Shown in pieces: positions 1 through 64,000 of a stretch of 64,000 nt of DNA. The notes beneath the pieces were generated by a model. That model ran no database searches. It saw only the letters and a program-made list of their open reading frames with translations, and was not told where the DNA came from. The stretch comes from Oscillospiraceae bacterium (GTDB lineage: Bacteria > Bacillota > Clostridia > Oscillospirales > Oscillospiraceae): positions 1-64,000 of the forward strand of contig SVMH01000005.1 in assembly GCA_015067525.1 (NCBI GenBank). Direction: 5' to 3'. A program made the position numbers and the translations under genes. Position 1 is the first letter of the stretch, and every line of letters begins with the position of its first letter.

Positions 1-64
1 CACATTATTTCGCGCATCATTTTAATTGATATAAATCATAATTTAAGAAGAGGAGTAAATTACT

Positions 65-838
<774 letters not shown>

Positions 839-876
839 TTTCCCCATCTCACACCAAGGTAAGAAACGAGGATCTT

Positions 877-2388
877 ATGAACAAAACTCCGACTACGCTC
901 ATCATCATGGATGGCTTTGGCCTGATGGCCGCCAGCGGAAGCAACGCGGTGACTCTGGCCAACACGCCGGTGCTGGATCGTCTCTTTGCAGAGTATGCCA
1001 ACACCACGCTGTCCGCGTCCGGTTTGGATGTGGGCCTGCCTGACGGTCAGATGGGCAACAGTGAGGTAGGCCACACCAATATCGGCGGCGGCCGTGTGGT
1101 GTTCCAGGATCTGCCCCGTATCAGCCGCGCCATTGAGGACGGCTCCTTCTTCCGCAACGAGGCCTACAACAAGGCTATGGATAACTGTGCGGCCAACGGC
1201 TCCAGCCTGCACCTGTACGGCTTGCTGAGCGACGGCGGCGTCCACTCCCATGTGGACCACCTGTGGGCTCTGATGCGCATGGCCAAGGAAAAGGGTCTGG
1301 AGAAGGTGTATATCCACGCCTTTCTGGATGGCCGTGACGTTTCCCCCACCTCCGGCCGCGACTTCGTCAAGCAGTGCGTGGACAAGTGCGCCGAGATCGG
1401 CGTGGGCAAGATCGCCACGGTGATGGGCCGCTACTATGTCATGGACCGCGACAAGCGCTGGGAGCGCGTGCAGCTGGCCTATGACGCCATGGTCTACGGC
1501 GAGGGCATCCAGAACGAGGATCCCGTGGACGCCGTGGAGAAGTCTTACAATGCCGGTGTCACCGACGAATTTGTGGAGCCCGTGGTCTGCGACCGCGACG
1601 GCACCATCTCCGACGGCGACAGCATCATCTTCTTCAACTACCGTCCCGACCGCGCCCGTGAGATCACCCGCGCGCTGGTGGATCCCGCCTTTGACGGCTT
1701 CCAGCGCGAGTTCTTCCCCACCACCTATGTGTGCAACACGGAGTACGACGCCACCATGCCCAACGTGCTGGTTGCCTGGCCCCGCGTGCTGGTGAAGAAC
1801 GGTCTGGGCGAGTACCTCAGCTCTCTGGGCCTGACCCAGCTGCGCATCGCTGAGACCGAGAAGTACGCCCATGTCACCTTCTTCTTCAACGGCGGCGTGG
1901 AAAAGCAGTACCCCGGTGAGGACCGCGTGCTGGTGGCCTCTCCCAAGGTGGCGACCTACGACCTGCAGCCCGAGATGAGCGCCATTGAGGTGTGCGACAA
2001 GTGCGTTGAGCGCATCAACTCCGGCGCCTATGACGTGATCATCCTGAACTTTGCCAACTGCGACATGGTGGGCCATACCGGCGTGCTGGAAGCAGCTGTC
2101 AAGGCCGTGGAAACGGTGGATGCGTGCGTGGGCCGCGTAGTGGATGCCACGCTGAAGATGGGCGGCATCGCCATGGTCACCGCTGACCACGGCAACGCCG
2201 AGCAGATGAAGCAGCCTGACGGCAGCCCCATGACTGCCCACACCACCAATCTGGTGCCCTTCATCCTGTGCGGCGCCGGCACCGAGCTGCGTCCCGGCCG
2301 CTTGGCCGACATTGCCCCCACCATTCTCGACGTGATGGGCCTCGCCTGCCCCGAAGAGATGGACGGTCAGACACTGATCGTGAAATAA
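877..2388 (+). CDS. gpmI: 2,3-bisphosphoglycerate-independent phosphoglycerate mutase
   Basis: Converts 3-phosphoglycerate to 2-phosphoglycerate in glycolysis, using two Mn ions and a phosphoserine intermediate. The 503-aa protein has the alkaline-phosphatase-superfamily metal site: D12 in MDGFG at the N-terminus, the nucleophile S62 in GNSEVGH, and the C-terminal metal motifs NCDMVGHTG and TADHGNAE. The phosphotransferase insertion domain with HAFLDGRDV and NYRPDRAREI is also present. It follows tpiA closely and is ended by a hairpin terminator at 2423-2458. Confidence 0.98.
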   Translation: MNKTPTTLIIMDGFGLMAASGSNAVTLANTPVLDRLFAEYANTTLSASGLDVGLPDGQMGNSEVGHTNIGGGRVVFQDLPRISRAIEDGSFFRNEAYNKAMDNCAANGSSLHLYGLLSDGGVHSHVDHLWALMRMAKEKGLEKVYIHAFLDGRDVSPTSGRDFVKQCVDKCAEIGVGKIATVMGRYYVMDRDKRWERVQLAYDAMVYGEGIQNEDPVDAVEKSYNAGVTDEFVEPVVCDRDGTISDGDSIIFFNYRPDRAREITRALVDPAFDGFQREFFPTTYVCNTEYDATMPNVLVAWPRVLVKNGLGEYLSSLGLTQLRIAETEKYAHVTFFFNGGVEKQYPGEDRVLVASPKVATYDLQPEMSAIEVCDKCVERINSGAYDVIILNFANCDMVGHTGVLEAAVKAVETVDACVGRVVDATLKMGGIAMVTADHGNAEQMKQPDGSPMTAHTTNLVPFILCGAGTELRPGRLADIAPTILDVMGLACPEEMDGQTLIVK

Positions 2389-2416
2389 GGGCATAGAAAA
2401 GTTCACAATTACGTGG

Positions 2417-2422
2417 TATAAT
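2417..2422 (+). promoter_or_regulatory. Extended -10 promoter element upstream of gpsA
   Basis: TGGTATAAT is a perfect extended -10 (TGN plus TATAAT at 2417-2422); no good -35 lies at 17 bp. It sits immediately before the gpmI terminator hairpin, so the transcript start would fall inside the hairpin DNA. Probable promoter for gpsA. Confidence 0.5.
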
Positions 2423-2458
2423 AAAGAGGACAGTGAAAACTGCCCTCTTTATTTTTTT
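2423..2458 (+). terminator. Intrinsic terminator of tpiA-gpmI
   Basis: AAAGAGG-A-CAGT, GAAA loop, ACTG-C-CCTCTTT, then a run of seven T. Confidence 0.85.
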
Positions 2459-2486
2459 GCCTTTACTCTTCCAAGGAGGATCATTT

Positions 2487-3449
2487 ATGCGTATTTGTGT
2501 CATCGGCTGCGGCCGCTGGGGATCGCTGATCACCTGGTATCTTGACCATATCGGCCACGAGGTAACGCTGTACGGCCGCAAGGAGTCTGCGCGCATGCAG
2601 GCCTTTCTTGCCACGCGGGAAAACGACCTGCTGCGTCTGCCGGAGTCTGTGCGGCTGACCACGGAGCTTGCGGACGTGAAGGACGCCGAAACGGTCATCA
2701 TCTCCGTCAACTCTCAGGGCCTGCAGGCGCTGATGGATGAGCTCCGTCCGCTGGAGCTGAAGAACAAGACCTTCGTGCTGTGCATGAAGGGCATCGAGAT
2801 CGGCACCGGCCGCCGCCTGAGCCAGATCGCCGAGGAAAATCTGGACAGCAGCAACCGCGTGGCCGTTTGGCTGGGCCCCGGCCATGTGCAGGAGTTTTAC
2901 CGGGGCATCCCCAACTGCATGGTCATCGACAGCCGCGACGAGGCCACCAAGGCCCGCCTGATCGAGGCCTTTTCCGGCCAGCTGATCCGCTTTTATTACG
3001 GCAGCGACCTGATCGGCAACGAGGTGGGCGCCGCCGCCAAAAACGTGGTGGGCATCGCCGCCGGCATGCTGGACGGCGCAGGGCTCTCATCCCTCAAGGG
3101 CGCCCTCATGAGCCGCGGCACCCGCGAGGTGGCCCGATTGATCCACGCCATGGGCGGCAGCGAGCTGTCGGCCTACGGCCTGTGCCATCTGGGCGACTAT
3201 GAAGCCACCGTCTTTTCCCGCTGGAGCCACAACCGCCAGTTTGGCGAGTCCTTTATCCGCGGTGAGTCCTACACCAAGCTGGCCGAGGGCTACTACACCG
3301 TCAAGGCTATGCTGGAGCTGGGCGAGCAGTACGGCGTGGAGCTGCCCATCTGCCGCGCGGTCTACGATATCCTCTACGAAAAGGCCAACCCCTCCGAAGT
3401 GCTGCAGGATCTGTTTGCCCGCGGCCTGAAGGGTGAATTTGAGAAATAA
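2487..3449 (+). CDS. gpsA: NAD(P)H-dependent glycerol-3-phosphate dehydrogenase (GpsA family)
   Basis: Expected to reduce dihydroxyacetone phosphate to sn-glycerol 3-phosphate for phospholipid synthesis. The 320-aa protein starts with a Rossmann motif (ICVIGCGRWGS) and has the family catalytic Lys region GAAAKNVVGIAAGM near residue 190, followed by the all-helical C-domain. I chose the ATG at 2487 because AAGGAGGA lies 6 bp upstream; an upstream in-frame start at 2433 would be inside the previous terminator. It appears to be transcribed alone and ends in a terminator at 3479-3522. GpsA against a closely related dehydrogenase is not fully settled, since the N-terminal GxGxW(G/A) pattern is slightly altered (GCGRWG). 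Confidence 0.9.
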   Translation: MRICVIGCGRWGSLITWYLDHIGHEVTLYGRKESARMQAFLATRENDLLRLPESVRLTTELADVKDAETVIISVNSQGLQALMDELRPLELKNKTFVLCMKGIEIGTGRRLSQIAEENLDSSNRVAVWLGPGHVQEFYRGIPNCMVIDSRDEATKARLIEAFSGQLIRFYYGSDLIGNEVGAAAKNVVGIAAGMLDGAGLSSLKGALMSRGTREVARLIHAMGGSELSAYGLCHLGDYEATVFSRWSHNRQFGESFIRGESYTKLAEGYYTVKAMLELGEQYGVELPICRAVYDILYEKANPSEVLQDLFARGLKGEFEK

Positions 3450-3478
3450 GACGAAAAACCCTTTCCTCCGGCGCGTAT

Positions 3479-3522
3479 AAAAGGGCCTCTGACCGTCCAT
3501 ACTGGACGCAGAGGTCCTTTTT
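3479..3522 (+). terminator. Intrinsic terminator of gpsA
   Basis: AAAAGGGCCTCTG pairs with CAGAGGTCCTTTTT, with an inner CGTCC/GGACG stem. Confidence 0.85.
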
Positions 3523-3590
3523 GTACCATTTCGGCCAGCCGCCGGCCGCAACAGGCGGCGGAGCGCGGTGCGCTTTGGAGGAATGATGAA

Positions 3591-4274
3591 ATGAGCAGAT
3601 TTGATTCTGGAAAGATCCGGGCCATGTTCGGCGGCAGGGGCTTTTACATAGCCCTTGCGCTGTGTTTACTGGTGGTGGGTGTGTTGGGCTGGTTCGCCAT
3701 CTTCGGCGGCGATGAGCCCATTGAGGACGCGGTAAATCCCGCACCGGTGGTGGTGGATCCCGCACCGGTGACGCCCGACCCGGTGATGGAAGAGCCGGAA
3801 GAGCCGGAGATCGTGGAGGAAGAACCGGTGGTCGAGCCGGTGGAGATCCATGAAGTGGAGCAGCTGCTGCCGCAGGTGATCTCCCCGTTGGACGGCACCA
3901 CGGTGACGGTATTCAGCATGACGGAGCTCATGTACGATGAGACCATGGGTGACTGGCGTACCCACAACGGGCTGGACATTCAGGCCGCCGAGGGTGACGC
4001 TGTGAAAACGGCGGCCGGCGGCATTGTGGTGGAGGTGGTGGACGATGAGCTGATGGGCACCACGGTGATCATCGAGCACGCCGACGGCTACACCACCCAG
4101 TACAGCAGTCTGCAGGAGGATCCTCCTGTGGGCAAGGGGCAGGAGGTGCGCGCCGGTGACATCATCGGCTATGTGGGCGCCACCGCTGCAGCGGAAGGGA
4201 ACATGGGGCCCCATCTCCACTTCTCCGTTTTCAAAAACGACCAGATCGTGGACCCGGCGGAATATGTAGGGTAA
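3591..4274 (+). CDS. Membrane-anchored M23 (LytM) family protein, SpoIIQ-like
   Basis: 227 aa: short cytoplasmic N-terminus, one transmembrane helix (about residues 17-38, YIALALCLLVVGVLGWFAIF), a Pro/Glu/Val-rich extracytoplasmic linker (about 42-95) and a C-terminal LytM domain. The M23 zinc ligands appear present: HNGLD and the HLHF motif near the C-terminus. This architecture matches SpoIIQ, the forespore-side partner of SpoIIIAH in engulfment; clostridial SpoIIQ keeps catalytic residues, as here. Alternatively it is a generic cell-wall endopeptidase. It forms a single-gene unit with its own terminator. Confidence 0.75.
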   Translation: MSRFDSGKIRAMFGGRGFYIALALCLLVVGVLGWFAIFGGDEPIEDAVNPAPVVVDPAPVTPDPVMEEPEEPEIVEEEPVVEPVEIHEVEQLLPQVISPLDGTTVTVFSMTELMYDETMGDWRTHNGLDIQAAEGDAVKTAAGGIVVEVVDDELMGTTVIIEHADGYTTQYSSLQEDPPVGKGQEVRAGDIIGYVGATAAAEGNMGPHLHFSVFKNDQIVDPAEYVG

Positions 4275-4278
4275 AATG

Positions 4279-4310
4279 AAAAAGCGGACGTCCAAAGACG
4301 TCCGCTTTTT
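4279..4310 (+). terminator. Intrinsic terminator
   Basis: AAAGCGGACGTC, CAAA loop, GACGTCCGCTTTTT. Confidence 0.9.
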
Positions 4311-4392
4311 GTGCAGCTTAGCACTTGTCATGAAAACGTCCCCATGCTATGATTCCTGTGGTTTTTGGAATTTTTCGTAAGGGGACTTTTCT

Positions 4393-5547
4393 GTGATCCA
4401 TCTGTTGCTGGCCGTGATCTATCTGGCCTTTATCAGCCTCGGCTTGCCCGATGCCCTGCTGGGCGGCGCCTGGCCGACCATCTATCAGGAGTGGAATGTG
4501 CCCGTTTCCTGGGCCGGTGTGGTGTATATGATCATCTCGCTGGGCACGGTGGTGTCCAGTTTGATGAGCGACCGGCTGACCCGCGCTCTGGGCGCAGGAA
4601 GGGTGACGGCGCTCAGCGTGGCCGCCACCGCCGCGGCGCTGTGGGGCTTTTCCGTCAGCGGTTCTTTCTGGCAGCTGTGCCTGTGGGCCATCCCCTACGG
4701 CCTGGGTGCCGGCAGCGTGGACGCGGCGCTGAACAACTATGTGGCGCTGCACTACGATTCCCATCACATGAGCTGGCTGCACTGCATGTGGGGCGTGGGT
4801 GCCTCTGTGGGCCCGCATATCATGTCCCATGCGCTGACGGGCGCGCAGGGCTGGGGTGCCGGTTTTCGGACGGTGGCGCTGATCCAGACGGTGCTGACGG
4901 CGCTTCTCTTCTGCTCGCTGCCTCTTTGGAAGGGGAAGAAAACGTCGGCAGAAGCGCGAAGCGAAAAGGCGCTGTCTCTCAGACAGGTGCTGGCCATCCC
5001 GGGAGTAAAGCGCGCGATTGCCGCCTTTTTCTGTTACAGCGCCGTAGAGACCACTGTTTTCCTCTGGGCCGCCAGCTATCTGGTGCTGCACCGCGGAATG
5101 GCGGAAGCGGAAGCCGCCCGTCTGGCCGGCTTTTTCTACCTTGGTATGACGGTGGGCCGCGCGCTGGGTGGCTTTGTGACCATGCGCCTGAATGACCGGC
5201 AGATGATCCGCCTCGGCCAGGCAGTGACGGCGCTGGGCATTGCTGTGCTGTTGCTGCCGCTGGGAACGGCGGTATCTGCTGCGGGTATGCTGGTGCTGGG
5301 GCTTGGCTGCGCGCCCATCTATCCGGCGTTTATCCACGCCACGCCTACTTATTTTGGGGCCCACCGCTCCCAGTCCGTCATCGGTGTGCAGATGGCCGGC
5401 GCCTATGTGGCCACATCCTTTATGCCGCCCCTTTTCGGCCTTGTGGCCCAGTACATCTCCCCTGCCCTCTTCCCCGTCTACCTGCTGGCCTTCCTGATCG
5501 CCATGGTGGTGCTGCATGAGGGGATGCTGCAGCAAGAAGAAAAATAA
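4393..5547 (+). CDS. MFS transporter
   Basis: 384-aa polytopic membrane protein with about 12 hydrophobic segments and the MFS loop 2-3 motif (SDRLTRALGAGRV, about residues 58-70), plus a related motif in the second half (GRALGGFVTMRLNDRQ). Starts with GTG at 4393, supported by AAGGGGAC upstream. The opening FISLGLPDALLGGAWPTI resembles the sugar/FucP-like MFS group often found in Clostridia, but the substrate cannot be read from sequence. Single-gene unit. Confidence 0.85.
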   Translation: MIHLLLAVIYLAFISLGLPDALLGGAWPTIYQEWNVPVSWAGVVYMIISLGTVVSSLMSDRLTRALGAGRVTALSVAATAAALWGFSVSGSFWQLCLWAIPYGLGAGSVDAALNNYVALHYDSHHMSWLHCMWGVGASVGPHIMSHALTGAQGWGAGFRTVALIQTVLTALLFCSLPLWKGKKTSAEARSEKALSLRQVLAIPGVKRAIAAFFCYSAVETTVFLWAASYLVLHRGMAEAEAARLAGFFYLGMTVGRALGGFVTMRLNDRQMIRLGQAVTALGIAVLLLPLGTAVSAAGMLVLGLGCAPIYPAFIHATPTYFGAHRSQSVIGVQMAGAYVATSFMPPLFGLVAQYISPALFPVYLLAFLIAMVVLHEGMLQQEEK

Positions 5548-5549
5548 GC

Positions 5550-5577
5550 AAAAAACCGCCCACGAGGGCGGTTTTTT
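5550..5577 (+). terminator. Intrinsic terminator of the MFS gene
   Basis: AAAAAACCGCCC, ACGA loop, GGGCGGTTTTTT. Confidence 0.9.
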
Positions 5578-5655
5578 GTTGCATATGCTACTGAAATTTT
5601 AGCAATTGCCGCATATAATAATTATAATAAAACATATCACAAGGAGGCACCCCTT

Positions 5656-6291
5656 ATGGATCGCAAAGTATTGGAAAAGATGAATTACGGTGTGTTCGTC
5701 GTGGGCACGCAGTATCAGGGTAAGCGCGTGGGCTGCGTAGTCAACTCTTTCGCCCAGGTCACCAGTAACCTGCCTCAGAAATTTACCATTACCCTCAATC
5801 GGGATAACGAGACCTGCAAGGCCCTGTTGGAAACGGGAACCTTTGCGGTGACCCTGGCGGGCAAGGACTGCCCCAAGGAGCTCATCAACCTCTTTGGCTA
5901 CAAGTCCAGCCGCGTGACGGATAAGTTCGCCGGCTATGAGACCTTTACCGACTCGCAGGGCAACCCCTTCGTCAAGGAGGGCATGGTGGCCCGTGTGACG
6001 TGCAAGGTGGTGGATACCATGGATGTGGGCCGCTACGTGCTGTTTTTGTGCGACGGCGTGGACGGCGAGATCCTGGGTGAGGGCCGGATGCTGACGGTGG
6101 ATGAGTTCCTGGGCAAGGGTGCTGCCGCCGTGCCGCCCACCGCCACCGTGTACCGCACGCTGGAGGAAGTGGGCAGCTGGGTGTGCCCCTGGTGCGGCTT
6201 CGTCTACCACGGCGAAAAGCTGCCCGAAGGCTATGTCTGCCCCCTGTGCGGCTGCCCGGGTGAGAAGTTCATCCGCAAAGAAGGAGAATAA
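5656..6291 (+). CDS. Flavin reductase-like protein fused to rubredoxin (high-molecular-weight rubredoxin type)
   Basis: 211 aa with two modules. Residues 1-150 form an FMN-binding split-barrel flavin reductase domain (start MDRKVLEKMNYGVFVV, core NSFAQVTSNLPQKF). Residues about 173-211 form a rubredoxin with CPWCG and CPLCG pairs that bind iron. This arrangement is the NADH:rubredoxin oxidoreductase-like Hrb of anaerobes such as Moorella, which feeds electrons to flavodiiron oxygen/NO reductases. No flavodiiron protein lies nearby. Start chosen from AAGGAGG 8 bp upstream. Single-gene unit with a bidirectional terminator shared with the convergent HAD gene. Confidence 0.9.
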   Translation: MDRKVLEKMNYGVFVVGTQYQGKRVGCVVNSFAQVTSNLPQKFTITLNRDNETCKALLETGTFAVTLAGKDCPKELINLFGYKSSRVTDKFAGYETFTDSQGNPFVKEGMVARVTCKVVDTMDVGRYVLFLCDGVDGEILGEGRMLTVDEFLGKGAAAVPPTATVYRTLEEVGSWVCPWCGFVYHGEKLPEGYVCPLCGCPGEKFIRKEGE

Positions 6292-6296
6292 AAAGC

Positions 6297-6326
6297 AAAA
6301 GACCGCCTGTAGGGCGGTCTTTTTTC
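6297..6326. terminator. Bidirectional intrinsic terminator
   Basis: AAAAGACCGCC, TGTAG loop, GGCGGTCTTTTTT; serves the rubredoxin fusion (+) and the convergent HAD gene (-). Confidence 0.9.
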
Positions 6327-6330
6327 ATAT

Positions 6331-6972
6331 TCACAGTACTTCCAGCAGCTCACGGAAGCTGCCGATGCGTACATCTGCCGCGTCCAGACACTGACCGGCC
6401 GAGTCGGGGTTATCAAAGCCGATGCAGCGCATGCCGGCGGCCTTGGCGGCCAGTGTGCCGTTGGTGGAGTCTTCTACAACGACGCAGATTTCGGGTGAAG
6501 CCCCCATCTTCTCCGCCGCCGCCAGAAAGACGTCCGGCGCGGGCTTGGTGTTCTTCACCCACTGGGCGCTGAAGCGCACCTGAAAGAAGGGAGCGATGCC
6601 CACCCGCTCCGTACACAGGTCGATGTAGTCCTGGGTGGACGAGGAGGCCACCGCCATGCGCCAGCCGCGCTTTTGCAGTTCTGCCAGCGTTTCATTTACT
6701 CCCTCGATGCGGGGGATGTCGCCGTGGCGCAGGTGATCGGATTTGAGCTGATAGTAGCGGTCAAATACTGACTTCTCACCGCGAAAATCCACACCGTAGT
6801 GCTCCAGCACCAGCTCCATCAGCCGCTTGCCGTTGGCGCCGATACAGCCCTTGTAGGCTTCGAAGGCCAGGTCGATGCCGCGCTCGGCAAAGACCTGTTT
6901 CCAAAGCTGGTAGTGCAGCGGCTCGGTGTTCACCAGCACGCCGTCCATGTCAAACAAGATCACACGATCCAT
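6331..6972 (-). CDS. HAD family hydrolase (beta-phosphoglucomutase/phosphatase-like)
   Basis: 213 aa cytosolic HAD-IA protein. Motif I is FDMDGVLVNTEP (D8 nucleophile, D10), motif II is the S/T in VASSST (about residue 107), motif III is the Lys in TKPAPDVF, and motif IV is VVEDSTNG. A helical cap lies between motifs I and II. The sequence resembles the PgmB/YcjU/GPP group that acts on small sugar phosphates, but the substrate is not determined. AAGGAG precedes the ATG. Confidence 0.88.
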   Translation of the reverse strand: MDRVILFDMDGVLVNTEPLHYQLWKQVFAERGIDLAFEAYKGCIGANGKRLMELVLEHYGVDFRGEKSVFDRYYQLKSDHLRHGDIPRIEGVNETLAELQKRGWRMAVASSSTQDYIDLCTERVGIAPFFQVRFSAQWVKNTKPAPDVFLAAAEKMGASPEICVVVEDSTNGTLAAKAAGMRCIGFDNPDSAGQCLDAADVRIGSFRELLEVL

Positions 6973-6992
6973 AAAAGCTCCTTCTTTCGCGC

Positions 6993-7030
6993 AAAAAGGT
7001 GAGGCCGCACTGGCGGTCTCACCCTTTTTT
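6993..7030 (-). terminator. Intrinsic terminator of prfB
   Basis: GGTGAG-G-CCGC, ACTG, GCGG-T-CTCACC with A and T runs on both sides; on the minus strand it follows prfB. Confidence 0.85.
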
Positions 7031-7033
7031 GTG

Positions 7034-8158
7034 TTACTTTTTCAGCTCGCCGTTGGCGCTGGCGGTCAGATAGGCGTTGATAAAGCCATCGATGTCGCCG
7101 TCCATCACGGCCTGGATGTTGCCCATTTCGTAGCCGGTGCGGGTGTCCTTGGCCAGGGTGTAGGGCATGAAAACGTAGGAGCGGATCTGGCTGCCCCATT
7201 CGATCTTCATCTGCACGCCCTTGATGTCGCTGATCTTCTCGGCGTTCTGCTGGATCTTCAGCTCCACCAGCTTGGCCTTGAGCATCTTCATGGCGTTGTC
7301 GCGGTTCTGGAACTGGCTGCGCTCCGTCTGGCAGAACACCACGATGCCGGTGGGCAGGTGGGTCAGGCGCACGGCGGAGGAAGTCTTGTTGATGTGCTGG
7401 CCGCCGGCACCGGAGGAGCGGCAGGCCTGCATTTCGATCTCGTCGGGACGGATCTCAATGTCGCTGTCGTCGGGCATTTCGGGCATGACTTCCACAGCGG
7501 CAAAGCTGGTCTGGCGGCGGGCGTTGGCGTCAAAGGGGGAGACGCGGACCAGACGGTGCACGCCGTTCTCGCTCTTGAGGTAGCCATAGGCGTTCTCACC
7601 CTCGATGGAGATGGTAGCGCTCTTGATGCCGGCTTCTTCGCCTGCTTCGTAGTCCAGCAGCTGATAGGTGTAGCCGTGGCGCTCGGCCCAGCGGGTGTAC
7701 ATGCGGTAGAGCATCTCGGTCCAGTCCTGGGCCTCGGTGCCGCCGGCGCCGGCGTGGAAGGTCATGATGGCGTTGTTGCCGTCGTACTCACCGCTGAGCA
7801 GGGCGGCCAGACGCCGCTCTTCCATTTCCTTCTCCAGCGTGTCGTAAGCGGCTATCACGTCGGGCAGAAGGGAGGCGTCATCCTCTTCCTGTGCCATTTC
7901 GCACAGCACCAGCGCGTCCTCCCAGTCGGACACCAGGCGGTCGTGCTTCTTGATGCGGTTTTCCAGACGCTTGATCTGCTGAGAGACCTTCTGGGAGCGG
8001 GCAAGGTCGTTCCAGAAGCCATCCTGCTCGGTCTCCGCCTGCAGGGCTGCGTATTCCTCACGGGCCTTGGGGATGCCCAGTGCCTTCTCCAGCTCGCCCA
8101 GAGCGGGCTCCAGTGCCAGAAGTTTCTGTTTGTACTCGTCGTATTCAATGACTGCCAT
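7034..8158 (-). CDS. prfB: Peptide chain release factor 2
   Basis: Terminates translation at UGA and UAA. 374 aa with the codon-recognition tripeptide region RVSPFDANARRQTSF and the catalytic GGQ motif in SSGAGGQHINKTSSAVR. The start at 8158 is set by AAGGAGACACC upstream; an in-frame ATG 30 bp earlier lacks a ribosome site. The reading frame is continuous from the N-terminus, so the UGA-programmed +1 frameshift used for autoregulation in many bacteria is absent. Transcribed alone. Confidence 0.97.
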   Translation of the reverse strand: MAVIEYDEYKQKLLALEPALGELEKALGIPKAREEYAALQAETEQDGFWNDLARSQKVSQQIKRLENRIKKHDRLVSDWEDALVLCEMAQEEDDASLLPDVIAAYDTLEKEMEERRLAALLSGEYDGNNAIMTFHAGAGGTEAQDWTEMLYRMYTRWAERHGYTYQLLDYEAGEEAGIKSATISIEGENAYGYLKSENGVHRLVRVSPFDANARRQTSFAAVEVMPEMPDDSDIEIRPDEIEMQACRSSGAGGQHINKTSSAVRLTHLPTGIVVFCQTERSQFQNRDNAMKMLKAKLVELKIQQNAEKISDIKGVQMKIEWGSQIRSYVFMPYTLAKDTRTGYEMGNIQAVMDGDIDGFINAYLTASANGELKK

Positions 8159-8270
8159 AATTGGTGTCTCCTTTTGCGTATATTTCAATAACTAAGGTAT
8201 TATATCCAAAATTTGTGCGGATGTAAAGATGGAAAGGGGAGAAAAAGGGGAGGAAAATCACGTTTACAGA

Positions 8271-8304
8271 ATAAAACGGAGCAAGCAGCATAATGCTTGC
8301 TCCG
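8271..8304 (-). terminator. Intrinsic terminator of tRNA-Gly
   Basis: On the minus strand CGGAGCAAGCA pairs with TGCTTGCTCCG, followed by TTTT, 7 nt beyond the tRNA end. Confidence 0.88.
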
Positions 8305-8310
8305 ATATGG

Positions 8311-8381
8311 AGCGGGGTACGGGAATCGAACCCGCCTATGCAGCTTGGGAAGCTGCCGTTCTACCGATGAACTAACCCCGC
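8311..8381 (-). tRNA. tRNA-Gly (anticodon CCC)
   Basis: On the minus strand: acceptor GCGGGGT with ACCCCGC, D-arm GTTC/GAAC, anticodon stem GCAGC/GCTGC with loop TTCCCAA (anticodon CCC), T-arm GCGGG TTCGATT CCCGT and discriminator U. CCA is not encoded. Reads GGG codons. No integrase or duplicated 3' end is seen around it. Confidence 0.95.
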
Positions 8382-8546
8382 GTATGAAGTTGGATGAAGT
8401 TTGCCTCCGTCGGAAGGTGAAGTTGATGAAGTTACTGTGCCATTATAGCAGGCCCACCGGGGATTTGCAAGGCGAAAAATGTCGCCTTCGGCATGAACGT
8501 CCGGCGCGGCGCATAGGGTGTGAAAAAACACGTTGGAGGGGATCGG

Positions 8547-9680
8547 ATGAAACGCTGCATTTTTCTTTTGCTGCTCCTTTTGGCCTTGTGGCCGGCATCG
8601 GCCGCGGCGGTGGAGCTGGATATCGAAGCACGCTCGGCCTTGCTGATGGAAAAGGAGACGGGACAGGTGCTCTACACCAAAAACGAGCACGAAAAGCTGG
8701 AGCCGGCCAGCGTCACCAAGGTGATGACGCTGCTTTTGACCATGGAAGCCATCGACCGCGGTGCTATTGCTTATGATGATGTGGTGACCGTCAGCGCCTA
8801 CGCCGCGTCCATGGGCGGCAGCAATGTGTATCTGGCCGAGGGCGAGCAGATCACGGTGGAAGACCTGCTGAAAGCGGTGTGCGTGGCCTCGGGCAACGAC
8901 GCCTCCGTGGCGTTGGCCGAGCATGTGTCCGGCGTGACAGAGCTCTTCGTGGCCGAGATGAACAACCGGGCCCGGGAGCTGGGCATGAAGGATACCCATT
9001 TTGTCAACTGTCACGGCCTGCCGGCGGAGGGCCATGTATCCAGCGCGGCGGATATCGCCATCATGAGCCGGGAACTGATCCTGAACCACCCCGACCTGCG
9101 GCGATTTACCACCATCTGGATGGATTCGCTGCGGGGCGGCGAGTTTCAACTGGCCAACACCAACAAGCTGATCCGCTTCTATGACGGCGCCACGGGGCTC
9201 AAGACCGGCTCCACCAGCTCCGCCGGCTACTGCGTCAGCGCCACCGCCGAGCGCGACGGCATGGAGCTGATCGCCGTGGTACTCAAGGGCAGCACCTCCC
9301 AGCAGCGCTTCGAGGACGCCAAGACCATGCTCAACTACGGTTTTTCCACCTACGCCCTGCACGCGGTGGAAGCGGCAGAGCCTTTTGCACCGCTGTCGGT
9401 CCGACTGGGCATGCAGGAGACGGTCGCCCTGAAGCTGCCGGAGACGGGGCGGCAGGTGCTGGTGAAAAAGGCCCAGATTGCCGGCCTGACCCAGGAAGTC
9501 TCCCTGCCGGAGACGGTGGACGCCCCTGTGGAGGAGGGGCAGCAGCTGGGCGTGCTGACGGTGCGCGACGGCGAGACGGTGGTGCTGGAGGTGCCCATTC
9601 AGGCGGCGGAAAGCGTGGAAAAGCTGACGTGGTGGGAGATGTACCGGCGGATGCTGGGGATGCTGTGCTTCAACGGATAA
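8547..9680 (+). CDS. dacF: D-alanyl-D-alanine carboxypeptidase (PBP5/DacF family)
   Basis: Penicillin-binding protein that removes the terminal D-Ala from peptidoglycan stem peptides. 377 aa with a signal peptide (MKRCIFLLLLLLALWPASAAA). Active-site motifs: SxxK as SVTK (nucleophile Ser, about residue 53), SxN as SGN (about 117), and KTG as KTGS (about 219). The C-terminal domain and a hydrophobic amphipathic tail (WWEMYRRMLGMLCF) fit peripheral membrane anchoring. Start at 8547 is preceded by TTGGAGGGG; an in-frame GTG at 8520 is less likely. DacF is the best match, in which case it could act in sporulation. Confidence 0.92.
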   Translation: MKRCIFLLLLLLALWPASAAAVELDIEARSALLMEKETGQVLYTKNEHEKLEPASVTKVMTLLLTMEAIDRGAIAYDDVVTVSAYAASMGGSNVYLAEGEQITVEDLLKAVCVASGNDASVALAEHVSGVTELFVAEMNNRARELGMKDTHFVNCHGLPAEGHVSSAADIAIMSRELILNHPDLRRFTTIWMDSLRGGEFQLANTNKLIRFYDGATGLKTGSTSSAGYCVSATAERDGMELIAVVLKGSTSQQRFEDAKTMLNYGFSTYALHAVEAAEPFAPLSVRLGMQETVALKLPETGRQVLVKKAQIAGLTQEVSLPETVDAPVEEGQQLGVLTVRDGETVVLEVPIQAAESVEKLTWWEMYRRMLGMLCFNG

Positions 9681-9708
9681 AAAGAGACGGCTTTGCCGTC
9701 TCTTTTTT
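9681..9708 (+). terminator. Intrinsic terminator of dacF
   Basis: AAAGAGACGGC, TTT, GCCGTCTCTTTTTT. Confidence 0.9.
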
Positions 9709-9709
9709 C

Positions 9710-9738
9710 TTGTTTTTTGCGCTGCACCGTTGTAAAAT
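9710..9738 (+). promoter_or_regulatory. Sigma-A promoter of pgi
   Basis: TTGTTT (9710-9715), 17-bp spacer, TAAAAT (9733-9738); the -35 overlaps the T-run of the dacF terminator. Confidence 0.6.
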
Positions 9739-9787
9739 AATAAACTAAGGAAATATCACCAACTTTTCATATAGGAGGAACTGATCC

Positions 9788-11125
9788 ATGATCCAGGTCA
9801 ATCTGAATAATATCCGCCCCTTTGTGGGTGAGAACTACGAAGCCGAGCTGGTCTCCCGCGTCCGCGACGCCCACGACAAGCTGCAGCTGGGCACCGGCGC
9901 CGGCAGCGACTATATCGGCTGGGTGCGCCTGCCCGCCGACTACGACAAGGACGAGTTTGCCCGCATCAAGGCTGCCGCCCAAAAGATCCAGAGCGACAGC
10001 AAGGCCCTGGTGGTGGTGGGCATCGGCGGCTCCTATCTGGGCGCCCGCGGCGTCATTGAGTGCCTGTGCTCTGCCAACTACAACCTGAAGAAGAAGGACA
10101 CCCCCAACATCTACTTTGCCGGCAACGGCCTGTCTTCCGACCAGCTGAGCGAAGTGGTGGAGCTGATCGGCGACGATGACTTCTCTGTCAACGTCATCTC
10201 CAAGTCCGGCACTACCACCGAGCCCGCCGTGGCCTTCCGCTTCTTCCGCAAGCTGTTGGAGGACAAGTACGGCGTGGAAGAGGCTGCCCGCCGCATCTAT
10301 GCCACCACCGACCGCGCTCGCGGCGCGCTGAAGACCCTGGCCGATGAGGCCGGCTATGAGTCCTTCGTGGTACCCGACGATGTGGGCGGCCGTTACAGCG
10401 TGCTGACCGCCGTGGGCCTGCTGCCCATCGCCGTGGCCGGGGTGGATATCGACGCTCTGATGGCCGGCGCTGCCGACATGATGGAAACCTGCGCCAAGCC
10501 CGAGCTGGCCGCCAACCCCGCCTGGCAGTACGGTGCCGCCCGCTATGAGCTGTACCGCACCGGCAAGAAGATCGAGATCCTGGCCGCCTACGAGCCCAAC
10601 TTCCGCTTTATGTGCGAGTGGTGGAAGCAGCTCTACGGCGAGAGCGAGGGCAAGGAGAACCGCGGCCTGTTCCCCGCCAGCGTGGAATTCACCGCGGACC
10701 TCCACTCCATGGGTCAGTATATCCAGCAGGGCGAGCGCCATCTCTTTGAGACCGTGGTGCGTCTGGGCAAGTCCGCCACCTGCAACAAGGTGCCCTTTGA
10801 CACCGTCAACGGTGACGGCCTGAACTTCCTGGCCGGCAAGGATATGGACTTCATCCGTCAGCAGGCCATGGACGGCACGCTGCTGGCCCATGTGGAGGGC
10901 GGCGTTCCCAATATCATCGTGGGCCTGGAGAAGCTGGACGCCTATTCTCTGGGCGAGCTGATCTACTTCTTCGAATATTCCTGCGGCATCAGCGGCTATC
11001 TGCTGGAGGTCAATCCCTTCGACCAGCCCGGCGTGGAGGCCTATAAGAAGAATATGTTTGCCCTGTTGGGCAAGCCCGGCTATGAGGCCCTGCGGGAAGA
11101 GCTGCTGGGCAAGCTGAACGGCTGA
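9788..11125 (+). CDS. pgi: Glucose-6-phosphate isomerase
   Basis: Interconverts glucose 6-phosphate and fructose 6-phosphate. 445 aa, the short form typical of Firmicutes. Sugar-phosphate site [10 protein letters not shown] (about residues 138-147) and the family signature [12 protein letters not shown] followed by DLHSMGQ (about 291-315) are visible. ATAGGAGGA lies ahead of the ATG. It has its own promoter and no gene partner. Confidence 0.98.
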
Positions 11126-11165
11126 GTGTTGCCGTTTTCGACAAAAAAGAACGCATAAATTCTCA

Positions 11166-11194
11166 TTGCTATTTTTCAGACAATGTGGTATCGT
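11166..11194 (+). promoter_or_regulatory. Promoter of the small P-loop gene
   Basis: TTGCTA (11166-11171), 17-bp spacer ending TGTGG, TATCGT (11189-11194). Confidence 0.5.
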
Positions 11195-11248
11195 ATCATT
11201 AAGTATAGGAACCACTGGTTACTGTATATTCTGAAGGAGTGATTTCTT

Positions 11249-11659
11249 ATGGTTAGATTGATTATGGGTACTGCCGGCGCCGGCAAGACCAAGCAGCTGA
11301 TCGAGCTGATCCACGCCAGCGTGGAGGCAGAAAAGGGCAGCGTCGTGTGCATCGAGCCCGGTGCCGACATGACTTATGACGTGAGCTACAATGTACGTCT
11401 GGTCAATGCCGGTGAGTATGATCTGAATTCTTTTGAGTGCCTGCGCGGCTTCATCAGCGGTCTGTATGCGGGCAATTACGATATTTCTCACGTCTATGTG
11501 GACAACCTGTGCAAGATCACCCGCAACGATGATCTCAACGAGGTGGAGAAGTTCCTCAACTGGCTGGAGCGTTTCAGCGACAAGAACATGGTGAAGTTCA
11601 CCGTGACCATTAGCGCCGACGCCGACATCGCCACCGACGGTCTGCGCCACTTCCTGTAA
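11249..11659 (+). CDS. Small P-loop NTP-binding protein of unknown role
   Basis: 136 aa. Opens with MVRLIMGTAGAGKTKQLI, a clear Walker A (GTAGAGKT, residues 7-14), and has a hydrophobic strand ending in Asp (SHVYVDNL, about residues 80-87) that may serve as Walker B. No transmembrane segment. The protein is much shorter than ATPases such as PilT or RecA and looks like a minimal P-loop domain; I do not recognise a characterised family. It has its own promoter and terminator, so it is probably an independently expressed single gene. Confidence 0.75.
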   Translation: MVRLIMGTAGAGKTKQLIELIHASVEAEKGSVVCIEPGADMTYDVSYNVRLVNAGEYDLNSFECLRGFISGLYAGNYDISHVYVDNLCKITRNDDLNEVEKFLNWLERFSDKNMVKFTVTISADADIATDGLRHFL

Positions 11660-11667
11660 GACCCATC

Positions 11668-11702
11668 AAAAGAGACCGCAGCAACGGCTGCGGTCTCTTT
11701 TT
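11668..11702 (+). terminator. Intrinsic terminator
   Basis: AAAAGAGACCGCAGC, AAC, GGCTGCGGTCTCTTTTT. Confidence 0.92.
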
Positions 11703-11715
11703 GCCTTCTTCCCCC

Positions 11716-11744
11716 TTGAGAATTGAGCGCTCGCGTGATACAAT
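11716..11744 (+). promoter_or_regulatory. Promoter of tRNA-Leu
   Basis: TTGAGA (11716-11721), 17-bp spacer, TACAAT (11739-11744), 14 bp before the tRNA. Confidence 0.8.
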
Positions 11745-11757
11745 AAAATCTCTCCAT

Positions 11758-11840
11758 GCGGGTATGGTGAAATTGGTAAACACGCTGGATTTAGGTTCCA
11801 GTGCTCACGCTTGCGGGTTCGAGTCCCGCTACCCGTACCA
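11758..11840 (+). tRNA. tRNA-Leu (anticodon TAG)
   Basis: 83-nt class II tRNA: acceptor GCGGGTA/TACCCGT (first pair G-U), anticodon stem CTGGA/TCCAG with loop TTTAGGT (anticodon TAG, reading CUA-type Leu codons), long variable arm, T-loop TTCGAGT, and CCA encoded at the 3' end. No terminator separates it from the hydrolase gene that starts 22 bp later, so the tRNA is probably processed from a longer transcript. Confidence 0.96.
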
Positions 11841-11862
11841 AAAAACATAAGGAGGCCTCCCT

Positions 11863-12393
11863 ATGAAGCAGTTTTTGATCGTTGTGGACATGCAGAAGGA
11901 TTTTGTTGACGGTGCGCTGGGCACTGCCGAGGCGCAGGCCATCGTGCCCGCCGTGGCGGAGAAGATCCGCACCTTTGACGGCGAGATCATCGTCACCTAT
12001 GATACCCACGAAGAGGACTATATGGAGACCCGCGAAGGCCGCTTCCTCCCCGTGCCCCACTGCATCCGCGACACGGACGGCTGGCAGCTGGACGCCGCCG
12101 TGGCCGAGGCCCTCAGTGACCGGGCCTACACCGTGGTAGAAAAGCCCACCTTCGGCGCCGTGACTTTGCCTGAGGTGGTGGAACAGCTGGCCGGAGATGA
12201 GGAATTCACCGTGGAGCTCATCGGCCTTTGCACCGATATCTGCGTGGTGTCCAACGCCATGCTCCTCAAAGCCGCTTTCCCCGAAGCCGATATGAGCGTG
12301 GATGCCGCCTGCTGCGCCGGCGTGTCCCCCGCAAGCCATCAGGCCGCCCTCACCACCATGGCCTGCTGCCAGATCACCATCACCAACAACTGA
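11863..12393 (+). CDS. Isochorismatase-fold cysteine hydrolase (nicotinamidase-like)
   Basis: 176 aa with the amidohydrolase triad of this fold: Asp in FLIVVDMQKDF (D9), Lys in VEKPTFGAV (about 92) and Cys in GLCTDICVVSNAML (second Cys, about 127). Such enzymes hydrolyse nicotinamide (PncA) or other amides; the short lid and the sequence between Asp and Lys do not let me choose. AAGGAGGCC precedes the ATG. It lies directly downstream of tRNA-Leu, likely in the same transcript, and ends in a strong terminator at 12441-12475. A neighbouring pyridoxal-kinase gene suggests cofactor salvage but this is weak inference. Confidence 0.85.
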   Translation: MKQFLIVVDMQKDFVDGALGTAEAQAIVPAVAEKIRTFDGEIIVTYDTHEEDYMETREGRFLPVPHCIRDTDGWQLDAAVAEALSDRAYTVVEKPTFGAVTLPEVVEQLAGDEEFTVELIGLCTDICVVSNAMLLKAAFPEADMSVDAACCAGVSPASHQAALTTMACCQITITNN

Positions 12394-12440
12394 TCTGGTA
12401 TTATCATTTAACACAAAACTGGCGATTTTTTGATATCCAG

Positions 12441-12475
12441 AATCGTGGTATGCTTGGCGCATACCACGATTTTTC
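12441..12475 (+). terminator. Intrinsic terminator
   Basis: 13-bp perfect stem AATCGTGGTATGC/GCATACCACGATT, 5-nt loop, TTTT tail. Confidence 0.92.
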
Positions 12476-12492
12476 TCTAAAGGAGAGTGCAT

Positions 12493-13326
12493 ATGAAACG
12501 TATCGCCAGTATTCAGGATATTTCCTGCCTGGGCCGCTGCTCGCTGACCGTGGCGCTGCCCGTCATCTCCGCCATGGGCGTGGAGTGCGCCATCGTGCCC
12601 ACCGCCGTGCTCAGCACCCACACTATGTTCCAGAACTTTACCGTCTGCGACCTGAGCGATCAGATCATGCCCATCGCCCGCCACTGGAAGGACGAAAAGG
12701 TGCATTTTGACGCCATCTACACCGGCTACCTTGCAAGCGCGGAGCAGATCGGCGACGTGTGCGCTTTCTTTGACATGCTCAAGAGCGAGGACACCATGAT
12801 TTTTGTGGACCCTGCCATGGCCGACCACGGTAAGCTCTATCCCGGCTTCGGTCCCGAATTCCCCGCCGAGATGGCCAAGGTCGCCGCCCGGGCTGACGTG
12901 GTGATCCCCAACCTGACCGAAGCCTGCCTGCTGACCGGCGCAGAGTACAAGGAAGAGTACGACGAGGCCTATATCAAGGATCTGCTGCACCGTCTGGTGA
13001 CCCTGGGTGCCAAGAAGGCCATCCTCACCGGCGTCAGCTTTGAAGAGGGCAAGGTGGGCGTCATGAGCTACGATAGCCTGACGGGTGAATACTTCACCTA
13101 CTTCAATGACAAAATGCCCGTTTCCTTCCACGGCACCGGCGACATCTTCTCCTCCGTGGTGATGGGCGGCCTGATGCGCGGCCTTTCCATGGAAGACGCC
13201 CTGAAGCTGGCTGTGGACTACACGCTGGAGTGTATCCGCATCACCGACAAGAATGAAACGTGGTACGGCGTGGAGTTCGAGCGCGTGATCCCCATGCTGT
13301 GTGAGCGGCTGAAGACGGAAGCGTAA
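12493..13326 (+). CDS. pdxY: Pyridoxal/pyridoxamine kinase (PdxY-like, ribokinase superfamily)
   Basis: 277-aa ribokinase-fold kinase expected to phosphorylate B6 vitamers to pyridoxal phosphate. Typical features: N-terminal IASIQDISCLGRCSLTVALP, central VDPAMADHGKLYPGF (metal/phosphate loop), VIPNLTEACLLTG, and the anion-hole/catalytic base segment FHGTGDIFSSVVMGGL (catalytic Asp in GTGD). Start at the ATG 12493 (AAAGGAGAG ends 5 bp upstream), not the GTG at 12487. Preceded and followed by terminators, so single gene. Confidence 0.88.
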   Translation: MKRIASIQDISCLGRCSLTVALPVISAMGVECAIVPTAVLSTHTMFQNFTVCDLSDQIMPIARHWKDEKVHFDAIYTGYLASAEQIGDVCAFFDMLKSEDTMIFVDPAMADHGKLYPGFGPEFPAEMAKVAARADVVIPNLTEACLLTGAEYKEEYDEAYIKDLLHRLVTLGAKKAILTGVSFEEGKVGVMSYDSLTGEYFTYFNDKMPVSFHGTGDIFSSVVMGGLMRGLSMEDALKLAVDYTLECIRITDKNETWYGVEFERVIPMLCERLKTEA

Positions 13327-13335
13327 CTGAAAAAC

Positions 13336-13365
13336 AAAAAGCGGACGCCGCGGCGTCCGCTTTTT
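13336..13365. terminator. Bidirectional terminator, perfect 20-bp palindrome
   Basis: GCGGACGCCGCGGCGTCCGC flanked by A and T runs between convergent genes. Confidence 0.9.
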
Positions 13366-13571
13366 CATTTCTCATGCTGTAGCAGCTCGCGCAGAAAGGC
13401 GAAGCGCTCCTCTTTGGTGGGGCGGCGTGGGAGAAGTTTGCCGCCGGCGGCCCGCCAACCGGCTTCAAAGGCCTTGGACGCGACGTCATACAGGGCTTCC
13501 GCCGCGGCATCGTAGCTTTCCCCTTCCAAAAATGCTTCAAAAGCGAGGTCATAATCTTTCATATCTGTCAT
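13365..13571 (-). CDS. Small hypothetical protein
   Basis: 68 aa, soluble, acidic and helical (MTDMKDYDLAFEAFLEGES...), with no motif I recognise. The ATG at 13571 is chosen because AGGAGAGG lies 7 bp upstream and a strong promoter (13604-13632) is in place; the longer frame to 13625 would run through the promoter. It is divergent from the XRE regulator gene at 13723, which suggests, without proof, that the two are linked. Confidence 0.7.
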   Translation of the reverse strand: MTDMKDYDLAFEAFLEGESYDAAAEALYDVASKAFEAGWRAAGGKLLPRRPTKEERFAFLRELLQHEK

Positions 13572-13603
13572 AGAACACCTCTCCTGTGCCACTTGATATG
13601 AGT

Positions 13604-13632
13604 ATTTTACCAAATTATGTGGCATGATGCAA
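13604..13632 (-). promoter_or_regulatory. Sigma-A promoter for the 68-aa gene
   Basis: On the minus strand TTGCAT, 17-bp spacer ending TGG, TAAAAT. Confidence 0.75.
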
Positions 13633-13703
13633 CATACAATGAGTGAAAACTCATTATATGTTGACGATTGAGGCGCGGCAACTTCTTACAATAACAGTAA
13701 GAA
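13633..13703. promoter_or_regulatory. Two inverted repeats in the divergent region before the XRE gene
   Basis: AATGAGT-GAAA-ACTCATT (13638-13655, extended outward by CATA/TATG with one mismatch) and TTCTTAC-7 nt-GTAAGAA (13683-13703). Both are perfect in their cores and lie between the divergent genes, so they are candidate operators for the downstream XRE protein. Confidence 0.5.
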
Positions 13704-13722
13704 AACCGTGTGGAGGGGTCGT

Positions 13723-13959
13723 ATGAAAGAGCATTATGCCAGCAGACACTATAAGAAATATGTGCAGATCGGCTTGAACATTTTGCGTTATCGCAAAGAA
13801 CAGGGGCTGACCCAAATGGAGCTGGCAGAAATGACCGGCTATAGCCGCAATCAGATTCAGCGGGTGGAGTCGGCCTATGTAGTTCCCAACATCGGGATCC
13901 TTTACGACATTTCCGAAGCGTTGGGCGTGCCCATCGAAAAGCTGCTGGAGCAGCGCTGA
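13723..13959 (+). CDS. XRE family helix-turn-helix regulator
   Basis: 78 aa, essentially one Cro/C1-type HTH domain: the helix-turn-helix is GLTQMELAEMTGYSRNQIQRVES (about residues 29-51), followed by the family pattern P-x-I-x-x-L-x-x-I-S-E-A-L-G-V-P-I-E-K-L-L. Start at ATG 13723 after TGGAGGGG. No effector domain, so it is probably a small repressor. Two inverted repeats lie upstream. Ends at a bidirectional terminator shared with ftsH. Confidence 0.88.
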   Translation: MKEHYASRHYKKYVQIGLNILRYRKEQGLTQMELAEMTGYSRNQIQRVESAYVVPNIGILYDISEALGVPIEKLLEQR

Positions 13960-14000
13960 AGCGTAGGGCGCGACGACCTCGGCGCGCCGCAATACAACAA

Positions 14001-14034
14001 AAAAGACCTGCTGTCCTACGACAGCAGGTCTTTT
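14001..14034. terminator. Bidirectional terminator between XRE gene and ftsH
   Basis: AAAAGACCTGCTGTC, CTAC, GACAGCAGGTCTTTT. Confidence 0.92.
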
Positions 14035-14048
14035 CAACGTTTTGCAGC

Positions 14049-16166
14049 TTATTCCTCGCTCTTGGGTTCGTCAGCGGGAGCTTCCTCGTCAGGAGCTTCC
14101 TCGGCAGGAGTTTCCTCCGTCTTCGCCTCGGTGTCAAAGTCGGGCATGGGCACCGGCTCAGACACGATGGAGATATGCTTGGCGGGGGCCTCGATGACGC
14201 TGGGAGTGCTGGGGCGGAACAGCTTGGGCTCGTCCTCGCGGGTAGCACCGTAGTTGTCTACCAGTTCGGGGTCGCGGCCTTCGATGATGGCCATCATCTC
14301 CTGACCGGTAATGGTTTCCTTCTTCAGGAGGTAAGCGGCGATCTTATCCAGCAGCTCGCGGTTTTCGCGGAGGATGGCCTTGGCGTCCTCGTGGCACTGG
14401 CGGATGATGGCGATGGTGGCGCGGTCGGCGGCGGCGTAGGTCTCCTGAGCGCAGGACATGGAGTAGGTGCCGTCCAGATACTGGTTGTGGACGGTGCCCA
14501 GCGCCATCATGTCAAATTCCTCGGTCATACCGAAGCGGGCCACCAGATTGCGGGCCAGCTCTGTGGCGCGCTCGATGTCGTTGGCGGCGCCGGAGGTCAT
14601 GGTGTTGCACACCACTTCCTCGCTGGAGCGGCCGGCCAGCAGGGTACGGATCTCGGTGAGAATGTCCTCGCGGGACATGAGGAACTTCTCCTCCTCCGGC
14701 AGGTGCAGGGTGTAGCCCAGAGCGCCCTGGGTATGAGGTACGATGGTGATCTTGGAAACGGGCTGGGCGTTCTTCTGCTTGGCAGCCACCAGCGCGTGGC
14801 CCACCTCGTGATAGGCAATGATCTTCTTCTCCTCTTCGGTGAGGACGGTGCCCTTCTTTTCGCTGCCTGCGATGACCACTTCAAAGGACACCAGCAGGTC
14901 GTTCTGATTCACAGCCTTGCGGCCCTTGCGCACGGCGCGCAGAGCGGCTTCATTGACCAGGTTTGCCAGGTCTGCACCCACGCAGCCGGCGGTGGCCTGA
15001 GCGATCTTGTTCAGATCCACGTCCTCGGCCAGATGGATATTGCGGGTGTGCACCTGCAGCGTGGCAAGGCGGCCCGCCAGATTGGGACGGTCCACGGTGA
15101 TGCGGCGGTCGAAGCGGCCGGGACGCAGCAGCGCCTTGTCCAGCACCTCGGGGCGGTTGGTGGCGCCCAATACGATGACGCCCTTGCTGGGGTCGAAGCC
15201 GTCCAGCTCAGCCAGCAACTGGTTGAGGGTCTGCTCGCGCTCGTCGTTGCCGCCGCCGAAGCGTGCGCCATCGCGGGTCTTGCCGATGGTGTCGATCTCA
15301 TCGATGAAGATGATGCAGGGAGCCACCTTGGCCGCTTCCTTAAAGAGGTCGCGTACGCGGCTGGCGCCCACGCCGACAAACATTTCCACAAAGTCAGAAC
15401 CGGAGATGGAGAAGAAGGGCACGCCCGCTTCGCCTGCCACGGCCTTGGCCAGCAGCGTTTTACCGGTACCGGGGGAGCCCACCAGCAGCGCGCCCTTGGG
15501 CAGCCGTGCGCCAATGGCGGTGTACTTGCCGGGGTTATGGAGGAAGTCGATGATCTCCTCCAGAGATTCCTTGGCCTCGTCCTGACCGGCAACATCCTTG
15601 AAGGTAACGCCGGTGGATTTTTCCATGTAGACTTTGGCGTTGGACTTGCCCACGCTGCCGATGCCGCCCATGCCGCCGCCGTTCTTGGACATGATGCGCA
15701 TGATGAGCATGAATGCGCCCACCATCAGCACCACCGGCAGCAGGAAGTTGAGCAGCAGGCTCAGCATCAGGTCAGCTGCCGTCTGGTAAGCGCTGGTGTA
15801 GCTGATCTCAGGATGGGCATCCAGCAGCGCAAAGAGACCGGGATTGTCGATCTGGGCGGTGTAGAGCTTCACCTTGCCGGCTTCGTAGGTCTTGCCGTCC
15901 TCGTCGGTGTAGACATAGGTGTCCACCGGCGTGATGTAGACAAATCCGCTGTCAAAGAGGACTTCCTTCACCTCGCCGTCCTTCACCATGGCGATGAAAT
16001 CGCTGTAGTCGATCTCGTGTTGGGATGCCTGCGACAGGCGGCTGTTGAAGAGGTTGAGCACCAGCGTCAGCAAAACCGCCCATGCCACCAGCGTCAGCAC
16101 GCCTTTCAGGTTTTTCTTGTTTTTGCCGTTCTTGTTCTGGTTGTTGGAATTTTTGTTGGGGTCCAT
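14049..16166 (-). CDS. ftsH: ATP-dependent zinc metalloprotease FtsH
   Basis: Membrane-bound AAA+ protease for quality control of membrane and regulatory proteins. 705 aa: N-terminal helix (about 22-42), extracytoplasmic domain, second helix (about 130-155), AAA domain with Walker A GSPGTGKT and Walker [13 protein letters not shown], second region of homology with GRFDRR, then the peptidase zinc motif HEVGH with the downstream Asp. The C-terminus carries an acidic Glu/Pro/Ala-rich tail (about the last 60 residues) that is longer than in E. coli. Start at 16166 (GGAAGGAGACG upstream); the upstream frame extension overlaps the promoter. Confidence 0.97.
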
Positions 16167-16224
16167 ATACGTCTCCTTCCGTAAAAACCGTCCGAAAAGA
16201 CGGAGAAACTCAGTATTCTGTGGC

Positions 16225-16253
16225 AGTATACCATAAAATATAGAAACCCACAA
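16225..16253 (-). promoter_or_regulatory. Sigma-A promoter of ftsH
   Basis: On the minus strand TTGTGG, 17-bp spacer ending TGG, TATACT. Confidence 0.75.
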
Positions 16254-16375
16254 GTCGCAGAGATTCTCTTTTTCTGTAAAATTTCTATGAATGGTGCTTT
16301 ATCTTGTTTGCTGGATATGCTATACTGATACAATCCGGAACTATGACATCCCAATGAAGAGATGAGGAATACAAT

Positions 16376-17149
16376 ATGCGAGAAAACGAGACCAAAAAGA
16401 CGCTGCCGGAAGCCGAAGCCGACGGAATTATCGAAGGCCGCAACGCGGTGATCGAGGCGCTGCGCTCCGGCGCCGCCATCGACAAGATCTATCTGGCCAA
16501 GGGCGAGACGGACAAGACGCTGGGCCACATCGCCTCCAAGGCCCGCGCCGCCGGCATCGTGGTGGTGGAGGCCGACCGGCGCAAGCTGGACAACATGAGC
16601 CGCACCCACTCCCATCAGGGCGTCATCGCACTGGCCGCTATGCGGGAGTATGTGTCGGTGGAATCCCTGCTGGAAAACGCCGCCGCCAAGGGGGAACAGC
16701 CTCTGCTGGTGGTCTGCGATGAGATCTCCGATCCCCACAATCTGGGCGCCATCCTGCGTACGGCGGAGTGTGCCGGCGCCCATGGCGTCATCATCCCCAA
16801 GCGCCGCAGCGCAGGCCTGACGGCCATTGTGGCCAAGACCTCCGCCGGTGCGGTGAGCTACATGCCCGTGGCCCGCGTGGCCAATATCCCCAGCCTCCTG
16901 AAGGATCTGAAGAAGCAGGGAGTCTGGGTCTTCGGCACCGCGGCCGACGGCAACACCACTCTCTACAATGCTGATCTCAAGGGCCCCGCCGCCATCGTCA
17001 TCGGCAGCGAGGGCAGCGGCATGAGCCGTCTGGTGGCGGAAAACTGCGACTTCTTAGTCAGTATTCCCATGAAGGGCCAGATCTCTTCCCTGAACGCATC
17101 GGCTGCCGCTGCCATTTTGCTGTATGAGGCGGTGCGCCAGCGCATCTGA
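16376..17149 (+). CDS. rlmB: 23S rRNA (guanosine-2'-O-)-methyltransferase RlmB (SpoU/TrmH family)
   Basis: 257-aa SPOUT methyltransferase that uses SAM to methylate a 23S rRNA guanosine ribose. N-terminal substrate-binding domain begins IIEGRNAVIEALRSG; the three SpoU motifs are DPHNLGAILRTAECAGA, IVIGSEGSGMSRLV and IPMKGQISSLNASAAAAI, which build the knotted SAM site. The unusual gene 17167-19446 starts 18 bp after the stop and is presumably co-transcribed. Confidence 0.93.
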   Translation: MRENETKKTLPEAEADGIIEGRNAVIEALRSGAAIDKIYLAKGETDKTLGHIASKARAAGIVVVEADRRKLDNMSRTHSHQGVIALAAMREYVSVESLLENAAAKGEQPLLVVCDEISDPHNLGAILRTAECAGAHGVIIPKRRSAGLTAIVAKTSAGAVSYMPVARVANIPSLLKDLKKQGVWVFGTAADGNTTLYNADLKGPAAIVIGSEGSGMSRLVAENCDFLVSIPMKGQISSLNASAAAAILLYEAVRQRI

Positions 17150-17166
17150 ACACAGAAAGGAACACC

Positions 17167-19446
17167 ATGAGCAAGCGCAGCGACGATTTGTTTGATACGC
17201 TGTCGGAGACCAAGCGTTTGGTGGGCGATCTGGAAGCGCCCGCCAGCGAGGAGTTTTCGCTGGAGTCCATCCTGGCCGAATTCGGCCAGGGTGTGGCGGA
17301 GCCTGCGCAAAAACAGGAGGAAACGCCCCCTGCACCGGCGGACCCGGTGGAAGAGGAGTCCTCTTGCCAAGAGGTGCCGGCGGAAGAGCCGACGCCGGTG
17401 GAGAACGAAGCGGAAGAGGCGGCCGCACCGGAGGAAGAACCTGTCCGCCAGGAGGAGCCTGCACCGCGCCGCACCAAGGTACTGCAGTTCCCCCAGCTGT
17501 TTGCCCGGACGGAGGAAGAGCCGGAAGAAACCGAGCCCCCCGCAGAGTCGGAAGCCCCGGCGGAACCGGAACCTGCGGAGGAGCCTGTGGCCGAACCGGA
17601 AACTGAGGAGGAGACCAAGGTCTCCATTGAAGACGTGATGGCCCGCACGGTGGATGCCGTGCTGGACGATGAAAGCGACGCCCTGCTGGAAGAGCGGCCG
17701 CCCCTGACCGAGCAGATCGGCTTTTGGTGGGCCAATGTGAAGGAAAAGGCGTCGGAGCTGGTGGGGCAGTTTGTTCCCGCGGCAAAAACTGCCGTTGGCA
17801 GCAGAGAAGAGGGCTTCCGCCGGGAGCCGGATATGGAGCAGGCCTTCCGCGAGACCAAGCGCCGCTGCAAGCGCCTGAGCCGCCAGCTGCTGTTCTCTGC
17901 CCTTCCGCTGGCAGTGCTGCTGGCGCTGACGGTGATCGATACGTGGTTTTCTTCCGTTTTGCCGCCGCTGTGGAGCGCGCAGGTGCTGCTGCGCTGCGGC
18001 GTGGTGGGCGGATTGCTGCTGCTTACCTGCCTGCTGGCCACGCAGGTGTGGCGCGAGGCGCTGCGGGGTCTGAAGGAAAAGCAGATGACCTGTGAGGCAG
18101 CATCGGCCCTGCAGGTGCTGGCTGTGCTGGGTGAGTGTGTTTACGGCGCTGTGACCGGCCGGATGGACTATCTGCCGCTGGCGGCGAGCGCTGCGCTGCT
18201 GGTGTGGCTGTGCCTGTTGGGTCGGCTGCTGCTGAGCAGGGCACAGCGCGACGCATACCGTCTGATGGATCTGGGCGGCCGTCCGCCCTATGCCGTGGCG
18301 GTCACCTCCGCCGGTGCCTGCAAGCAAAAGGGGCGGATCGACGGATTTTACAGCACTTTCCAGCGGCCGGATCCCGCCGCTGTGAGCCAGAATATCCTGC
18401 TGCCGCTGCTGCTGTCTGCCTGCACGGTGCTTGCCGGTGTGGTGTGTATCGGCGGTGAGCGGATGGAGGAGTTTTTGCGGGTGTGGAGCGTGCTGCTGAC
18501 GGCTTCGCTGTCGCTGGGTCTGCCGCTGTGCGGCAGTTTGAGCGTGTACTGCCTGCAAAAGCGGTTGGGCCGCAGCGGCTGCGCCGTGGCCGGTTATGCC
18601 GGCGCCCGGACGGTCAGCGACTCCAAGCGCATGGTGCTGACGGACAGCGATGTGTTTCCACCCGGCACCGTCAGCCTCAACGGACTGAAGATCTACGGTG
18701 AGGAGATCGGCAAGGTGGCATCCTATGCCGCCACGCTGGCCCGGGCTTCCGGCAGCCAGCTCCAGCCGATTTTTGAGCAGCTGCTCACGGCCGAGGGCGG
18801 CACCCACTGTGCTTACGATGACCTGCACTTCTACGAAGAGGGCGGTGTGGGCATCACCATCCGCGGCGAGAGCGTCACCATGGGCAGCGAGTATTTCATG
18901 CGCAAGCGCCGTGTCCGGCTGCCGCAGGAGCTGAAGGTGAAAACCGGTGTGTTTCTGGCAGTGGACGGTCAGCTGATCGCCATTTTTGCCATCAAATATC
19001 AGGCTTCACGCAATGTGGAGTGGGCCCTGCGCGCCCTGCGCCGCAGCCGCATCGAACCGGTGCTGGCGGTGCGCAGCGGCAACATCACCCCCGGTCTTTT
19101 GAAAAAGCGCTTCGGCGTGGATGCAAGGCCCGTATATCCTGACGTGTCTACCCGTCTGGCGCTTTCCAACCTGTCGGGCGAAACGGTGGAGCAGGCCAAC
19201 GCCGTGCTGTACCGCGAGGGTTTGATGCCTTTTGCCGAGGTGGTGATCGGCAGCCGCCGCTGCTGCCGCGCCGTGCGGCGCAGCACCCTTTTGTGCTGGC
19301 TGGGCAGCCTGTGCGGCCTGCTGCTGGGCTATTATCTCACGGGCGTGGCCGCGTACAGTGCCCTAAGTGCGGGCTTTGTGCTGCTCTTCACCCTGCTGTG
19401 GCTGCTGCCGGCGGTGCTGCTGGCGGACCTGACACGCAGGTATTAA
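17167..19446 (+). CDS. Membrane protein resembling a degenerate P-type ATPase with a long acidic N-terminus
   Basis: 759 aa. Residues 1 to about 195 are soluble and extremely rich in Glu, Pro and Ala, then come about six hydrophobic segments, a soluble domain and two C-terminal hydrophobic segments. From about residue 455 the order follows heavy-metal P-type ATPases: a helix with LGLPLCGSLS where CPC-type motifs sit, a stretch like the approach to the phosphorylation site (GYAGARTVSDSKRMVLTD), and a region like the end of the P-domain (FLAVDGQLIAIFAIKYQASRNVEWALRALRRSRIEP). The catalytic motifs are gone: DKTGT reads DSDVF (D493), TGDN reads RSGN (636-639), no GDGxND hinge and no TGE actuator loop are visible. 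This is an inference from pattern; no family assignment is claimed. Co-transcribed with rlmB. Confidence 0.7.
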   Translation: MSKRSDDLFDTLSETKRLVGDLEAPASEEFSLESILAEFGQGVAEPAQKQEETPPAPADPVEEESSCQEVPAEEPTPVENEAEEAAAPEEEPVRQEEPAPRRTKVLQFPQLFARTEEEPEETEPPAESEAPAEPEPAEEPVAEPETEEETKVSIEDVMARTVDAVLDDESDALLEERPPLTEQIGFWWANVKEKASELVGQFVPAAKTAVGSREEGFRREPDMEQAFRETKRRCKRLSRQLLFSALPLAVLLALTVIDTWFSSVLPPLWSAQVLLRCGVVGGLLLLTCLLATQVWREALRGLKEKQMTCEAASALQVLAVLGECVYGAVTGRMDYLPLAASAALLVWLCLLGRLLLSRAQRDAYRLMDLGGRPPYAVAVTSAGACKQKGRIDGFYSTFQRPDPAAVSQNILLPLLLSACTVLAGVVCIGGERMEEFLRVWSVLLTASLSLGLPLCGSLSVYCLQKRLGRSGCAVAGYAGARTVSDSKRMVLTDSDVFPPGTVSLNGLKIYGEEIGKVASYAATLARASGSQLQPIFEQLLTAEGGTHCAYDDLHFYEEGGVGITIRGESVTMGSEYFMRKRRVRLPQELKVKTGVFLAVDGQLIAIFAIKYQASRNVEWALRALRRSRIEPVLAVRSGNITPGLLKKRFGVDARPVYPDVSTRLALSNLSGETVEQANAVLYREGLMPFAEVVIGSRRCCRAVRRSTLLCWLGSLCGLLLGYYLTGVAAYSALSAGFVLLFTLLWLLPAVLLADLTRRY

Positions 19447-19457
19447 GCAAAAAACGT

Positions 19458-19487
19458 AAAAAAGGACGCTTCGGCGTCCTTTTTTTG
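19458..19487 (+). terminator. Intrinsic terminator
   Basis: AAAAAGGACGC, TTCG tetraloop, GCGTCCTTTTTTT. Confidence 0.92.
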
Positions 19488-19540
19488 CCGCCAAACCGCA
19501 CTGATATGTAAATTTCGCTGAAATTTTAAGAAAAATATAG

Positions 19541-19569
19541 TTGTCAGGTCGGCAGAAATATTATATAAT
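19541..19569 (+). promoter_or_regulatory. Sigma-A promoter of the EF-G-like gene
   Basis: TTGTCA (19541-19546), 17-bp spacer, perfect TATAAT (19564-19569). Confidence 0.85.
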
Positions 19570-19632
19570 TCGATTGTTGAGCGATTTGTGCACCTGCGGG
19601 TGCGCTTTACAAAACGAAGGGAGAAACTGTAT

Positions 19633-21696
19633 ATGACCGCCAATGAAATCCGTAATATCTGCCTGCTGGGCCATGGTGGCTCCGGTAAGACGTCTCTCGT
19701 CGAGCAGATGCTCTTTATGACCAAGGGTACTGATCGTCTGGGCAAGACCGTGGACGGCAATACCACCTGCGACTACGACGCCGAAGAGATCAAGCGCCAG
19801 ATCTCCATTTCTCTGGCCTTTGCCCCTGTCAACTACAAGGGCACCAAGATCAACGTCATGGACGCCCCCGGCAACTTCGATTTCTCCGGCGAGGCTCTGT
19901 CCGCCATCCGCGCCGCTGAGTGCGCCGTGCTGGTTGGTGCTGCCAAGGACGGCCTGTCCGTTGGTCTGGAGCGCACCTGGAAGATGCTGGGCAAGAAGCC
20001 CCGCATGATCTTCATCAACCGCACCGATGAGGACAACAGCGACTATAACACCTGCCTGGACGCCATCCGCGGCAAGTTCGGCCAGGCCATCGCCCCCATC
20101 GTCGTTCCCGTTGTGGACGGCAACAAGAAGGTCACTGCCATCGTGGACCTGCTGCACAACAAGGCCTATGAGGTCAAGGGCGGCAAGACCGTTGAGTGCG
20201 CCATCCCCGGCGATCTGGCCGATGAGGTGGAGTCCCTGCGCGCTGAGCTGATGGAAGCCGCCGCCGGTGCCGACGAGGAGCTGATGGAGAAGTTCTTCGA
20301 CACCATGGAGCTGACCGACGCTGAGATGGCCAAGGGCCTGAAGATCGGCGTGCGTGACGGCAGCGTCTGCCCCGTGCTGTGCGGCAGCGCCGTGACCGGT
20401 CTGGGCGTGGATATGCTGATGCAGACCATCGTGGATCTGGTTCCCGTGGCCACCGATATGCCCGCTGAGAAGGCTCTGGACGATGACGACAACGCCATCG
20501 AAGTAGCCTATGATGCTTCCGGCGCCACCGCCGCCATCGTCTTCAAGACCATCTCCGACCAGTACGGCAAGTACTCCATGATCAAGGTCGTTCGCGGTAA
20601 GGTCACCGGCGACATGGCTCTGTACAACCCCACCACCGGCAACACCGAGAAGCTGGGCCGTCTGTACGTCATGAAGGGCAAGAAGACCGAGGAGACCAAG
20701 GAGATCTGCTGCGGCGACATCGGCGCCATCGGCAAGATGGATAAGGTCAAGACCGGCGACACCCTGTGCGACGCCAAGAACATCGTCAAGCTCTCCGGCA
20801 TGAGCTATGCCAAGCCCTGCTACAGCCGCGCCATCTCCCCCAAGGTCAAGCAGGAGATCGAGAAGCTGGGTACCGGCCTGCACAAGCTGAACGAGGAAGA
20901 TCCCACCTTTACCGTCGTCAACAACGCCGAGACCCATCAGACCGTCATCTCCGGCGCCGGCGATATCCAGATCGATGTTCTGTGCGCCAAGCTGAAGAGC
21001 CGCTTTGGCGTGGACAGCGAGTTGAGCGCTCCCCGTGTTGCTTACCGTGAGAAGATCCGCTCCACCGTGCGCAAGCAGGGTCGTTATAAGAAGCAGACCG
21101 GCGGCTCCGGCCAGTTCGGTGACGTCCACATCATCTTCGAGCCCCAGGCTGAGCAGGAAGAGATGATCTTCGAAGAGAACGTGTTCGGCGGCTCCGTGCC
21201 CAAGAACTTCTTCCCCGCCGTTGAAAAGGGTCTGCGCGAGAGCTGCCTGCACGGCGTGCTGGCCGGCTATCCCGTGGTGTTCCTGAAGGCCACCCTGGTG
21301 GACGGCTCCTACCACCCCGTTGACTCCTCCGAAATCGCCTTCAAGCTGGCCGCCAACCTGGCCTTCAAGGCCGCTCTGCCCGAGGCCAAGCCCGTGCTGA
21401 TGGAGCCCATCGGCGAGCTGAAGGTTACCATCCCCGACAGCTATCTGGGCGACGTGATGGGCGACCTGAATAAGCGCCGCGGCCGCGTGATGGGTATGGA
21501 TCCCACCGGCGACGGCGAGCAGGTGCTGACCGCTGAAGTTCCCATGGCCGAGATGATGAGCTATGCCATCGATCTGCGCTCCATGACCCAGTCCCGCGGT
21601 ACCTTCACCTTCGACTTCGTGCGCTACGAGGATTGCCCCGGTGCCGCTCAGGAGAAGGCCATCGCTGAGGCCAAGGCTCTGGCCGAGGCTGAGTAA
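19633..21696 (+). CDS. Elongation factor G-like GTPase (EF-G paralogue)
   Basis: 687 aa with the full EF-G domain order: GTPase domain, domain II, and domains III-V including the domain IV region (YREKIRSTVRKQGRYKKQTGGSGQFGDV) and domain V (LMEPIGELKVTIPDSYLGDVMGDLNKRRG). G1 is GHGGSGKT (13-20). G3 is DAPGN (77-81), so the catalytic His of canonical DTPGH is Asn. G4 is NRTD (129-132) in place of NKxD. These fit the EF-G-like family found beside the true FusA in many bacteria rather than FusA itself. Role in translation is unknown. Start at ATG 19633 after GAAGGGAG; a longer frame to 19588 lacks a site. Confidence 0.9.
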   Translation: MTANEIRNICLLGHGGSGKTSLVEQMLFMTKGTDRLGKTVDGNTTCDYDAEEIKRQISISLAFAPVNYKGTKINVMDAPGNFDFSGEALSAIRAAECAVLVGAAKDGLSVGLERTWKMLGKKPRMIFINRTDEDNSDYNTCLDAIRGKFGQAIAPIVVPVVDGNKKVTAIVDLLHNKAYEVKGGKTVECAIPGDLADEVESLRAELMEAAAGADEELMEKFFDTMELTDAEMAKGLKIGVRDGSVCPVLCGSAVTGLGVDMLMQTIVDLVPVATDMPAEKALDDDDNAIEVAYDASGATAAIVFKTISDQYGKYSMIKVVRGKVTGDMALYNPTTGNTEKLGRLYVMKGKKTEETKEICCGDIGAIGKMDKVKTGDTLCDAKNIVKLSGMSYAKPCYSRAISPKVKQEIEKLGTGLHKLNEEDPTFTVVNNAETHQTVISGAGDIQIDVLCAKLKSRFGVDSELSAPRVAYREKIRSTVRKQGRYKKQTGGSGQFGDVHIIFEPQAEQEEMIFEENVFGGSVPKNFFPAVEKGLRESCLHGVLAGYPVVFLKATLVDGSYHPVDSSEIAFKLAANLAFKAALPEAKPVLMEPIGELKVTIPDSYLGDVMGDLNKRRGRVMGMDPTGDGEQVLTAEVPMAEMMSYAIDLRSMTQSRGTFTFDFVRYEDCPGAAQEKAIAEAKALAEAE

Positions 21697-21715
21697 GCTT
21701 ACCTTATATAAGAGA

Positions 21716-21750
21716 AAGGACCCCGAACCAACCGGTTCGGGGTCCTTTTT
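21716..21750 (+). terminator. Intrinsic terminator
   Basis: AAAGGACCCCGAACC, AACC, GGTTCGGGGTCCTTTTT. Confidence 0.93.
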
Positions 21751-21790
21751 GCCCCCTTCAAAAATTTTTTGAAAAATTTCGAAAAACCTC

Positions 21791-21819
21791 TTTACAAACG
21801 CGTAGGTGTATGTTACTAT
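21791..21819 (+). promoter_or_regulatory. Promoter of the PerR-like gene
   Basis: TTTACA (21791-21796), 17-bp spacer, TACTAT (21814-21819). The operator at 21829-21847 covers the expected start site. Confidence 0.7.
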
Positions 21820-21828
21820 ACAGTTGCA

Positions 21829-21847
21829 AACGATAATTATTATCGTT
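21829..21847. promoter_or_regulatory. Fur/PerR-type operator (perfect 19-bp palindrome)
   Basis: AACGATAATTATTATCGTT. The core matches 12 of 14 positions of the 7-1-7 Fur-family consensus TGATAATnATTATCA. It lies just downstream of the -10, as expected for autorepression. Confidence 0.85.
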
Positions 21848-21871
21848 AAGAATGAAGAAACGAGGTGGTGT

Positions 21872-22243
21872 ATGGAAAAGGCAAGAAGATACAGCCCCAA
21901 GCGCGAAGCGATTTTGGAGTGCTTGCGCTCTACCCACAACCATCCCGCGGCGGAATGGGTGTACGCCCAGCTTAAGCCGACGATCCCCGATCTGTCTCTG
22001 GCAACGGTCTACCGTAATCTGGGCCAGTTCCGTAAGGACGGCACCATTCAGGTCATTGGCAATGTGGATGGCGAGGAGCGCTATGACGGGGATACCTCTC
22101 CCCACAGTCACTTTATCTGCCGCAGCTGCGGCAAGGTGGCGGACCTTCCCTTCAGCGAAGTGCAGATGCCGGATACCTCCGGCGTGGGAAGGACAGATTC
22201 CTGCAGCGTGACCTTCTACGGCTGCTGCAACGACTGCCTGTAA
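21872..22243 (+). CDS. perR: Fur family transcriptional regulator, PerR-like
   Basis: 123-aa metal-dependent repressor: winged helix with the recognition segment LATVYRNLGQFRKDG, then the dimerisation/metal domain with HSHF, CRSCG and C-terminal CCNDC (structural zinc). The position after CGK that separates the subgroups reads CGKVAD (Asp, as in PerR) and not Glu as in Fur, which favours peroxide sensing; this is inference. Start at ATG 21872 behind GAGGTGGTG. Its own promoter carries a perfect operator, and rubrerythrin follows 92 bp downstream. Confidence 0.85.
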   Translation: MEKARRYSPKREAILECLRSTHNHPAAEWVYAQLKPTIPDLSLATVYRNLGQFRKDGTIQVIGNVDGEERYDGDTSPHSHFICRSCGKVADLPFSEVQMPDTSGVGRTDSCSVTFYGCCNDCL

Positions 22244-22334
22244 GGCAAAACCAAGTAATCTTACCCCGCGCCGATGGCACCGGACGGGGACAATACAAAA
22301 ATAATTTTAATGTAACATGATGGAGGAAAAAATT

Positions 22335-22928
22335 ATGAAGAAGTTCGTGTGTTCTGTTTGCGGTTATGTCCATACTGCCGAGGCTCTGGATCCCGATTTC
22401 CGCTGCCCCGTGTGCAAGGTCCCCGCTTCCAAGTTTGTGGAGCAGAAGGGCGAGATGAAGCTGGCCGCCGAGCATGAGTATGGCGTCTATGCCAAGACCG
22501 TGAAGAACAACCCCGACATCTCCGAAGAAGACAAGAAGTACATCTTCGAGCAGCTGATGGCCAACTTCCAGGGCGAGTGCTCTGAGGTCGGTATGTACCT
22601 GTGCATGGCCCGCATCGCTCACCGCGAGGGTTATCCCGAGATCGGCCTGTACTGGGAGAAGGCCGCCTATGAAGAGGCTGAGCACGCTGCCAAGTTTGCT
22701 GAGCTCCTGGGTGAGGATCTGGAGCCCAACATGAAGGCTTCCACCAAGGAGAACCTGGCCTGGCGCGTGGACTGCGAGTACGGCGCCACCTCCGGCAAGT
22801 TCGACCTGGCCTCCTGCGCCAAGAAGAACGGCCTGGATGCCATCCACGACACCGTCCATGAGATGGCCCGCGATGAGGCCCGCCACGGCCGCGGTCTGGA
22901 AGGCCTGCTGAAGCGTTACTTCGGCTAA
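22335..22928 (+). CDS. Rubrerythrin (N-terminal rubredoxin, reverse-type order)
   Basis: 197 aa peroxide reductase of anaerobes. A rubredoxin domain comes first (CSVCGYVH and CPVCKVP, residues 4-25), followed by the four-helix ferritin-like diiron domain with Glu/His ligands in [24 protein letters not shown] and [11 protein letters not shown]. The rubredoxin-first order is that of reverse rubrerythrins, which work well with air-exposed cells. GATGGAGGA precedes the ATG. It probably belongs to the PerR-like regulator's regulon because of its position, though no clear operator is seen in its own upstream 90 bp. Confidence 0.95.
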
Positions 22929-22941
22929 TTAAAAAAACGCC

Positions 22942-22976
22942 AAAAGAGGCGGGGACTTGTCCCCGCCTCTTTCTTT
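22942..22976. terminator. Bidirectional terminator with the repeat GGCGGGGACTTGTCCCCGCC
   Basis: AAAGAGGCGGGGAC, TTGT, CCCCGCCTCTTT with T-rich tail; the 20-bp core (22948-22967) occurs again at 23767-23786. Confidence 0.9.
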
Positions 22977-23663
22977 TTACTTTAGTTTCAGTACGCCGTA
23001 GAATGTGAAATCATCTGTGGGAATACCCCAATAGACGTTGGTTTCAGAGAGCGTGTCGGGGCCGTTCACGAGCTTGCTGCTCGTCCAGAAGAACGCCGCA
23101 TAAGTATCCTTGCCGTTGATCTGACACTTGTGCAGGATACCGGAGATGTGAGGATCCGTAGGCGTCAGAGGTTCCTTGGAAGCCTCCAGATCGATGCGAT
23201 AGGAAGACTTATCCAGAATCGGCGCCTTGCCCAGCTGCAGTGTTCCGTCAAAGAAGATGGGAGACTTGTTCTCGTCTGCCTCGCCCACCAAAAACTCGAA
23301 TTTATTCATCTGCTCCAGATCCGCTTCGGAAAAGGCGTTTTCATAGTCCATTTGTGCCACGTATTCATCCTTCAGCACCAGTGCCGTGTAGGCTCCGTAG
23401 AGAATGTGGTGTTCTTCGTTTTCATAAGTGAAAAAGGGCACATCGGAATAGACGAATTCCAGATACTCCTGCCAGTTTTCGTTGTTGATCCGGATGTCGG
23501 CAGCGCCGTTATCGGTATTCTGCTGGTTGTTTTCGTCATTGGTTTGTACGTTTTCCGGAGGAGCGGGATCGTTGGGAACATCGGGTTCGACAGGCTTGCT
23601 GCCGCAGGAGCACAGAGCCAGTAACATGGCGCAGAGTAAAAGCAGAGCGACAATTTTTTTCAT
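22977..23663 (-). CDS. Predicted lipoprotein, unknown function
   Basis: 228 aa. Lipoprotein signal peptide MKKIVALLLLCAMLLALCSCGS with lipobox ALCSC, then a low-complexity Pro/Asn/Asp/Gln linker (about 25-60) and a globular domain of about 165 aa with no family I recognise. It should be anchored on the outer face of the cytoplasmic membrane. Start at 23663 (GAGGTAG upstream). A strong promoter lies at 23705-23733 (minus). Codon use and base composition look more AT-rich than the flanking genes, as for the divergent gene at 23830, which may mean a locally acquired pair. Confidence 0.75.
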   Translation of the reverse strand: MKKIVALLLLCAMLLALCSCGSKPVEPDVPNDPAPPENVQTNDENNQQNTDNGAADIRINNENWQEYLEFVYSDVPFFTYENEEHHILYGAYTALVLKDEYVAQMDYENAFSEADLEQMNKFEFLVGEADENKSPIFFDGTLQLGKAPILDKSSYRIDLEASKEPLTPTDPHISGILHKCQINGKDTYAAFFWTSSKLVNGPDTLSETNVYWGIPTDDFTFYGVLKLK

Positions 23664-23704
23664 GGTTTCTACCTCACGCATTTTATAGGGAAGCTACGAT
23701 TTTC

Positions 23705-23733
23705 AGTATAATATAATAAATTATATGTTTCAA
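23705..23733 (-). promoter_or_regulatory. Promoter of the lipoprotein gene
   Basis: On the minus strand TTGAAA, 17-bp spacer, TATACT. Confidence 0.75.
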
Positions 23734-23761
23734 GGGGCAAAGCAACGGTGCGAAAGAAAAG

Positions 23762-23791
23762 CAAGGGGCGGGGACTTGTCCCCGCCTCTTG
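23762..23791. repeat. Second copy of the GGCGGGGACTTGTCCCCGCC hairpin
   Basis: GCAAGGGGCGGGGAC, TTGT, CCCCGCCTCTTGC. The core (23767-23786) is identical to 22948-22967. The TTGTCC in its loop and right arm coincides with the -35 of the next promoter. Confidence 0.75.
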
Positions 23792-23804
23792 CCTGTGGTA
23801 TATT
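23776..23804 (+). promoter_or_regulatory. Promoter of the 131-aa gene
   Basis: TTGTCC (23776-23781), 17-bp spacer ending TGG, TATATT (23799-23804). Confidence 0.6.
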
Positions 23805-23829
23805 GAAAGTATATGAGAAAGGGGGAAGA

Positions 23830-24225
23830 ATGATGGACAGTCACAAGAATATGCAGGCGAAGGAAATTGAGGAAGAGGTGCTGCGGATATGGCAGGACTG
23901 GAGATGGGACTATACTGGTGAAAGTATTGTAGATGCTTCGCCACATGCACAATACTTGTTTGGTGAGTATTATTTTTTCATTCCTTCAGTCAATAAGTAT
24001 TACTTGGTCAAATCGGACGGAAACTATTATCATGGGTATGAGACAGAAATCAGAGAACTGAGCAAGACGAGAATTTTGGAGATACTCCATGATCGGCTTC
24101 GATGGGAAGGGGAGTGTCCATACAGAGGGAATAATGCGGAAGAAGAGGCCTGGTGGATAAAACGCACGGCTTTTTGGGCGGCCTACTACAAAGAAAAGAT
24201 AGCGGAGGTCGAGAGGCTTCCATAA
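23830..24225 (+). CDS. Hypothetical protein
   Basis: 131 aa, soluble, rich in Trp and Tyr (IWQDWRWDYTGES, YYFFIPSVNKYY, EEEAWWIKRTAFWAAYY). No family recognised. Two adjacent ATGs at 23830 and 23833 follow AGAAAGGGGG. Base composition is clearly more AT-rich than the flanking housekeeping genes. The aromatic-rich, compact nature resembles many immunity-type or orphan proteins, but nothing shows that role here. Confidence 0.65.
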   Translation: MMDSHKNMQAKEIEEEVLRIWQDWRWDYTGESIVDASPHAQYLFGEYYFFIPSVNKYYLVKSDGNYYHGYETEIRELSKTRILEILHDRLRWEGECPYRGNNAEEEAWWIKRTAFWAAYYKEKIAEVERLP

Positions 24226-24230
24226 GACTG

Positions 24231-24264
24231 AAAAAGCGGCAGGGTATGCACCCTGCCGCTTCTC
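24231..24264. terminator. Bidirectional terminator
   Basis: AAAGCGGCAGGGT, ATGC, ACCCTGCCGCTTCTCTT between convergent genes. Confidence 0.88.
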
Positions 24265-24900
24265 TTATTTCAGCATGTCCAGCATTTGGCCAAAGTTCTC
24301 GATCCGCCAGTCGCAGGGCGGATACTGGGGCACCGCGGGGGTCAGCAGGTGCAGCGTGCGGCAGCCGGCGTTTTGCCCCGACTCCAGATCGCAGGCGCGG
24401 TCGCCTACCATCACCGTCTCCTCCGGCGCGATGCCGTATTTCTTCATCAGGTAGATCACGGCGTCCGGCGCCGGCTTGACGGCAAAACCCTCGTGTCCCG
24501 GCACGATGATCTCGTCAAATTTTTCCGTCAGCTGTCCGTGCTCCAGCATGGGGAAGACGGTTGCGTCGCGGTGGGTATAGATGCAGTTGATGCCGCCCCG
24601 CTCATGCACCCGATCCAGCACTTCCACCACCTGCGGATACGCTTTCGGCATGGCCACGGCGCCTTTGGCCTCGTGGAACTTGTAGCGCTCCCGCAGCTGG
24701 GGGAGGTGATACCGTTCGGTGTAATAGGAAATGGCGTGGCCCACGTTGACCAGCATCTTTTCCATGATCTCCGCCTCCGGAGGGTCATACCCGAAGTCGG
24801 CCAGCGCCAGACGCAGATAGGCCGAAAAGGTGACGGGATAGGTGTCCATCAGCGTTCCGTCAAAATCCCAGATAAATAACTTCATTTCTTTCAAGTTCAT
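24265..24900 (-). CDS. HAD family hydrolase (phosphoglycolate phosphatase-like)
   Basis: 211 aa HAD-IA phosphatase. Motif I is IWDFDGTLMDTYPV (nucleophile Asp, about residue 11), motif II is near IYTHRDAT, motif III the Lys in VKPAPDAVIYL, motif IV VGDRACDLESGQNAG. The substrate is not known; HADs of this type act on small phosphorylated metabolites. Start at 24900 after GCAGGAGGCG; the frame extends further upstream without a site. Single gene. Confidence 0.88.
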   Translation of the reverse strand: MNLKEMKLFIWDFDGTLMDTYPVTFSAYLRLALADFGYDPPEAEIMEKMLVNVGHAISYYTERYHLPQLRERYKFHEAKGAVAMPKAYPQVVEVLDRVHERGGINCIYTHRDATVFPMLEHGQLTEKFDEIIVPGHEGFAVKPAPDAVIYLMKKYGIAPEETVMVGDRACDLESGQNAGCRTLHLLTPAVPQYPPCDWRIENFGQMLDMLK

Positions 24901-25039
24901 AAGCGCCTCCTGCGTGTCGCTGTGGTCCTGTGGAGGGAACCTCTCGGGTACGATTATAATGCAGAGCTTGCGGCCTGGCAAGGCGGAACATGCACCGGCG
25001 AAAAAACAAAAAAATTTTTACTAATGCGAATGATTCCTA

Positions 25040-25068
25040 TTGACAAAGGGGAAATTCTATGGTATGGT
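25040..25068 (+). promoter_or_regulatory. Promoter of the rubredoxin-ferritin operon
   Basis: TTGACA (25040-25045, perfect), 17-bp spacer ending TGG, TATGGT (25063-25068). Confidence 0.65.
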
Positions 25069-25079
25069 ATATCTATAAA

Positions 25080-25094
25080 CAAGAATAATTATCA
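25080..25094. promoter_or_regulatory. Probable Fur/PerR-type operator
   Basis: CAAGAATAATTATCA: right half a perfect ATTATCA, left half 4 of 7, total 11 of 14 to the 7-1-7 consensus. It lies between the promoter and the ribosome site of the rubredoxin gene. Confidence 0.6.
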
Positions 25095-25111
25095 TTAAGG
25101 AGGACAAAACC

Positions 25112-25264
25112 ATGAAATATATCTGCCCCTGCGGTTATGAGTACGATCCCGCTATCGGTGATCCCGACAACGGTGTGGCTCCCGGCACGGCCTGGGAGGA
25201 TGTCCCCGCTGATTGGGTCTGCCCCGTATGCGGTCTGGACAAGGACGCTTTTGAGGAAGCGTAA
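25112..25264 (+). CDS. Rubredoxin (50 aa) with a shortened first Cys pair
   Basis: Small electron carrier with one iron bound by four Cys. The translation starts [19 protein letters not shown] and ends [16 protein letters not shown]. The second ligand pair is the standard CPVCG, while the first is C5-P-C7 followed by GY, one residue shorter than the usual CxxCGY. The rest ([21 protein letters not shown]) is standard. AAGGAGGA lies upstream. Ferritin starts 36 bp later with no terminator, so this is a two-gene operon linking electron supply to iron storage or oxygen/peroxide detoxification, behind a Fur-family box. Confidence 0.93.
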
Positions 25265-25300
25265 AGCTGTCATTTAATTAAAACGAAAGGAGCCATCCCT

Positions 25301-25810
25301 ATGAACGAAACCGTCGCCCGCCTGCTCAACGAGCAGATCAACAAGGAACTCTACAGTGCCTACCTCTATCTGGATATGGCCATTTTCTACGACGCCATGG
25401 ATCTGGATGGCTACGCCAACTATTATACCATTCAGGCCCAGGAAGAGCGAGACCACGCCCTGCTCTTTATGAAGTACCTGCAGAGCAACGGTCAGCGGGT
25501 CACGCTGGATGCCATCGGCAAGCCTGACAAGACCTACGAGACGGTGCTCGACCCGCTGGTGGCTGCCGCTGAGCATGAGCGCTATGTCAGCGCCCTCATC
25601 AACGATATCTATCACGAGGCCTATCAGGCCCGGGACTACCGCACCATGAAGTTCCTGGACTGGTTCGTGGATGAGCAGCGGGAGGAAGAGGACAACGCCG
25701 ACTCCATGATCAGCCGCTACAAGCTCTTTGGCAGCGATCCCCGCGGTCTGTACCTCCTCGATCAGGAATACGCCGGCCGCGTCTACGCCGCACCCAGCCT
25801 GACGCTGTAA
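25301..25810 (+). CDS. ftnA: Ferritin (FtnA-type)
   Basis: 169-aa iron-storage protein that oxidises and mineralises Fe(II) in a 24-subunit shell. The ferroxidase ligands are in place: Glu in NKELYSAY (E16/17 region), Glu and His in AQEERDHALLF, Glu in AAEHERYVSAL, and the Gln/Glu set in FVDEQREEEDNA. AAAGGAG precedes the ATG. Second gene of the rubredoxin operon; terminator follows at 25851. Confidence 0.95.
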   Translation: MNETVARLLNEQINKELYSAYLYLDMAIFYDAMDLDGYANYYTIQAQEERDHALLFMKYLQSNGQRVTLDAIGKPDKTYETVLDPLVAAAEHERYVSALINDIYHEAYQARDYRTMKFLDWFVDEQREEEDNADSMISRYKLFGSDPRGLYLLDQEYAGRVYAAPSLTL

Positions 25811-25850
25811 CTTAACTTGATCACTTCATAATCTTACCATACTCTCTCCT

Positions 25851-25899
25851 AAAAAAGGAGCCGGAGGAGCGCAGCAACCGCTCCTCCGGCTTCTTTTTT
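25851..25899 (+). terminator. Intrinsic terminator of the ferritin operon
   Basis: AAGGAGCCGGAGGAGCG, CAGCAA, CGCTCCTCCGGCTTCTTTTTT. Confidence 0.92.
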
Positions 25900-25903
25900 G
25901 CTC

Positions 25904-27334
25904 TTATCCCACACCCACGGTGCCGCCGGTAACGGGGCCGTTATAGGTGGCGAAGGTGTCGCCCCAGACGTTGCCGTCGGAGTCGATGCCGCCGATCATG
26001 GTGTTGCCGATCCAGTATTCGGTGTGTCCGCCGCCATTGGGGTACTGAAAGACGGTGGTCATCATGTCCCAACTGCCGTGGAAGGTGGTGTAGACCTTGC
26101 GGCCATCTTCCAGCAGCGAATACTTCGTCAGAACGGTCTGGTTGCTGTCATAGACGGTCTCTGTATACAGCTTGTCATCCCGTGGACTTGCGTTGCGGGA
26201 GTCCTGCACCACTTTTTCCAGCGATCCGTCGGCGCGGTAATACTCGGTCTCTACCGTGCCGTTGGCGTAAGTGGCGGTGCCGGTTCTGCCGTCCTCGCTG
26301 TAGTTCCAGATGGTCACAAGGCCGGTACGGCCAATGTCTGTCTGGGTCTTGCGATTACCGTTGGCGTAATAGGTCAGTGTCCGCTCCGCCTGCTGACCGT
26401 CGGAGAAGACGGTGACTTCGTGCTGTAACCGTCCTGCGGCGTCATAGCGGGAGGTGACCTGTCGCCCGTCGGAGAGCGTTTTTTCCTCGTAGATCAGCAC
26501 GCCGCCGTCAAAGTCGGCGCGGCCTGTGACGTTGCCGGAGGTGTCCTTATACACAGCGGACACAGGGTTGCCTGCATCGTCCAGGGTCATCTCCGCGCCG
26601 GGGTCTGCCGTATACTCATTAATGATCTTCTCGTTTTCATCAAACCAGAGGTAAGTGGCATAACCCAGCGGATGGTGGGTCACACCGTGCAGCAGCGTGC
26701 CGTCGGGCGCATAAAAGCTCTCTCGCACGGAACCGTTGCTGGGATCCAGAGATTTGACCCACACGATGTTGCCATCTTCGTCCTCTTTTACCTCCAGTAC
26801 GTCGGGACCCAGCGGCACTTCTTTGACGCCCTCCAGCTTCAGGTGGGCGGTCAATCCGCCGCCGCAGCTGGCGGTGACGGTGATCTTCTCCTTCTCGCAC
26901 AGCTGCTGCACCACGTCACGGCTGGTTCTGCTGCACGCGGCGGTGGCGGCTTCCGTGGGGCCGAATATCTCAAAGCGCAGCTCGTCGCCGTCCGTGAGAT
27001 AGCCCTGCGCCAGCATGCGATCCAGAATATCGCGCAGCAGCGAAGGGTAGTCCTGCTGTGTGGCGGCAAAATCGACGCCGCCGAAGAGGGCTTTGGCGTC
27101 ATCATTGACGCACTGGATGGCGATTACGTTCTGCGCACCGTCTAAAAAGATCTTGATCTGCGGGTTCACGGAGATCAGCACCGAAATCGTACTGTTCCCC
27201 GCAGCGTCGCGCGCGGCGGCTTGCTCCATCGGCTCACAGGGGATGGGCGCTTTGGCGTCGCCGGCGCTGCCGCTGCAGGCAGTCAGGCTCAGACACAGTA
27301 TTCCGGCCAGAAGGAAAGAAATTAGCTTTTTCAT
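25904..27334 (-). CDS. Lipoprotein with RsgI-like domain and YD/RHS-like repeats
   Basis: 476 aa. Lipoprotein signal MKKLISFLLAGILCLSLTAC with lipobox LTAC. Residues about 40-130 look like the extracytoplasmic middle domain of RsgI anti-sigma factors: NSTISVLISVNPQIKIFLD, then VNDDAKALFGGVDF and a dense helix before the strand DELRFEIFG. The second half consists of short strand-turn-strand units ending in DG or NG (for example YDAAGRLQHEVT, YANGNRKTQTD, YADGSLEKV), like YD/RHS or MORN-type repeats. The cytosolic sigma-binding part of a real RsgI is missing, so regulation is unproven. GAGAGG lies before the ATG at 27334. Confidence 0.7.
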   Translation of the reverse strand: MKKLISFLLAGILCLSLTACSGSAGDAKAPIPCEPMEQAAARDAAGNSTISVLISVNPQIKIFLDGAQNVIAIQCVNDDAKALFGGVDFAATQQDYPSLLRDILDRMLAQGYLTDGDELRFEIFGPTEAATAACSRTSRDVVQQLCEKEKITVTASCGGGLTAHLKLEGVKEVPLGPDVLEVKEDEDGNIVWVKSLDPSNGSVRESFYAPDGTLLHGVTHHPLGYATYLWFDENEKIINEYTADPGAEMTLDDAGNPVSAVYKDTSGNVTGRADFDGGVLIYEEKTLSDGRQVTSRYDAAGRLQHEVTVFSDGQQAERTLTYYANGNRKTQTDIGRTGLVTIWNYSEDGRTGTATYANGTVETEYYRADGSLEKVVQDSRNASPRDDKLYTETVYDSNQTVLTKYSLLEDGRKVYTTFHGSWDMMTTVFQYPNGGGHTEYWIGNTMIGGIDSDGNVWGDTFATYNGPVTGGTVGVG

Positions 27335-27393
27335 AGAAAACCTCTCGTGTATGGGTGGTTTCATGATACTGCGCAGCGGAAAACAAGTCAAGA

Positions 27394-27428
27394 AAAAGGC
27401 GGCAGAGCTTAAGCTCTGCCGCCTTTTG
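27394..27428 (-). terminator. Intrinsic terminator of the MATE gene
   Basis: AAAAGGCGGCAGAGC, TTAA, GCTCTGCCGCCTTTT. Confidence 0.9.
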
Positions 27429-27442
27429 GTAAGCGGGAAGAC

Positions 27443-28828
27443 TCAATCCAGTATACGATGGCGAAGCCAGCGGCTGCCACGGAAGCGAACCCCGTAGATG
27501 ATGGCGCGGACCGCCCAGTCCAGAATCATGGCGATCCACACGCCGGGCACGCCCATTGCCAGCCACACGCCCAGCGCATAGCCGCCGAACACGCGGACGA
27601 TCCACATGATGCTCAGCGAAACGACGGTGCAGTAGGCGCCGTCGCCCACGGCGCGGAACACGCTGGGCAGCATGAAGCCTGCGTTGTGCACGATGGGCTG
27701 CACGATGGCGGTCATCAGCACGCACTGGTAGATCTGGGGCACGATTTCTGCCGGTGCGTTATAAAACTGCACCAGAAAATCAAAGGAGATCAGCGTCACG
27801 CCGATCATCACCACGTAGATGGCTGTGTTCACCGCAAACCAGCTCTTGGTCAGCGACCGGACATCGTCCGTCCGGCCCTTGCCCATGCAGATGCCGGCAA
27901 TGGTAAACATGGCGGAGTTGATGGTGTTGGCGAAAATCTGGATCAGCGACATGACGGAATAGGACACGTTGTAGCTTACCACCGCCATCGTGCCCATGGG
28001 CACGATGAAACCCTGCGTCACCAGCCGGCCACCGGTGAAAAACAGTGACTCCAGCGCGCAGGGGAAGCCCACGCGCATGATGGAACGCAGGATATGAAAA
28101 TTAATGCGCAGCAGCTCCCGCACGCGGAAGCGGAAACTGCTTTTGCCCAGATGCTTCAAAAGAAGCAGCAGTGGAACGTTCAGCACGCGGCTGAGGGAAA
28201 TGGAGAGAATCAGGCCCGGGATATCCATCTGCAAAATGGACAGCGTCACCACGTTCAGCAACACGTACAGGCCCGAGCTGATGATGGTGTAGAGCAGGGC
28301 GGTCCGACCCTCACCGATGCCTCGCAGCACGCCGCACATGGCGGTGGTCACACCCACCAGCGGCAGCGTCAGCGCGCCGCCCAGCAGATACAGTTTGCCT
28401 TTTTCGAAAACGTCAGGATCCGCCGCACCCAGCAGCAGCTGCAGCACTGGGCCGTGGAGCAAAAAGATAAAGAGCGATGTGGCTATGGTGAACAGCGTTA
28501 CAGCAGTTACGGCCTGCACGCAGGCCTCGTGCAGCTTTTCGGCGTTGCCGCGGCCGCGATAGTTGGCAACGACAACACAGGCGCCGGTGGCAATGCCGGA
28601 ATAGAACACGAACAAGAATCCGTTCAGTGTGTCTATCAGGCTGACTGCCGACAGCGATGCCATGCCGGCGGCACTGATCATACCCGTGTTGATCAACCCG
28701 AACATGGTGCTGAATGTGTTTTCCGCCAACAGCGGAACGATCAGCAGGAAGGACTGCCTCCACGTCAGAGAGGGGCGGGTAAAGTGCCGCGTAAGGAAAC
28801 TTTCTGTCTGTTCGGTCAAGGAAGCCAT
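27443..28828 (-). CDS. MATE family multidrug/Na+ efflux protein
   Basis: 461-aa 12-helix exporter of the MATE group. The N-terminal TM1-2 region (ENTFSTMFGLINTGMISAAGMASLSAVSL) and the repeat half (about residues 240-300) are typical. Substrates are cations or toxins coupled to Na+ or H+ flow; the particular one is not visible. Start at ATG 28828 with GAGGTGAT 8 bp upstream; the open frame continues upstream for over 300 bp without a better site. Promoter at 28912-28940 (minus). Single gene. Confidence 0.88.
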   Translation of the reverse strand: MASLTEQTESFLTRHFTRPSLTWRQSFLLIVPLLAENTFSTMFGLINTGMISAAGMASLSAVSLIDTLNGFLFVFYSGIATGACVVVANYRGRGNAEKLHEACVQAVTAVTLFTIATSLFIFLLHGPVLQLLLGAADPDVFEKGKLYLLGGALTLPLVGVTTAMCGVLRGIGEGRTALLYTIISSGLYVLLNVVTLSILQMDIPGLILSISLSRVLNVPLLLLLKHLGKSSFRFRVRELLRINFHILRSIMRVGFPCALESLFFTGGRLVTQGFIVPMGTMAVVSYNVSYSVMSLIQIFANTINSAMFTIAGICMGKGRTDDVRSLTKSWFAVNTAIYVVMIGVTLISFDFLVQFYNAPAEIVPQIYQCVLMTAIVQPIVHNAGFMLPSVFRAVGDGAYCTVVSLSIMWIVRVFGGYALGVWLAMGVPGVWIAMILDWAVRAIIYGVRFRGSRWLRHRILD

Positions 28829-28911
28829 GCTTATCACCTCATGCATTTCATCCAAAGGACTGATTTCGACGATTCCGTTGCGTTCGGCATCCAAGGGGTG
28901 CCGCTGCCCAC

Positions 28912-28940
28912 AAAATAGCATGGCCGGCACAAAAAGGCAA
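28912..28940 (-). promoter_or_regulatory. Promoter of the MATE gene
   Basis: On the minus strand TTGCCT, 17-bp spacer ending ATGC, TATTTT. The leader to the start codon is about 75 nt. Confidence 0.6.
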
Positions 28941-29017
28941 TGCACTTTTTTCCTGAAAAAAACGGGCTTTTTTGTGGCAAATGTCAATGGACACAAGCAC
29001 TTTGAAGGAAGAAAGAA

Positions 29018-29046
29018 GAGGAGGGACACGCGTGTGCCCCTCCCTT
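29018..29046 (-). terminator. Intrinsic terminator of the 114-aa gene
   Basis: On the minus strand GGAGGG-G-CACACGCGTGT-CCCTCC followed by T-rich TCTTCTTTC. Confidence 0.7.
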
Positions 29047-29055
29047 TTGCTCTGC

Positions 29056-29400
29056 TTATGTCATGTCTTTGCTCTGACGCACCTGCATGGTCAGGCAGTT
29101 GTTCTGCCGGCGGAAGCGTACCTGCGTGGATCCGCCCCGCTGCCAGCGCCATACCAGCCGGCTGCCGCCCTTATCCACCGCCCGCTCCAGCGCGGCGCGG
29201 CAGTGCTGTAAAAAGAGCAGCTCCTCGGCCAGCTGGTGCTGCGCCGCCACCTCCTGTGCGTATTCCGTGCAGGGCAGCAGGTCGACGGAGGCGGCCCGCC
29301 CCACGCTGCGGCTCAGCCGCAGGGCGGTTTCGGAGCTGCGCTGCTGCAGCTCCTGCCGCAGAGTGAGGATGGAAGCGTTGGTATTTGTCAGTTTTTTCAT
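29056..29400 (-). CDS. Hypothetical protein
   Basis: 114 aa, basic, mainly helical in its first two thirds (LRQELQQRSSETALRLSRSVGR, AEELLFLQHCRAALERAVDKG) with a strand-like basic C-terminus (RLVWRWQRGG, STQVRFRRQNN). No family recognised. AAAGGACGG precedes the ATG. It has a clear promoter (29499-29527), a 92-nt leader holding an intrinsic hairpin with T-run at 29431-29471, and a terminator, which together support that the gene is real. Confidence 0.6.
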   Translation of the reverse strand: MKKLTNTNASILTLRQELQQRSSETALRLSRSVGRAASVDLLPCTEYAQEVAAQHQLAEELLFLQHCRAALERAVDKGGSRLVWRWQRGGSTQVRFRRQNNCLTMQVRQSKDMT

Positions 29401-29430
29401 GTGTTTCGACCGTCCTTTCTTTTTTGAAAA

Positions 29431-29471
29431 ACAAAAAATGGATATAGTACGCCCGCAGGCGTTCCATATCC
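29431..29471 (-). promoter_or_regulatory. Leader hairpin with T-run (possible attenuator or short RNA terminator)
   Basis: On the minus strand a 14-position stem (12 paired) GGATATGGAACGCC with GGCGTACTATATCC followed by ATTTTTTG. It lies between the promoter at 29499-29527 and the 114-aa gene, so it would stop most transcripts after about 60 nt unless relieved. Confidence 0.55.
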
Positions 29472-29498
29472 GTTCACAGTCGATTCACTTGTGGGATG

Positions 29499-29527
29499 AT
29501 CGTACACCATCCGGCGGCAAAAGTCAA
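29499..29527 (-). promoter_or_regulatory. Promoter upstream of the leader hairpin
   Basis: On the minus strand TTGACT, 17-bp spacer ending TGGTG, TACGAT. Confidence 0.65.
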
Positions 29528-29550
29528 GCGGGGAGCCGAAGCTCCCCGCT
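29527..29550. terminator. Intrinsic terminator of the M42 gene
   Basis: AGCGGGGAGC, CGAA, GCTCCCCGCT; on the minus strand followed by TGACTTTTG. Confidence 0.7.
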
Positions 29551-29556
29551 GTTTTC

Positions 29557-30597
29557 TCAGATATCCAGCAGGTAGGCCAGGATCAGATTGGCCGTGCCGG
29601 TCAGACCGTCTATGTGGGTGCGCTCACGCCCGTGACTGCACCAGCAGGCCATGCCGAAGTCGGCGGCCTTCAGGTTGTTGCCGCCGCGCATGGCGGCGTT
29701 GCCGTCGGTGCTGTAGTTGAGGAACACATCCAGCGCATAGGGCACCTCTGCCTTTTCCGCGTAACCGATCAGACGGTTGATGAGCTCATAGTCATAGGGG
29801 CCGTTCTTGTCCTTGGCGCAGATGCTGACCTTGCGCTCGTCGCCCTCGTGCTGGGGGCCGATGAGGCCGATGTCGATGGCGATGTACTCGCTGACTTCTT
29901 CGGGCACGTAGCGGCCGCCCACGCCGATCTCCTCATTGTAGGGGAAGGCGAATAGGGTGCGGTATTTGGGCTTGAGGCCGTTCTCGGCCATGTATTTCAG
30001 CGCGGCGAACACGCAGGCCACGGCGGCCTTGTCATCAATAAAGCGGGACTTGAGATAGCCCTTGTCGGTAAACTCACACGCGGGGTCGATGTGCACAATG
30101 TCGCCGTTGCGGATGCCGAGGGCCTGCACCGCTTCCTTGCTGTGCACGTCCTCATCCAGCAGGATGTACATGGTCTCGTCGTTGCGCGGCAGGGTGCGGG
30201 CGTCCAAAAACACATGGACGGAGTGGGAATTGCACACCATCATGCCGGTGTAGCTGCGGCCGTCGCGGGTATAGACGGTGACGGTGGAGCCTTCTGCATT
30301 GTTAAAGTTGACGCCGCCCAGCGCGCGCACGCGCAGCGTGCCGTTTGGCTCGATGTGGCGGACCATCAGACCCAGCGTGTCGGCGTGGGCACCCAGCAGC
30401 ACGGTCTTGCTGCTGTCCTGGCCCTCCAGCTCGATATAGGGTGTACCGCGGCGGTCATAGGTGACGCTGTGGCCGAATTGCGCGGCGTAGCGCTCCAGCA
30501 CGGGGCGCAGCTGCAGGTCGTAACCCACGGGGCTGGGGATCTCCACGATGTCGCGGAAGCAGTCAATCAGGAACTTTTCGTCGATCTGGAATTTCAT
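29557..30597 (-). CDS. M42 family metallopeptidase (glutamyl/tetrahedral aminopeptidase type)
   Basis: 346-aa cytosolic binuclear zinc aminopeptidase. Metal and catalytic residues are visible in order: HAD (LGAHADTLGL), Asp in the KSRFIDDKA segment, catalytic Glu pair in PYNEEIG, Asp in AIDIGL, and the last His in RERTHID. These enzymes form dodecameric shells that trim peptides. CAGGAGAA lies before the ATG 30597, and an extended -10 (TGGTATAAT, 30657-30662 minus) is upstream. Divergent from the FUSC-like gene with a shared regulatory region. Confidence 0.9.
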   Translation of the reverse strand: MKFQIDEKFLIDCFRDIVEIPSPVGYDLQLRPVLERYAAQFGHSVTYDRRGTPYIELEGQDSSKTVLLGAHADTLGLMVRHIEPNGTLRVRALGGVNFNNAEGSTVTVYTRDGRSYTGMMVCNSHSVHVFLDARTLPRNDETMYILLDEDVHSKEAVQALGIRNGDIVHIDPACEFTDKGYLKSRFIDDKAAVACVFAALKYMAENGLKPKYRTLFAFPYNEEIGVGGRYVPEEVSEYIAIDIGLIGPQHEGDERKVSICAKDKNGPYDYELINRLIGYAEKAEVPYALDVFLNYSTDGNAAMRGGNNLKAADFGMACWCSHGRERTHIDGLTGTANLILAYLLDI

Positions 30598-30656
30598 GGC
30601 TTCGTTCTCCTGCGCTTTGCGGTGAATTGGAGGAAGGCGCGCCCCCCTCACGGGAA

Positions 30657-30662
30657 ATTATA
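30657..30662 (-). promoter_or_regulatory. Extended -10 of the M42 gene
   Basis: TGGTATAAT on the minus strand; no clear -35. Confidence 0.5.
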
Positions 30663-30702
30663 CCACGGCGCTATCGGGGCAGGTAGCAGATTTTAGTGGT
30701 GA

Positions 30703-30738
30703 AATCTCACGAAAAAAGTTGACTTCTTTTGTGAGATT
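30703..30738. promoter_or_regulatory. 36-bp imperfect palindrome centred on a -35 element
   Basis: Left arm AATCTCACGAAAAAAGT and right arm ACTTCTTTTGTGAGATT match at 15 of 17 positions around a central TG. It covers TTGACT, the -35 of the FUSC-like gene; a strong operator candidate. Confidence 0.65.
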
Positions 30739-30746
30739 GTTATAAT
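30719..30746 (+). promoter_or_regulatory. Promoter of the FUSC-like gene
   Basis: TTGACT (30719-30724), 16-bp spacer, TATAAT (30741-30746). Confidence 0.8.
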
Positions 30747-30799
30747 GTGATATGATGCGAAGAATATGTCGAATTTTTTCAAACAGAGGAAAGCGACTC

Positions 30800-31369
30800 A
30801 TGGGAGAAAAAAAGCAGGAACATAAAGTCCATATTGGCATGCGCAACATCAAGACGGCGGCGGCAGCCACCCTTTGTGCGCTGATCTATTTTATCATTGA
30901 CCGCAACCCCACGTTTGCCTGTATCGGCGCCGTGTTCGGTGTGGGTAAGGATCTGTCCCACTCCTGGCTCAACGGCGGCAACCGCCTGTTCGGAACCATC
31001 ATCGGCGGTTTTCTGGGCATGGCGCTGTTCCGCGTGTACATCATTTTCTATCCGCAGGGCGGATTCCATTTTTTGATGCTGCCGCTGCTGTTCATCGGCG
31101 TGATCCTGCTGATCGTGACCAGCCAGTACTTCAACTGGCCCGGTGCCATCCATCCCGGCGGCGTGATGCTGTGCATCCTGCTGTTCAACCAGCCGGTGGA
31201 CAGCTATATCACCTACTCTCTTGACCGCATTCTGGATACGGCGGTGGGCGTGGTGGTGGGCCTTCTCGTCAACGTGCTGCTGCCCCGGTACCGCATTGAG
31301 CGCTGGACGCACTGGCTGCTGGGCGGAATGTATGAGATCCCGGAAGACGCAAAAGATACAAAGCTATAA
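30800..31369 (+). CDS. FUSC/aromatic-acid-exporter-like membrane protein
   Basis: 189 aa with about four to five transmembrane segments. The opening HVGMRNIKTAAAATLCALIYFI-type sequence (here HIGMRNIKTAAAATLCALIY) and the GGNRLFGTIIGGFLGMALF segment match the N-terminal membrane half of the FUSC/YqjA-like or aromatic acid exporter families. The cytoplasmic half of full-length exporters is missing, so it is a short form. Possible role is export of organic acids or envelope stress response; not proven. Start at ATG 30800 after AGAGGAAA. Strong palindrome over the promoter. Confidence 0.75.
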   Translation: MGEKKQEHKVHIGMRNIKTAAAATLCALIYFIIDRNPTFACIGAVFGVGKDLSHSWLNGGNRLFGTIIGGFLGMALFRVYIIFYPQGGFHFLMLPLLFIGVILLIVTSQYFNWPGAIHPGGVMLCILLFNQPVDSYITYSLDRILDTAVGVVVGLLVNVLLPRYRIERWTHWLLGGMYEIPEDAKDTKL

Positions 31370-31372
31370 TGA

Positions 31373-31410
31373 AAAAAAGAGGAAACGGCATCGCCGTTCC
31401 CTCTTTTTAT
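31373..31410. terminator. Bidirectional terminator
   Basis: AAAGAGG-A-AACGGC, ATC, GCCGTT-C-CCTCTTTTT. Confidence 0.88.
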
Positions 31411-31413
31411 TTT

Positions 31414-31899
31414 TTACCGCTGGTCGTACTGCTTGACCTCCACGGACTGCTTTTCAAAGTCAATGAAGATCTGGAAGGCGTAGTTGTCCTCGCTGGTGTC
31501 CCATACCTCCACAAAGCGGGGGGTGATGGAGATGATGATCTCGTCCTCTTCGTGAGAGTACTTGTTGTAGCTGCCCCAGAGGTGCTCTTTGTACAGCTTT
31601 TCAAACTTCCGGTCCGGCTCGTCGATCACCAGTCCGCAGTTTTTGGCGGTGCCTTCGATCTGCACGCCGCTCCAGCACAGGGCCACCTGCGGGTTTTGGT
31701 AGAGCTGCTGGGTCTTGCGGAAGTTCTTGTCCGTCTTGAACCACACCTTGCCGTCGTAGAACAGGCAGCTGACGTTGCGTACCATCACATAGTCGTTGAC
31801 GCTGCTGGCCAGAGCCATGATCTTCCAGTCACCCAGCTTGCGGAACATCAGCTCCACTGCCTGGTCAAAGGTCAACGTCTTATCCACACTGAAATTCAT
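31414..31899 (-). CDS. Pyridoxamine 5'-phosphate oxidase family (split-barrel) protein
   Basis: 161-aa split-barrel FMN-binding-fold protein. Typical pieces are the N-terminal helix (FDQAVELMFRKLGDWKIMALAS), the strand set VMVRNVSCLFYDGKVWFKTD, and the KTQQLYQNPQVALCW stretch that follows in general stress protein 26-like members. Probably a flavin- or heme-binding protein of unknown reaction. ATAAGGAGG lies before the ATG. ribU starts upstream only 12 bp away on the same strand, so the two genes are likely one operon under the FMN riboswitch, which fits a flavin link. Confidence 0.85.
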   Translation of the reverse strand: MNFSVDKTLTFDQAVELMFRKLGDWKIMALASSVNDYVMVRNVSCLFYDGKVWFKTDKNFRKTQQLYQNPQVALCWSGVQIEGTAKNCGLVIDEPDRKFEKLYKEHLWGSYNKYSHEEDEIIISITPRFVEVWDTSEDNYAFQIFIDFEKQSVEVKQYDQR

Positions 31900-31911
31900 A
31901 CCGCTTCCTCC

Positions 31912-32511
31912 TTATTGGATCATCTTCTTCAGCGGAACGCTGAGTTTCTTATACGTCACAAAGGCCAGCACCGCCGTAATGGTGCGGGAGATCAGGTTGA
32001 AGGGCACCACAGAGAAGGCCACCATGGTGGGGATGTCCTTGATCCACGGATTTACGGCGCTGAACATGGCCACGATGCCGTCCCAGTTCATGCCGTAGAG
32101 CTTGATATAGAAGGGGAAAATGATGTACAGGTTGGTGAAAATAGCCACCACCACGCTGGTCACCGCGCCGATGACAAGACCTACGGCAGCGCCCTTCTTG
32201 GTGCGGTGGCGGCGGTAGTACAGAACGGCCGGCAGCACATAGGCCATGCTCAAAAGGAAGTTCTGGATCTCACCGGTGAACATGGACTCCGTGCCCTGAA
32301 TGGCCAGCTTCAATCCGATCTTTACCACGATGATCATCACCGCGCCCACGGGGCCGAGAATGAAGCCACCGATCAGCTCCGGCAGGGCCGACAGGTCGAA
32401 CTCCGCCACCGGGGAGAGGAAGGGCACGCCGAAGTTGATGAAGATCAGTACAAAGGCGATGGCGCCCATCATGGCGGCCATGGTCAGCCGCCGCAGATTG
32501 GTTTTCTTCAT
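31912..32511 (-). CDS. ribU: Riboflavin ECF transporter S component RibU
   Basis: 199-aa membrane S component that binds riboflavin and works with the shared ECF ATPase/EcfT module (not in this window). Six hydrophobic segments; characteristic are the N-terminal AAMMGAIAFVLIFINFGVP and the ECF-type segment LPELIGGFILGPVGAVMIIVVK. The FMN riboswitch directly upstream assigns the substrate. GGAGG 8 bp before ATG 32511. The downstream PNPOx-like gene overlaps the same transcript. Confidence 0.93.
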   Translation of the reverse strand: MKKTNLRRLTMAAMMGAIAFVLIFINFGVPFLSPVAEFDLSALPELIGGFILGPVGAVMIIVVKIGLKLAIQGTESMFTGEIQNFLLSMAYVLPAVLYYRRHRTKKGAAVGLVIGAVTSVVVAIFTNLYIIFPFYIKLYGMNWDGIVAMFSAVNPWIKDIPTMVAFSVVPFNLISRTITAVLAFVTYKKLSVPLKKMIQ

Positions 32512-32526
32512 GGAACATACCTCCAA

Positions 32527-32571
32527 AATGAAAATTCCCGAAGCTATCTTAGAAACAGCCTCGGGAAATAC
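32527..32571 (-). terminator. Riboswitch expression platform (terminator hairpin)
   Basis: On the minus strand TTCCCGA-G-GCT, about 11-nt loop, AGC-T-TCGGGAA followed by TTTTCATTTT, just before the ribU ribosome site. It would end transcription when FMN is bound. Confidence 0.8.
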
Positions 32572-32621
32572 GCACCGGCGGCCGAGCGCCGACCGGCACT
32601 CCGCCCCGTGTGGAAGTATTT

Positions 32622-32739
32622 CGTCTTTTCCCATCCGGACTGTAACCGTCGGTTCCGGAATCGCACCGGATCGGCCTCCGCAAACGGGAGGTTCATGGAC
32701 TGTACCATCGGTCGGGAATTTCACCCTGCCCCAAAGACG
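32622..32739 (-). promoter_or_regulatory. FMN riboswitch (RFN element)
   Basis: The aptamer reads on the minus strand from CGTCTTT to AAAGACG (closing stem P1). Conserved segments are present: GGGGCAGGGTGAAATTCCC, GACCGATGGTA, CAGTCC, CCGGTGCGATTCCGG, ACCGACGGTTACAGTCCGGATGGG. It controls ribU with a downstream terminator platform. Confidence 0.97.
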
Positions 32740-32762
32740 TTTCCATATGAACTTCTGCCCCT

Positions 32763-32791
32763 ATCATAATATAACCGCGCCTGTTCGTCAA
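32763..32791 (-). promoter_or_regulatory. Promoter of the riboswitch-ribU operon
   Basis: On the minus strand TTGACG, 17-bp spacer, TATGAT. Confidence 0.8.
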
Positions 32792-32822
32792 CAGAAATGT
32801 GCGCCGGAGGCTGCACTTTAAC

Positions 32823-32852
32823 TTGACAGAGCGGTAAAGTGGGAGGTATACT
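32823..32852 (+). promoter_or_regulatory. Promoter of the 100-aa gene
   Basis: TTGACA (32823-32828), 18-bp spacer, TATACT (32847-32852). A GC-rich inverted repeat CCGCCGC/GCGGCGG follows at 32867-32881. Confidence 0.8.
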
Positions 32853-32906
32853 TGGTTCATAAAAAACCGCCGCCGCGGCGGAAATTTGGCAAAAGGAGCG
32901 CAAATC

Positions 32907-33209
32907 ATGGAGATTAAGGAAAAGATCGAAGAGCTGCTGGAAAAGATCACCGCCGATGACGGCATTCTGGCACAGTTCAAGGAAGACCCCATCAAGACCG
33001 TGGAAGATCTGCTGGGCATCGATCTGCCGGACGAGAAGATCAAGGAGATCGTGGCTGCCATCAAGGCCAAGCTCGATTTTGACCAGCTGGACGATAAGTT
33101 CGACGATCTGGTGGACGGACTGAAGGGCAAGCTGGACATGGACGTTCTGGACGACACGGTGGAGGATCTGGGCGCCAAGCTGGGCGGCCTGTTCGGCAAG
33201 AAAAAGTAA
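32907..33209 (+). CDS. Small acidic helical protein, unknown function
   Basis: 100 aa, highly charged and predicted to be nearly all helix: MEIKEKIEELLEKITADDG, then LAQFKEDPIKTVEDLLGIDL, IKEIVAAIKAKLDFDQLDD and a Gly-Lys tail (LGGLFGKKK). The pattern L-x-x-F-x-x-D-P-x-x-x-x-x-x-L-G-I-x-L-P-x-x resembles NHLP/Nif11-type leader domains, but no peptide-modifying enzyme is in this window and no Cys-rich core follows, so I treat it as an orphan conserved protein. Strong promoter and AAAGGAG site; ATG 32907. Confidence 0.75.
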   Translation: MEIKEKIEELLEKITADDGILAQFKEDPIKTVEDLLGIDLPDEKIKEIVAAIKAKLDFDQLDDKFDDLVDGLKGKLDMDVLDDTVEDLGAKLGGLFGKKK

Positions 33210-33249
33210 GAAACGGCCGCGCCGGAGCGCATTTCGGCCAAATCTGACA

Positions 33250-33287
33250 AAATAGTTCTTTACAGATGGACTATTTCGGGTTAAAAT
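33250..33287 (+). promoter_or_regulatory. Promoter of the DUF1508 gene with a 7-bp inverted repeat
   Basis: TTTACA (33259-33264), 17-bp spacer, TAAAAT (33282-33287). AAATAGT (33250-33256) and ACTATTT (33270-33276) form a perfect inverted repeat over the -35. Confidence 0.6.
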
Positions 33288-33332
33288 GAACCAAAGACCC
33301 GGTATATCGGGAAAAGAAAATGAGGTGCAACT

Positions 33333-33698
33333 ATGGGTAAGTTTGTTGTTAAGGAAGTCAAGACCGGTTTCAAGTTCGACCTGAAGGCCGGTAACGGCGA
33401 AGTCATCGCCACCAGCGAAGTCTATACCACCGAGCAGGGCTGCCTGGGCGGCATCGAGAGCGTCCGCAAGAACGCTGTGGAAGCCAAGATGGAAGACCAG
33501 ACTGTTGAGAATTTCGAGACCGTCACCAACCCCAAGTTTGAAGTTTATGTGGATAAGGCCGGCGAGTTCCGCTTCCGCCTGAAGGCCCGCAACGGCGAGA
33601 TCATCGCCACCGGCGAGGGCTACAAGGCCAAGGCCTCCTGCCTCAACGGCATCGACAGCATCCGCCGCAATGCGCCGGACGCCGAGATCGTCAAGTAA
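33333..33698 (+). CDS. YegP-like protein with two DUF1508 repeats
   Basis: 121 aa made of two copies of the DUF1508 fold: FDLKAGNGEVIATSEVYTTE (about 15-34) and FRLKARNGEIIATGEGYKAK (about 78-97), each followed by C-L-x-G-I-x-S-(V/I)-(R/K)-(K/R)-N-A. Function unknown; family members are small cytosolic proteins linked to stress or phosphate-containing ligands only by inference. Single gene with its own promoter and terminator. Confidence 0.9.
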   Translation: MGKFVVKEVKTGFKFDLKAGNGEVIATSEVYTTEQGCLGGIESVRKNAVEAKMEDQTVENFETVTNPKFEVYVDKAGEFRFRLKARNGEIIATGEGYKAKASCLNGIDSIRRNAPDAEIVK

Positions 33699-33710
33699 AA
33701 GCCTATATCA

Positions 33711-33743
33711 AAAAAGTCCGCAGCCACAGGCTGCGGACTTTTT
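33711..33743 (+). terminator. Intrinsic terminator
   Basis: AAAAAGTCCGCAGC, CACA, GGCTGCGGACTTTTT. Confidence 0.92.
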
Positions 33744-33768
33744 CGCTGCTGCGCCGGGAAAAAGCCGG

Positions 33769-33797
33769 TTTACAAGGGATAGGAAGTTTGGTACAAT
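33769..33797 (+). promoter_or_regulatory. Promoter of deoC-deoD
   Basis: TTTACA (33769-33774), 17-bp spacer ending TGG, TACAAT (33792-33797). Confidence 0.75.
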
Positions 33798-33846
33798 ATA
33801 AGGTAACTTTAATAAGGGAAAAAGCCCCGAGAGAGGAGTTATTGAA

Positions 33847-34524
33847 ATGAATCAGGATATCCGCAATATTCTCGCCATCGTGGACCATACCCTGCTGGCA
33901 CAGGGTGCCACCTGGGATGAGATCCGCGCCATCTGCGACGACGGCATGAAGTACGGCTGCGCCAGCGTGTGCATCCCTGCCTCCTATGTCAAGAAGGCTG
34001 CCGAGTATGTGGACGGCAAGCTGCCCATCTGCACCGTCATCGGCTTCCCCAACGGCTATTCCACCACCGCCGTCAAGTGCGCCGAGACCCGTGACGCCGT
34101 GGCCAACGGTGCTTCGGAGATCGACATGGTCATCAACATCGGCTGGGTCAAGGACGGCCTGTACGATCTGGTGCTGGACGAGATCCGCGCCATCAAGGAA
34201 GCCTGCGGCGGCAAGCTTTTGAAGGTCATCATTGAGACCTGCCTCCTCACCGATGAGGAGAAGGTGGAGATGTGCCGCGTTGTCAGCCAGTCCGGCGCCG
34301 AATATATCAAGACCTCCACCGGCTTTGCCGGCGGCGGTGCCACCCGCGCTGACGTGGCTTTGTTCAAGGCCAATGTGGCCCCTCATGTGAAGATCAAGGC
34401 TGCCGGCGGTATTTCCAATCTGGATGACGCCCGCGATTTTATGGCTCTGGGCGCCGAGCGTCTGGGTACTTCCCGCATCGTCAAGGCGGTCAAGAACATC
34501 CAGACCACGGACGACACTTATTAA
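33847..34524 (+). CDS. deoC: Deoxyribose-phosphate aldolase
   Basis: Splits 2-deoxyribose 5-phosphate into glyceraldehyde 3-phosphate and acetaldehyde. 225-aa TIM barrel. The Schiff-base Lys is in [14 protein letters not shown] (about residue 157), the catalytic Lys/Asp partners are in [11 protein letters not shown] and [17 protein letters not shown] precedes the ATG. deoD follows 20 bp later and the two form a nucleoside-degradation operon. Confidence 0.96.
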
Positions 34525-34544
34525 GAGAAAAGGAGACACGAACT

Positions 34545-35267
34545 ATGCCTACTGCTCACAATAACGCCCCCAAGGGCGCATTCGCCAAGACCGTGCTGAT
34601 GCCCGGCGATCCCCTGCGCGCCAAGTTCATCGCCGAGACTTTCCTGGAAAACCCCGTTCTGGTCAACAATGTCCGCGGCATTCAGGGCTATACCGGCACC
34701 TATAAGGGTGTCCCTGTGTCCGTGATGGCCTCCGGTATGGGTATTCCCACCATCGGCATTTACTCCTACGAGCTGTTCACCGAGTATGACGTGGACAACA
34801 TCATCCGTGTCGGCTCCGCCGGTGCCATGCGCGCCGATCTGGAGCTGGGCTGTGTGGTGGCCGGCATGGGCGCCTGCACCAACTCCAGCTATCCCGAACA
34901 GTATGAGCTGGGCGGCACCTTCGCCCCCATCGCCTCCTTTGAACTGCTGATGGCCGCCGTGGAGGCCGCCAAGGAGCTGGGCGTCAAGATGCCCGTGGGT
35001 AACCTCTACTCCTCTGACACGTTCTACGATGCCGCACAGCGCAATATGCGCTGGACCAAGATGGGCGTCATGGCCGTGGAAATGGAGGCTGCGGGCCTGT
35101 ACTGCAACGCCGCCTATACCGGCAAGCGTGCTCTGGCCATCTGCTCCATCTCCGACAACCTGATCACCGGCGAGGAGCTGTCCGCCGATGACCGCCAGAC
35201 CACCTTCACCAATATGATGAAGATCGGCCTGGAGATCGCCGTGAAAATGGCCAAGCAGGAAGGCTGA
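34545..35267 (+). CDS. deoD: Purine nucleoside phosphorylase DeoD
   Basis: Phosphorolyses purine (deoxy)nucleosides to base plus (deoxy)ribose 1-phosphate. 240 aa, hexameric DeoD type: LMPGDPLRAKFIAETFL, GSAGAMRADLELG, the EMEAAGLYCNA substrate segment and SISDN loop (catalytic Asp) are present. Directly follows deoC, and the BMP-type nucleoside transport genes start 180 bp downstream. Confidence 0.96.
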   Translation: MPTAHNNAPKGAFAKTVLMPGDPLRAKFIAETFLENPVLVNNVRGIQGYTGTYKGVPVSVMASGMGIPTIGIYSYELFTEYDVDNIIRVGSAGAMRADLELGCVVAGMGACTNSSYPEQYELGGTFAPIASFELLMAAVEAAKELGVKMPVGNLYSSDTFYDAAQRNMRWTKMGVMAVEMEAAGLYCNAAYTGKRALAICSISDNLITGEELSADDRQTTFTNMMKIGLEIAVKMAKQEG

Positions 35268-35275
35268 CATAACAG

Positions 35276-35307
35276 GAAAACGGGCAAAACTGCCCGTTTT
35301 CTTTTTT
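35276..35307 (+). terminator. Intrinsic terminator of deoCD
   Basis: GAAAACGGGCA, AAAC, TGCCCGTTTTCTTTTTT. Confidence 0.88.
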
Positions 35308-35363
35308 CGCGTCGGAATTTCATCATTAATTTTTGCCAAAAGAAGAAAAGGGGCGAAAAAGGG

Positions 35364-35392
35364 GTTGCCTTTATGAGAAAAGTTTGATATAA
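35364..35392 (+). promoter_or_regulatory. Promoter of the BMP lipoprotein gene
   Basis: TTGCCT, 17-bp spacer ending TGA, TATAAT; a second TATAAT lies about 30 bp downstream. Confidence 0.7.
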
Positions 35393-35444
35393 TGCACGGG
35401 CTTGGGTAAAAACCCGATATAATTTTAGAAAGGTATGAAGAATA

Positions 35445-36590
35445 ATGAAGAAGATTCTTGCTCTGATCCTGGCTCTGGTCATGGCTCTGTCTCTGGTCGC
35501 TTGCGGCGAGAAGCAGCCCGAGACCCCCGAAGAGCCCGAGTACAAGGTTGCCATGGTTACCGACTACGGTGATATCACCGACCAGTCCTTCAACCAGACC
35601 ACCTACGAGGCCTGCAAGGCTTTCTGCGATGCCAACAGCATTAAGTTTACTTACTACAAGCCCGCTGGTGACTCCGATGCCGAGCGTATCGCCATGATTG
35701 AGAAGGCCGTTGACGAGGGTTACAACGTCATCGTCCTGCCCGGCTTTGCTTTCGCCAACGCCATCGCCGGCACTGCCCCCACCTACCCCGATGTCAAGTT
35801 CATCGCTCTGGACGTTGCTGAGTTCGACCTGACCTCCGCCGGCCTGACCGCCGACACCATGAAGAACGTCTACTCCGCCGTTTATCAGGAAGAGCTGTCC
35901 GGTTACATGGCCGGTTACGCCGCTGTGAAGCTGGGCTACAAGAAGCTGGGCTTCCTGGGTGGTATGGCTGTTCCCGCTGTTCAGCGTTTCGGCTACGGCT
36001 ACGTGCAGGGCATCGATGCTGCTGCCAAGGAGCTGGGCATCACTGTTGACCTGAACTATGTCTATGGTGGTCTGTTCTACGGCACTCCCGACTTCACCGC
36101 TGCTATGGATACCTGGTATCAGGGCGGCACTGAGGTCGTCTTCGCTTGCGGCGGCGGCATCTTCACCTCCGCTGTTGAGGCTGCTGTTAAGGTTGACGGC
36201 GCCAAGGTCATCGGCGTTGACGTTGACCAGGCTGGCGTGATCGCCGGTGTTGCCGGTATGGGCACCGACACCTCCCTGACTGTTACCTCCGCCATGAAGG
36301 GTCTGTATCCCACCACCGTTGACACCCTGACCGACGTCATCGTCAACGGCAACTGGGAGAAGTACGCCGGCAAGGTTGCTACTCTGGGTCTGGTGAGCGG
36401 CGACGATCCCACCCTGAACTATGTCCAGATCCCCATGGAGTCCACCCAGTGGAGCGACAGCTTCACCAAGGACGACTACAAGGCTCTGGTGAAGGGTATG
36501 TTCGACGGCACCATCAAGGTTTCTGCTGATACTTCCGCTGCTCCCGTTGTCACCAACGTGAACGTGACCTATCAGGATCAGATCGCCTAA
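35445..36590 (+). CDS. BMP family nucleoside-binding lipoprotein
   Basis: 381 aa substrate-binding protein of the BMP/PnrA family, anchored outside by a lipid. Signal peptide MKKILALILALVMALSLVAC with the lipid-bearing Cys at 20. The mature part shows the type I fold (VAMVTDYGDITDQSFNQTTYEA, AMIEKAVDEGYNVIVLPGFAF). Codon use is highly optimised and unlike its permeases, as expected for an abundant binding protein. It has its own terminator; the ATPase and permeases follow, so expression is separately tuned. Confidence 0.93.
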   Translation: MKKILALILALVMALSLVACGEKQPETPEEPEYKVAMVTDYGDITDQSFNQTTYEACKAFCDANSIKFTYYKPAGDSDAERIAMIEKAVDEGYNVIVLPGFAFANAIAGTAPTYPDVKFIALDVAEFDLTSAGLTADTMKNVYSAVYQEELSGYMAGYAAVKLGYKKLGFLGGMAVPAVQRFGYGYVQGIDAAAKELGITVDLNYVYGGLFYGTPDFTAAMDTWYQGGTEVVFACGGGIFTSAVEAAVKVDGAKVIGVDVDQAGVIAGVAGMGTDTSLTVTSAMKGLYPTTVDTLTDVIVNGNWEKYAGKVATLGLVSGDDPTLNYVQIPMESTQWSDSFTKDDYKALVKGMFDGTIKVSADTSAAPVVTNVNVTYQDQIA

Positions 36591-36605
36591 TCGGATATCT
36601 GCTAC

Positions 36606-36641
36606 TAAAAAAGAGGACGGGAAAAACCCGTCCTCTTTTTT
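36606..36641 (+). terminator. Intrinsic terminator of the BMP gene
   Basis: AAAAGAGGACGGG, AAAAA, CCCGTCCTCTTTTTT. Confidence 0.9.
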
Positions 36642-36785
36642 CTTTGTTTTACGGCCAAATGAGGCAAAACGCATAAAATTTCTTTGCGTTCGCCGGTTTG
36701 ATATGGTATACTGAATATATTATATGGTTTCCGTCCCCGTGAATGTTCGTGTGCGGGCCATGAAAACGGAAGGAGGGCGTTCAAC

Positions 36786-38324
36786 TTGGAAACTCCGTAT
36801 GCAATTGAAATGCTGAATATCACCAAAAAGTTCCCAGGTATCATCGCCAATGACAACATTACCCTGCAGCTGCGCAAGGGTGAGATCCATGCCCTGCTGG
36901 GCGAAAACGGCGCCGGTAAATCCACGCTGATGTCTGTTCTGTTCGGCCTTTATCAGCCGGAAGAGGGCGAGATCCGCAAGGACGGCAAGGTGGTTTCCAT
37001 CAAGAACCCCAATGACGCCAATGCGCTGGGTATCGGCATGGTGCACCAGCACTTCAAGCTGGTGGAATGCTTCAGCGTGCTGGACAACATCATTCTGGGC
37101 GTGGAGCCCACGAAGAACGGCTTCCTGCAGAAGAAGGAAGCACGGGAAAAGGTCGTAGCCCTGTCGGAAAAGTACGGCCTGCAGGTGGATCCCGATGCCA
37201 TCATTGAGGACATCACCGTCGGTATGCAGCAGCGCACCGAGATCCTCAAAATGCTCTATCGCGACAATGAGATCCTGATCTTCGACGAGCCTACCGCCGT
37301 GCTGACTCCCCAGGAGATCGACGAGCTGATGCAGATCATGCGCAATCTGGCTGCCGAGGGCAAGTCCATCCTCTTCATCTCCCACAAGCTGGCCGAGATC
37401 ATGGCTGTGGCCGACCGCTGCAGCGTGCTGCGCAAGGGTAAGTATATCGGCACCGTGGAGACTGCCAACACCACCATGGAAGAGCTGTCTGCCATGATGG
37501 TGGGCCGCAACGTCAACTTCCACGTGGAGAAGAAGCCCTCCGTTCCCGGCGAGACCGTGCTGGAAGTGAAGAACATGTCTGTGGCTTCCAAGCGCAGCAA
37601 GGAAAACGCCGTCAATAAGGTGTCCTTCACCGTGCGCCGCGGCGAGATCGTCTGCATCGCCGGTATCGACGGCAACGGCCAGACCGAGCTGGTGTACGGC
37701 CTGTCCGGTCTGGAGCCCCTCAGCGAGGGCAGCGTCAGCCTGTGCGGCAAGGACATCACCCGCGCCCCCATCCGCCAGCGTAGTGTGAGTGGCATGAGCC
37801 ATATCCCCGAGGACCGTCATAAGCACGGTCTGGTGCTGGATTATTCTCTGGAGGACAATATGGTGCTCCAGCGCTACTTTGAGCCGGAGTTCACCTCCAA
37901 GGCCGGGTTCCTGCGCCGCGACAATATCCGCGCTTATGCCGAGCGCCTCATTGAGCAGTATGACGTCCGTTCCGGTCAGGGTCCCATCACCCGCGCCCGC
38001 AGCATGTCCGGCGGTAACCAGCAGAAGGCCATCGTGGCCCGCGAGATCGATAAGAATCCCGAACTGCTGATCGCCGTTCAGCCCACCCGTGGTCTGGACG
38101 TGGGTGCCATCGAGTATATCCACAAGCAGCTGGTGGCCCAGCGCGACGCCGGCAAGGCGGTGCTGCTGGTGTCGCTGGAACTGGACGAGGTCATGGACGT
38201 GCCCGACCGCATCCTGGTGATGTACGAGGGTGAGATCGTGGGCGAACTGGATCCCAAGACCACCACACAGGAAGAACTGGGCCTGTATATGGCCGGTGCC
38301 AAGAGAGATGAGGTGAAGGCATGA
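36786..38324 (+). CDS. nupO: Nucleoside ABC transporter ATPase (two nucleotide-binding domains)
   Basis: 512-aa double ATPase of the RbsA/YufO type. First domain: Walker A GENGAGKSTL (about residue 40), a signature degenerate as VGMQQRTEI, Walker B ILIFDEPTAV. Second domain: GIDGNGQ (altered Walker A), signature MSGGNQQKAI and LIAVQPTRGLD. TTG start at 36786 with GGAGGGCG upstream. Permeases 1 and 2 overlap by 4 and 1 bp, so one operon nupOPQ. Together with the BMP lipoprotein this is a nucleoside importer. Confidence 0.93.
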   Translation: METPYAIEMLNITKKFPGIIANDNITLQLRKGEIHALLGENGAGKSTLMSVLFGLYQPEEGEIRKDGKVVSIKNPNDANALGIGMVHQHFKLVECFSVLDNIILGVEPTKNGFLQKKEAREKVVALSEKYGLQVDPDAIIEDITVGMQQRTEILKMLYRDNEILIFDEPTAVLTPQEIDELMQIMRNLAAEGKSILFISHKLAEIMAVADRCSVLRKGKYIGTVETANTTMEELSAMMVGRNVNFHVEKKPSVPGETVLEVKNMSVASKRSKENAVNKVSFTVRRGEIVCIAGIDGNGQTELVYGLSGLEPLSEGSVSLCGKDITRAPIRQRSVSGMSHIPEDRHKHGLVLDYSLEDNMVLQRYFEPEFTSKAGFLRRDNIRAYAERLIEQYDVRSGQGPITRARSMSGGNQQKAIVAREIDKNPELLIAVQPTRGLDVGAIEYIHKQLVAQRDAGKAVLLVSLELDEVMDVPDRILVMYEGEIVGELDPKTTTQEELGLYMAGAKRDEVKA

Positions 38325-39457
38325 AGAAGAATATTCTGAAAAATGACGGCGTTCAGTCGTTGATTGCCTCCCTGATCTGCATCGTGCTGGGTATGCTGAT
38401 TGGCTTCATCGTGCTGCTGTTCATCAACCCGTCCGGCGCAGGCGAAGCCATCGTGACCGTCATGAAGAACTTCCTGACCTACAGCAAGCCTGCCACCCAG
38501 ATGAAGTATCTGGGCAACACGCTGGTCAAGACGGCTCCGCTGCTGATGTGTTCTCTGTCCATCCTGTTTGCCTATAAGGTGGGCCTTTTCAACATCGGCG
38601 CTGCCGGCCAGTACTGTGCCGGCGTGGGCCTGGCGCTGTATGCAGCTCTGGGCTGGCATGCTCCGTGGTGGGTGTGCCTGCTGGCGGCTATGGCAGCCGG
38701 TGCGCTGCTGGGCGCTATCAGCGGTCTCCTCAAGGCTTACTGCAATGTCAACGAGGTCATCTCCGGCATCATGCTCAACTGGATCACCCTGTATCTCGTG
38801 AACATGCTGCTGACGCTGGTGAAGGAAGAAACCAGCCCCTACACGGCTCACATCTCCAGCGTTAACCCCGGTGCTCTGCTGCCTACGCTGGGTCTGGGCG
38901 CACTGTTTACCAACAACCAGTATGTCACTATTGCTATCCCTCTGGCCATCCTGATGGCCTTCGTGGTGTGGATCGTGCTGGACAAGACCCGCTTTGGTTA
39001 TGAGCTGCGGGCAACCGGCAGCAACAAGAATGCCGCCAAGTACTGCGGCATGGCCGAAAAGCGCAACATCATCGTCACGCTGATCATCGGCGGCGCGCTG
39101 GCCGGCATGGGTGCCGCCCTGCTGTACCTCACCGGTTTTGAGCAGTGGAACTGCTCCACGGCTGCTGTGCCTGCCATGGGCTTCAACGGTATCGCCGCTG
39201 CTTTCCTGGGCGGTCTGCATCCCGTGGGCTCGATCCTTGCCTCCTTCTTTATCCAGCATATCACCATCGGCGGTGCCTATGTGGATAAGACCATGTACTG
39301 TGCGCAGATCTCTGATCTGATCAGCGCCATCATCATCTACCTGTGCGGCTTCGTGCTGTTTATGAAGCACGTCATGAACACCGGTATTGCCAAGAACGAG
39401 GCTAAGGCGGCTGCCAAGCTTGCAGCCAAGTCTGAGGAGAAAGGAGGCGATCAGTAA
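38321..39457 (+). CDS. nupP: Nucleoside ABC transporter permease 1
   Basis: 378-aa permease of the BPD_transp_2 family (RbsC/YufP-like) with about nine hydrophobic segments. Its ATG overlaps the TGA of the ATPase gene (ATGA), which couples translation. GLFNIGAAGQYCAGVGLAL and the conserved loop GYELRATGSNKNAAKYCGM (a typical permease-ATPase contact) are visible. A short Ala/Lys-rich C-terminal tail ends it. Confidence 0.92.
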   Translation: MKKNILKNDGVQSLIASLICIVLGMLIGFIVLLFINPSGAGEAIVTVMKNFLTYSKPATQMKYLGNTLVKTAPLLMCSLSILFAYKVGLFNIGAAGQYCAGVGLALYAALGWHAPWWVCLLAAMAAGALLGAISGLLKAYCNVNEVISGIMLNWITLYLVNMLLTLVKEETSPYTAHISSVNPGALLPTLGLGALFTNNQYVTIAIPLAILMAFVVWIVLDKTRFGYELRATGSNKNAAKYCGMAEKRNIIVTLIIGGALAGMGAALLYLTGFEQWNCSTAAVPAMGFNGIAAAFLGGLHPVGSILASFFIQHITIGGAYVDKTMYCAQISDLISAIIIYLCGFVLFMKHVMNTGIAKNEAKAAAKLAAKSEEKGGDQ

Positions 39458-40398
39458 TGTTACTGCTGGTGCAATATACGCTGATCTTCTCCTCCGTGCT
39501 GATCCTTGTGGCTCTGGGCGGCTGTATCTCTGAGCGCTCCGGCGTCATCAACCTGGGTCTGGAAGGCATCATGGTCATCGGCGCCATGGGCGGCGCGCTG
39601 ACCATGCGGTATCTGCCCGAGGGAAGCCCGGCCATCGTCACCATCCTGACGGTGCTGCTGGTCGCCGCTCTGGCGGGTATGCTTTACTCCTCCTTGCTGG
39701 CTGTGGCCTGCATCAACTTCAAGGCCGACCAGACCATCGTCGGTACGGCTCTGAACCTGCTGGGTACCGCCGGCGCCACCGTCATCGTCAAGGCCATCAA
39801 CACGGCGGCCGACCCCGATGACGTGTCTTCCGTGGTGCAGTACGCGATCCCCAAGAAGGCGTTTCTGGTGAACATCGGTGACTTTGAATTCAACTGGTTC
39901 ATGGTGGTTACCGTGATCGCTCTGGTGCTGGTGTATGTGATGCTCTATAAGACCCGCTTCGGCCTGCGTCTGATGGCCTGCGGTGAGCATCCTCAGGCTG
40001 CCGACTCCGTGGGTATCAACGTCTACAAAATGCGTTGGGCCGGTGTTCTGATCTCCGGTGCTCTGGGCGGTCTGGGCGGCATCGTGTTTATCACCGCCGG
40101 CGTGTCCGAGTGGCGCTTCGAGTACGGCGTGGCCGGCTTCGGCTTCCTGTCTCTGGCGGTTATGATCTTCGGTCAGTGGAAACCCCTGCGCATCGCGCTG
40201 GCGGCGTTGCTGTTCGGTATGTTCCGCGCCCTGTCCAACGTGTACATCGGCTTCGATTTCCTGATGGCACTGAATCTGCCCGGTCAGGTCTACAACATGA
40301 TGCCCTACATCATCTCTCTGGTGGTGCTGGCCTTCACGTCCAAGAAGTCCCGCGCACCCAAGGCGGAGGGTATTCCCTACGACAAGGGACAGCGCTGA
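39457..40398 (+). CDS. nupQ: Nucleoside ABC transporter permease 2
   Basis: 313-aa second permease. TAATG overlap with the previous stop couples translation. The family regions ERSGVINLGLEGIMVIGAMGG and FGLRLMACGEHPQAADSVGINV are present. Last gene of the operon; bidirectional terminator at 40417-40449. Confidence 0.92.
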   Translation: MLLLVQYTLIFSSVLILVALGGCISERSGVINLGLEGIMVIGAMGGALTMRYLPEGSPAIVTILTVLLVAALAGMLYSSLLAVACINFKADQTIVGTALNLLGTAGATVIVKAINTAADPDDVSSVVQYAIPKKAFLVNIGDFEFNWFMVVTVIALVLVYVMLYKTRFGLRLMACGEHPQAADSVGINVYKMRWAGVLISGALGGLGGIVFITAGVSEWRFEYGVAGFGFLSLAVMIFGQWKPLRIALAALLFGMFRALSNVYIGFDFLMALNLPGQVYNMMPYIISLVVLAFTSKKSRAPKAEGIPYDKGQR

Positions 40399-40416
40399 CG
40401 CTGCTGCGATCAAGAA

Positions 40417-40449
40417 TAAAAAAAGACGGCCGATTGGCCGTCTTTTTTT
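40417..40449. terminator. Bidirectional terminator
   Basis: AAAAAGACGGCC, GATT, GGCCGTCTTTTTTT. Confidence 0.92.
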
Positions 40450-40453
40450 GCGC

Positions 40454-41350
40454 TTATGTGATCCACCTCCAGACAAAAAAGGCCAGCGCGGCGGAGATCG
40501 CACTCTGCAGCGCCTTACCCCGCAGGTGCGGCCGCAGCGCGAGGCCCGTGCCGCTGAGCACTGCCGCCGTCTGACAGTGGACGCTCAACCCGCCCCAGCC
40601 CAGCAGCGCGGCGGCCATCACAAAGCCGCGGTGCCCGTCGGGCAGGGTCAAAATACCCTGCGTCAGCTCCGCAAAGCCCAACAGCAGCGGATGGGGCAGG
40701 TGGGTGAGTGAGGTCAAAAGCTGCAGCGCGGTGTAGAAAAAGGTGACGAAGGAGCAGATCTGCACCATGGTGCTGCCAGCATCACCGATAGACTGCACCA
40801 GTGCCTCGGCGAAAGACGGGCTTGGTGATCGCGGCTCCTGCGGGGCGGTAAACGGCGTTCTTGGCCGGTAGAGCAGCGCGATAACGGCGGCGGCTGCCGC
40901 GTGGATGAGATAGAGATATATGCCGATCCGCAGGCTGCCGAACCGTCCCAGACCCACAAGGCCCAGAATGAAAGCGGGACCTGCGTTGTTGCAAAACAGC
41001 AGCAGATGCTCCGCCTCCTGCGGCGAAAGACGGCCTGCGCGGCAAAGCTGGCCGATCAGCCGCGGTCCTGTGGGATAGCCACCCAGAAGGGAGAGGAAAA
41101 AGACGCTGACGCCGGTGCCGCTGCAGCCCAGCACCCATCCGGCGGTCTGCTGTAGGCGCGGGGACAAAAGGTCTGCCCCGCCGAGGGAGAGAAAAAGGGA
41201 CGAGAGCACCAGAAACGGGAACAGAGACGGCACCACCGAGCCGGCGCACAGCTGTAAACCCTGCCGCACCGCCTCGGCGGCGGAGGCGGAAAAGCACAGC
41301 ATAAGGGCCATGACGGCCAGAAGTGTGGCGGAAACCACGCGCATTTTCAC
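40454..41350 (-). CDS. Sporulation membrane protein YlbJ/SpoVV-like (nucleoside-recognition Gate domain)
   Basis: 298 aa with about eight hydrophobic segments. GCSGTGVSVFFLSLLGGYPTG and the paired region LCNNAGPAFILGLVGLG are the Gate-domain pattern of YlbJ, which moves dipicolinic acid toward the forespore in Bacillus. The protein is shorter than YlbJ (about 400 aa), so a related sporulation membrane protein is also possible. GTG 41350 is preceded by AAGGAGG 7 bp away; the ATG 41344 is 13 bp away. It is divergent from yqfC. Confidence 0.75.
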   Translation of the reverse strand: MKMRVVSATLLAVMALMLCFSASAAEAVRQGLQLCAGSVVPSLFPFLVLSSLFLSLGGADLLSPRLQQTAGWVLGCSGTGVSVFFLSLLGGYPTGPRLIGQLCRAGRLSPQEAEHLLLFCNNAGPAFILGLVGLGRFGSLRIGIYLYLIHAAAAAVIALLYRPRTPFTAPQEPRSPSPSFAEALVQSIGDAGSTMVQICSFVTFFYTALQLLTSLTHLPHPLLLGFAELTQGILTLPDGHRGFVMAAALLGWGGLSVHCQTAAVLSGTGLALRPHLRGKALQSAISAALAFFVWRWIT

Positions 41351-41435
41351 GGCCCCACCTCCTTTTGCACAGCCTATGCGCCGCCCGGGCAAGTTTTGAC
41401 CGGATGGCGCATATCTTTTTTCGAGGAGGTGGCGC

Positions 41436-41732
41436 ATGGGACGGGGAATTTGGAGCCGCGCCGGCGCGGAAGCCGTGGAGCGGCTGGACCTGCCGCCGGA
41501 GCTGGCCTACGGCGTGCCGCAGATCGAACTGATGGGCCAGCAGCAGTTTCTGATGGCCCACCATAAGGGGGTGCTGTCCTACAGCACGCAGCTGGTGGAG
41601 ATCAGCGGCGGCGATCTGGTGGTACGGCTGACGGGACGGGATCTGCAGCTGCTGGCCATGACGGAGGAGGAGCTGCGCTTAGGCGGCGTGATCGAAAAGG
41701 TGGAACTGGTGAATCTATGTACAGAAAAATGA
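41436..41732 (+). CDS. yqfC: Sporulation protein YqfC
   Basis: 98 aa. The conserved core is RLDLPPELAYGVPQIELMG and ILSYSTQLVEI-type text (here VLSYSTQLVEIS) followed by VVRLTGRDLQL. A mother-cell sporulation protein made under sigma-E in Bacillus; its exact task is unknown. First gene of the phoH operon; ends inside yqfD (16-bp overlap). Confidence 0.88.
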   Translation: MGRGIWSRAGAEAVERLDLPPELAYGVPQIELMGQQQFLMAHHKGVLSYSTQLVEISGGDLVVRLTGRDLQLLAMTEEELRLGGVIEKVELVNLCTEK

Positions 41733-42904
41733 TCAACTGCCTGCGCGGCAGCGTCACCGTGCGGGTGGAGAGCGCCTATCCCGAGCGGGTGGTGAATTTG
41801 TGTGCTGCCCACGCCATCCCGTTCTGGGATCTTCGGTGGATCGACGGCGCTACATTTACCGTGCGCACCAGCTTCGGGGCGCTGCCGCGGCTGCAGGCCG
41901 TGACGCAGCAGGTGGACTGCAGTGTCACGGTGGTGCGCCGGACCGGATTGCCGGTGCTGCTGCTGTCGCTGCGGCGCAGATACGTCCTTCTGGCGGGGGC
42001 GGCTCTTTTGCTGCTGTTTCTCTTCGGGGGAAATCTGTTCATCTGGGATTTTCAGGTCACCGGTAACGAAACGGTGCCTACAGAGACCATTCTGCGCACG
42101 CTGGAGGAATACGGCATCACCGTGGGGACCTTCAGCATGTATATCGATCAGGAGGCCATGCGCAACCACGTGCTGCTGGAACTGCCGGACGTTTCGTGGC
42201 TGGTGGTGAATGTGAAGGGCTGTACCGCCCATGTGCAGGTGGTGGAGCGCAAGCGTCCGCCTCAGATCGTGCAGGAGGACGAGATCACCAACGTGGTGGC
42301 GCTGCGCTCCGGCCTTGTCACGCGGGTAGAGCCGCTGGACGGCAAGGCTCAGGTGGCGCAGGGCAGCACCGTGACCGAGGGCCAGCTGCTGATCTCCGGC
42401 GTGGTGGACTCCACCCGCACCGGTGTGCGTCTGGTGCACGGTATGGGGCGGGTCTGGGCCCGCACGTGGTATGATATTTCGGTGCTGGTGCCGCTGCAGC
42501 AGGAGCAAAAGACCCAGCAGACGGCCCAGACCACCCGTATTTGGCTGGATCTGGGCAAAAAGCAAATAAAATTATACGCAAAGGGTAGCATGTTGGGGCC
42601 TGATTGTGATAAAATACTTCATTATGGAGCAGTATGCCTGCCCGGCGGATTCCGATTGCCCATCACCGTAGTGACCGAGCAGACGGTGCGCTGCACCACC
42701 GCCGTGACGCAGCGCACGGAGGAAGAAGCGCAGGCCGAAGGCGAGGCGCAGCTGCTGCAGCTGCTGGAGAGCCAGATGACGGAGGACGGCACCGTTACCG
42801 CCACCCGGTTTTCCACAGCGCGGAAGGGGAACTACCTGCTGGTCACACTGTGGGCCGAGTGCCACGAGCAGATCGGACAGCAGGTGGTGCTGCCCCAGCC
42901 GTAG
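41717..42904 (+). CDS. yqfD: Sporulation protein YqfD
   Basis: 395 aa, membrane protein with a single internal transmembrane segment (about residues 90-112, YVLLAGAALLLLFLFGGNLFIW) after a cytoplasmic N-domain, and a large extracytoplasmic domain (FQVTGNETVPTETILRTLEEYGI onward). Required for efficient sporulation in Bacillus subtilis where it belongs to the sigma-E regulon. Strongly coupled to yqfC by overlap; phoH follows 27 bp later. Confidence 0.88.
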   Translation: MYRKMINCLRGSVTVRVESAYPERVVNLCAAHAIPFWDLRWIDGATFTVRTSFGALPRLQAVTQQVDCSVTVVRRTGLPVLLLSLRRRYVLLAGAALLLLFLFGGNLFIWDFQVTGNETVPTETILRTLEEYGITVGTFSMYIDQEAMRNHVLLELPDVSWLVVNVKGCTAHVQVVERKRPPQIVQEDEITNVVALRSGLVTRVEPLDGKAQVAQGSTVTEGQLLISGVVDSTRTGVRLVHGMGRVWARTWYDISVLVPLQQEQKTQQTAQTTRIWLDLGKKQIKLYAKGSMLGPDCDKILHYGAVCLPGGFRLPITVVTEQTVRCTTAVTQRTEEEAQAEGEAQLLQLLESQMTEDGTVTATRFSTARKGNYLLVTLWAECHEQIGQQVVLPQP

Positions 42905-42931
42905 ATTTCACGCAAGAGAGAAGGATGCTAC

Positions 42932-43900
42932 ATGGAACAGCGCATCAGTTTGGAACGTATGGAGGAAGCCATCAATCTGTTTGGTTCCTTTGATGAGAAT
43001 ATCCGCCTGCTGGAGTCGGAGCTGCACGTCACCGTGGTGAGCCGCGGCGGTGAGCTGTGCATCTCCGGCGACGTGGAAAATGTGATGCTGGCCACCAAGG
43101 CGGTGGAGGCTCTGCTGACCCTCAGCGCAAAGGGTGAGGTCATCAACGCCCAGCACGTGCGCTATGTCATCGGCCTGTGCCGCAGCGGTCAGAGCGAGCG
43201 GGTGGCGGAACTGACGCAGGATGTGATCTGCATTACCTCCAAGGGCCGCCCCGTCAAGCCCAAGACCATCGGCCAGAAGCAGTATGTGGACAGCGTCATG
43301 CAAAACACGGTCACCATTGGCGTAGGCCCTGCCGGTACGGGTAAAACGTATCTGGCGGTGGCGGCGGCGGTGGCCGCCTTCCGGGACAAGCAGATCAACC
43401 GCATCATCCTCACCCGTCCTGCGGTGGAGGCCGGTGAGCGGCTGGGCTTCCTGCCCGGCGACCTGCAGAGCAAGGTGGACCCTTACCTGCGGCCGCTGTA
43501 CGACGCCCTTTTTGACATGCTGGGTGCCGAGACGTACCAGAAGTATCTGGAGCGGGGCAACATTGAGGTGGCGCCCCTTGCCTATATGCGCGGCCGCACC
43601 CTGGACGACAGCTTCATCATCCTCGATGAAGCCCAGAACACCAGCCGCGAGCAGATGAAGATGTTCCTCACCCGTATGGGCTTTGGCTCCAAGGTGGTCA
43701 TCACCGGCGACATTACCCAGATCGACCTGCCCGGGGACAAGCCCAGCGGCCTCAAGGAGGCCATGAAGGTGCTGCAGGGCGTGGAAGGCGTAGGTATTTG
43801 CCAGCTCAGCCAGCAGGACGTGGTGCGCCACGTCATGGTGCAGCGCATCATCGAGGCCTATGCCAAGTATGAAGACCGCAGGGGAGGCACAAAGAAATGA
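42932..43900 (+). CDS. phoH: PhoH family ATPase
   Basis: 322-aa cytoplasmic P-loop protein. Walker [12 protein letters not shown] (about residue 135), Walker [11 protein letters not shown] and [18 protein letters not shown] sensor region. The N-terminal part holds the KH/R3H-like segment [20 protein letters not shown]. It is associated with RNA metabolism together with YbeY. The ybeY ATG overlaps its stop (ATGA). Confidence 0.95.
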
Positions 43901-44385
43901 GCCATAAGATTTCCGTGACCGGCGAGAAAAAGGGTATCAACAACCCCACCCTCGCGGCGCTGCTGCGCCGCACCGTGAAGGCGGCACTGGCTGCCGAAGG
44001 TGTGGAGTGCGACTGCGAGGTCAACATCCTGCTGACCGATGACGAGGGCATTCGGGAAGTGAATCGGGACATGCGGGATATCGACCGTGCCACCGATGTG
44101 CTCAGCTTCCCTATGTTTGACCTTGTGCCCGGCGAGCATCCCGACGAGATGGACGCCGATCCCGCTACCGGCCTTGTGCCGCTGGGCGATATGTGCATCA
44201 GCGTGGAGCGTGCCCGCGCGCAGGCCGAGGAATACGGCCACAGCTTTGAGCGGGAGATCTGCTACCTCTGCGTCCACTCGGTGCTGCACCTTCTGGGCTA
44301 TGACCATCTGGACGAGGGTGAGATGAAACGCCAGATGCGCGGAAGAGAAGAAGTCATTATGAGCCAGCTGAAGCTGGAACGATAA
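43897..44385 (+). CDS. ybeY: Endoribonuclease YbeY
   Basis: 162-aa zinc endoribonuclease for rRNA maturation and 70S quality control. Zinc motif HSVLHLLGYDHLDEGE (three His) with catalytic Arg region upstream, and the DVLSFPMFD strand typical of the family. Overlaps phoH by 4 bp and is followed by era; the usual dgkA and cdd genes between them in Bacillus are absent here. Confidence 0.95.
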   Translation: MSHKISVTGEKKGINNPTLAALLRRTVKAALAAEGVECDCEVNILLTDDEGIREVNRDMRDIDRATDVLSFPMFDLVPGEHPDEMDADPATGLVPLGDMCISVERARAQAEEYGHSFEREICYLCVHSVLHLLGYDHLDEGEMKRQMRGREEVIMSQLKLER

Positions 44386-44415
44386 AAATTGCTCAAAGAA
44401 AGTTGAGGATCACCT

Positions 44416-45318
44416 ATGAACAATATTACCAAAACCGCCATGATCACCGTCTGCGGCCGGCCCAACGTGGGCAAGTCCAGCCTGACCAACGCCCTGGTGG
44501 GCGAGAAGATCGCCATCGTGTCCAACAAGCCCCAGACCACCCGCAACCGCATTTACGGTGTGGTGAACCATGGCGACACCCAGTACGTGCTGCTGGATAC
44601 CCCGGGCCTGCACAAGCCCCGTTCCCGTCTGGGCGACTACATGGTCAAGGTGGTGCGCGAGAGTCTGGCCGATGTGGAGGCCGCTATGCTGCTGGTGGAG
44701 CCCATCGCCCACGTAGGCGAGCCGGAAAAGGTGCTCATCCAGCGCATTCAGGAAGAGGGTATCCCCGCGATTCTGTGCATCAACAAGGTGGACACGGTGG
44801 AAAAGAAGGAGACCCTGTTGGAAGTCATCGCCGCTTACAGCCAGTATTACGACGGCTTCGAGGCCATTATCCCCATCTCCGCCCGCACCGGCGACGGTCT
44901 GGAGGAGCTGATGGCGCAGCTGGCCAAGTACGCGCAGGAAGGCCCCCAGCTGTTCCCCGATGGCATGACCACCGATCAGCCCGACGCACAGGTCTGCGCC
45001 GAGATCGTGCGCGAGAAGATGCTGCACTGTCTCGACAAGGAGATCCCTCACGGCACCGCCGTGGAGGTGACCCGCTTCACCGAGCGTGACAGCGGCATCA
45101 TCGACCTCGACGTGACCATCTACTGCGAAAAGGCCAGCCACAAGGGCATTATCATCGGCAAGGGCGGCGAGATGATGAAGAAGATTTCCTCTCTGGCCCG
45201 CCGGGATATCGAGCGCTTCATGGGCACCAAGGTCTACATGGAGACCTGGGTGAAGGTGAAGGAAAATTGGCGCGATAACATGAATTTCATCAGAAGCCAG
45301 GGCTACGACGAGCAGTAA
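44416..45318 (+). CDS. era: GTPase Era
   Basis: 300-aa GTPase for 16S rRNA/30S assembly. G1 GRPNVGKSSL, effector TTRNRI, G3 DTPGLH, G4 NKVD, then the C-terminal KH domain with VTIYCEKASHKGIIIGKGGEMMKKI. In operon with phoH-ybeY and recO. Confidence 0.97.
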   Translation: MNNITKTAMITVCGRPNVGKSSLTNALVGEKIAIVSNKPQTTRNRIYGVVNHGDTQYVLLDTPGLHKPRSRLGDYMVKVVRESLADVEAAMLLVEPIAHVGEPEKVLIQRIQEEGIPAILCINKVDTVEKKETLLEVIAAYSQYYDGFEAIIPISARTGDGLEELMAQLAKYAQEGPQLFPDGMTTDQPDAQVCAEIVREKMLHCLDKEIPHGTAVEVTRFTERDSGIIDLDVTIYCEKASHKGIIIGKGGEMMKKISSLARRDIERFMGTKVYMETWVKVKENWRDNMNFIRSQGYDEQ

Positions 45319-45395
45319 TTTGCGCCATTGACGTCAACAATTCCCATCCATAACAGCCCTTTGCCGACGCAAGCTAACGGCAGGGAGGTGGCGTG

Positions 45396-45506
45396 ATGGA
45401 CAAGGAAGTTTACTGGCAGCTGTTTTGGGAAACGGGCGCGCCGGAGCTGTATCTGCTCTGCCGCAGCGCACAGGAGGACACCACATGCAAACAGGAAAAA
45501 TCGTGA
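45396..45506 (+). CDS. yqzL: YqzL-like small protein
   Basis: 36 aa beginning MDKEVYWQLFWETGAPELYL. The pattern W-x-x-F-x-x-T-G-x-x-x-x-Y-L-L matches YqzL, a tiny protein found just upstream of recO in Firmicutes. GGGAGGTGG site upstream. It overlaps the recO start by 22 bp, so its translation probably helps start recO. Too short for ordinary gene finders. Confidence 0.8.
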   Translation: MDKEVYWQLFWETGAPELYLLCRSAQEDTTCKQEKS

Positions 45507-46246
45507 CCTCCGGCATCGTGCTGCGGGAGACGGAAACCAAGGAGACGGACAAGATCCTGACGGTGCTGACGGCGGATCTGGGCAAGATCGCCGTCATTGC
45601 GCGGGGTGCGCGGCGCAAGAACAGCCGCATCGCCGCATCCAGTCAGCTGCTGGCCTACAGTGAGTTGACGCTCTACAAGCGCAACAACTGGTACATGCTG
45701 GATGAGGGCTCTACAAAGGAGCTTTTCAGCGGCGTGCGGCAGGATTTTGTACTGTTGAGCCTTGCGTCCTATTTTGCCGAGCTGACCGAGTCCCTCACCG
45801 ACGAGGGGGAGGCCCGTGAGGTGCTGCCGCTGCTCCTCAACGCCCTCTATGCCCTTGGTACGCTGAAAAAAGATCCGGTGCAGGTGAAGGCCGCCTTTGA
45901 GCTGCGGCTTTTGGCCCTCAGCGGCTTTGAACCGCTGGCGGATGGCTGCGCCGTGTGTGGCTGTCCTGAGCCGGAGTCCCCCATGCTGGATGTGGTGCGG
46001 GGCATCGTCCACTGCGGCGCGTGCAAGGAGCCGGGCGGACTGTCCCTGCCGCTGACGAACGATGCGCTGGCGGCGCTGCAGCACATCATCTACTGCCCGC
46101 CCAAGAAGCTCTACAGCTTCACGCTGGACGCACCGCAGCTGCGCATTCTGGGCCAAGCGGCGGAGGCCTTCGTGGCCGCCCAGCTGGAGCGGGGCTTCCG
46201 TACATTGGATTACTATAAGGCCATCCTGCCAAGGGACGGCGTGTGA
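45485..46246 (+). CDS. recO: DNA repair protein RecO
   Basis: 253 aa. N-terminal OB fold (KIVTSGIVLRETETKETDKILTVLT, YSELTLYKRNNWYML), helical domain and C-terminal zinc site with CAVCG and HCGACKE. Loads RecA on SSB-coated DNA in recombination repair with RecR. ATG 45485 lies inside yqzL; a frame to 45425 is open but lacks a site. mutS2 follows within 15 bp. Confidence 0.94.
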   Translation: MQTGKIVTSGIVLRETETKETDKILTVLTADLGKIAVIARGARRKNSRIAASSQLLAYSELTLYKRNNWYMLDEGSTKELFSGVRQDFVLLSLASYFAELTESLTDEGEAREVLPLLLNALYALGTLKKDPVQVKAAFELRLLALSGFEPLADGCAVCGCPEPESPMLDVVRGIVHCGACKEPGGLSLPLTNDALAALQHIIYCPPKKLYSFTLDAPQLRILGQAAEAFVAAQLERGFRTLDYYKAILPRDGV

Positions 46247-46260
46247 GAAAAGAGTTACTT

Positions 46261-48654
46261 ATGAGTGAAATGTTTGAAAAATCCATCCGCACGCTGGAGC
46301 TTCCCGCGGTGCTGGAGATGCTGAGCCACAAGGCGGTCAGCGACGCGGCCAAGGAGCGCTGCCTGCGCCTTGCCCCCAGCACCGATGTGGAGGAAGTGAC
46401 GCTGCTTTTGAGCCAGACCGATGCGGCCAAGGAGCGGCTGGGTCTCCACGGCAGCCCCTCTTTCTCCGGTGTGAAGGATGTGGCGCCGGCCTTAAGCCGC
46501 GCCGATCACGGCGGCATGCTGAACACCCGGGAATTGCTGGATATTGCCGGCGTGCTGACGGCCAGCCGCCGCGTCTATGAATACGACCTGGACCGCAAGG
46601 GCGAGCCTACGGCTATTGACCAGCTGTTTGCCTCCCTTCATACCAACAAATTTCTGGAGGAGAAGATCCGCTCCGCCATTTTGGACGAAGAGACCATCGC
46701 CGACAGCGCCAGCGCTGAACTGGCCGATATCCGCCGCAAGATGCGCATTGCCGCGGCTAAGGGTCGGCAGATTTTGCAGAAGATCATCGCTTCCCCCTCC
46801 TACGCCAAGGTGCTGCAGGAGGCTCTCATCACCCAGCGCGACGGACGCTTCGTGGTGCCGGTGAAGGCGGAGTACAAGGGAAGTCTCCCCGGCCTTGTCC
46901 ACGATATTTCCTCCTCCGGCGCCACCCTCTTTGTGGAGCCCATGGGCGTGGTGCAGGCCAACAACGAGCTGCGGGAGCTGCAGGCCAAGGAGGAAAAGGA
47001 GATCGACCGCATCCTCAGCCAGCTCTCCGCCGACTGCGCCATGCAGATGAGCAATATTCTGTGGGACTACGACATTTTGGTGCACCTTGATGTGATCTTC
47101 GCCCGGGCGCAGCTGAGCTATCAGATGAACGCCGCAAGGCCTGAGGTGCGTAAACGCGGCGGCGTGGTGCTGCGCCGCGCCCGCCATCCGCTGCTGGACA
47201 GCGCGAAAGCCGTGCCCATCACGGTGGATCTGGGTGAGAGTTTTGACACGCTGGTCATCACCGGCCCTAACACCGGCGGTAAGACGGTGACGCTCAAGAC
47301 GCTGGGCCTTTTGTGCCTGATGGCCCAGTGCGGCCTCCACATCCCCGCCGATGACGGCAGCGCCGTGCGGGTATTTGAACGGGTGCTGGCCGACGTGGGC
47401 GACGAGCAGAGCATCGAGCAGAGCCTTTCCACCTTCTCGGCCCACATGTCCAACACGGTGCAGATCCTTCGGGAGGCAGACGAGGACAGCCTCATCCTCT
47501 TTGACGAGCTGGGCGCCGGTACCGACCCCATCGAGGGCGCGGCGCTGGCCATTGCCATCATTCAGCACGCCCGCAGCTGCGGCGCGCTGACGGCGGCCAC
47601 CACCCACTACGCTGAGCTCAAGACCTTCGCCATGACCACGGCGGGGGTGGAGAACGCCAGCTGTGAGTTCGATGTGCAGACCCTGCGGCCCACTTACCGC
47701 CTGCTGATCGGCATTCCCGGCAAGTCCAACGCCTTTGCCATCTCCCGCCGTCTGGGCCTTCCCGAGGAGGTCATTCAGGCGGCCAAGAACCAGATGGACA
47801 GCGAGTCCGTGCGCTTTGAGGACGTGCTGGCTCAGCTGGAGGAGAAGCGTCAGCATCTGGAAAAGGCGCAGACCGAGGCCGACCGCCTGTGGCGTCAGCG
47901 GGAGGAGGACGCCCGCAAGGCCCGCACCTTCCGCGAGCAGATGGAAAAAGCCAAGGACAATGCCAAGAGCCGCGGCGAGGCCGAGGCCAAGCGCATTATC
48001 CGCGAGGCAACCCAGCGCTCCGAGGCCATCTTTGCCGAGCTGGACGCCCTGCGGAAAGAGCAGCAGCGGCAGCTGAGCCATCAGGCCATCAACGACGCCA
48101 AGGCCTCCGTGCGCCACAGCCTGCGCGAGGCCGAAGACCTGCTGCACAGCCGGGAGGAGACGGAAGATCCCACCCTAACTCCCAGCCGCCCCTTCGAGGT
48201 GGGCGACCTGGTGGAGATCCCGGGCGTGAAGATGGCGGCCACAGTGCTCTCCGTCAACGGCGACGGGACGCTGCTGCTGCAGGCCGGCAAGATGAAGATG
48301 ACCACCAAGGCCGCTCAGGTGCGCCTTCTGGATACGGCGGAGGCCCAGCAGAAGAAAAAGCAGATGTCGCCCAAGGCTGCTGCGTCTCCCACGGTGCGCA
48401 TTGCTGCCCGCGCCGCCTCGGAGCTGGACATCCGCGGCTACGAGACGCTGGAGGCCGAGAGCATCGTGGAAAACTACATCGACAGCGCCGTGATGGCGAA
48501 GCTGGGCACCGTGACCATCATCCACGGCAAGGGCACCGGTGCGCTGCGCAAGGCGGTGCACGAGATGCTTAAGCGCAACCGCGCCGTCAAGAGCTTCCGT
48601 CTGGGCCACTATGGCGAGGGCGAAGCCGGCGTAACGGTGGTAGAGCTGAAATAA
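46261..48654 (+). CDS. mutS2: Endonuclease MutS2
   Basis: 797 aa. MutS core/clamp region, ATPase with GPNTGGKTVTLKTLGLL (Walker A) and SLILFDELGAGTDP (Walker B), a coiled-coil linker (about residues 520-620, EEKRQHLEKAQTEADRLW...), KOW-like segment, and a C-terminal Smr nuclease domain with LDIRGYETLEAE and IHGKGTGALRKAV. Lacks the mismatch-binding N-domain of MutS1; in Gram-positive bacteria it acts on recombination intermediates or collided ribosomes. A GTG at 46243 is an alternative start; the MSEMF start fits the family better. Confidence 0.95.
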   Translation: MSEMFEKSIRTLELPAVLEMLSHKAVSDAAKERCLRLAPSTDVEEVTLLLSQTDAAKERLGLHGSPSFSGVKDVAPALSRADHGGMLNTRELLDIAGVLTASRRVYEYDLDRKGEPTAIDQLFASLHTNKFLEEKIRSAILDEETIADSASAELADIRRKMRIAAAKGRQILQKIIASPSYAKVLQEALITQRDGRFVVPVKAEYKGSLPGLVHDISSSGATLFVEPMGVVQANNELRELQAKEEKEIDRILSQLSADCAMQMSNILWDYDILVHLDVIFARAQLSYQMNAARPEVRKRGGVVLRRARHPLLDSAKAVPITVDLGESFDTLVITGPNTGGKTVTLKTLGLLCLMAQCGLHIPADDGSAVRVFERVLADVGDEQSIEQSLSTFSAHMSNTVQILREADEDSLILFDELGAGTDPIEGAALAIAIIQHARSCGALTAATTHYAELKTFAMTTAGVENASCEFDVQTLRPTYRLLIGIPGKSNAFAISRRLGLPEEVIQAAKNQMDSESVRFEDVLAQLEEKRQHLEKAQTEADRLWRQREEDARKARTFREQMEKAKDNAKSRGEAEAKRIIREATQRSEAIFAELDALRKEQQRQLSHQAINDAKASVRHSLREAEDLLHSREETEDPTLTPSRPFEVGDLVEIPGVKMAATVLSVNGDGTLLLQAGKMKMTTKAAQVRLLDTAEAQQKKKQMSPKAAASPTVRIAARAASELDIRGYETLEAESIVENYIDSAVMAKLGTVTIIHGKGTGALRKAVHEMLKRNRAVKSFRLGHYGEGEAGVTVVELK

Positions 48655-48732
48655 ACGGCGGAACTTTGTGGCAAACGCCAAAAATTTGGGCGAATTCTAC
48701 GGGGTGACCCTAAAATTTCGTGGTTTTGGATA

Positions 48733-48762
48733 TTGCATTATCCTATCAAGATTCGGTATAAT
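48733..48762 (+). promoter_or_regulatory. Promoter of the HPr gene
   Basis: TTGCAT (48733-48738), 18-bp spacer, TATAAT (48757-48762). Confidence 0.75.
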
Positions 48763-48825
48763 AGAATCACCAAAAAGCTTTGGTCATTCATTGTGCAAAC
48801 GCTGATGATAAAGGAGATTGATTCG

Positions 48826-49089
48826 ATGTATACTCAGGAAATCACCGTTAAGAACGAGGTCGGCCTGCACGCCCGCCCCGCAACGTATTTCATTCAGAAG
48901 GCCAACGAGTTCAAGAGCGGCATCTGGGTCGAGAAGGAAGAGCGTCGTGTCAACGCCAAGAGCCTGCTGGGCGTTCTGTCCCTGGGCATTGCCAAGGACA
49001 CCGTCATCACCCTGATCGCTGACGGCGCTGACGAGCAGGAAGCTGTCGCTGCCCTGGCTGATCTGATCGAGAACAACTTCGGCGAATAA
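48826..49089 (+). CDS. ptsH: Phosphocarrier protein HPr
   Basis: 87-aa sugar-phosphotransferase carrier. The EI-phosphorylated His is in VGLHARPATYF (about H15) and the regulatory Ser in NAKSLLGVLSLG (about S46), so it can take both signals (PTS phosphoryl and HPr kinase). The His separates it from Crh. Start 48826 after AAAGGAG. It is transcribed alone; no ptsI follows, so the rest of the PTS is elsewhere. Confidence 0.95.
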   Translation: MYTQEITVKNEVGLHARPATYFIQKANEFKSGIWVEKEERRVNAKSLLGVLSLGIAKDTVITLIADGADEQEAVAALADLIENNFGE

Positions 49090-49101
49090 TTTGACCAACA
49101 T

Positions 49102-49139
49102 AAAAAAACATCCGATGCGCAAGCATCGGATGTTTTTTT
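49102..49139. terminator. Bidirectional terminator
   Basis: AAAAAAACATCCGATGC, GCA, GCATCGGATGTTTTTTT (12-bp stem). Confidence 0.92.
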
Positions 49140-49141
49140 GC

Positions 49142-50125
49142 TTATCGGTCTGCTTCACCGCGGCGGGCCATTTCCAGCAGGATGCGGACGGCCTCCACGC
49201 CGTGCTTGCCCTGCGCCGTCTCGCCGGTGAGCATCAGGGCCGCCGCGCCGTCGAGACAGGCATTGTAGATGTCCGTCACCTCTGCCCGTGTGGGGACGGG
49301 GGCGTGGATCATGCTCTGGAGGAGGTGGGTCACCACCAGAAAGTCCTTCCCGGCTGCGCGGCAGATGGCGGCGATTTGCTTTTGTGCCCGGGGCAGGTCG
49401 CAAAGGGGCAGGTTGCTGCCCAAGTCTCCGCGGGCGATGGTCACCACGTCGCAAAGATCCAGCCATTCTCCAACGGTGGCCAGCCCATCCGCGTCCTCCA
49501 CCTTGGCAAAGATGGTCACATCCTCCAGATCGTGCTGCCGCAGCGCCTCACGCACCTGCAGCAAATCTTGGCGGCTGCGGACGAAGGGCTGCATCACCGC
49601 CGTAACGCCGTGGTCACGGGCTGCGGCCAGATCGTCGTGATCGGCCTGGGACACGGCAGGGCGGGGGATCTCCACGCCGGGGAGGGTGATGCTTTTGCGG
49701 CCTTCCAGCATGCCGCCGCGGATGCAGCGGCATACGGCCGTTTCGCCGTCGTGGGCTTCCACCACCAGCTCGATGGCGCCGTCGTCAATGAGCATCTGCT
49801 GCCCCGGCCGCAGGGCGGCGAGGATGTCGTCATCCAGCAGCGGCAGGCCCATCTTGCCGAAGCGGATGGTGTCACCGCTGCGCAGGATGAGGGGGCGGGT
49901 GAGATCGCCCAGCCGCAGCTCGCCGCCCCGCAGATCGATGATGAGCTCGGGTCGGACGCCTGCCGCCTCGCCGGCGGCGCGCAGGGCGTCGGTCCATTTT
50001 TTGCAGTCATCGAGGGTGCGGTGAGAGAGGTTCAGCCGGAAACCGGTGAGCCCCAAACGCAGCATGGCGCTGAGCGTTTCCACCTCGCAGCAGGCTGGGC
50101 CCAGCGTGGCATAAGTCTTGATCAT
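49142..50125 (-). CDS. Pyruvate kinase-like protein lacking the C-terminal domain
   Basis: 327 aa; it has only the A (barrel) and B domains of pyruvate kinase and stops where the roughly 130-150-aa regulatory C-domain would begin. Catalytic features remain: RLNLSH (R30, N32, S34), DLRGGELR in place of DTKGPEIR (D64, R71), K208 and E210 in AKVED, ARGDLG (D234), T266 in VVTHLLQSM, LTGETAQGK. B domain strand set IDDGAIELVV is present. ATP/PEP chemistry is thus plausible, allostery is not. Translationally coupled to uvrC (ATGA overlap). A second, complete pyruvate kinase is presumably elsewhere. Confidence 0.85.
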   Translation of the reverse strand: MIKTYATLGPACCEVETLSAMLRLGLTGFRLNLSHRTLDDCKKWTDALRAAGEAAGVRPELIIDLRGGELRLGDLTRPLILRSGDTIRFGKMGLPLLDDDILAALRPGQQMLIDDGAIELVVEAHDGETAVCRCIRGGMLEGRKSITLPGVEIPRPAVSQADHDDLAAARDHGVTAVMQPFVRSRQDLLQVREALRQHDLEDVTIFAKVEDADGLATVGEWLDLCDVVTIARGDLGSNLPLCDLPRAQKQIAAICRAAGKDFLVVTHLLQSMIHAPVPTRAEVTDIYNACLDGAAALMLTGETAQGKHGVEAVRILLEMARRGEADR

Positions 50126-51954
50126 TGGTCATTCTCCTTGTGGAAGTGGTCATATACCGCCTGCGCCGCCTGTCGGGGCAGCACGGCGCCCAGCTCGTCA
50201 AGAGCGGCGGCGGCAATGGCCTTCACGGTTTTGAAATGCTTCATCAGCGCTTTTTTACGCGCCTCGCCCACGCCGGGGATGCCGTCGAGACGGGAGGCGA
50301 AGCTGCTGCGCCTGTGCTTTTCGTGGTGGTAGGTGATGGCAAAGCGGTGCACCTCTTCCTGAATGGTGCCGATGAGGGTGAAGAGGTGGGGGCTTTGCTG
50401 AATGCCCAGCTCCTGTCCCTCGGCCGTCATCAACGCGCGGGTGCGGTGTCGGTCATCCTTCACCATGCCCAGAATGGGCACTTCCAGACCCAGCGCGCGC
50501 AGCGCTTCCTGCGCAGCGCGGGCGTGCATTTCACCGCCGTCGATCAGCAGAAGATCCGGCGTTTGGTCGAATTTCTCGTCGCCGTCCAAATAGCGGCGGA
50601 AGCGGCGGGTCAGCACCTCCCGCATGGCGGCGTAGTCATCGGGGTGCTCCAGCGTTTTGATCTGGAAGCGGCGGTAGTCCCGCTTGAGGGGCTTGCCGTC
50701 ATGGAACACCACCATGCTGGCCACCATGTCGGCGCTGCCGGTGTTGGAGATGTCGTAGGCCTCCAGACGGCGGGGGACGTGATCGAGACCTGCCAGAGCG
50801 CCCAGCTGCTCCAGCGTTTTGCCGGTGCGCTCGCTCTGGGTGGTGATGCGCTCCACTTCCTCGGCGGCGTTGCGCACCGCCATCTTGAGAAGATCGGCCT
50901 TTTCGCCCCGCTGGGGCAGGCGGACAGTCACCTTGTGGCCGGCTTTTTCCGTCAGAAGCTGGGAGAATACGTCCTGATCCTCCAGCTCGCAGGGCAGCAG
51001 GATCTCGGCGGGGAAGACACCGCGGTCCAGGTAATATTGGCTCAGCACGGCGGAGAGAATGGCGCTCTCGCTCTCGTCTGCGGCAGCGGGGAACACCTGC
51101 ACCTCGCGGCCCAGGAGATCGCCGCCCTGAATGTGCAGCACGGCGCAGCCGCAGCGCACCTGACCGGGATAGACGCCCCAGACGTCGGTGTCAGCGCAGA
51201 CGCCGGCGATGACCTGCTGCTGCTTACCCAGCACCTCCAGGGCGCGGATGCGGTCACGCAGGGCGGCTGCTTTTTCAAAGGCCAGCGCTTCGGCGGCCTC
51301 TTCCATCTGCTGCTGCAATTCCGCTGTCAGCTGGCGGTATTTGCCGGAGAAGAGGCGGGCGGCCTGGTCGATGCGGGCGCGATATTCCGCCTGGTCGGGT
51401 CCATCGGAACGGCAGAAGCCGTCACACTTGCCGATATGGTAGTTCAGGCATGGCCGGTCCTTGCCGATATCCCGGGGAAAGCGGCGCGAGCAGGTGGGCA
51501 GATGCAGGGCGCTGCACACGGCGTCAATGGCCATGTGGGTGTCGTGCCGTCCGCCGAAGGGGCCGAAGTATCGCGCGCCGTCATCGGCGGCCTTGGACAC
51601 CAGCGAAAAGCGGGGATAGGCGCCCCCCTGCTCCAGACGGATGAAGGGATAGCCCTTGTCGTCCTTCAAGAGAATGTTGTAGCGGGGTTGGTGGCGCTTG
51701 ATGAGGGAGTTTTCCAGCACCAGCGCCTCAAATTCGGAGGAGACAAAGATGGTGTCAAACTTATCCACCTGACTGACCATGATGCGCGTCTTTTCGTTGT
51801 GCTGCGAGCCGCTCTGGAAATACTGGGTGACCCGGTTTTTCAGTTTCTTGGCCTTGCCCACATAGATGACCTTGCCCGTCTTGTCCATCATGAGATAGAC
51901 GCCGGGAGCCAGTGGCAGATCGTTGGCCTTTTCGCGCAGTTCATCGCGTGTCAT
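50122..51954 (-). CDS. uvrC: Excinuclease ABC subunit C
   Basis: 610-aa nucleotide excision repair nuclease. N-terminal GIY-YIG domain (PGVYLMMDKTGKVIYVGKAK), UvrB-interacting UVR helix pair (ELQQQMEEAAEALAFEKAAALRD), C-terminal RNase H-like nuclease (YDISNTGSADMVASMVVF, DLLLIDGG) and helix-hairpin-helix (IPGVGEARKKALMKHF). Own promoter at 51987-52015. Overlaps the pyruvate-kinase-like gene by 4 bp. Confidence 0.97.
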   Translation of the reverse strand: MTRDELREKANDLPLAPGVYLMMDKTGKVIYVGKAKKLKNRVTQYFQSGSQHNEKTRIMVSQVDKFDTIFVSSEFEALVLENSLIKRHQPRYNILLKDDKGYPFIRLEQGGAYPRFSLVSKAADDGARYFGPFGGRHDTHMAIDAVCSALHLPTCSRRFPRDIGKDRPCLNYHIGKCDGFCRSDGPDQAEYRARIDQAARLFSGKYRQLTAELQQQMEEAAEALAFEKAAALRDRIRALEVLGKQQQVIAGVCADTDVWGVYPGQVRCGCAVLHIQGGDLLGREVQVFPAAADESESAILSAVLSQYYLDRGVFPAEILLPCELEDQDVFSQLLTEKAGHKVTVRLPQRGEKADLLKMAVRNAAEEVERITTQSERTGKTLEQLGALAGLDHVPRRLEAYDISNTGSADMVASMVVFHDGKPLKRDYRRFQIKTLEHPDDYAAMREVLTRRFRRYLDGDEKFDQTPDLLLIDGGEMHARAAQEALRALGLEVPILGMVKDDRHRTRALMTAEGQELGIQQSPHLFTLIGTIQEEVHRFAITYHHEKHRRSSFASRLDGIPGVGEARKKALMKHFKTVKAIAAAALDELGAVLPRQAAQAVYDHFHKENDQ

Positions 51955-51986
51955 GGCGCCGCCTCCTTTCCTTGTTTCTTTGCTTC

Positions 51987-52015
51987 AGTATAGCATGCGC
52001 CATGAGGGGGCGCAA
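51987..52015 (-). promoter_or_regulatory. Promoter of uvrC
   Basis: On the minus strand TTGCGC, 17-bp spacer ending ATGC, TATACT. Confidence 0.7.
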
Positions 52016-52027
52016 GCAAAAGCGTGG

Positions 52028-52056
52028 TTGCACCATGGGGAATTGGTGTGTATAAT
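52028..52056 (+). promoter_or_regulatory. Promoter of nudC
   Basis: TTGCAC (52028-52033), 17-bp spacer ending TGTG, TATAAT (52051-52056); the -35s of uvrC and nudC are nearly back to back. Confidence 0.8.
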
Positions 52057-52091
52057 GAAAGCACAATGACGAAAAACGGGGGAAAACAGCC

Positions 52092-52937
52092 ATGATCCAG
52101 GATATCGGCAGCCATATTTATGACCGTGCCTACTCGCTCCGCGCGGCGCAGATGCAGGACTACGCCCTGTGCTACCGGCAGGGTAAGGTGCTGCTGCGGC
52201 AGGAGGGGGAGGATGCGTGGGCGCTGCCCCGGTTTTGCGACTTCCCGCAGGCGCTGCGGCCCGATCTCGCCACAGCGCGGCACTTCTTTGCCCTGGACGG
52301 CGTGGGCTGCTATCTCTGCGACCCCGACCCGTCGGAGGATGTGCTGCCGGCAGGCTGGATGTATTGCTCTTACCAGATGCTGCGTACTGTGCGGCCTATG
52401 GAGGTGGCCTTTGCCGCCACCACCGGCGCCCAGCTGGACCGTTGGTACAAGAGCCGCGCTTACTGCGGCCGCTGCGGCGCCAAAATGCAGCCCAGCGAGA
52501 TCGAGCGGGCCATGGTGTGCCCCGAGTGCGGCCAGATCGAGTATCCCAAGATCTGCCCTGCCGTCATCGTGGCGGTGACGGACGGCGATAAGCTGCTGCT
52601 GACCCGCTATGCCGACCGGCCCTACCGCGGCCCCGCTCTCATCGCCGGCTTTGTGGAGATCGGCGAGACGCTGGAGGACACCGTGCGCCGTGAGGTGCTG
52701 GAAGAGGTGGGGCTCCACGTGAAGAACATCCGCTACTATAAAAACCAGCCCTGGTCCTTCACCGACACGCTGCTGTGCGGCTTTTACTGTGACTTGGACG
52801 GCGAGGCGGAGATCCATCTGGACCGCAACGAGCTGTGCGAGGGTGTGTGGATGGCACGCCACGAGCTGCCGGAGCGGGAGAACGACGTGAGTTTGACCTC
52901 CGAGATGATCGAGATGTTCCGCCGCGGGGAGCGGTGA
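52092..52937 (+). CDS. nudC: NADH pyrophosphatase/decapping enzyme NudC
   Basis: 281-aa Nudix hydrolase that cuts NADH/NAD (also RNA 5' NAD caps) to NMN(H). Zinc ribbon CGRCG and CPECG (about residues 124-144), Nudix box GFVEIGETLEDTVRREVLEE followed by VG, and the family motif near KNQPWSF (canonical SQPWPF). Start 52092 after GGGGGAAAAC. A small unknown gene follows 42 bp later. Confidence 0.93.
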   Translation: MIQDIGSHIYDRAYSLRAAQMQDYALCYRQGKVLLRQEGEDAWALPRFCDFPQALRPDLATARHFFALDGVGCYLCDPDPSEDVLPAGWMYCSYQMLRTVRPMEVAFAATTGAQLDRWYKSRAYCGRCGAKMQPSEIERAMVCPECGQIEYPKICPAVIVAVTDGDKLLLTRYADRPYRGPALIAGFVEIGETLEDTVRREVLEEVGLHVKNIRYYKNQPWSFTDTLLCGFYCDLDGEAEIHLDRNELCEGVWMARHELPERENDVSLTSEMIEMFRRGER

Positions 52938-52979
52938 AGAGGCGTGTGCTGCGTATACGCGAAAGGAGTTATTACGAAA

Positions 52980-53324
52980 GTGGCTGTTTTGCGTGTGATT
53001 TGTCGCGCTGGTGCATCCAAAGAATGCGTGCAACAGGTGCAGGAAAAGATGAAAAACTTTTCTTGGGTGACCGGCAACCTCACAGAGCGTGTTCCGTATT
53101 GGAAAGATGAATCTTTGGAAGAAATAACGTTTGAGATCCAGTGCGGTGCAAGGATGGGAAAAGACCACTGGGAGGACCTGTTTTCTGCCATATCCGGAGA
53201 ATGGATCTCCATACCGGACCGGATGGCTCTTGATATGGTGCATTCGTGTTCCATACAGGAAATGGAGAAAAACCCTAAGGCCTTTTTCGCTGCGATGTAT
53301 GTAAGTGAAGAGGAACTATTGTAA
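52980..53324 (+). CDS. Hypothetical protein downstream of nudC
   Basis: 114 aa, no transmembrane segment, no family recognised. Starts with GTG at 52980 (AAAGGAG 11 bp upstream, a little far; ATT codons lie nearer but are unusual starts). The segment VPYWKDESLEEITFEI and a Trp-rich middle (DHWEDLFSAISGEWISIPDR) suggest a compact alpha/beta protein. AT content is above that of nudC and recG, hinting at recent acquisition, which is inference. Confidence 0.55.
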   Translation: MAVLRVICRAGASKECVQQVQEKMKNFSWVTGNLTERVPYWKDESLEEITFEIQCGARMGKDHWEDLFSAISGEWISIPDRMALDMVHSCSIQEMEKNPKAFFAAMYVSEEELL

Positions 53325-53328
53325 TAAC

Positions 53329-53371
53329 AAGGAGCGGCAGGCGTAAAACCTGCCGCTCCTGTTCTATTTTT
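53329..53371. terminator. Bidirectional terminator
   Basis: AGGAGCGGCAGG, CGTAAAA region, CCTGCCGCTCCT, then TGTTCTATTTTT. Confidence 0.85.
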
Positions 53372-53372
53372 G

Positions 53373-55427
53373 TCAGTTCAGTGCCTCGGCGTTCAATTCA
53401 AACAACTCGCCGATACGCTGGCGCAGGGCGCGGTGCTCGGTTTTTTCCAGCGTGCCGTCGTCTGCCAGCAGCGCTTTGGCGGCGGTCTGTGCCTCGTCCA
53501 GCAGGCGCATGTCACAGCTGAGATCGGCGATCTTCATGGCGGGCAGGCCGTGCTGGCGCTGTCCGAAGAAGTCACCGGGGCCGCGGAGCCGCAGGTCTTC
53601 TTCCGAAATTTTGAAGCCGTCGTTGGTCTGGGTCATGATCTTCAGCCGCTGGCGGGTCTCCTCGTTCTGGGTGTCGCTCAGCAGGATGCAGTAACTCTTG
53701 GCGCTGCCGCGGCCCACGCGGCCGCGCAGCTGGTGCAGCTGGCTCAGGCCGAAGCGTTCCGCGTTTTCCACCACCATGGTGTTGGCATTGGGTACGTCCA
53801 CGCCCACCTCGATGACGGTGGTGGACACCAGAATGTCGCTCTCGCCGGCGGCGAAGGCGGCCATGACGGTCTCCTTCTCTTTCGGTTTCATCTTGCCGTG
53901 GAGCACGGATACCCGCAGATCGGGGAACACTTTTTGCTGCAGCTCCTGCGCGTAGGCGGTAACGGCTTTGCGCTCGTCGGGGATCTCCTCGCCATCGCCC
54001 ACCAGCGGGCAGACAATGAACACCTGATGACCCTCAGCCACCTGCTTGCGGATAAAGGCGTTGATGCGCTGTCGGTAATCCTCGCCCACGGCGAAGGTAT
54101 CCACCTTCTGCCGCCCGGGAGGCAGCTCGTTGATGATGGACACGTCCAGATCGCCGTAGATGATGAGGGCCAGCGTGCGGGGGATGGGGGTGGCGGAGAG
54201 CACCAGCATATGGGGATGCTCCGCCTTCTGCCCCAGCGCGGCCCGCTGATTGACACCGAAGCGGTGCTGCTCGTCGGTGATGACGAGGCCGAGTTTGGCG
54301 TACTGCACATCCTCGGTCAGCAGGGCGTGGGTGCCGATGCACAGGTCGATCTCGCCGCTTTGGAGATCTGCCAAAATCTCGCGCCGCTCCTTGGCACGGG
54401 TGGAGCCCGTCAGCAGGGCGCAGCGCAGCCCAAAACGGGCGAACAGCGGGGCAAGGCCCTCGTAGTGCTGGCGGGCCAGAATCTCCGTAGGGGCCATCAG
54501 AGCGCTCTGCCAGCCGTTCTGCGCGGCAAACCACACGCAGGCGGCAGCCACCATGGTCTTGCCGCTGCCCACGTCGCCCTGACACAGGCGGTTCATGGGG
54601 CGCTGCGCGCACATATCGGAAATGGCATCCCCAATGGCGCGCTGTTGGGCGCCGGTCAGGGTAAAGGGCAGCTTTTCATAGAAGGGCGTCATGTCCACGG
54701 CGCGGCAGGCGGGGCCGGCCACATCCTGCCGCCGCGAGCGCAGCAAATGCAGGCCGCAGGTGAGGAGGAACAGCTCTTCAAACACCATGCGCCGCCGGGC
54801 GATCTCCAGCGCCTCGGGGGAGACGGGAAAATGGATGTTCTCATAGGCGTAACCCACATAGCACAGGTTGTGCCGCCGGCGCACTTCATCCGGCAGAACG
54901 TCCTCCAGCAGCTCACGGCACGCGTCCAGACCCTGCCGCACGGCGCGGCTGAGGATCAGCTGGCTGACACCGGCGGTGAGGGGATAGAGGGGCATGATGC
55001 GGCCGGTGATCTGCTGCTGGCCCTCCTTTTCGATAAGGGGGTTGATCATCTGGCGGCGCAGCAGATTGCCCTCCACCTTGCCGTAGAAAATGTAGGTCTC
55101 GCCCTTGTGCAGGGAGTTTTTGCGGTATTCCTGATTGAAAAATACCAGGTCGAGACTGCCGCCCTCGTCCACGGCGCGGCACTTCACCAGTGTGCGGCCG
55201 CCGCTGATGCGGTGGGCGGTGGGGTCGGCGGCCACCATGGCGCGGACGCAGGCGTTTTCGCCCAGAATGAGATCGCGGATGGGGCGGGTGAGGGTGCGGT
55301 CCTCATAGCCGCGGGGATAGTAGGAGATGAGGTCCCGGAGCGTGGCGATACCCAGCTTGTTCAGCGACTTGGCGCGCTGCTCGCCAATGCCCTTGATGTA
55401 ACGGATATCGGTTTTCAGATCGGCCAT
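53373..55427 (-). CDS. recG: ATP-dependent DNA helicase RecG
   Basis: 684 aa. Wedge/OB domain (about 1-250), superfamily 2 helicase: Walker A GDVGSGKTMVA, DEAD-box-type DEQHRFG, motif III SATPIPRTLAL, motif VI region QLRGRVGRG (QxxGRxGR). Reverses stalled forks and branch-migrates Holliday junctions. Promoter at 55456-55484 (minus). Preceded on the right by its own unit. Confidence 0.97.
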   Translation of the reverse strand: MADLKTDIRYIKGIGEQRAKSLNKLGIATLRDLISYYPRGYEDRTLTRPIRDLILGENACVRAMVAADPTAHRISGGRTLVKCRAVDEGGSLDLVFFNQEYRKNSLHKGETYIFYGKVEGNLLRRQMINPLIEKEGQQQITGRIMPLYPLTAGVSQLILSRAVRQGLDACRELLEDVLPDEVRRRHNLCYVGYAYENIHFPVSPEALEIARRRMVFEELFLLTCGLHLLRSRRQDVAGPACRAVDMTPFYEKLPFTLTGAQQRAIGDAISDMCAQRPMNRLCQGDVGSGKTMVAAACVWFAAQNGWQSALMAPTEILARQHYEGLAPLFARFGLRCALLTGSTRAKERREILADLQSGEIDLCIGTHALLTEDVQYAKLGLVITDEQHRFGVNQRAALGQKAEHPHMLVLSATPIPRTLALIIYGDLDVSIINELPPGRQKVDTFAVGEDYRQRINAFIRKQVAEGHQVFIVCPLVGDGEEIPDERKAVTAYAQELQQKVFPDLRVSVLHGKMKPKEKETVMAAFAAGESDILVSTTVIEVGVDVPNANTMVVENAERFGLSQLHQLRGRVGRGSAKSYCILLSDTQNEETRQRLKIMTQTNDGFKISEEDLRLRGPGDFFGQRQHGLPAMKIADLSCDMRLLDEAQTAAKALLADDGTLEKTEHRALRQRIGELFELNAEALN

Positions 55428-55455
55428 GGACTCACCTCCTGCAAAATTTTTCTAT

Positions 55456-55484
55456 ATTGTATCAGTTTTCAATCGAAAATACAA
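55456..55484 (-). promoter_or_regulatory. Promoter of recG
   Basis: On the minus strand TTGTAT, 17-bp spacer ending CTGA, TACAAT. Confidence 0.75.
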
Positions 55485-55494
55485 TCGAAAGAGA

Positions 55495-55524
55495 AAGAGA
55501 CGGCCCGGAAAGGGCCGTCTCTTG
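55495..55524 (-). terminator. Intrinsic terminator of the four-helix membrane gene
   Basis: GAGACGGCCC, five nt, GGGCCGTCTC; on the minus strand followed by TTTCTCTTTCG. Confidence 0.85.
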
Positions 55525-55558
55525 ACGGTTGAACATTCGTATCGCTGTATTTCTGTCC

Positions 55559-56029
55559 TCAGCGCTTGCGCAGGAGATGCGCCATACCCAGGCACAGGGC
55601 GATACCCACGCCGAAGGGAATGATCCACAAAAAAGCCAGTATCGGCTCTGTGCCCGGCCTTGCCAGAAAACCCTGATGCTCCATATATCCGAGGAGGAGC
55701 GCATAAGTGGCGCCAATCGTCGCTACCATGCTATGGGAGAGGACGAAGGCCAGCGCAACAAAGAGGCTGCTGGCGGCATTGGGGCGAGGTTTAGTGGCTT
55801 CGGGATGCGCCTTTTGCGCAATGCAGCGGAAGATGCATGCCAGCGCCAGACATACGGCGATGGCAACTAAAAACGGAGGGGACAACCACCATGCATCCGG
55901 CGCTCCGGGGGCATATACACCCCAAATTCCTTTCAGGTAGATCTTTACGTAAAAAAACATAACGACCGCCAGCATGGCATGGGAAAACACCAACGCCAGA
56001 ACGAGCATACAGTTGCTTGCTTTTTTCAT
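55559..56029 (-). CDS. Four-helix membrane protein with an internal duplication
   Basis: 156 aa. Four hydrophobic segments in two similar halves: LVLALVFSHAMLAVVMFFYV ... FLVAIAVCLALACIFR and LFVALAFVLSHSMVATIGAT ... IPFGVGIALCLGMAHLLR. The shared SHAM/SHSM element marks the duplication. It may be an insertion membrane protein (YoaI/DUF-type) but I do not recognise a family. ATG 56029 follows GGAGGTATTTTTTG. Separate unit. Confidence 0.7.
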   Translation of the reverse strand: MKKASNCMLVLALVFSHAMLAVVMFFYVKIYLKGIWGVYAPGAPDAWWLSPPFLVAIAVCLALACIFRCIAQKAHPEATKPRPNAASSLFVALAFVLSHSMVATIGATYALLLGYMEHQGFLARPGTEPILAFLWIIPFGVGIALCLGMAHLLRKR

Positions 56030-56095
56030 CAAAAAATACCTCCGCCCTACATAGTGTGTATGAATAACAGCATCGAATTTCGGTGTTGTCCGGCG

Positions 56096-56680
56096 TTAAA
56101 ACCCGGTAAAGGGGGAGAAATCGTCCACGGGGGCAAAATCGGAGGAGAGAAGGGGATCGTCCGCAGGGAGGTCGTCCAAGGGAGCAAAGTCATCCTCGGT
56201 GATGATACGCGGCACATAGTCCACATACTGGAACCGAAGGCCGTTTTCCTCCATGACCTCGCTCTGCGCGGCCACTTCCCAGTTGGGAGATTTGTCCAGA
56301 TCGGGGAAGAAGGCGTCGGCTTCCGCCTCGGCAAAGACCTTGGTGACATACACCCGGTCGCACAGGCTGAGGAACTGGCGGTATACCGTGGCGCCGCCAA
56401 TGACAAAGGCGTCGGCGCCGGCGGCAAAAACGGCGGCGGCGCTGTTGTGAACCACTTCGGCGTTTTCGGCAGTGTAATGGGGGTCGGAGGTCAGCACGAT
56501 GTTGCGGCGGCCGGGCAGGCCCTTGCCGCCGGGCAGGCTTTCCAGCGTGCTGCGGCCCATCACCACGGTGTGGCCGGCGGTGAGCGCCTTGAAGCGCTTG
56601 AGATCGGCGCTGATGCGGAACAGCAGTTCGTTATCTTTTCCAATGCCCCAGTTTTCGCTGACGGCTACGATTGCTTGCAT
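56096..56680 (-). CDS. folA: Dihydrofolate reductase with an acidic C-terminal extension
   Basis: 194 aa. DHFR core about 162 residues: IVAVSENWGIGKDNELLFRISADLKRFK, VVMGRSTLESLPGGKGLPGRRNIVLT, FVIGGATVYRQFL. Last about 32 residues are an acidic extension with two similar units, TEDDFAPLDDLPADD and SSDFAPVDDFSPF, not usual for the family. Reduces DHF to THF. thyA lies upstream on the same strand, so thymidylate synthesis and folate recycling are together, but three strong hairpins lie between them. Confidence 0.95.
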   Translation of the reverse strand: MQAIVAVSENWGIGKDNELLFRISADLKRFKALTAGHTVVMGRSTLESLPGGKGLPGRRNIVLTSDPHYTAENAEVVHNSAAAVFAAGADAFVIGGATVYRQFLSLCDRVYVTKVFAEAEADAFFPDLDKSPNWEVAAQSEVMEENGLRFQYVDYVPRIITEDDFAPLDDLPADDPLLSSDFAPVDDFSPFTGF

Positions 56681-56764
56681 AAAGGGATCCTCCTATACTT
56701 GTCGCTTCATGTGTGCCGCGTGTCATAAGGCACTCATGGAACGACACAATGCTGGTTTCACAGA

Positions 56765-56790
56765 ATTTTCCTGTCCGCAGACAGGAAAAT
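56765..56790. repeat. Perfect hairpin 1 of 3 between thyA and folA
   Basis: ATTTTCCTGTC (56765-56775), CGCA, GACAGGAAAAT (56780-56790): 11-bp perfect stem. Confidence 0.75.
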
Positions 56791-56841
56791 AAAAACAAAT
56801 GCATGATTTATGACGACATGTGCGTCGGAAATCATACTTTG

Positions 56842-56892
56842 CATATCGGCCGTGCCGACTTTTCTGTCAGGAATCGAGGCGCGGCCGATATG
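56842..56892. repeat. Hairpin 2 of 3: 15-bp stem
   Basis: CATATCGGCCGTGCC (56842-56856) pairs with GGCGCGGCCGATATG (56878-56892), one G-T wobble, 21-nt loop. Confidence 0.85.
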
Positions 56893-56901
56893 AAACCCTT
56901 C

Positions 56902-56929
56902 TCGCTCAAAATCGTAAGATTTTGAGCGA
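56902..56929. repeat. Perfect hairpin 3 of 3
   Basis: TCGCTCAAAATC, GTAA loop, GATTTTGAGCGA: 12-bp perfect stem just after the thyA stop. Confidence 0.8.
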
Positions 56930-56934
56930 ATGTC

Positions 56935-57765
56935 TTAGATTGCGACAGGAATTTTATCCTCGAAGGGATGGGGCTCGTAGCCCTGCAGGGAGAAGCTGTC
57001 GCGGGTGAAGGAATAGAAGTCGGTGACGGACTTGTCGATGATAAACCGGGGCGCCTCGCGGCCTTCCTTGTCCAGCATCTTTTCCACGATGGGCACGTGA
57101 CGGTCATAGATGTGGGCGTCAGCGATGACATGTACCAGCTCCCCGGCCTCCAGACCGCTGACCTGGGCCATCATGTGCACCAGCACGGCGTACTGCACCA
57201 CATTCCAGTTGTTGGCGGCCAGCATGTCCTGACTGCGCTGGTTCAAAATGGCGTTGAGGGTGTTGCCAGACACGTTGAAGGTCATGGAGTAGGCGCAGGG
57301 GTACAGGGCCATCTCGTGCAGATCCTGGAAATTGTAGATGTTGGTCAGGATGCGGCGGGAAGCGGGGTTGTGCTTCAGGTCGTACAGTACGCGGTCCACC
57401 TGATCCATCTCGCCCTCGGGATACTGGTGCTTGACGCCCAGCTGATAGCCGTAGGCCTTGCCGATGGAGCCGGACTCGTCGGCCCAGCTGTCCCAGATGT
57501 GGCCACGCAGGTCGTGAATGTTGTTGCTCTTCATCTGCCAGATCCACAGCAGCTCATCGATGCACGTCTTGAAGTAGGTGCGGCGGATGGTCAGAATGGG
57601 GAACTCCTCTTTCAGGTTGTAGCGGTTCACCACGCCGAATTTCTTCACCGTGTGGGCAGGTGCGCCGTCTTCCCAGTGGGGACGGACGTTCTGGTCTGTG
57701 TCCCACACGCCGTGGGTCAGGATATCGCGGATATTCTGCTTAAAAATTTCGTCTGCGCGGCTCAT
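56935..57765 (-). CDS. thyA: Thymidylate synthase
   Basis: 276-aa ThyA that methylates dUMP with methylene-THF. Catalytic Cys in LYPCAYSMTF (about residue 159), N-terminal strand and DWNQR-like substrate set (RSQDMLAANNWNVVQY), His/Tyr dUMP contacts HIYDRH. It belongs to the clostridial branch with PCAY in place of the PPCH seen in E. coli. Start 57765 after AAAGGAGGG. folA follows downstream. Confidence 0.96.
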   Translation of the reverse strand: MSRADEIFKQNIRDILTHGVWDTDQNVRPHWEDGAPAHTVKKFGVVNRYNLKEEFPILTIRRTYFKTCIDELLWIWQMKSNNIHDLRGHIWDSWADESGSIGKAYGYQLGVKHQYPEGEMDQVDRVLYDLKHNPASRRILTNIYNFQDLHEMALYPCAYSMTFNVSGNTLNAILNQRSQDMLAANNWNVVQYAVLVHMMAQVSGLEAGELVHVIADAHIYDRHVPIVEKMLDKEGREAPRFIIDKSVTDFYSFTRDSFSLQGYEPHPFEDKIPVAI

Positions 57766-57968
57766 ACAAAACCCCTCCTTTTATTTTCCTTAGTGTAGCA
57801 CAAAATTCGACAAAAAGAAAGAGTTTACTTTGTGAACCAAATAACGGAATGTGGAATAATGTGGGATAATTTTGCCAAAAAGATGTTTCTTTTTTGTCAA
57901 GATTATTGTATAATATGTCGTGCTGTGGGCGGGAACAGCCCGCGGCAGGAAAGAAGGAGGAAATCCAT

Positions 57969-59219
57969 ATGAAGAACGAAAAGAAAAAGCTGTCACTGAC
58001 AGTCCAGATCGCCATCGGTCTGGTGCTGGGCGTCATCGTTGGCCTGCTGCTGCAGAACAACGCCGAGTTCGCCAAGGAATACATCAAGCCCTTTGGTACC
58101 ATTTACCTGAACCTCATCAAGACCATCGTGGTCCCCGTGGTGCTGCTGAGCATCATCCAGGGCATCATCTCTCTGGAGGACGTGAAGAAGGTGGGCAGCA
58201 TCGGCATCCGCACCGTGGTTTACTATATGTGCACCACCGCGCTGGCCGTCACCATCGGCCTGCTGTTTGCCAACCTGCTGAACGTGGGCGCCGGCTATGT
58301 GCTGCCCAGCGGCGATCTGAGCTATAACGCAACCGAGGCCCCCGGCTTCATGACCACCCTGGTCAATATCTTCCCCTCCAACATCATTCAGCCTCTGGCC
58401 AGCGCTACCATGCTGCAGGTCATCGTCATCGCCATCCTCTTCGGCTTTGGCATCATTCTGGCCGGTGAGAAGGGCGAGGTCGCTGCCCGCGTGGTGGACA
58501 GCTTCGCCGAGGTGTCCTTCAAGATCATGGGCATGATCATCAGCCTCAGCGCCATCGGCGTCTTTGCCCTGATCTGCCCCGTGGTGGCGGAGAACGGCCC
58601 CGCCGTACTGCTGCCCCTGCTGAAGGTCATTCTGGTGGCCTACGCCGCTTATATCATCCATATGGTGGTGGTCTACTCCTCCACCGTCAAGGTTTTCGCC
58701 GGCATGAGTCCCCTGAAGTTCTTCTCCGGCATGAGCCAGCCCATGATCTTCGCCTTCTCCAGCGCCAGCAGCGTGGGCGTGCTGCCCTTCAATCTGGAGG
58801 CTACCGAGAAGAAGCTGGGCGTGCGCAAGGAGATCGGCAGCTTTGTCCTGCCCCTGGGCGCCACCATCAACATGGACGGTACCGCCATCTATCAGGGCGT
58901 GTGCGCCATCTTTATCGCCCAGATCTTCGGCATTGACCTGACCATCTCCCAGCAGATCACCATCATCCTTACCGCCACCCTGGCCTCCATCGGCACCGCC
59001 GGTGTGCCCGGCAGCGGCATGATCATGCTGGCCATGGTGCTGCAGAGCGTGGGTCTGCCCGTGGAAGGTATCGCCCTGGTGGCCGGTATTGACCGTATTC
59101 TGGATATGGGCCGTACCGTGGTCAACATCACCGGCGACGCCGCCTGCTCCGTCTGCGTGGACGCCATGGATAAGCGCCGCGAGGCCAAGCTGAAGGCCAA
59201 GCAGGAAGCTGCGGAATAA
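57969..59219 (+). CDS. Dicarboxylate/amino acid:cation symporter (DAACS family)
   Basis: 416-aa GltP/SdcS-type carrier with about eight helices and two re-entrant loops. The diagnostic pieces are MSQPMIFAFSSASSVGVLPF (re-entrant serine-rich HP1), LPLGATINMDGTAIYQ (TM7, NMDGT) and ASIGTAGVPGSGMIML (HP2). Substrates would be glutamate, aspartate or C4-dicarboxylates with H+ or Na+. Start 57969 after AGAAGGAGG; the frame is open to 57894 without a site. Confidence 0.93.
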   Translation: MKNEKKKLSLTVQIAIGLVLGVIVGLLLQNNAEFAKEYIKPFGTIYLNLIKTIVVPVVLLSIIQGIISLEDVKKVGSIGIRTVVYYMCTTALAVTIGLLFANLLNVGAGYVLPSGDLSYNATEAPGFMTTLVNIFPSNIIQPLASATMLQVIVIAILFGFGIILAGEKGEVAARVVDSFAEVSFKIMGMIISLSAIGVFALICPVVAENGPAVLLPLLKVILVAYAAYIIHMVVVYSSTVKVFAGMSPLKFFSGMSQPMIFAFSSASSVGVLPFNLEATEKKLGVRKEIGSFVLPLGATINMDGTAIYQGVCAIFIAQIFGIDLTISQQITIILTATLASIGTAGVPGSGMIMLAMVLQSVGLPVEGIALVAGIDRILDMGRTVVNITGDAACSVCVDAMDKRREAKLKAKQEAAE

Positions 59220-59232
59220 TCGATCAACAAAT

Positions 59233-59268
59233 AAAAAAGAACTCCGACACAGTCGGAGTTCTTTTTTA
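59233..59268. terminator. Bidirectional terminator
   Basis: AAAAAGAACTCCGAC, ACA, GTCGGAGTTCTTTTTT. Confidence 0.9.
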
Positions 59269-59269
59269 T

Positions 59270-59503
59270 TTACAAAATGGGGCGCTGGTGCTCGCTGCAA
59301 TCGATGATGATCTTTTGACACGCGGCGCAGCGGTGGGCAAACACGGTGCGGCTGTTGTCGGCAGCACCGTTGGACAGAGGCACGCTGCCCCGGCCGAAGC
59401 AGGACAGAGCAGCCACCGGCTGGCGGCGGGGTGTCCAGTGGAGGCCGTCACGGCACTGGATGTAACCCAGCACCATTTCCTTTTGACAGTAGGGGCAAAG
59501 CAT
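59270..59503 (-). CDS. Small zinc-ribbon protein (PF20097/DUF6487-like)
   Basis: 77 aa with MLCPYCQKEMVLGYI and CAACQKIIIDC, two Cys pairs that should bind zinc. The MVLGYI pattern resembles the DUF6487 family of unknown function. It begins 15 bp after the MerR-RDD gene stop with AAGGAAGGAG site, so it is the second gene of that operon. Confidence 0.8.
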   Translation of the reverse strand: MLCPYCQKEMVLGYIQCRDGLHWTPRRQPVAALSCFGRGSVPLSNGAADNSRTVFAHRCAACQKIIIDCSEHQRPIL

Positions 59504-59518
59504 AGGTGCGCTCCTTCC

Positions 59519-60958
59519 TTATGATACTTTTTCCATGGTGAAGACCATGCTGCACGAGGGCGTCTGACCTTCGATGGGTACCAGCAGGCCGTCACGCTCG
59601 CTGATATGGTAGCCGGTGGCAGAGAATTCCCACGTGATGCGCACACCGTGGACGGTCTCATCCAGCGCGGTGAGAGGGTGCTCCTGCAGCTTTCGGATGA
59701 CAGCCACCACCTCGTCGTTGTTCAGCGGCGTGGGATCGTAGGCCTGCGCAAAGGCCAGAATGGCCAGAATGCGCCGGTTGTGGTGGAGGGAGATCCAGTT
59801 GCCGGTGTCACCTTTCACCTCGGTGGAAGCCGTGAGACTCATCAGAACGCCGTCTTTTTCGCTGTAGATAAAGTGGGGCGTGTCAACGCCGCCCGTGCTG
59901 ATCACATAGGAGCCGTCGGGACGCGGCTTTTGTGCCCAGCGGCCTTTTTCGTTCAGCCAGAGGTCAAAATCATAATAGTCAGAAAAATGGTTGTAGTTTT
60001 CCGCGAATTCCGCCACGGTTATGTCACCTCGATGGGGCGGATTGGCCTGCGCGGCGGTAAGGGGGATCAAAAGAAGGCCCTGCGCGATCACGGCACCAAG
60101 GCAGGCGGCGATGCGCCATGGCTTTTCGTCCTTCAGCGTCAGCTCGCTGTCCCACTCCCACGCCAGCGTCTTGCCCTCGGTGCAGTCGTAGTAGCGCTGA
60201 TAGCCGCGGAACAGGGAAAAGATGGGGATGAAGAAGGCGGCGCCGTGCCACAGTGCCTGCGCGGTGCGGTAAAGGCCCTCGCCGTAGCTCAGCTTGCTGC
60301 CGGTGTTGCTGCGCACGCTGAGGCCCAGCAGCCACTTGCCCGGTGTGGTACCCCATACGCGCAGCAGCAGCGGCTCCACAAGGAGCATGGCACCCACGCT
60401 GATCAGGGAGCTCAGACCGTTCCACGCGCCGGCTGTTTGCGTGGAGGGAGCTTGGCCGATCAGCACCGTGCCCAGCATGATCCACAGGGAAGAATAGAGG
60501 AACAGATCAAAATACCGGGCGAAAAGACGCCGCCACGGAGCGGTGACTTTGTGACAGGCGTCGGTTGGGGGTACGGCGGCAGCAGCCGGCTCGTCTTCGG
60601 CCAGTGTGTCCAGCCAGCGCCGTCCGTCCAGCGTTTCGTACTGTGCGCCGTCCTGCCGGATCCGGCGGCACAGCTGCGCGCGCTGCTGCGACTGGGCGGC
60701 CTGCTGCTCCAACGCGTGGGCGTGCTGCGCCAGAAGGCTGTCCAGCGATGCTTCGCCCTTCTGCGCGGCGCGGATCTCGTCAAGGGACAGACCCAGCGTC
60801 CGCAGCAGGTGGATGCGGTGCAGCTGCTGCAGATCGTTGTCGCTGTAGTCGCGGTAGCCGTTGTTCAGGCGCTGGGGCGCCAGCAGGCCCTCCTGCTCGT
60901 AAAAGCGGATGTTGGCGCGCTGCAGGCCGCTGCGTTCTTCCATTTCTTTGATGGTCAT
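59519..60958 (-). CDS. MerR-type regulator fused to an RDD membrane domain and an extracytoplasmic domain
   Basis: 479 aa. Residues 1-70 are a MerR HTH (MTIKEMEERSGLQRANIRFYEQEGLL, RDYSDNDLQQLHRIHLLRTLGLS), then a Gln/Ala-rich coiled coil (about 75-125), an RDD-type membrane domain with about four helices (RLFARYFDLFLYSSLWIMLG; GTTPGKWLLGLSVR), another helix, and a soluble C-terminal domain of about 160 aa (HRGDITVAEFAENYNHFSD...) on the outer face. A membrane-anchored transcription regulator is likely; ligand sensing may be outside. Start 60958 after AAAGGAGG; promoter with MerR features upstream. Co-transcribed with the zinc-ribbon gene. Confidence 0.85.
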   Translation of the reverse strand: MTIKEMEERSGLQRANIRFYEQEGLLAPQRLNNGYRDYSDNDLQQLHRIHLLRTLGLSLDEIRAAQKGEASLDSLLAQHAHALEQQAAQSQQRAQLCRRIRQDGAQYETLDGRRWLDTLAEDEPAAAAVPPTDACHKVTAPWRRLFARYFDLFLYSSLWIMLGTVLIGQAPSTQTAGAWNGLSSLISVGAMLLVEPLLLRVWGTTPGKWLLGLSVRSNTGSKLSYGEGLYRTAQALWHGAAFFIPIFSLFRGYQRYYDCTEGKTLAWEWDSELTLKDEKPWRIAACLGAVIAQGLLLIPLTAAQANPPHRGDITVAEFAENYNHFSDYYDFDLWLNEKGRWAQKPRPDGSYVISTGGVDTPHFIYSEKDGVLMSLTASTEVKGDTGNWISLHHNRRILAILAFAQAYDPTPLNNDEVVAVIRKLQEHPLTALDETVHGVRITWEFSATGYHISERDGLLVPIEGQTPSCSMVFTMEKVS

Positions 60959-60985
60959 GGGTAAGCCTCCTTTCTCTTTGCAGAC

Positions 60986-61019
60986 AGGATACGCTATCAA
61001 GTCACTTGACAGTCAAGTG
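60986..61019 (-). promoter_or_regulatory. MerR-type promoter with 19-bp spacer and palindromic operator
   Basis: On the minus strand TTGACT, 19-bp spacer, TATCCT (60986-61016). CACTTGACAGTCAAGTG (61003-61019) is a perfect 8-1-8 palindrome over the -35 and CAAGTCACTTG (60998-61008) a perfect 5-1-5 dyad in the spacer. The long spacer is the hallmark of MerR-activated promoters, so autoregulation is likely. Confidence 0.75.
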
Positions 61020-61074
61020 CTTTTTTCAAATTTCCTGCTTTTATTTTACATGCGCTATGGCATCGGCGCAAGCA

Positions 61075-61109
61075 AAAGAAGCGGCGCTCTGCCAAAAGCA
61101 GGGCGCCGC
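61075..61109 (-). terminator. Intrinsic terminator of the 136-aa gene
   Basis: On the minus strand GCGGCGC-C-CTGC, TTTTG, GCAG-A-GCGCCGC then TTCTTTTGCTTG. Confidence 0.75.
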
Positions 61110-61115
61110 GCGGTA

Positions 61116-61526
61116 TTATTCCATATCCACACTGATGTTGTCCGTGCCGTTTTGCTCGAACTCCATTAAGTACACGCCCATGCGCTCCATCACCTCGTCG
61201 TAGTTCTCCGGCGTGATGGGGGGATCGTCCATGTCCCGCAGGGCCATCTCCTGCGCCAGGATCTCAAAGAAGGTCACGTCCTCGTAGGCCATGATGGCCT
61301 CGTGGATGCCGCCCTCGGCAAAGGCGCGGGAGGGGATCAGCTCACCTTCATAAAGCTCCGTGAGAGAAGCCATGCCGTGACCAAGGCAATGGGAGAAGAT
61401 GAGGCTCTCCACCTCGTCATACTGGCGGATGCGGTCGTCGCCGCGGGTGGAATTGAGTACCCAGTTGCCGATATATACCAGATCCAGCAGACGCCGGAAC
61501 TGCTTTTCACTCAGCTTGATTTCCAT
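61116..61526 (-). CDS. Hypothetical protein
   Basis: 136 aa, soluble, acidic, mostly helical. MEIKLSEKQFRRLLDLVYIGNWVLNSTRGDDRI at the start and a tail with VMERMGVYLMEFEQNG. A YqeB/DUF-type protein seems possible but I do not recognise it. GGAGGTGAC lies 7 bp before ATG 61526. Divergent from murI. Confidence 0.65.
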   Translation of the reverse strand: MEIKLSEKQFRRLLDLVYIGNWVLNSTRGDDRIRQYDEVESLIFSHCLGHGMASLTELYEGELIPSRAFAEGGIHEAIMAYEDVTFFEILAQEMALRDMDDPPITPENYDEVMERMGVYLMEFEQNGTDNISVDME

Positions 61527-61620
61527 CATGTCACCTCCAAAATGTGACGTTATCAGCATTATACCAGACCAATGCGGGAATTACTACTGAAAAAACAGGG
61601 GAAAGGGTCCAAATTTTAGC

Positions 61621-61649
61621 TTGTTTCTCGGGTGTATCAATAGTATAAT
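61621..61649 (+). promoter_or_regulatory. Promoter of murI
   Basis: TTGTTT (61621-61626), 17-bp spacer, TATAAT (61644-61649). Confidence 0.75.
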
Positions 61650-61688
61650 AAATTAGTTATGATATGCGATGAAAAAAGGAGGCCCTTT

Positions 61689-62501
61689 ATGGATCGCAGA
61701 CCGTTGGGAGTGTTCGACTCCGGCCTCGGCGGACTGACCGCCGTGCGGGAGCTGCGCAGCATCCTCCCCTCTGAAAACATTATATACTTCGGAGACACGT
61801 CCCGTGTCCCCTACGGCGGACGCAGCAGTGAGATTTTGCATCACTATGCCCGACAGGACGTCCATTTCCTGCGCTCGTTTGACATCAAGGCCATCCTTGT
61901 GGCCTGCGGCACCGTGTCCACCACGGCGCTGCCGGCGCTGCAGCGGGAGAACGACCTGCCCATCGTGGGCGTGGTGGAGCCTGCCTGCCGCCGCGCCGCG
62001 CGAAAGACGCGCAGCAAACGGGTGGGCCTCATCGCCACGGCGGCCTCGGTGAATTCCGGCGCCTACGAGCGGACACTCCGCGCCATCGATCCGGAGATCG
62101 AAGTGGTGAGCCGCGCCTGCCCCCTCTTTGTGCCTCTGGTGGAAAACGGCCGCTTCCATCGCGGTGACATCGTCATCGAAACGGTGGCACGGGAGTATCT
62201 GGAGCCCATGAAGGCACAGGGGCTGGACACGCTGATCCTGGGCTGCACCCACTATCCGCTGCTGACCGATATCATCGCCGATATCATGGGCCCCGACGTG
62301 GAGCTCATCAACGTGGGACAGGAGGCGGCCTGGGAGATGAAGCGCACGCTGGAGCGGCTGGGCATGCTGTCCGATGCCCCGCAGGGCGACACCACCCTCT
62401 ACGCCAGCGACCGGCCCGGTGACTTCGGCTTTCTGGCGGGCCAGTTCCTGCAGCAGGAGCTGCAGGGCACGGTGCGCAGCGTCAACATTGAGCAGTATTG
62501 A
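61689..62501 (+). CDS. murI: Glutamate racemase
   Basis: Makes D-glutamate for peptidoglycan. 270 aa. Substrate site LGVFDSGLGGLTAVREL, first catalytic Cys in LVACGTVSTTAL, second in LILGCTHYPLL. Start 61689 after AAAAGGAGG. DUF1934 and argS follow at 8 and 14 bp, an operon often seen in Firmicutes. Confidence 0.97.
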   Translation: MDRRPLGVFDSGLGGLTAVRELRSILPSENIIYFGDTSRVPYGGRSSEILHHYARQDVHFLRSFDIKAILVACGTVSTTALPALQRENDLPIVGVVEPACRRAARKTRSKRVGLIATAASVNSGAYERTLRAIDPEIEVVSRACPLFVPLVENGRFHRGDIVIETVAREYLEPMKAQGLDTLILGCTHYPLLTDIIADIMGPDVELINVGQEAAWEMKRTLERLGMLSDAPQGDTTLYASDRPGDFGFLAGQFLQQELQGTVRSVNIEQY

Positions 62502-62509
62502 GGTGGCCT

Positions 62510-62923
62510 ATGGAAGGACACGTCAATGTGACCGTCTTGTCCCGCAGCCGCTATGAAGGCGGCGAGGACGTGCTGGCCTTTGCCGGAAACGGTCTTTTGA
62601 AGCGCACGGAAAGGGGCTGGCATCTGCGCTATACCGCCTCGTCGCAGGACGGAAGCCACATGGCCTCCGATGTCCGGCTGGAGGACGGCAGAGCCACTGT
62701 GCGCAACATCACCGGTGACTATACCCTGCTCCTTGATCCCAGGGAGACCACGCAGGCCCGCATTCCCACCCAGCTGGGCGCGCTGACCATGGCGGTCACC
62801 ACCCGCGGCCTTGACTGGCAGCTGGAGGAGGCACCGGGCCGCATCATGATGGACTATACACTGACGGCTCTGGGCCAGACCCTCAGCGATCTGCACCTGA
62901 CCGTCTATCTGACATACAAATGA
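62510..62923 (+). CDS. DUF1934 (YwiB-like) beta-barrel protein
   Basis: 137 aa, calycin-like beta barrel: MEGHVNVTVLSRSRYEGGED, LLKRTERGWHLRYTASS, RIMMDYTLTALGQTLSDLHL. DUF1934 proteins sit upstream of argS in many Firmicutes; their ligand is unknown. GAGGTGG precedes the ATG. Confidence 0.9.
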   Translation: MEGHVNVTVLSRSRYEGGEDVLAFAGNGLLKRTERGWHLRYTASSQDGSHMASDVRLEDGRATVRNITGDYTLLLDPRETTQARIPTQLGALTMAVTTRGLDWQLEEAPGRIMMDYTLTALGQTLSDLHLTVYLTYK

Positions 62924-62937
62924 GGAGAGATACGACC

Positions 62938-64000
62938 ATGAATATGATCCAGAACGCCAGAGTACAGGTGCTGAGCCTGACATGGGCTGCCTACGAAAAG
63001 GCGGCTGCCGCCGGTCTGCTGCCCGAGGGCGTCAGCGTCAAGCCTGCTGTGGAGATCCCCAAGGACACCTCCAACGGCGACTACACCACCACCTTCTGTC
63101 TGGCTGCCGCCAAGGCTATGCGCATGAATCCCCGTCAGGTGGCACAGATCCTGATGGACAACATGGATCTGGAGGGTTCCTACTTCACTTCCGTGGAGAT
63201 GGCCGGCCCCGGCTTCCTGAACTTCCGTCTGGGCACCAAGTGGTTTGCCGATACCGTGGCCTGCATTGAAGAGGAAGGCAGCGATTACGGCAGCAACACG
63301 ATGCTGTATGGCATGAAGTACATGGTGGAATTTGTCTCCGCCAACCCCACCGGCCCCATGCACATGGGCAACGCCCGCGGCGGCGTGCTGGGCGACACGC
63401 TGGCCTCTGTGCTGCAGAAGTCCGGCGCCGATGTGTGGCGCGAGTTCTACGTCAACGACGCCGGCAACCAGATCGAGAAGTTCGCCGGCAGTCTGGAGGC
63501 CCGCTACCTGCAGATCATTCTGGGTGAGGACGCGGTGGAGTTCCCCGAGGACGGCTACCACGGCGACGATATCCGTGAGCTGGCGCAGGCCTTCTATGCC
63601 GTTGAGGGCGAGAAGTACCGTGACTGCAGCAGCGCGGAGCGGCGCGAGGTGCTGGCCAAGTTCGGCCTGAGCCGCAACATCCCCAAGATGCAGAGCGATC
63701 TGGCCCGTTACGGCATCGCCTATGACCAGTGGTTCTTTGAGTCCACCCTGCACGAGAGCGGCTATGTGGCCGATTCCGTGGCGGAGCTGACCCGTCTGGG
63801 CTATACCTATGAGAAGGACGGTGCCCTGTGGCTGAAGACCAGCCAGATCATGGCCGAGAACCTGAAGAAGGCCGGCAAGTCCGACGAGGCCATTGAGAAG
63901 CTGGGCCTGAAGGATGACGTGCTGCGCCGCGCCAACGGTTTCTACACCTACTTTGCCGCCGATATTGCCTACCACCGCAACAAGTTCGCTGTCCGCGGTT
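62938..64000 (+). CDS. argS: Arginyl-tRNA synthetase, 5' part (cut by the window end)
   Basis: First 354 codons visible. N-terminal additional domain (MNMIQNARVQVLSLTWAAYEKA), then the class I catalytic domain with the HIGH-like motif in FVSANPTGPMHMGNARGG (HMGN) and the FYVNDAGNQIEKF segment. The KMSK region and anticodon-binding domain lie beyond 64000. GAGGAGAG precedes the ATG. Third gene of the murI operon. Confidence 0.96.
   Translation, partial: MNMIQNARVQVLSLTWAAYEKAAAAGLLPEGVSVKPAVEIPKDTSNGDYTTTFCLAAAKAMRMNPRQVAQILMDNMDLEGSYFTSVEMAGPGFLNFRLGTKWFADTVACIEEEGSDYGSNTMLYGMKYMVEFVSANPTGPMHMGNARGGVLGDTLASVLQKSGADVWREFYVNDAGNQIEKFAGSLEARYLQIILGEDAVEFPEDGYHGDDIRELAQAFYAVEGEKYRDCSSAERREVLAKFGLSRNIPKMQSDLARYGIAYDQWFFESTLHESGYVADSVAELTRLGYTYEKDGALWLKTSQIMAENLKKAGKSDEAIEKLGLKDDVLRRANGFYTYFAADIAYHRNKFAVRG

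Follow-up and report, generated by a model that had tools for sequence, protein, structure and literature searches.

Introduction

P-type pumps are usually described by their aspartyl-phosphate cycle. The closest known relatives of the protein described here are the P1B-1 copper ATPases (CopA; LpCopA, structures 3rfu and 4bbj; ATP7B), and the Zn/Cd ATPases of the P1B group (ZntA, CadA) share the same fold. Among the P-type ATPases considered apart from catalysis, C. elegans CATP-1, an animal protein described as a Na,K pump, is presented as catalysis-independent (PMC11631496). For mammalian ATP13A5, autophosphorylation was not detectable in the study cited, whose authors had trouble with reproducible expression, and the protein keeps the typical P-type sequence motifs (PMC5837089). 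Here, a gene of an Oscillospiraceae bacterium was analysed in its window, which is the whole stretch of 64,000 nucleotides at the start of contig SVMH01000005.1. Its product, referred to as the pseudo-pump, is one copy of an ancient pseudoenzyme family which derives from a copper-type P1B ATPase and is found across the order Oscillospirales.

The gene behind rlmB and the fold of its product

The first-pass annotation had placed an open reading frame of 759 amino acids behind rlmB on the forward strand, and this was borne out. The gene pair and the parts of the window protein are organized as follows.

16376..17149, + strand: rlmB, 23S rRNA Gm2251 2'-O-methyltransferase, putative upstream operon partner (PF00588, PF08032, adjacency in relatives)
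17167..19446 including stop, + strand: pseudo-P1B-ATPase coding sequence, 759 aa (ORF, profile homology, predicted fold)
17254..17286, + strand: FSLESILAEFG, residues 30-40, short N-terminal motif proposed to serve in docking (motif count, alignment)
17287..17832, + strand: acidic linker rich in Glu, Pro and Ala, residues 41-222, of variable length in relatives (sequence, composition)
17833..18267, + strand: helices matching MA, MB (kinked), M1 and M2, residues 223-367 (model, profile block)
18268..18372, + strand: residual actuator (A) domain, residues 368-402, from which the catalytic TGE part is deleted (M2-M3 lengths)
18373..18516, + strand: M3-M4, residues 403-450, with L448-S449-L450 where CPC would be (model, alignment)
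18640..18654, + strand: T492-D493-S494-D495-V496 at the D-K-T-G-T place; family signature [DE]-[LIV]-[FY]-P (alignment, column counts)
18706..18942, + strand: N (nucleotide) domain, residues 514-592, HP histidine lost, G560 (83/84) and G573 (84/84) kept (column counts)
19069..19080, + strand: V635-R636-S637-G638 at the T-G-D-N place (alignment)
19222..19440, + strand: M5-M6, residues 686-758, GDGxND segment ahead of M5 deleted (model, alignment, lengths)

Only 17 nt separate the rlmB stop codon from the pseudo-pump ORF, and from this spacing we infer that the two genes are co-transcribed. RlmB is ordinary in its domain make-up, with a SpoU methylase domain (PF00588, 3.7e-45) and a substrate-binding domain (PF08032, 9.9e-21). 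The ftsH gene is situated upstream of rlmB in divergent orientation. On the 3' side of the pseudo-pump gene, simple consensus matching found a terminator-like hairpin (19458-19485; 6 such sites against 2.7 in shuffles) and a promoter-like site (19541-19569; 1 found against 0.8 in shuffles), and past these sites lies a gene for an EF-G-like GTPase.

Single-sequence searches with the window protein did not see the family: no Pfam family was matched, the best NCBIfam match was a copper P-type ATPase at 0.019, and the one PDB match was a ribosomal protein at 0.48. A profile built from 25 diverse members does reveal the copper pump. It matched the Legionella pump LpCopA (3rfu) at 5.9e-26 in three collinear blocks, representing the helices before the A domain, M3-M4 with the P and N domains, and M5-M6, the last of which was weak. 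When the 25 members were scanned singly (E<=0.1), 18 matched the CopA model PRK10671 (best 2.9e-16), seven matched PRK11033 weakly and five matched ZntA models weakly; no Pfam family covered the 25 members, and there were four stray single-member matches, each at 0.02 or worse. The AlphaFold2 model is predicted to have the P1B fold, composed of eight membrane helices, including the kinked MB, along with P and N domains, and its best matches among solved structures were P1B ATPases. The model helices for MA-M2 are at 24-61, 74-91/93-104, 110-131 and 140-168, and the corresponding profile block to LpCopA is 64-217. The modelled part of the acidic linker (residues 200-217) has pLDDT below 50. The pseudo-pump is presumably inserted in the membrane.

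Loss of catalytic and metal-binding motifs

The family alignment contains 97 rows. It was made from 98 sequences (the window protein and 97 loci), of which L062, consisting of two fragments split by a stop, was dropped beforehand. Column counts refer to 84 rows, made up of the window protein and the loci numbered from L014; L001-L013, the 13 close loci, were counted separately, and conservation means were computed on 82 rows. Sixty loci (L100-L159) were hand-picked from 191 matches to span many genera and are not a random draw. Some of L018-L047, a set used in the dN/dS comparison and not in these counts, are by length from the same contigs as several of L001-L017. The register of the motifs was set by joint alignment with six real P1B pumps.

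DKTGT, GDGxND and CP[CH] are each missing from all 97 members, and [SC]PC is found in one of them. The column of the phosphorylated Asp has Asp in 24/84 rows and in none of the 13 close members; in the window protein it is Thr (T492). The replacement of the phosphorylation loop is itself conserved, with an acidic residue at 492/493 in 79/84, an acidic residue at 495 in 79/84, F or Y at 497 in 80/84 and P498 in 70/84. At the Glu column of TGE, 83/84 rows and all 13 close members have a gap, and no member has Glu; TGE[SPAT] occurs somewhere in the last 600 aa of 4/97 members, in none of them placing Glu in the loop column. The stretch from M2 to M3 has a median of 60 aa (51-73; 97 members) against 134 in the six real P1B pumps. 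Similarly, the GDGxND columns are gaps in 84/84 rows, and the TGD site is followed by M5 after a median of 70 aa (63-73) against 102-106 in real pumps. At the two Cys columns of the CPC site, Cys was found in 2/84 and 3/84. At the TGD site, the 13 close relatives have Ser (10), Asp (2) or Gly (1), which may be local further decay or retuning.

A P1B order of segments with altered motifs had been proposed for this protein in the first-pass annotation, and both are as described, apart from two corrections of register. D493 followed by SDVF had been read at the DKTGT site; the motif is lost, but the phosphorylated Asp aligns with T492 and not with D493. LGLPLCGSLS had been put in the CPC place, and CPC is indeed lost, but it aligns with L448-S449-L450, just ahead of LGLPLC. 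The reading of RSGN (636-639) in the TGDN place agrees with the alignment of V635-R636-S637-G638 with T-G-D-N. The TGE loop and GDGxND had been called altered or absent. Both are lost, the GDGxND segment by deletion, and the TGE region is mostly deleted rather than merely altered. Orthologues with intact DKTGT and GDGxND, or a structure prediction without P-type fold, had been named as evidence against such a protein; the first were found in 0/97 members and the predicted fold is P1B.

An active P-type ATPase is rejected on the loss of DKTGT, GDGxND and CP[CH] from the whole set, and the pseudo-pump is almost certainly a catalytically dead relative of the P1B ATPases. The loss is not due to chance, since the same protein, likewise without catalytic motifs, is met throughout the order.

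Distribution and selection

A profile search (E<=1e-35) found the gene in 191 of the 197 genomes of the order, representing 113 of 116 genera and 22 families. There is one match per genome, except for one of the 191 genomes which has two. When genomes were drawn from the class as a whole, 1e-70 was reached by 14 of the 15 that belong to the order and by none of the 278 others, the best of which was at 3.6e-32. The four best of the 278 outsiders and one weaker match (L201-L205) were read, and all five are real pumps with DKTGT and GDGxND. In a phylum-wide draw (n=299), six genomes passed 1e-30, of which four belong to the order and are strong, and two others are at about 1e-31. One of these two is a real pump (L200) and the other is a second degenerate lineage (L199). 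Outside the order the reading covered the best-scoring matches, so other degenerate P-type proteins may hide at lower ranks.

The ratio dN/dS was calculated for the core and the N-terminal part. In five close pairs from three genome clusters (core dS <0.25) it was 0.088-0.146 in the core and 0.31-0.50 in the N-terminal part, and over all 35 pairs the core gave 0.088-0.393. The low core values support the earlier claim of a dead pump that is kept. With a recognisable fold, lost catalytic residues, purifying selection and wide conservation, the family is a family of pseudoenzymes.

Linkage with rlmB

The rlmB gene is directly upstream on the same strand in 17/17 close loci and in 77/80 diverse loci. 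Among these 77, the distance is -60 to 1500 nt in 72 (71 of them at <=155 nt), and in five the overlap is larger, probably an effect of choosing the first start codon. In two of the three loci without adjacent rlmB the gene is at the contig end or <=100 nt from it, and in the third genome (G037) rlmB is on another contig; in four other genomes of the same genus the pair is together. In Vescimonas fastidiosa MM35 (NZ_AP023416.1) the order is ftsH, rlmB and a gene for a 'hypothetical protein' (WP_212820792.1), and the record itself names RlmB. The Subdoligranulum variabile record has a family frame of 955 aa just behind an rlmB homologue. The synteny and the low dN/dS together back the first-pass reading, in which a dead pump has been retained in one operon with rlmB.

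The V. fastidiosa record with the ftsH-rlmB-pseudo-pump locus has a length of 861 kb, is called a plasmid and also carries groEL/groES. On account of these core genes, the replicon looks like a second chromosome or chromid.

Six of the 197 genomes of the order had no match to the gene at E<=1e-35 (G350, G486, G375, G428, G395 and G344). In G350 the start of the gene with the motif is present behind rlmB, followed by the contig end, and in G486 a diverged member (profile score 107) follows rlmB. The other four, of which G375 and G428 belong to one genus, have a completeness of 95-99% and possess neither the gene nor an rlmB orthologue; their only matches are SpoU paralogues at E 1e-7 to 1e-19, compared to 1e-66 or better in 11 related genomes. 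The absence of both genes hints at paired loss, or else at an assembly gap. A search of G344 with the locus DNA of its sister found three pieces, all outside the pair, so co-loss and an assembly gap are indistinguishable there.

The N-terminal arm and its short motif

The N-terminal region of 195 residues had been noted before as rich in Glu, Pro and Ala, and these three residues make up 48.7% of residues 1-195 compared to 19.5% of the rest. The strict motif [FY]S[LVI][DE]xILAE[FY] was found within the first 160 aa of 61/97 members against 1.7% of shuffles. This pattern was written after viewing the sequences and misses 36/97 members, several of which have near variants; chance may account for a few of the 61. 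In an 18-row alignment, I35 and E38 are invariant. Members are 541-1455 aa long, and the arm between the motif and the membrane varies widely; the arm lengths are upper estimates because the start was taken as the first possible codon. Very long charged arms were found in L140 (genome G251), L135, L137 and L057, which are 1164-1455 aa overall. Three members of family f10 (L060, L103 and L104; 541-545 aa) have no arm.

An exact DNA search of the window's genome found the ILAE[FY] pattern once, in the pseudo-pump gene itself, and no second copy. With the looser pattern [DE][DE]IL.E[FY], 15 of 30 genomes yielded 26 matches in all, and the reversed control yielded five. Ten of the 26 are from the pseudo-pump family and 16 are from other, unrelated frames, mostly not N-terminal. 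A docking motif shared across the proteome is rejected on these searches in the window's genome and the 30 genomes. As matches outside the family fall in unrelated frames only, the motif itself names no partner.

Possible roles of the pseudo-pump

The pump parts are lost, yet the gene is kept beside rlmB throughout the order, and on this ground the protein very probably has an undescribed, non-pumping job. The first-pass annotation had suggested a scaffold, a sensor or a regulator, and any such role is putative. The best explanation as a whole is a P1B-derived pseudoenzyme which acts as a membrane scaffold or tether, and we consider the chances for and against it evenly balanced. The family would not be expected to run the E1/E2 cycle, being devoid of DKTGT, the TGE loop, the GDGxND hinge, the nucleotide-binding His at its usual place and the CPC site. 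The predicted eight-helix bundle and the P and N domains have been retained, presumably as a membrane platform. The short motif on the long, acidic and flexible arm would catch a partner from the cytosol, with the remodelled P/N head holding it or signalling to it. From the probable co-transcription with rlmB, the partner may be expected to take part in ribosome maturation or in translation. The main reason for the preference is that a motif on a long flexible tether resembles a docking build. Against it, no partner for the motif was found in the window's genome and 30 genomes, the forms of 541-545 aa are armless, and the rlmB linkage could be a matter of shared expression only. This mechanism, with its putative scaffold role and partner, is therefore proposed tentatively, at slightly less than even chance. 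A further step, that the protein was recruited once at the base of the order as an essential membrane platform that, via RlmB, links the membrane with the modification of large-subunit rRNA or with ribosome assembly, is distinctly unlikely as it stands.

The main rival is a ligand sensor, in which the P/N cleft, though no longer catalytic, still binds a small molecule or Mg2+ and thereby moves the membrane bundle or the N-terminal arm as a signal. Mean conservation is highest in the first part of the P domain (0.396) and in the N domain (0.370), compared to 0.30-0.34 in the other five regions. The acid pair (492/493 together with 495) is present in 76/84 members, the TGD-site Asp in 77/84, N639 in 63/84 and G573 in 84/84, and since the acid pair and the TGD Asp are still conserved, a ligand or metal site may have been retained. 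However, the TGD Asp is lost in the window protein (Ser) and most close relatives (Ser 10/13, Gly 1/13), and the HP-column His is missing from 97/97 members. A His is found one residue earlier in 6/84 and in 7/13 close members, and in these the loss of nucleotide binding is uncertain. On the whole we regard the sensor as possible, though somewhat unlikely.

Residual transport, in which the membrane bundle would serve as a passive channel, a carrier or a flippase-like path without ATP, is distinctly unlikely. All eight P1B helices are predicted in the model, and Pro is found at the CPC position in 56/84 members and in all 13 close members. The window protein itself does not have this Pro, the Cys pair of the metal site is lost from the family, and conservation in the membrane segments does not exceed that of the cytosolic P and N parts.

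It is improbable that the protein forms a pair, as a regulatory subunit, with an active P-type ATPase in the same cell. P1B pumps in which DKTGT is intact (L068 and L169) are encoded in the window's genome as well, but the conserved neighbour is rlmB and not a pump gene, and P1B pumps of solved structure are generally described as monomeric. To the same degree improbable is a different HAD-type enzyme, such as a phosphatase, using the new DxD at 493/495. D493-x-D495 resembles the DxD of HAD phosphatases, and both places are acidic in 76/84 members. The downstream Mg2+ segment is deleted, however, and strand 1 does not end in the invariant nucleophile Asp expected of a HAD phosphatase: position 492 is Asp in only 24/84, and 493 is Asp in 55/84 and Ala in 18/84. 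The reading is disfavoured because this column is not invariant.

A decaying pseudogene or a sequencing artefact is hardly credible: five of 150 listed places (G057, G383, G373, G360 and G420) have one in-frame stop inside the gene, from sequencing error or recent breakage, but 145 have none, and order-wide conservation (191/197 genomes) with the core dN/dS of 0.088-0.146 in the closest pairs refutes decay.

A second degenerate lineage

A second degenerate P1B lineage was observed outside the class: 11 of 20 loci read, all 11 of them in one family (f120), have neither DKTGT nor GDGxND. These are L199/L208 (G794:C15:11911-13776), L209, L213, L215-L218 and L220-L223. The copy in genome G794 is not beside rlmB; it is situated between genes which we take to be ilvB-like and ispE-like. 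Against the pseudo-pump profile L199 scores 111.8, no better than five real CopA-like pumps (L200-L204; 135-183), so the second lineage probably represents an independent loss. It differs from the pseudo-pump family in keeping HP in 10/11 loci, where the family has lost the His. This apparently independent case suggests that the conversion of a P1B ATPase to a dead form happened more than once.

Comparison with known systems

Among the matches listed in open-access full-text searches, no description of a bacterial pseudo-P-type ATPase family was found. The earlier statement that no family of this kind is described thus fits the libraries searched and the listed papers. The family has no Pfam model and is a 'hypothetical protein' in one annotated copy (V. 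fastidiosa). Being nearly universal and usually single-copy in the order, it seems to represent a core function which is missing from the maps. Purifying selection has maintained, in an entire order of common gut bacteria, a P-type member from which the parts of the cycle are cut out, and so the question what a P-type fold is good for without ATP becomes directly testable. A search for the function can start, concretely, from the pairing with rlmB. If the coupling to RlmB is true, the platform would be an order-defining pseudoenzyme system without known counterpart.

Compared to the copper ATPases, the pseudo-pump is devoid of DKTGT, the TGE loop, GDGxND, the HP His and CPC. Its A domain is cut to about 60 aa, and the window protein adds the long acidic N-terminal arm with the short motif. 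With respect to the Zn/Cd ATPases, it shows the same losses, and its similarity to them is lower than to CopA. ATP13A5 is like the pseudo-pump in that no autophosphorylation was seen in the study cited, and unlike it in having intact motifs (PMC5837089). CATP-1, as presented in its report, is a single case, whereas the pseudo-pump represents an order-wide family with its catalytic segments deleted (PMC11631496).
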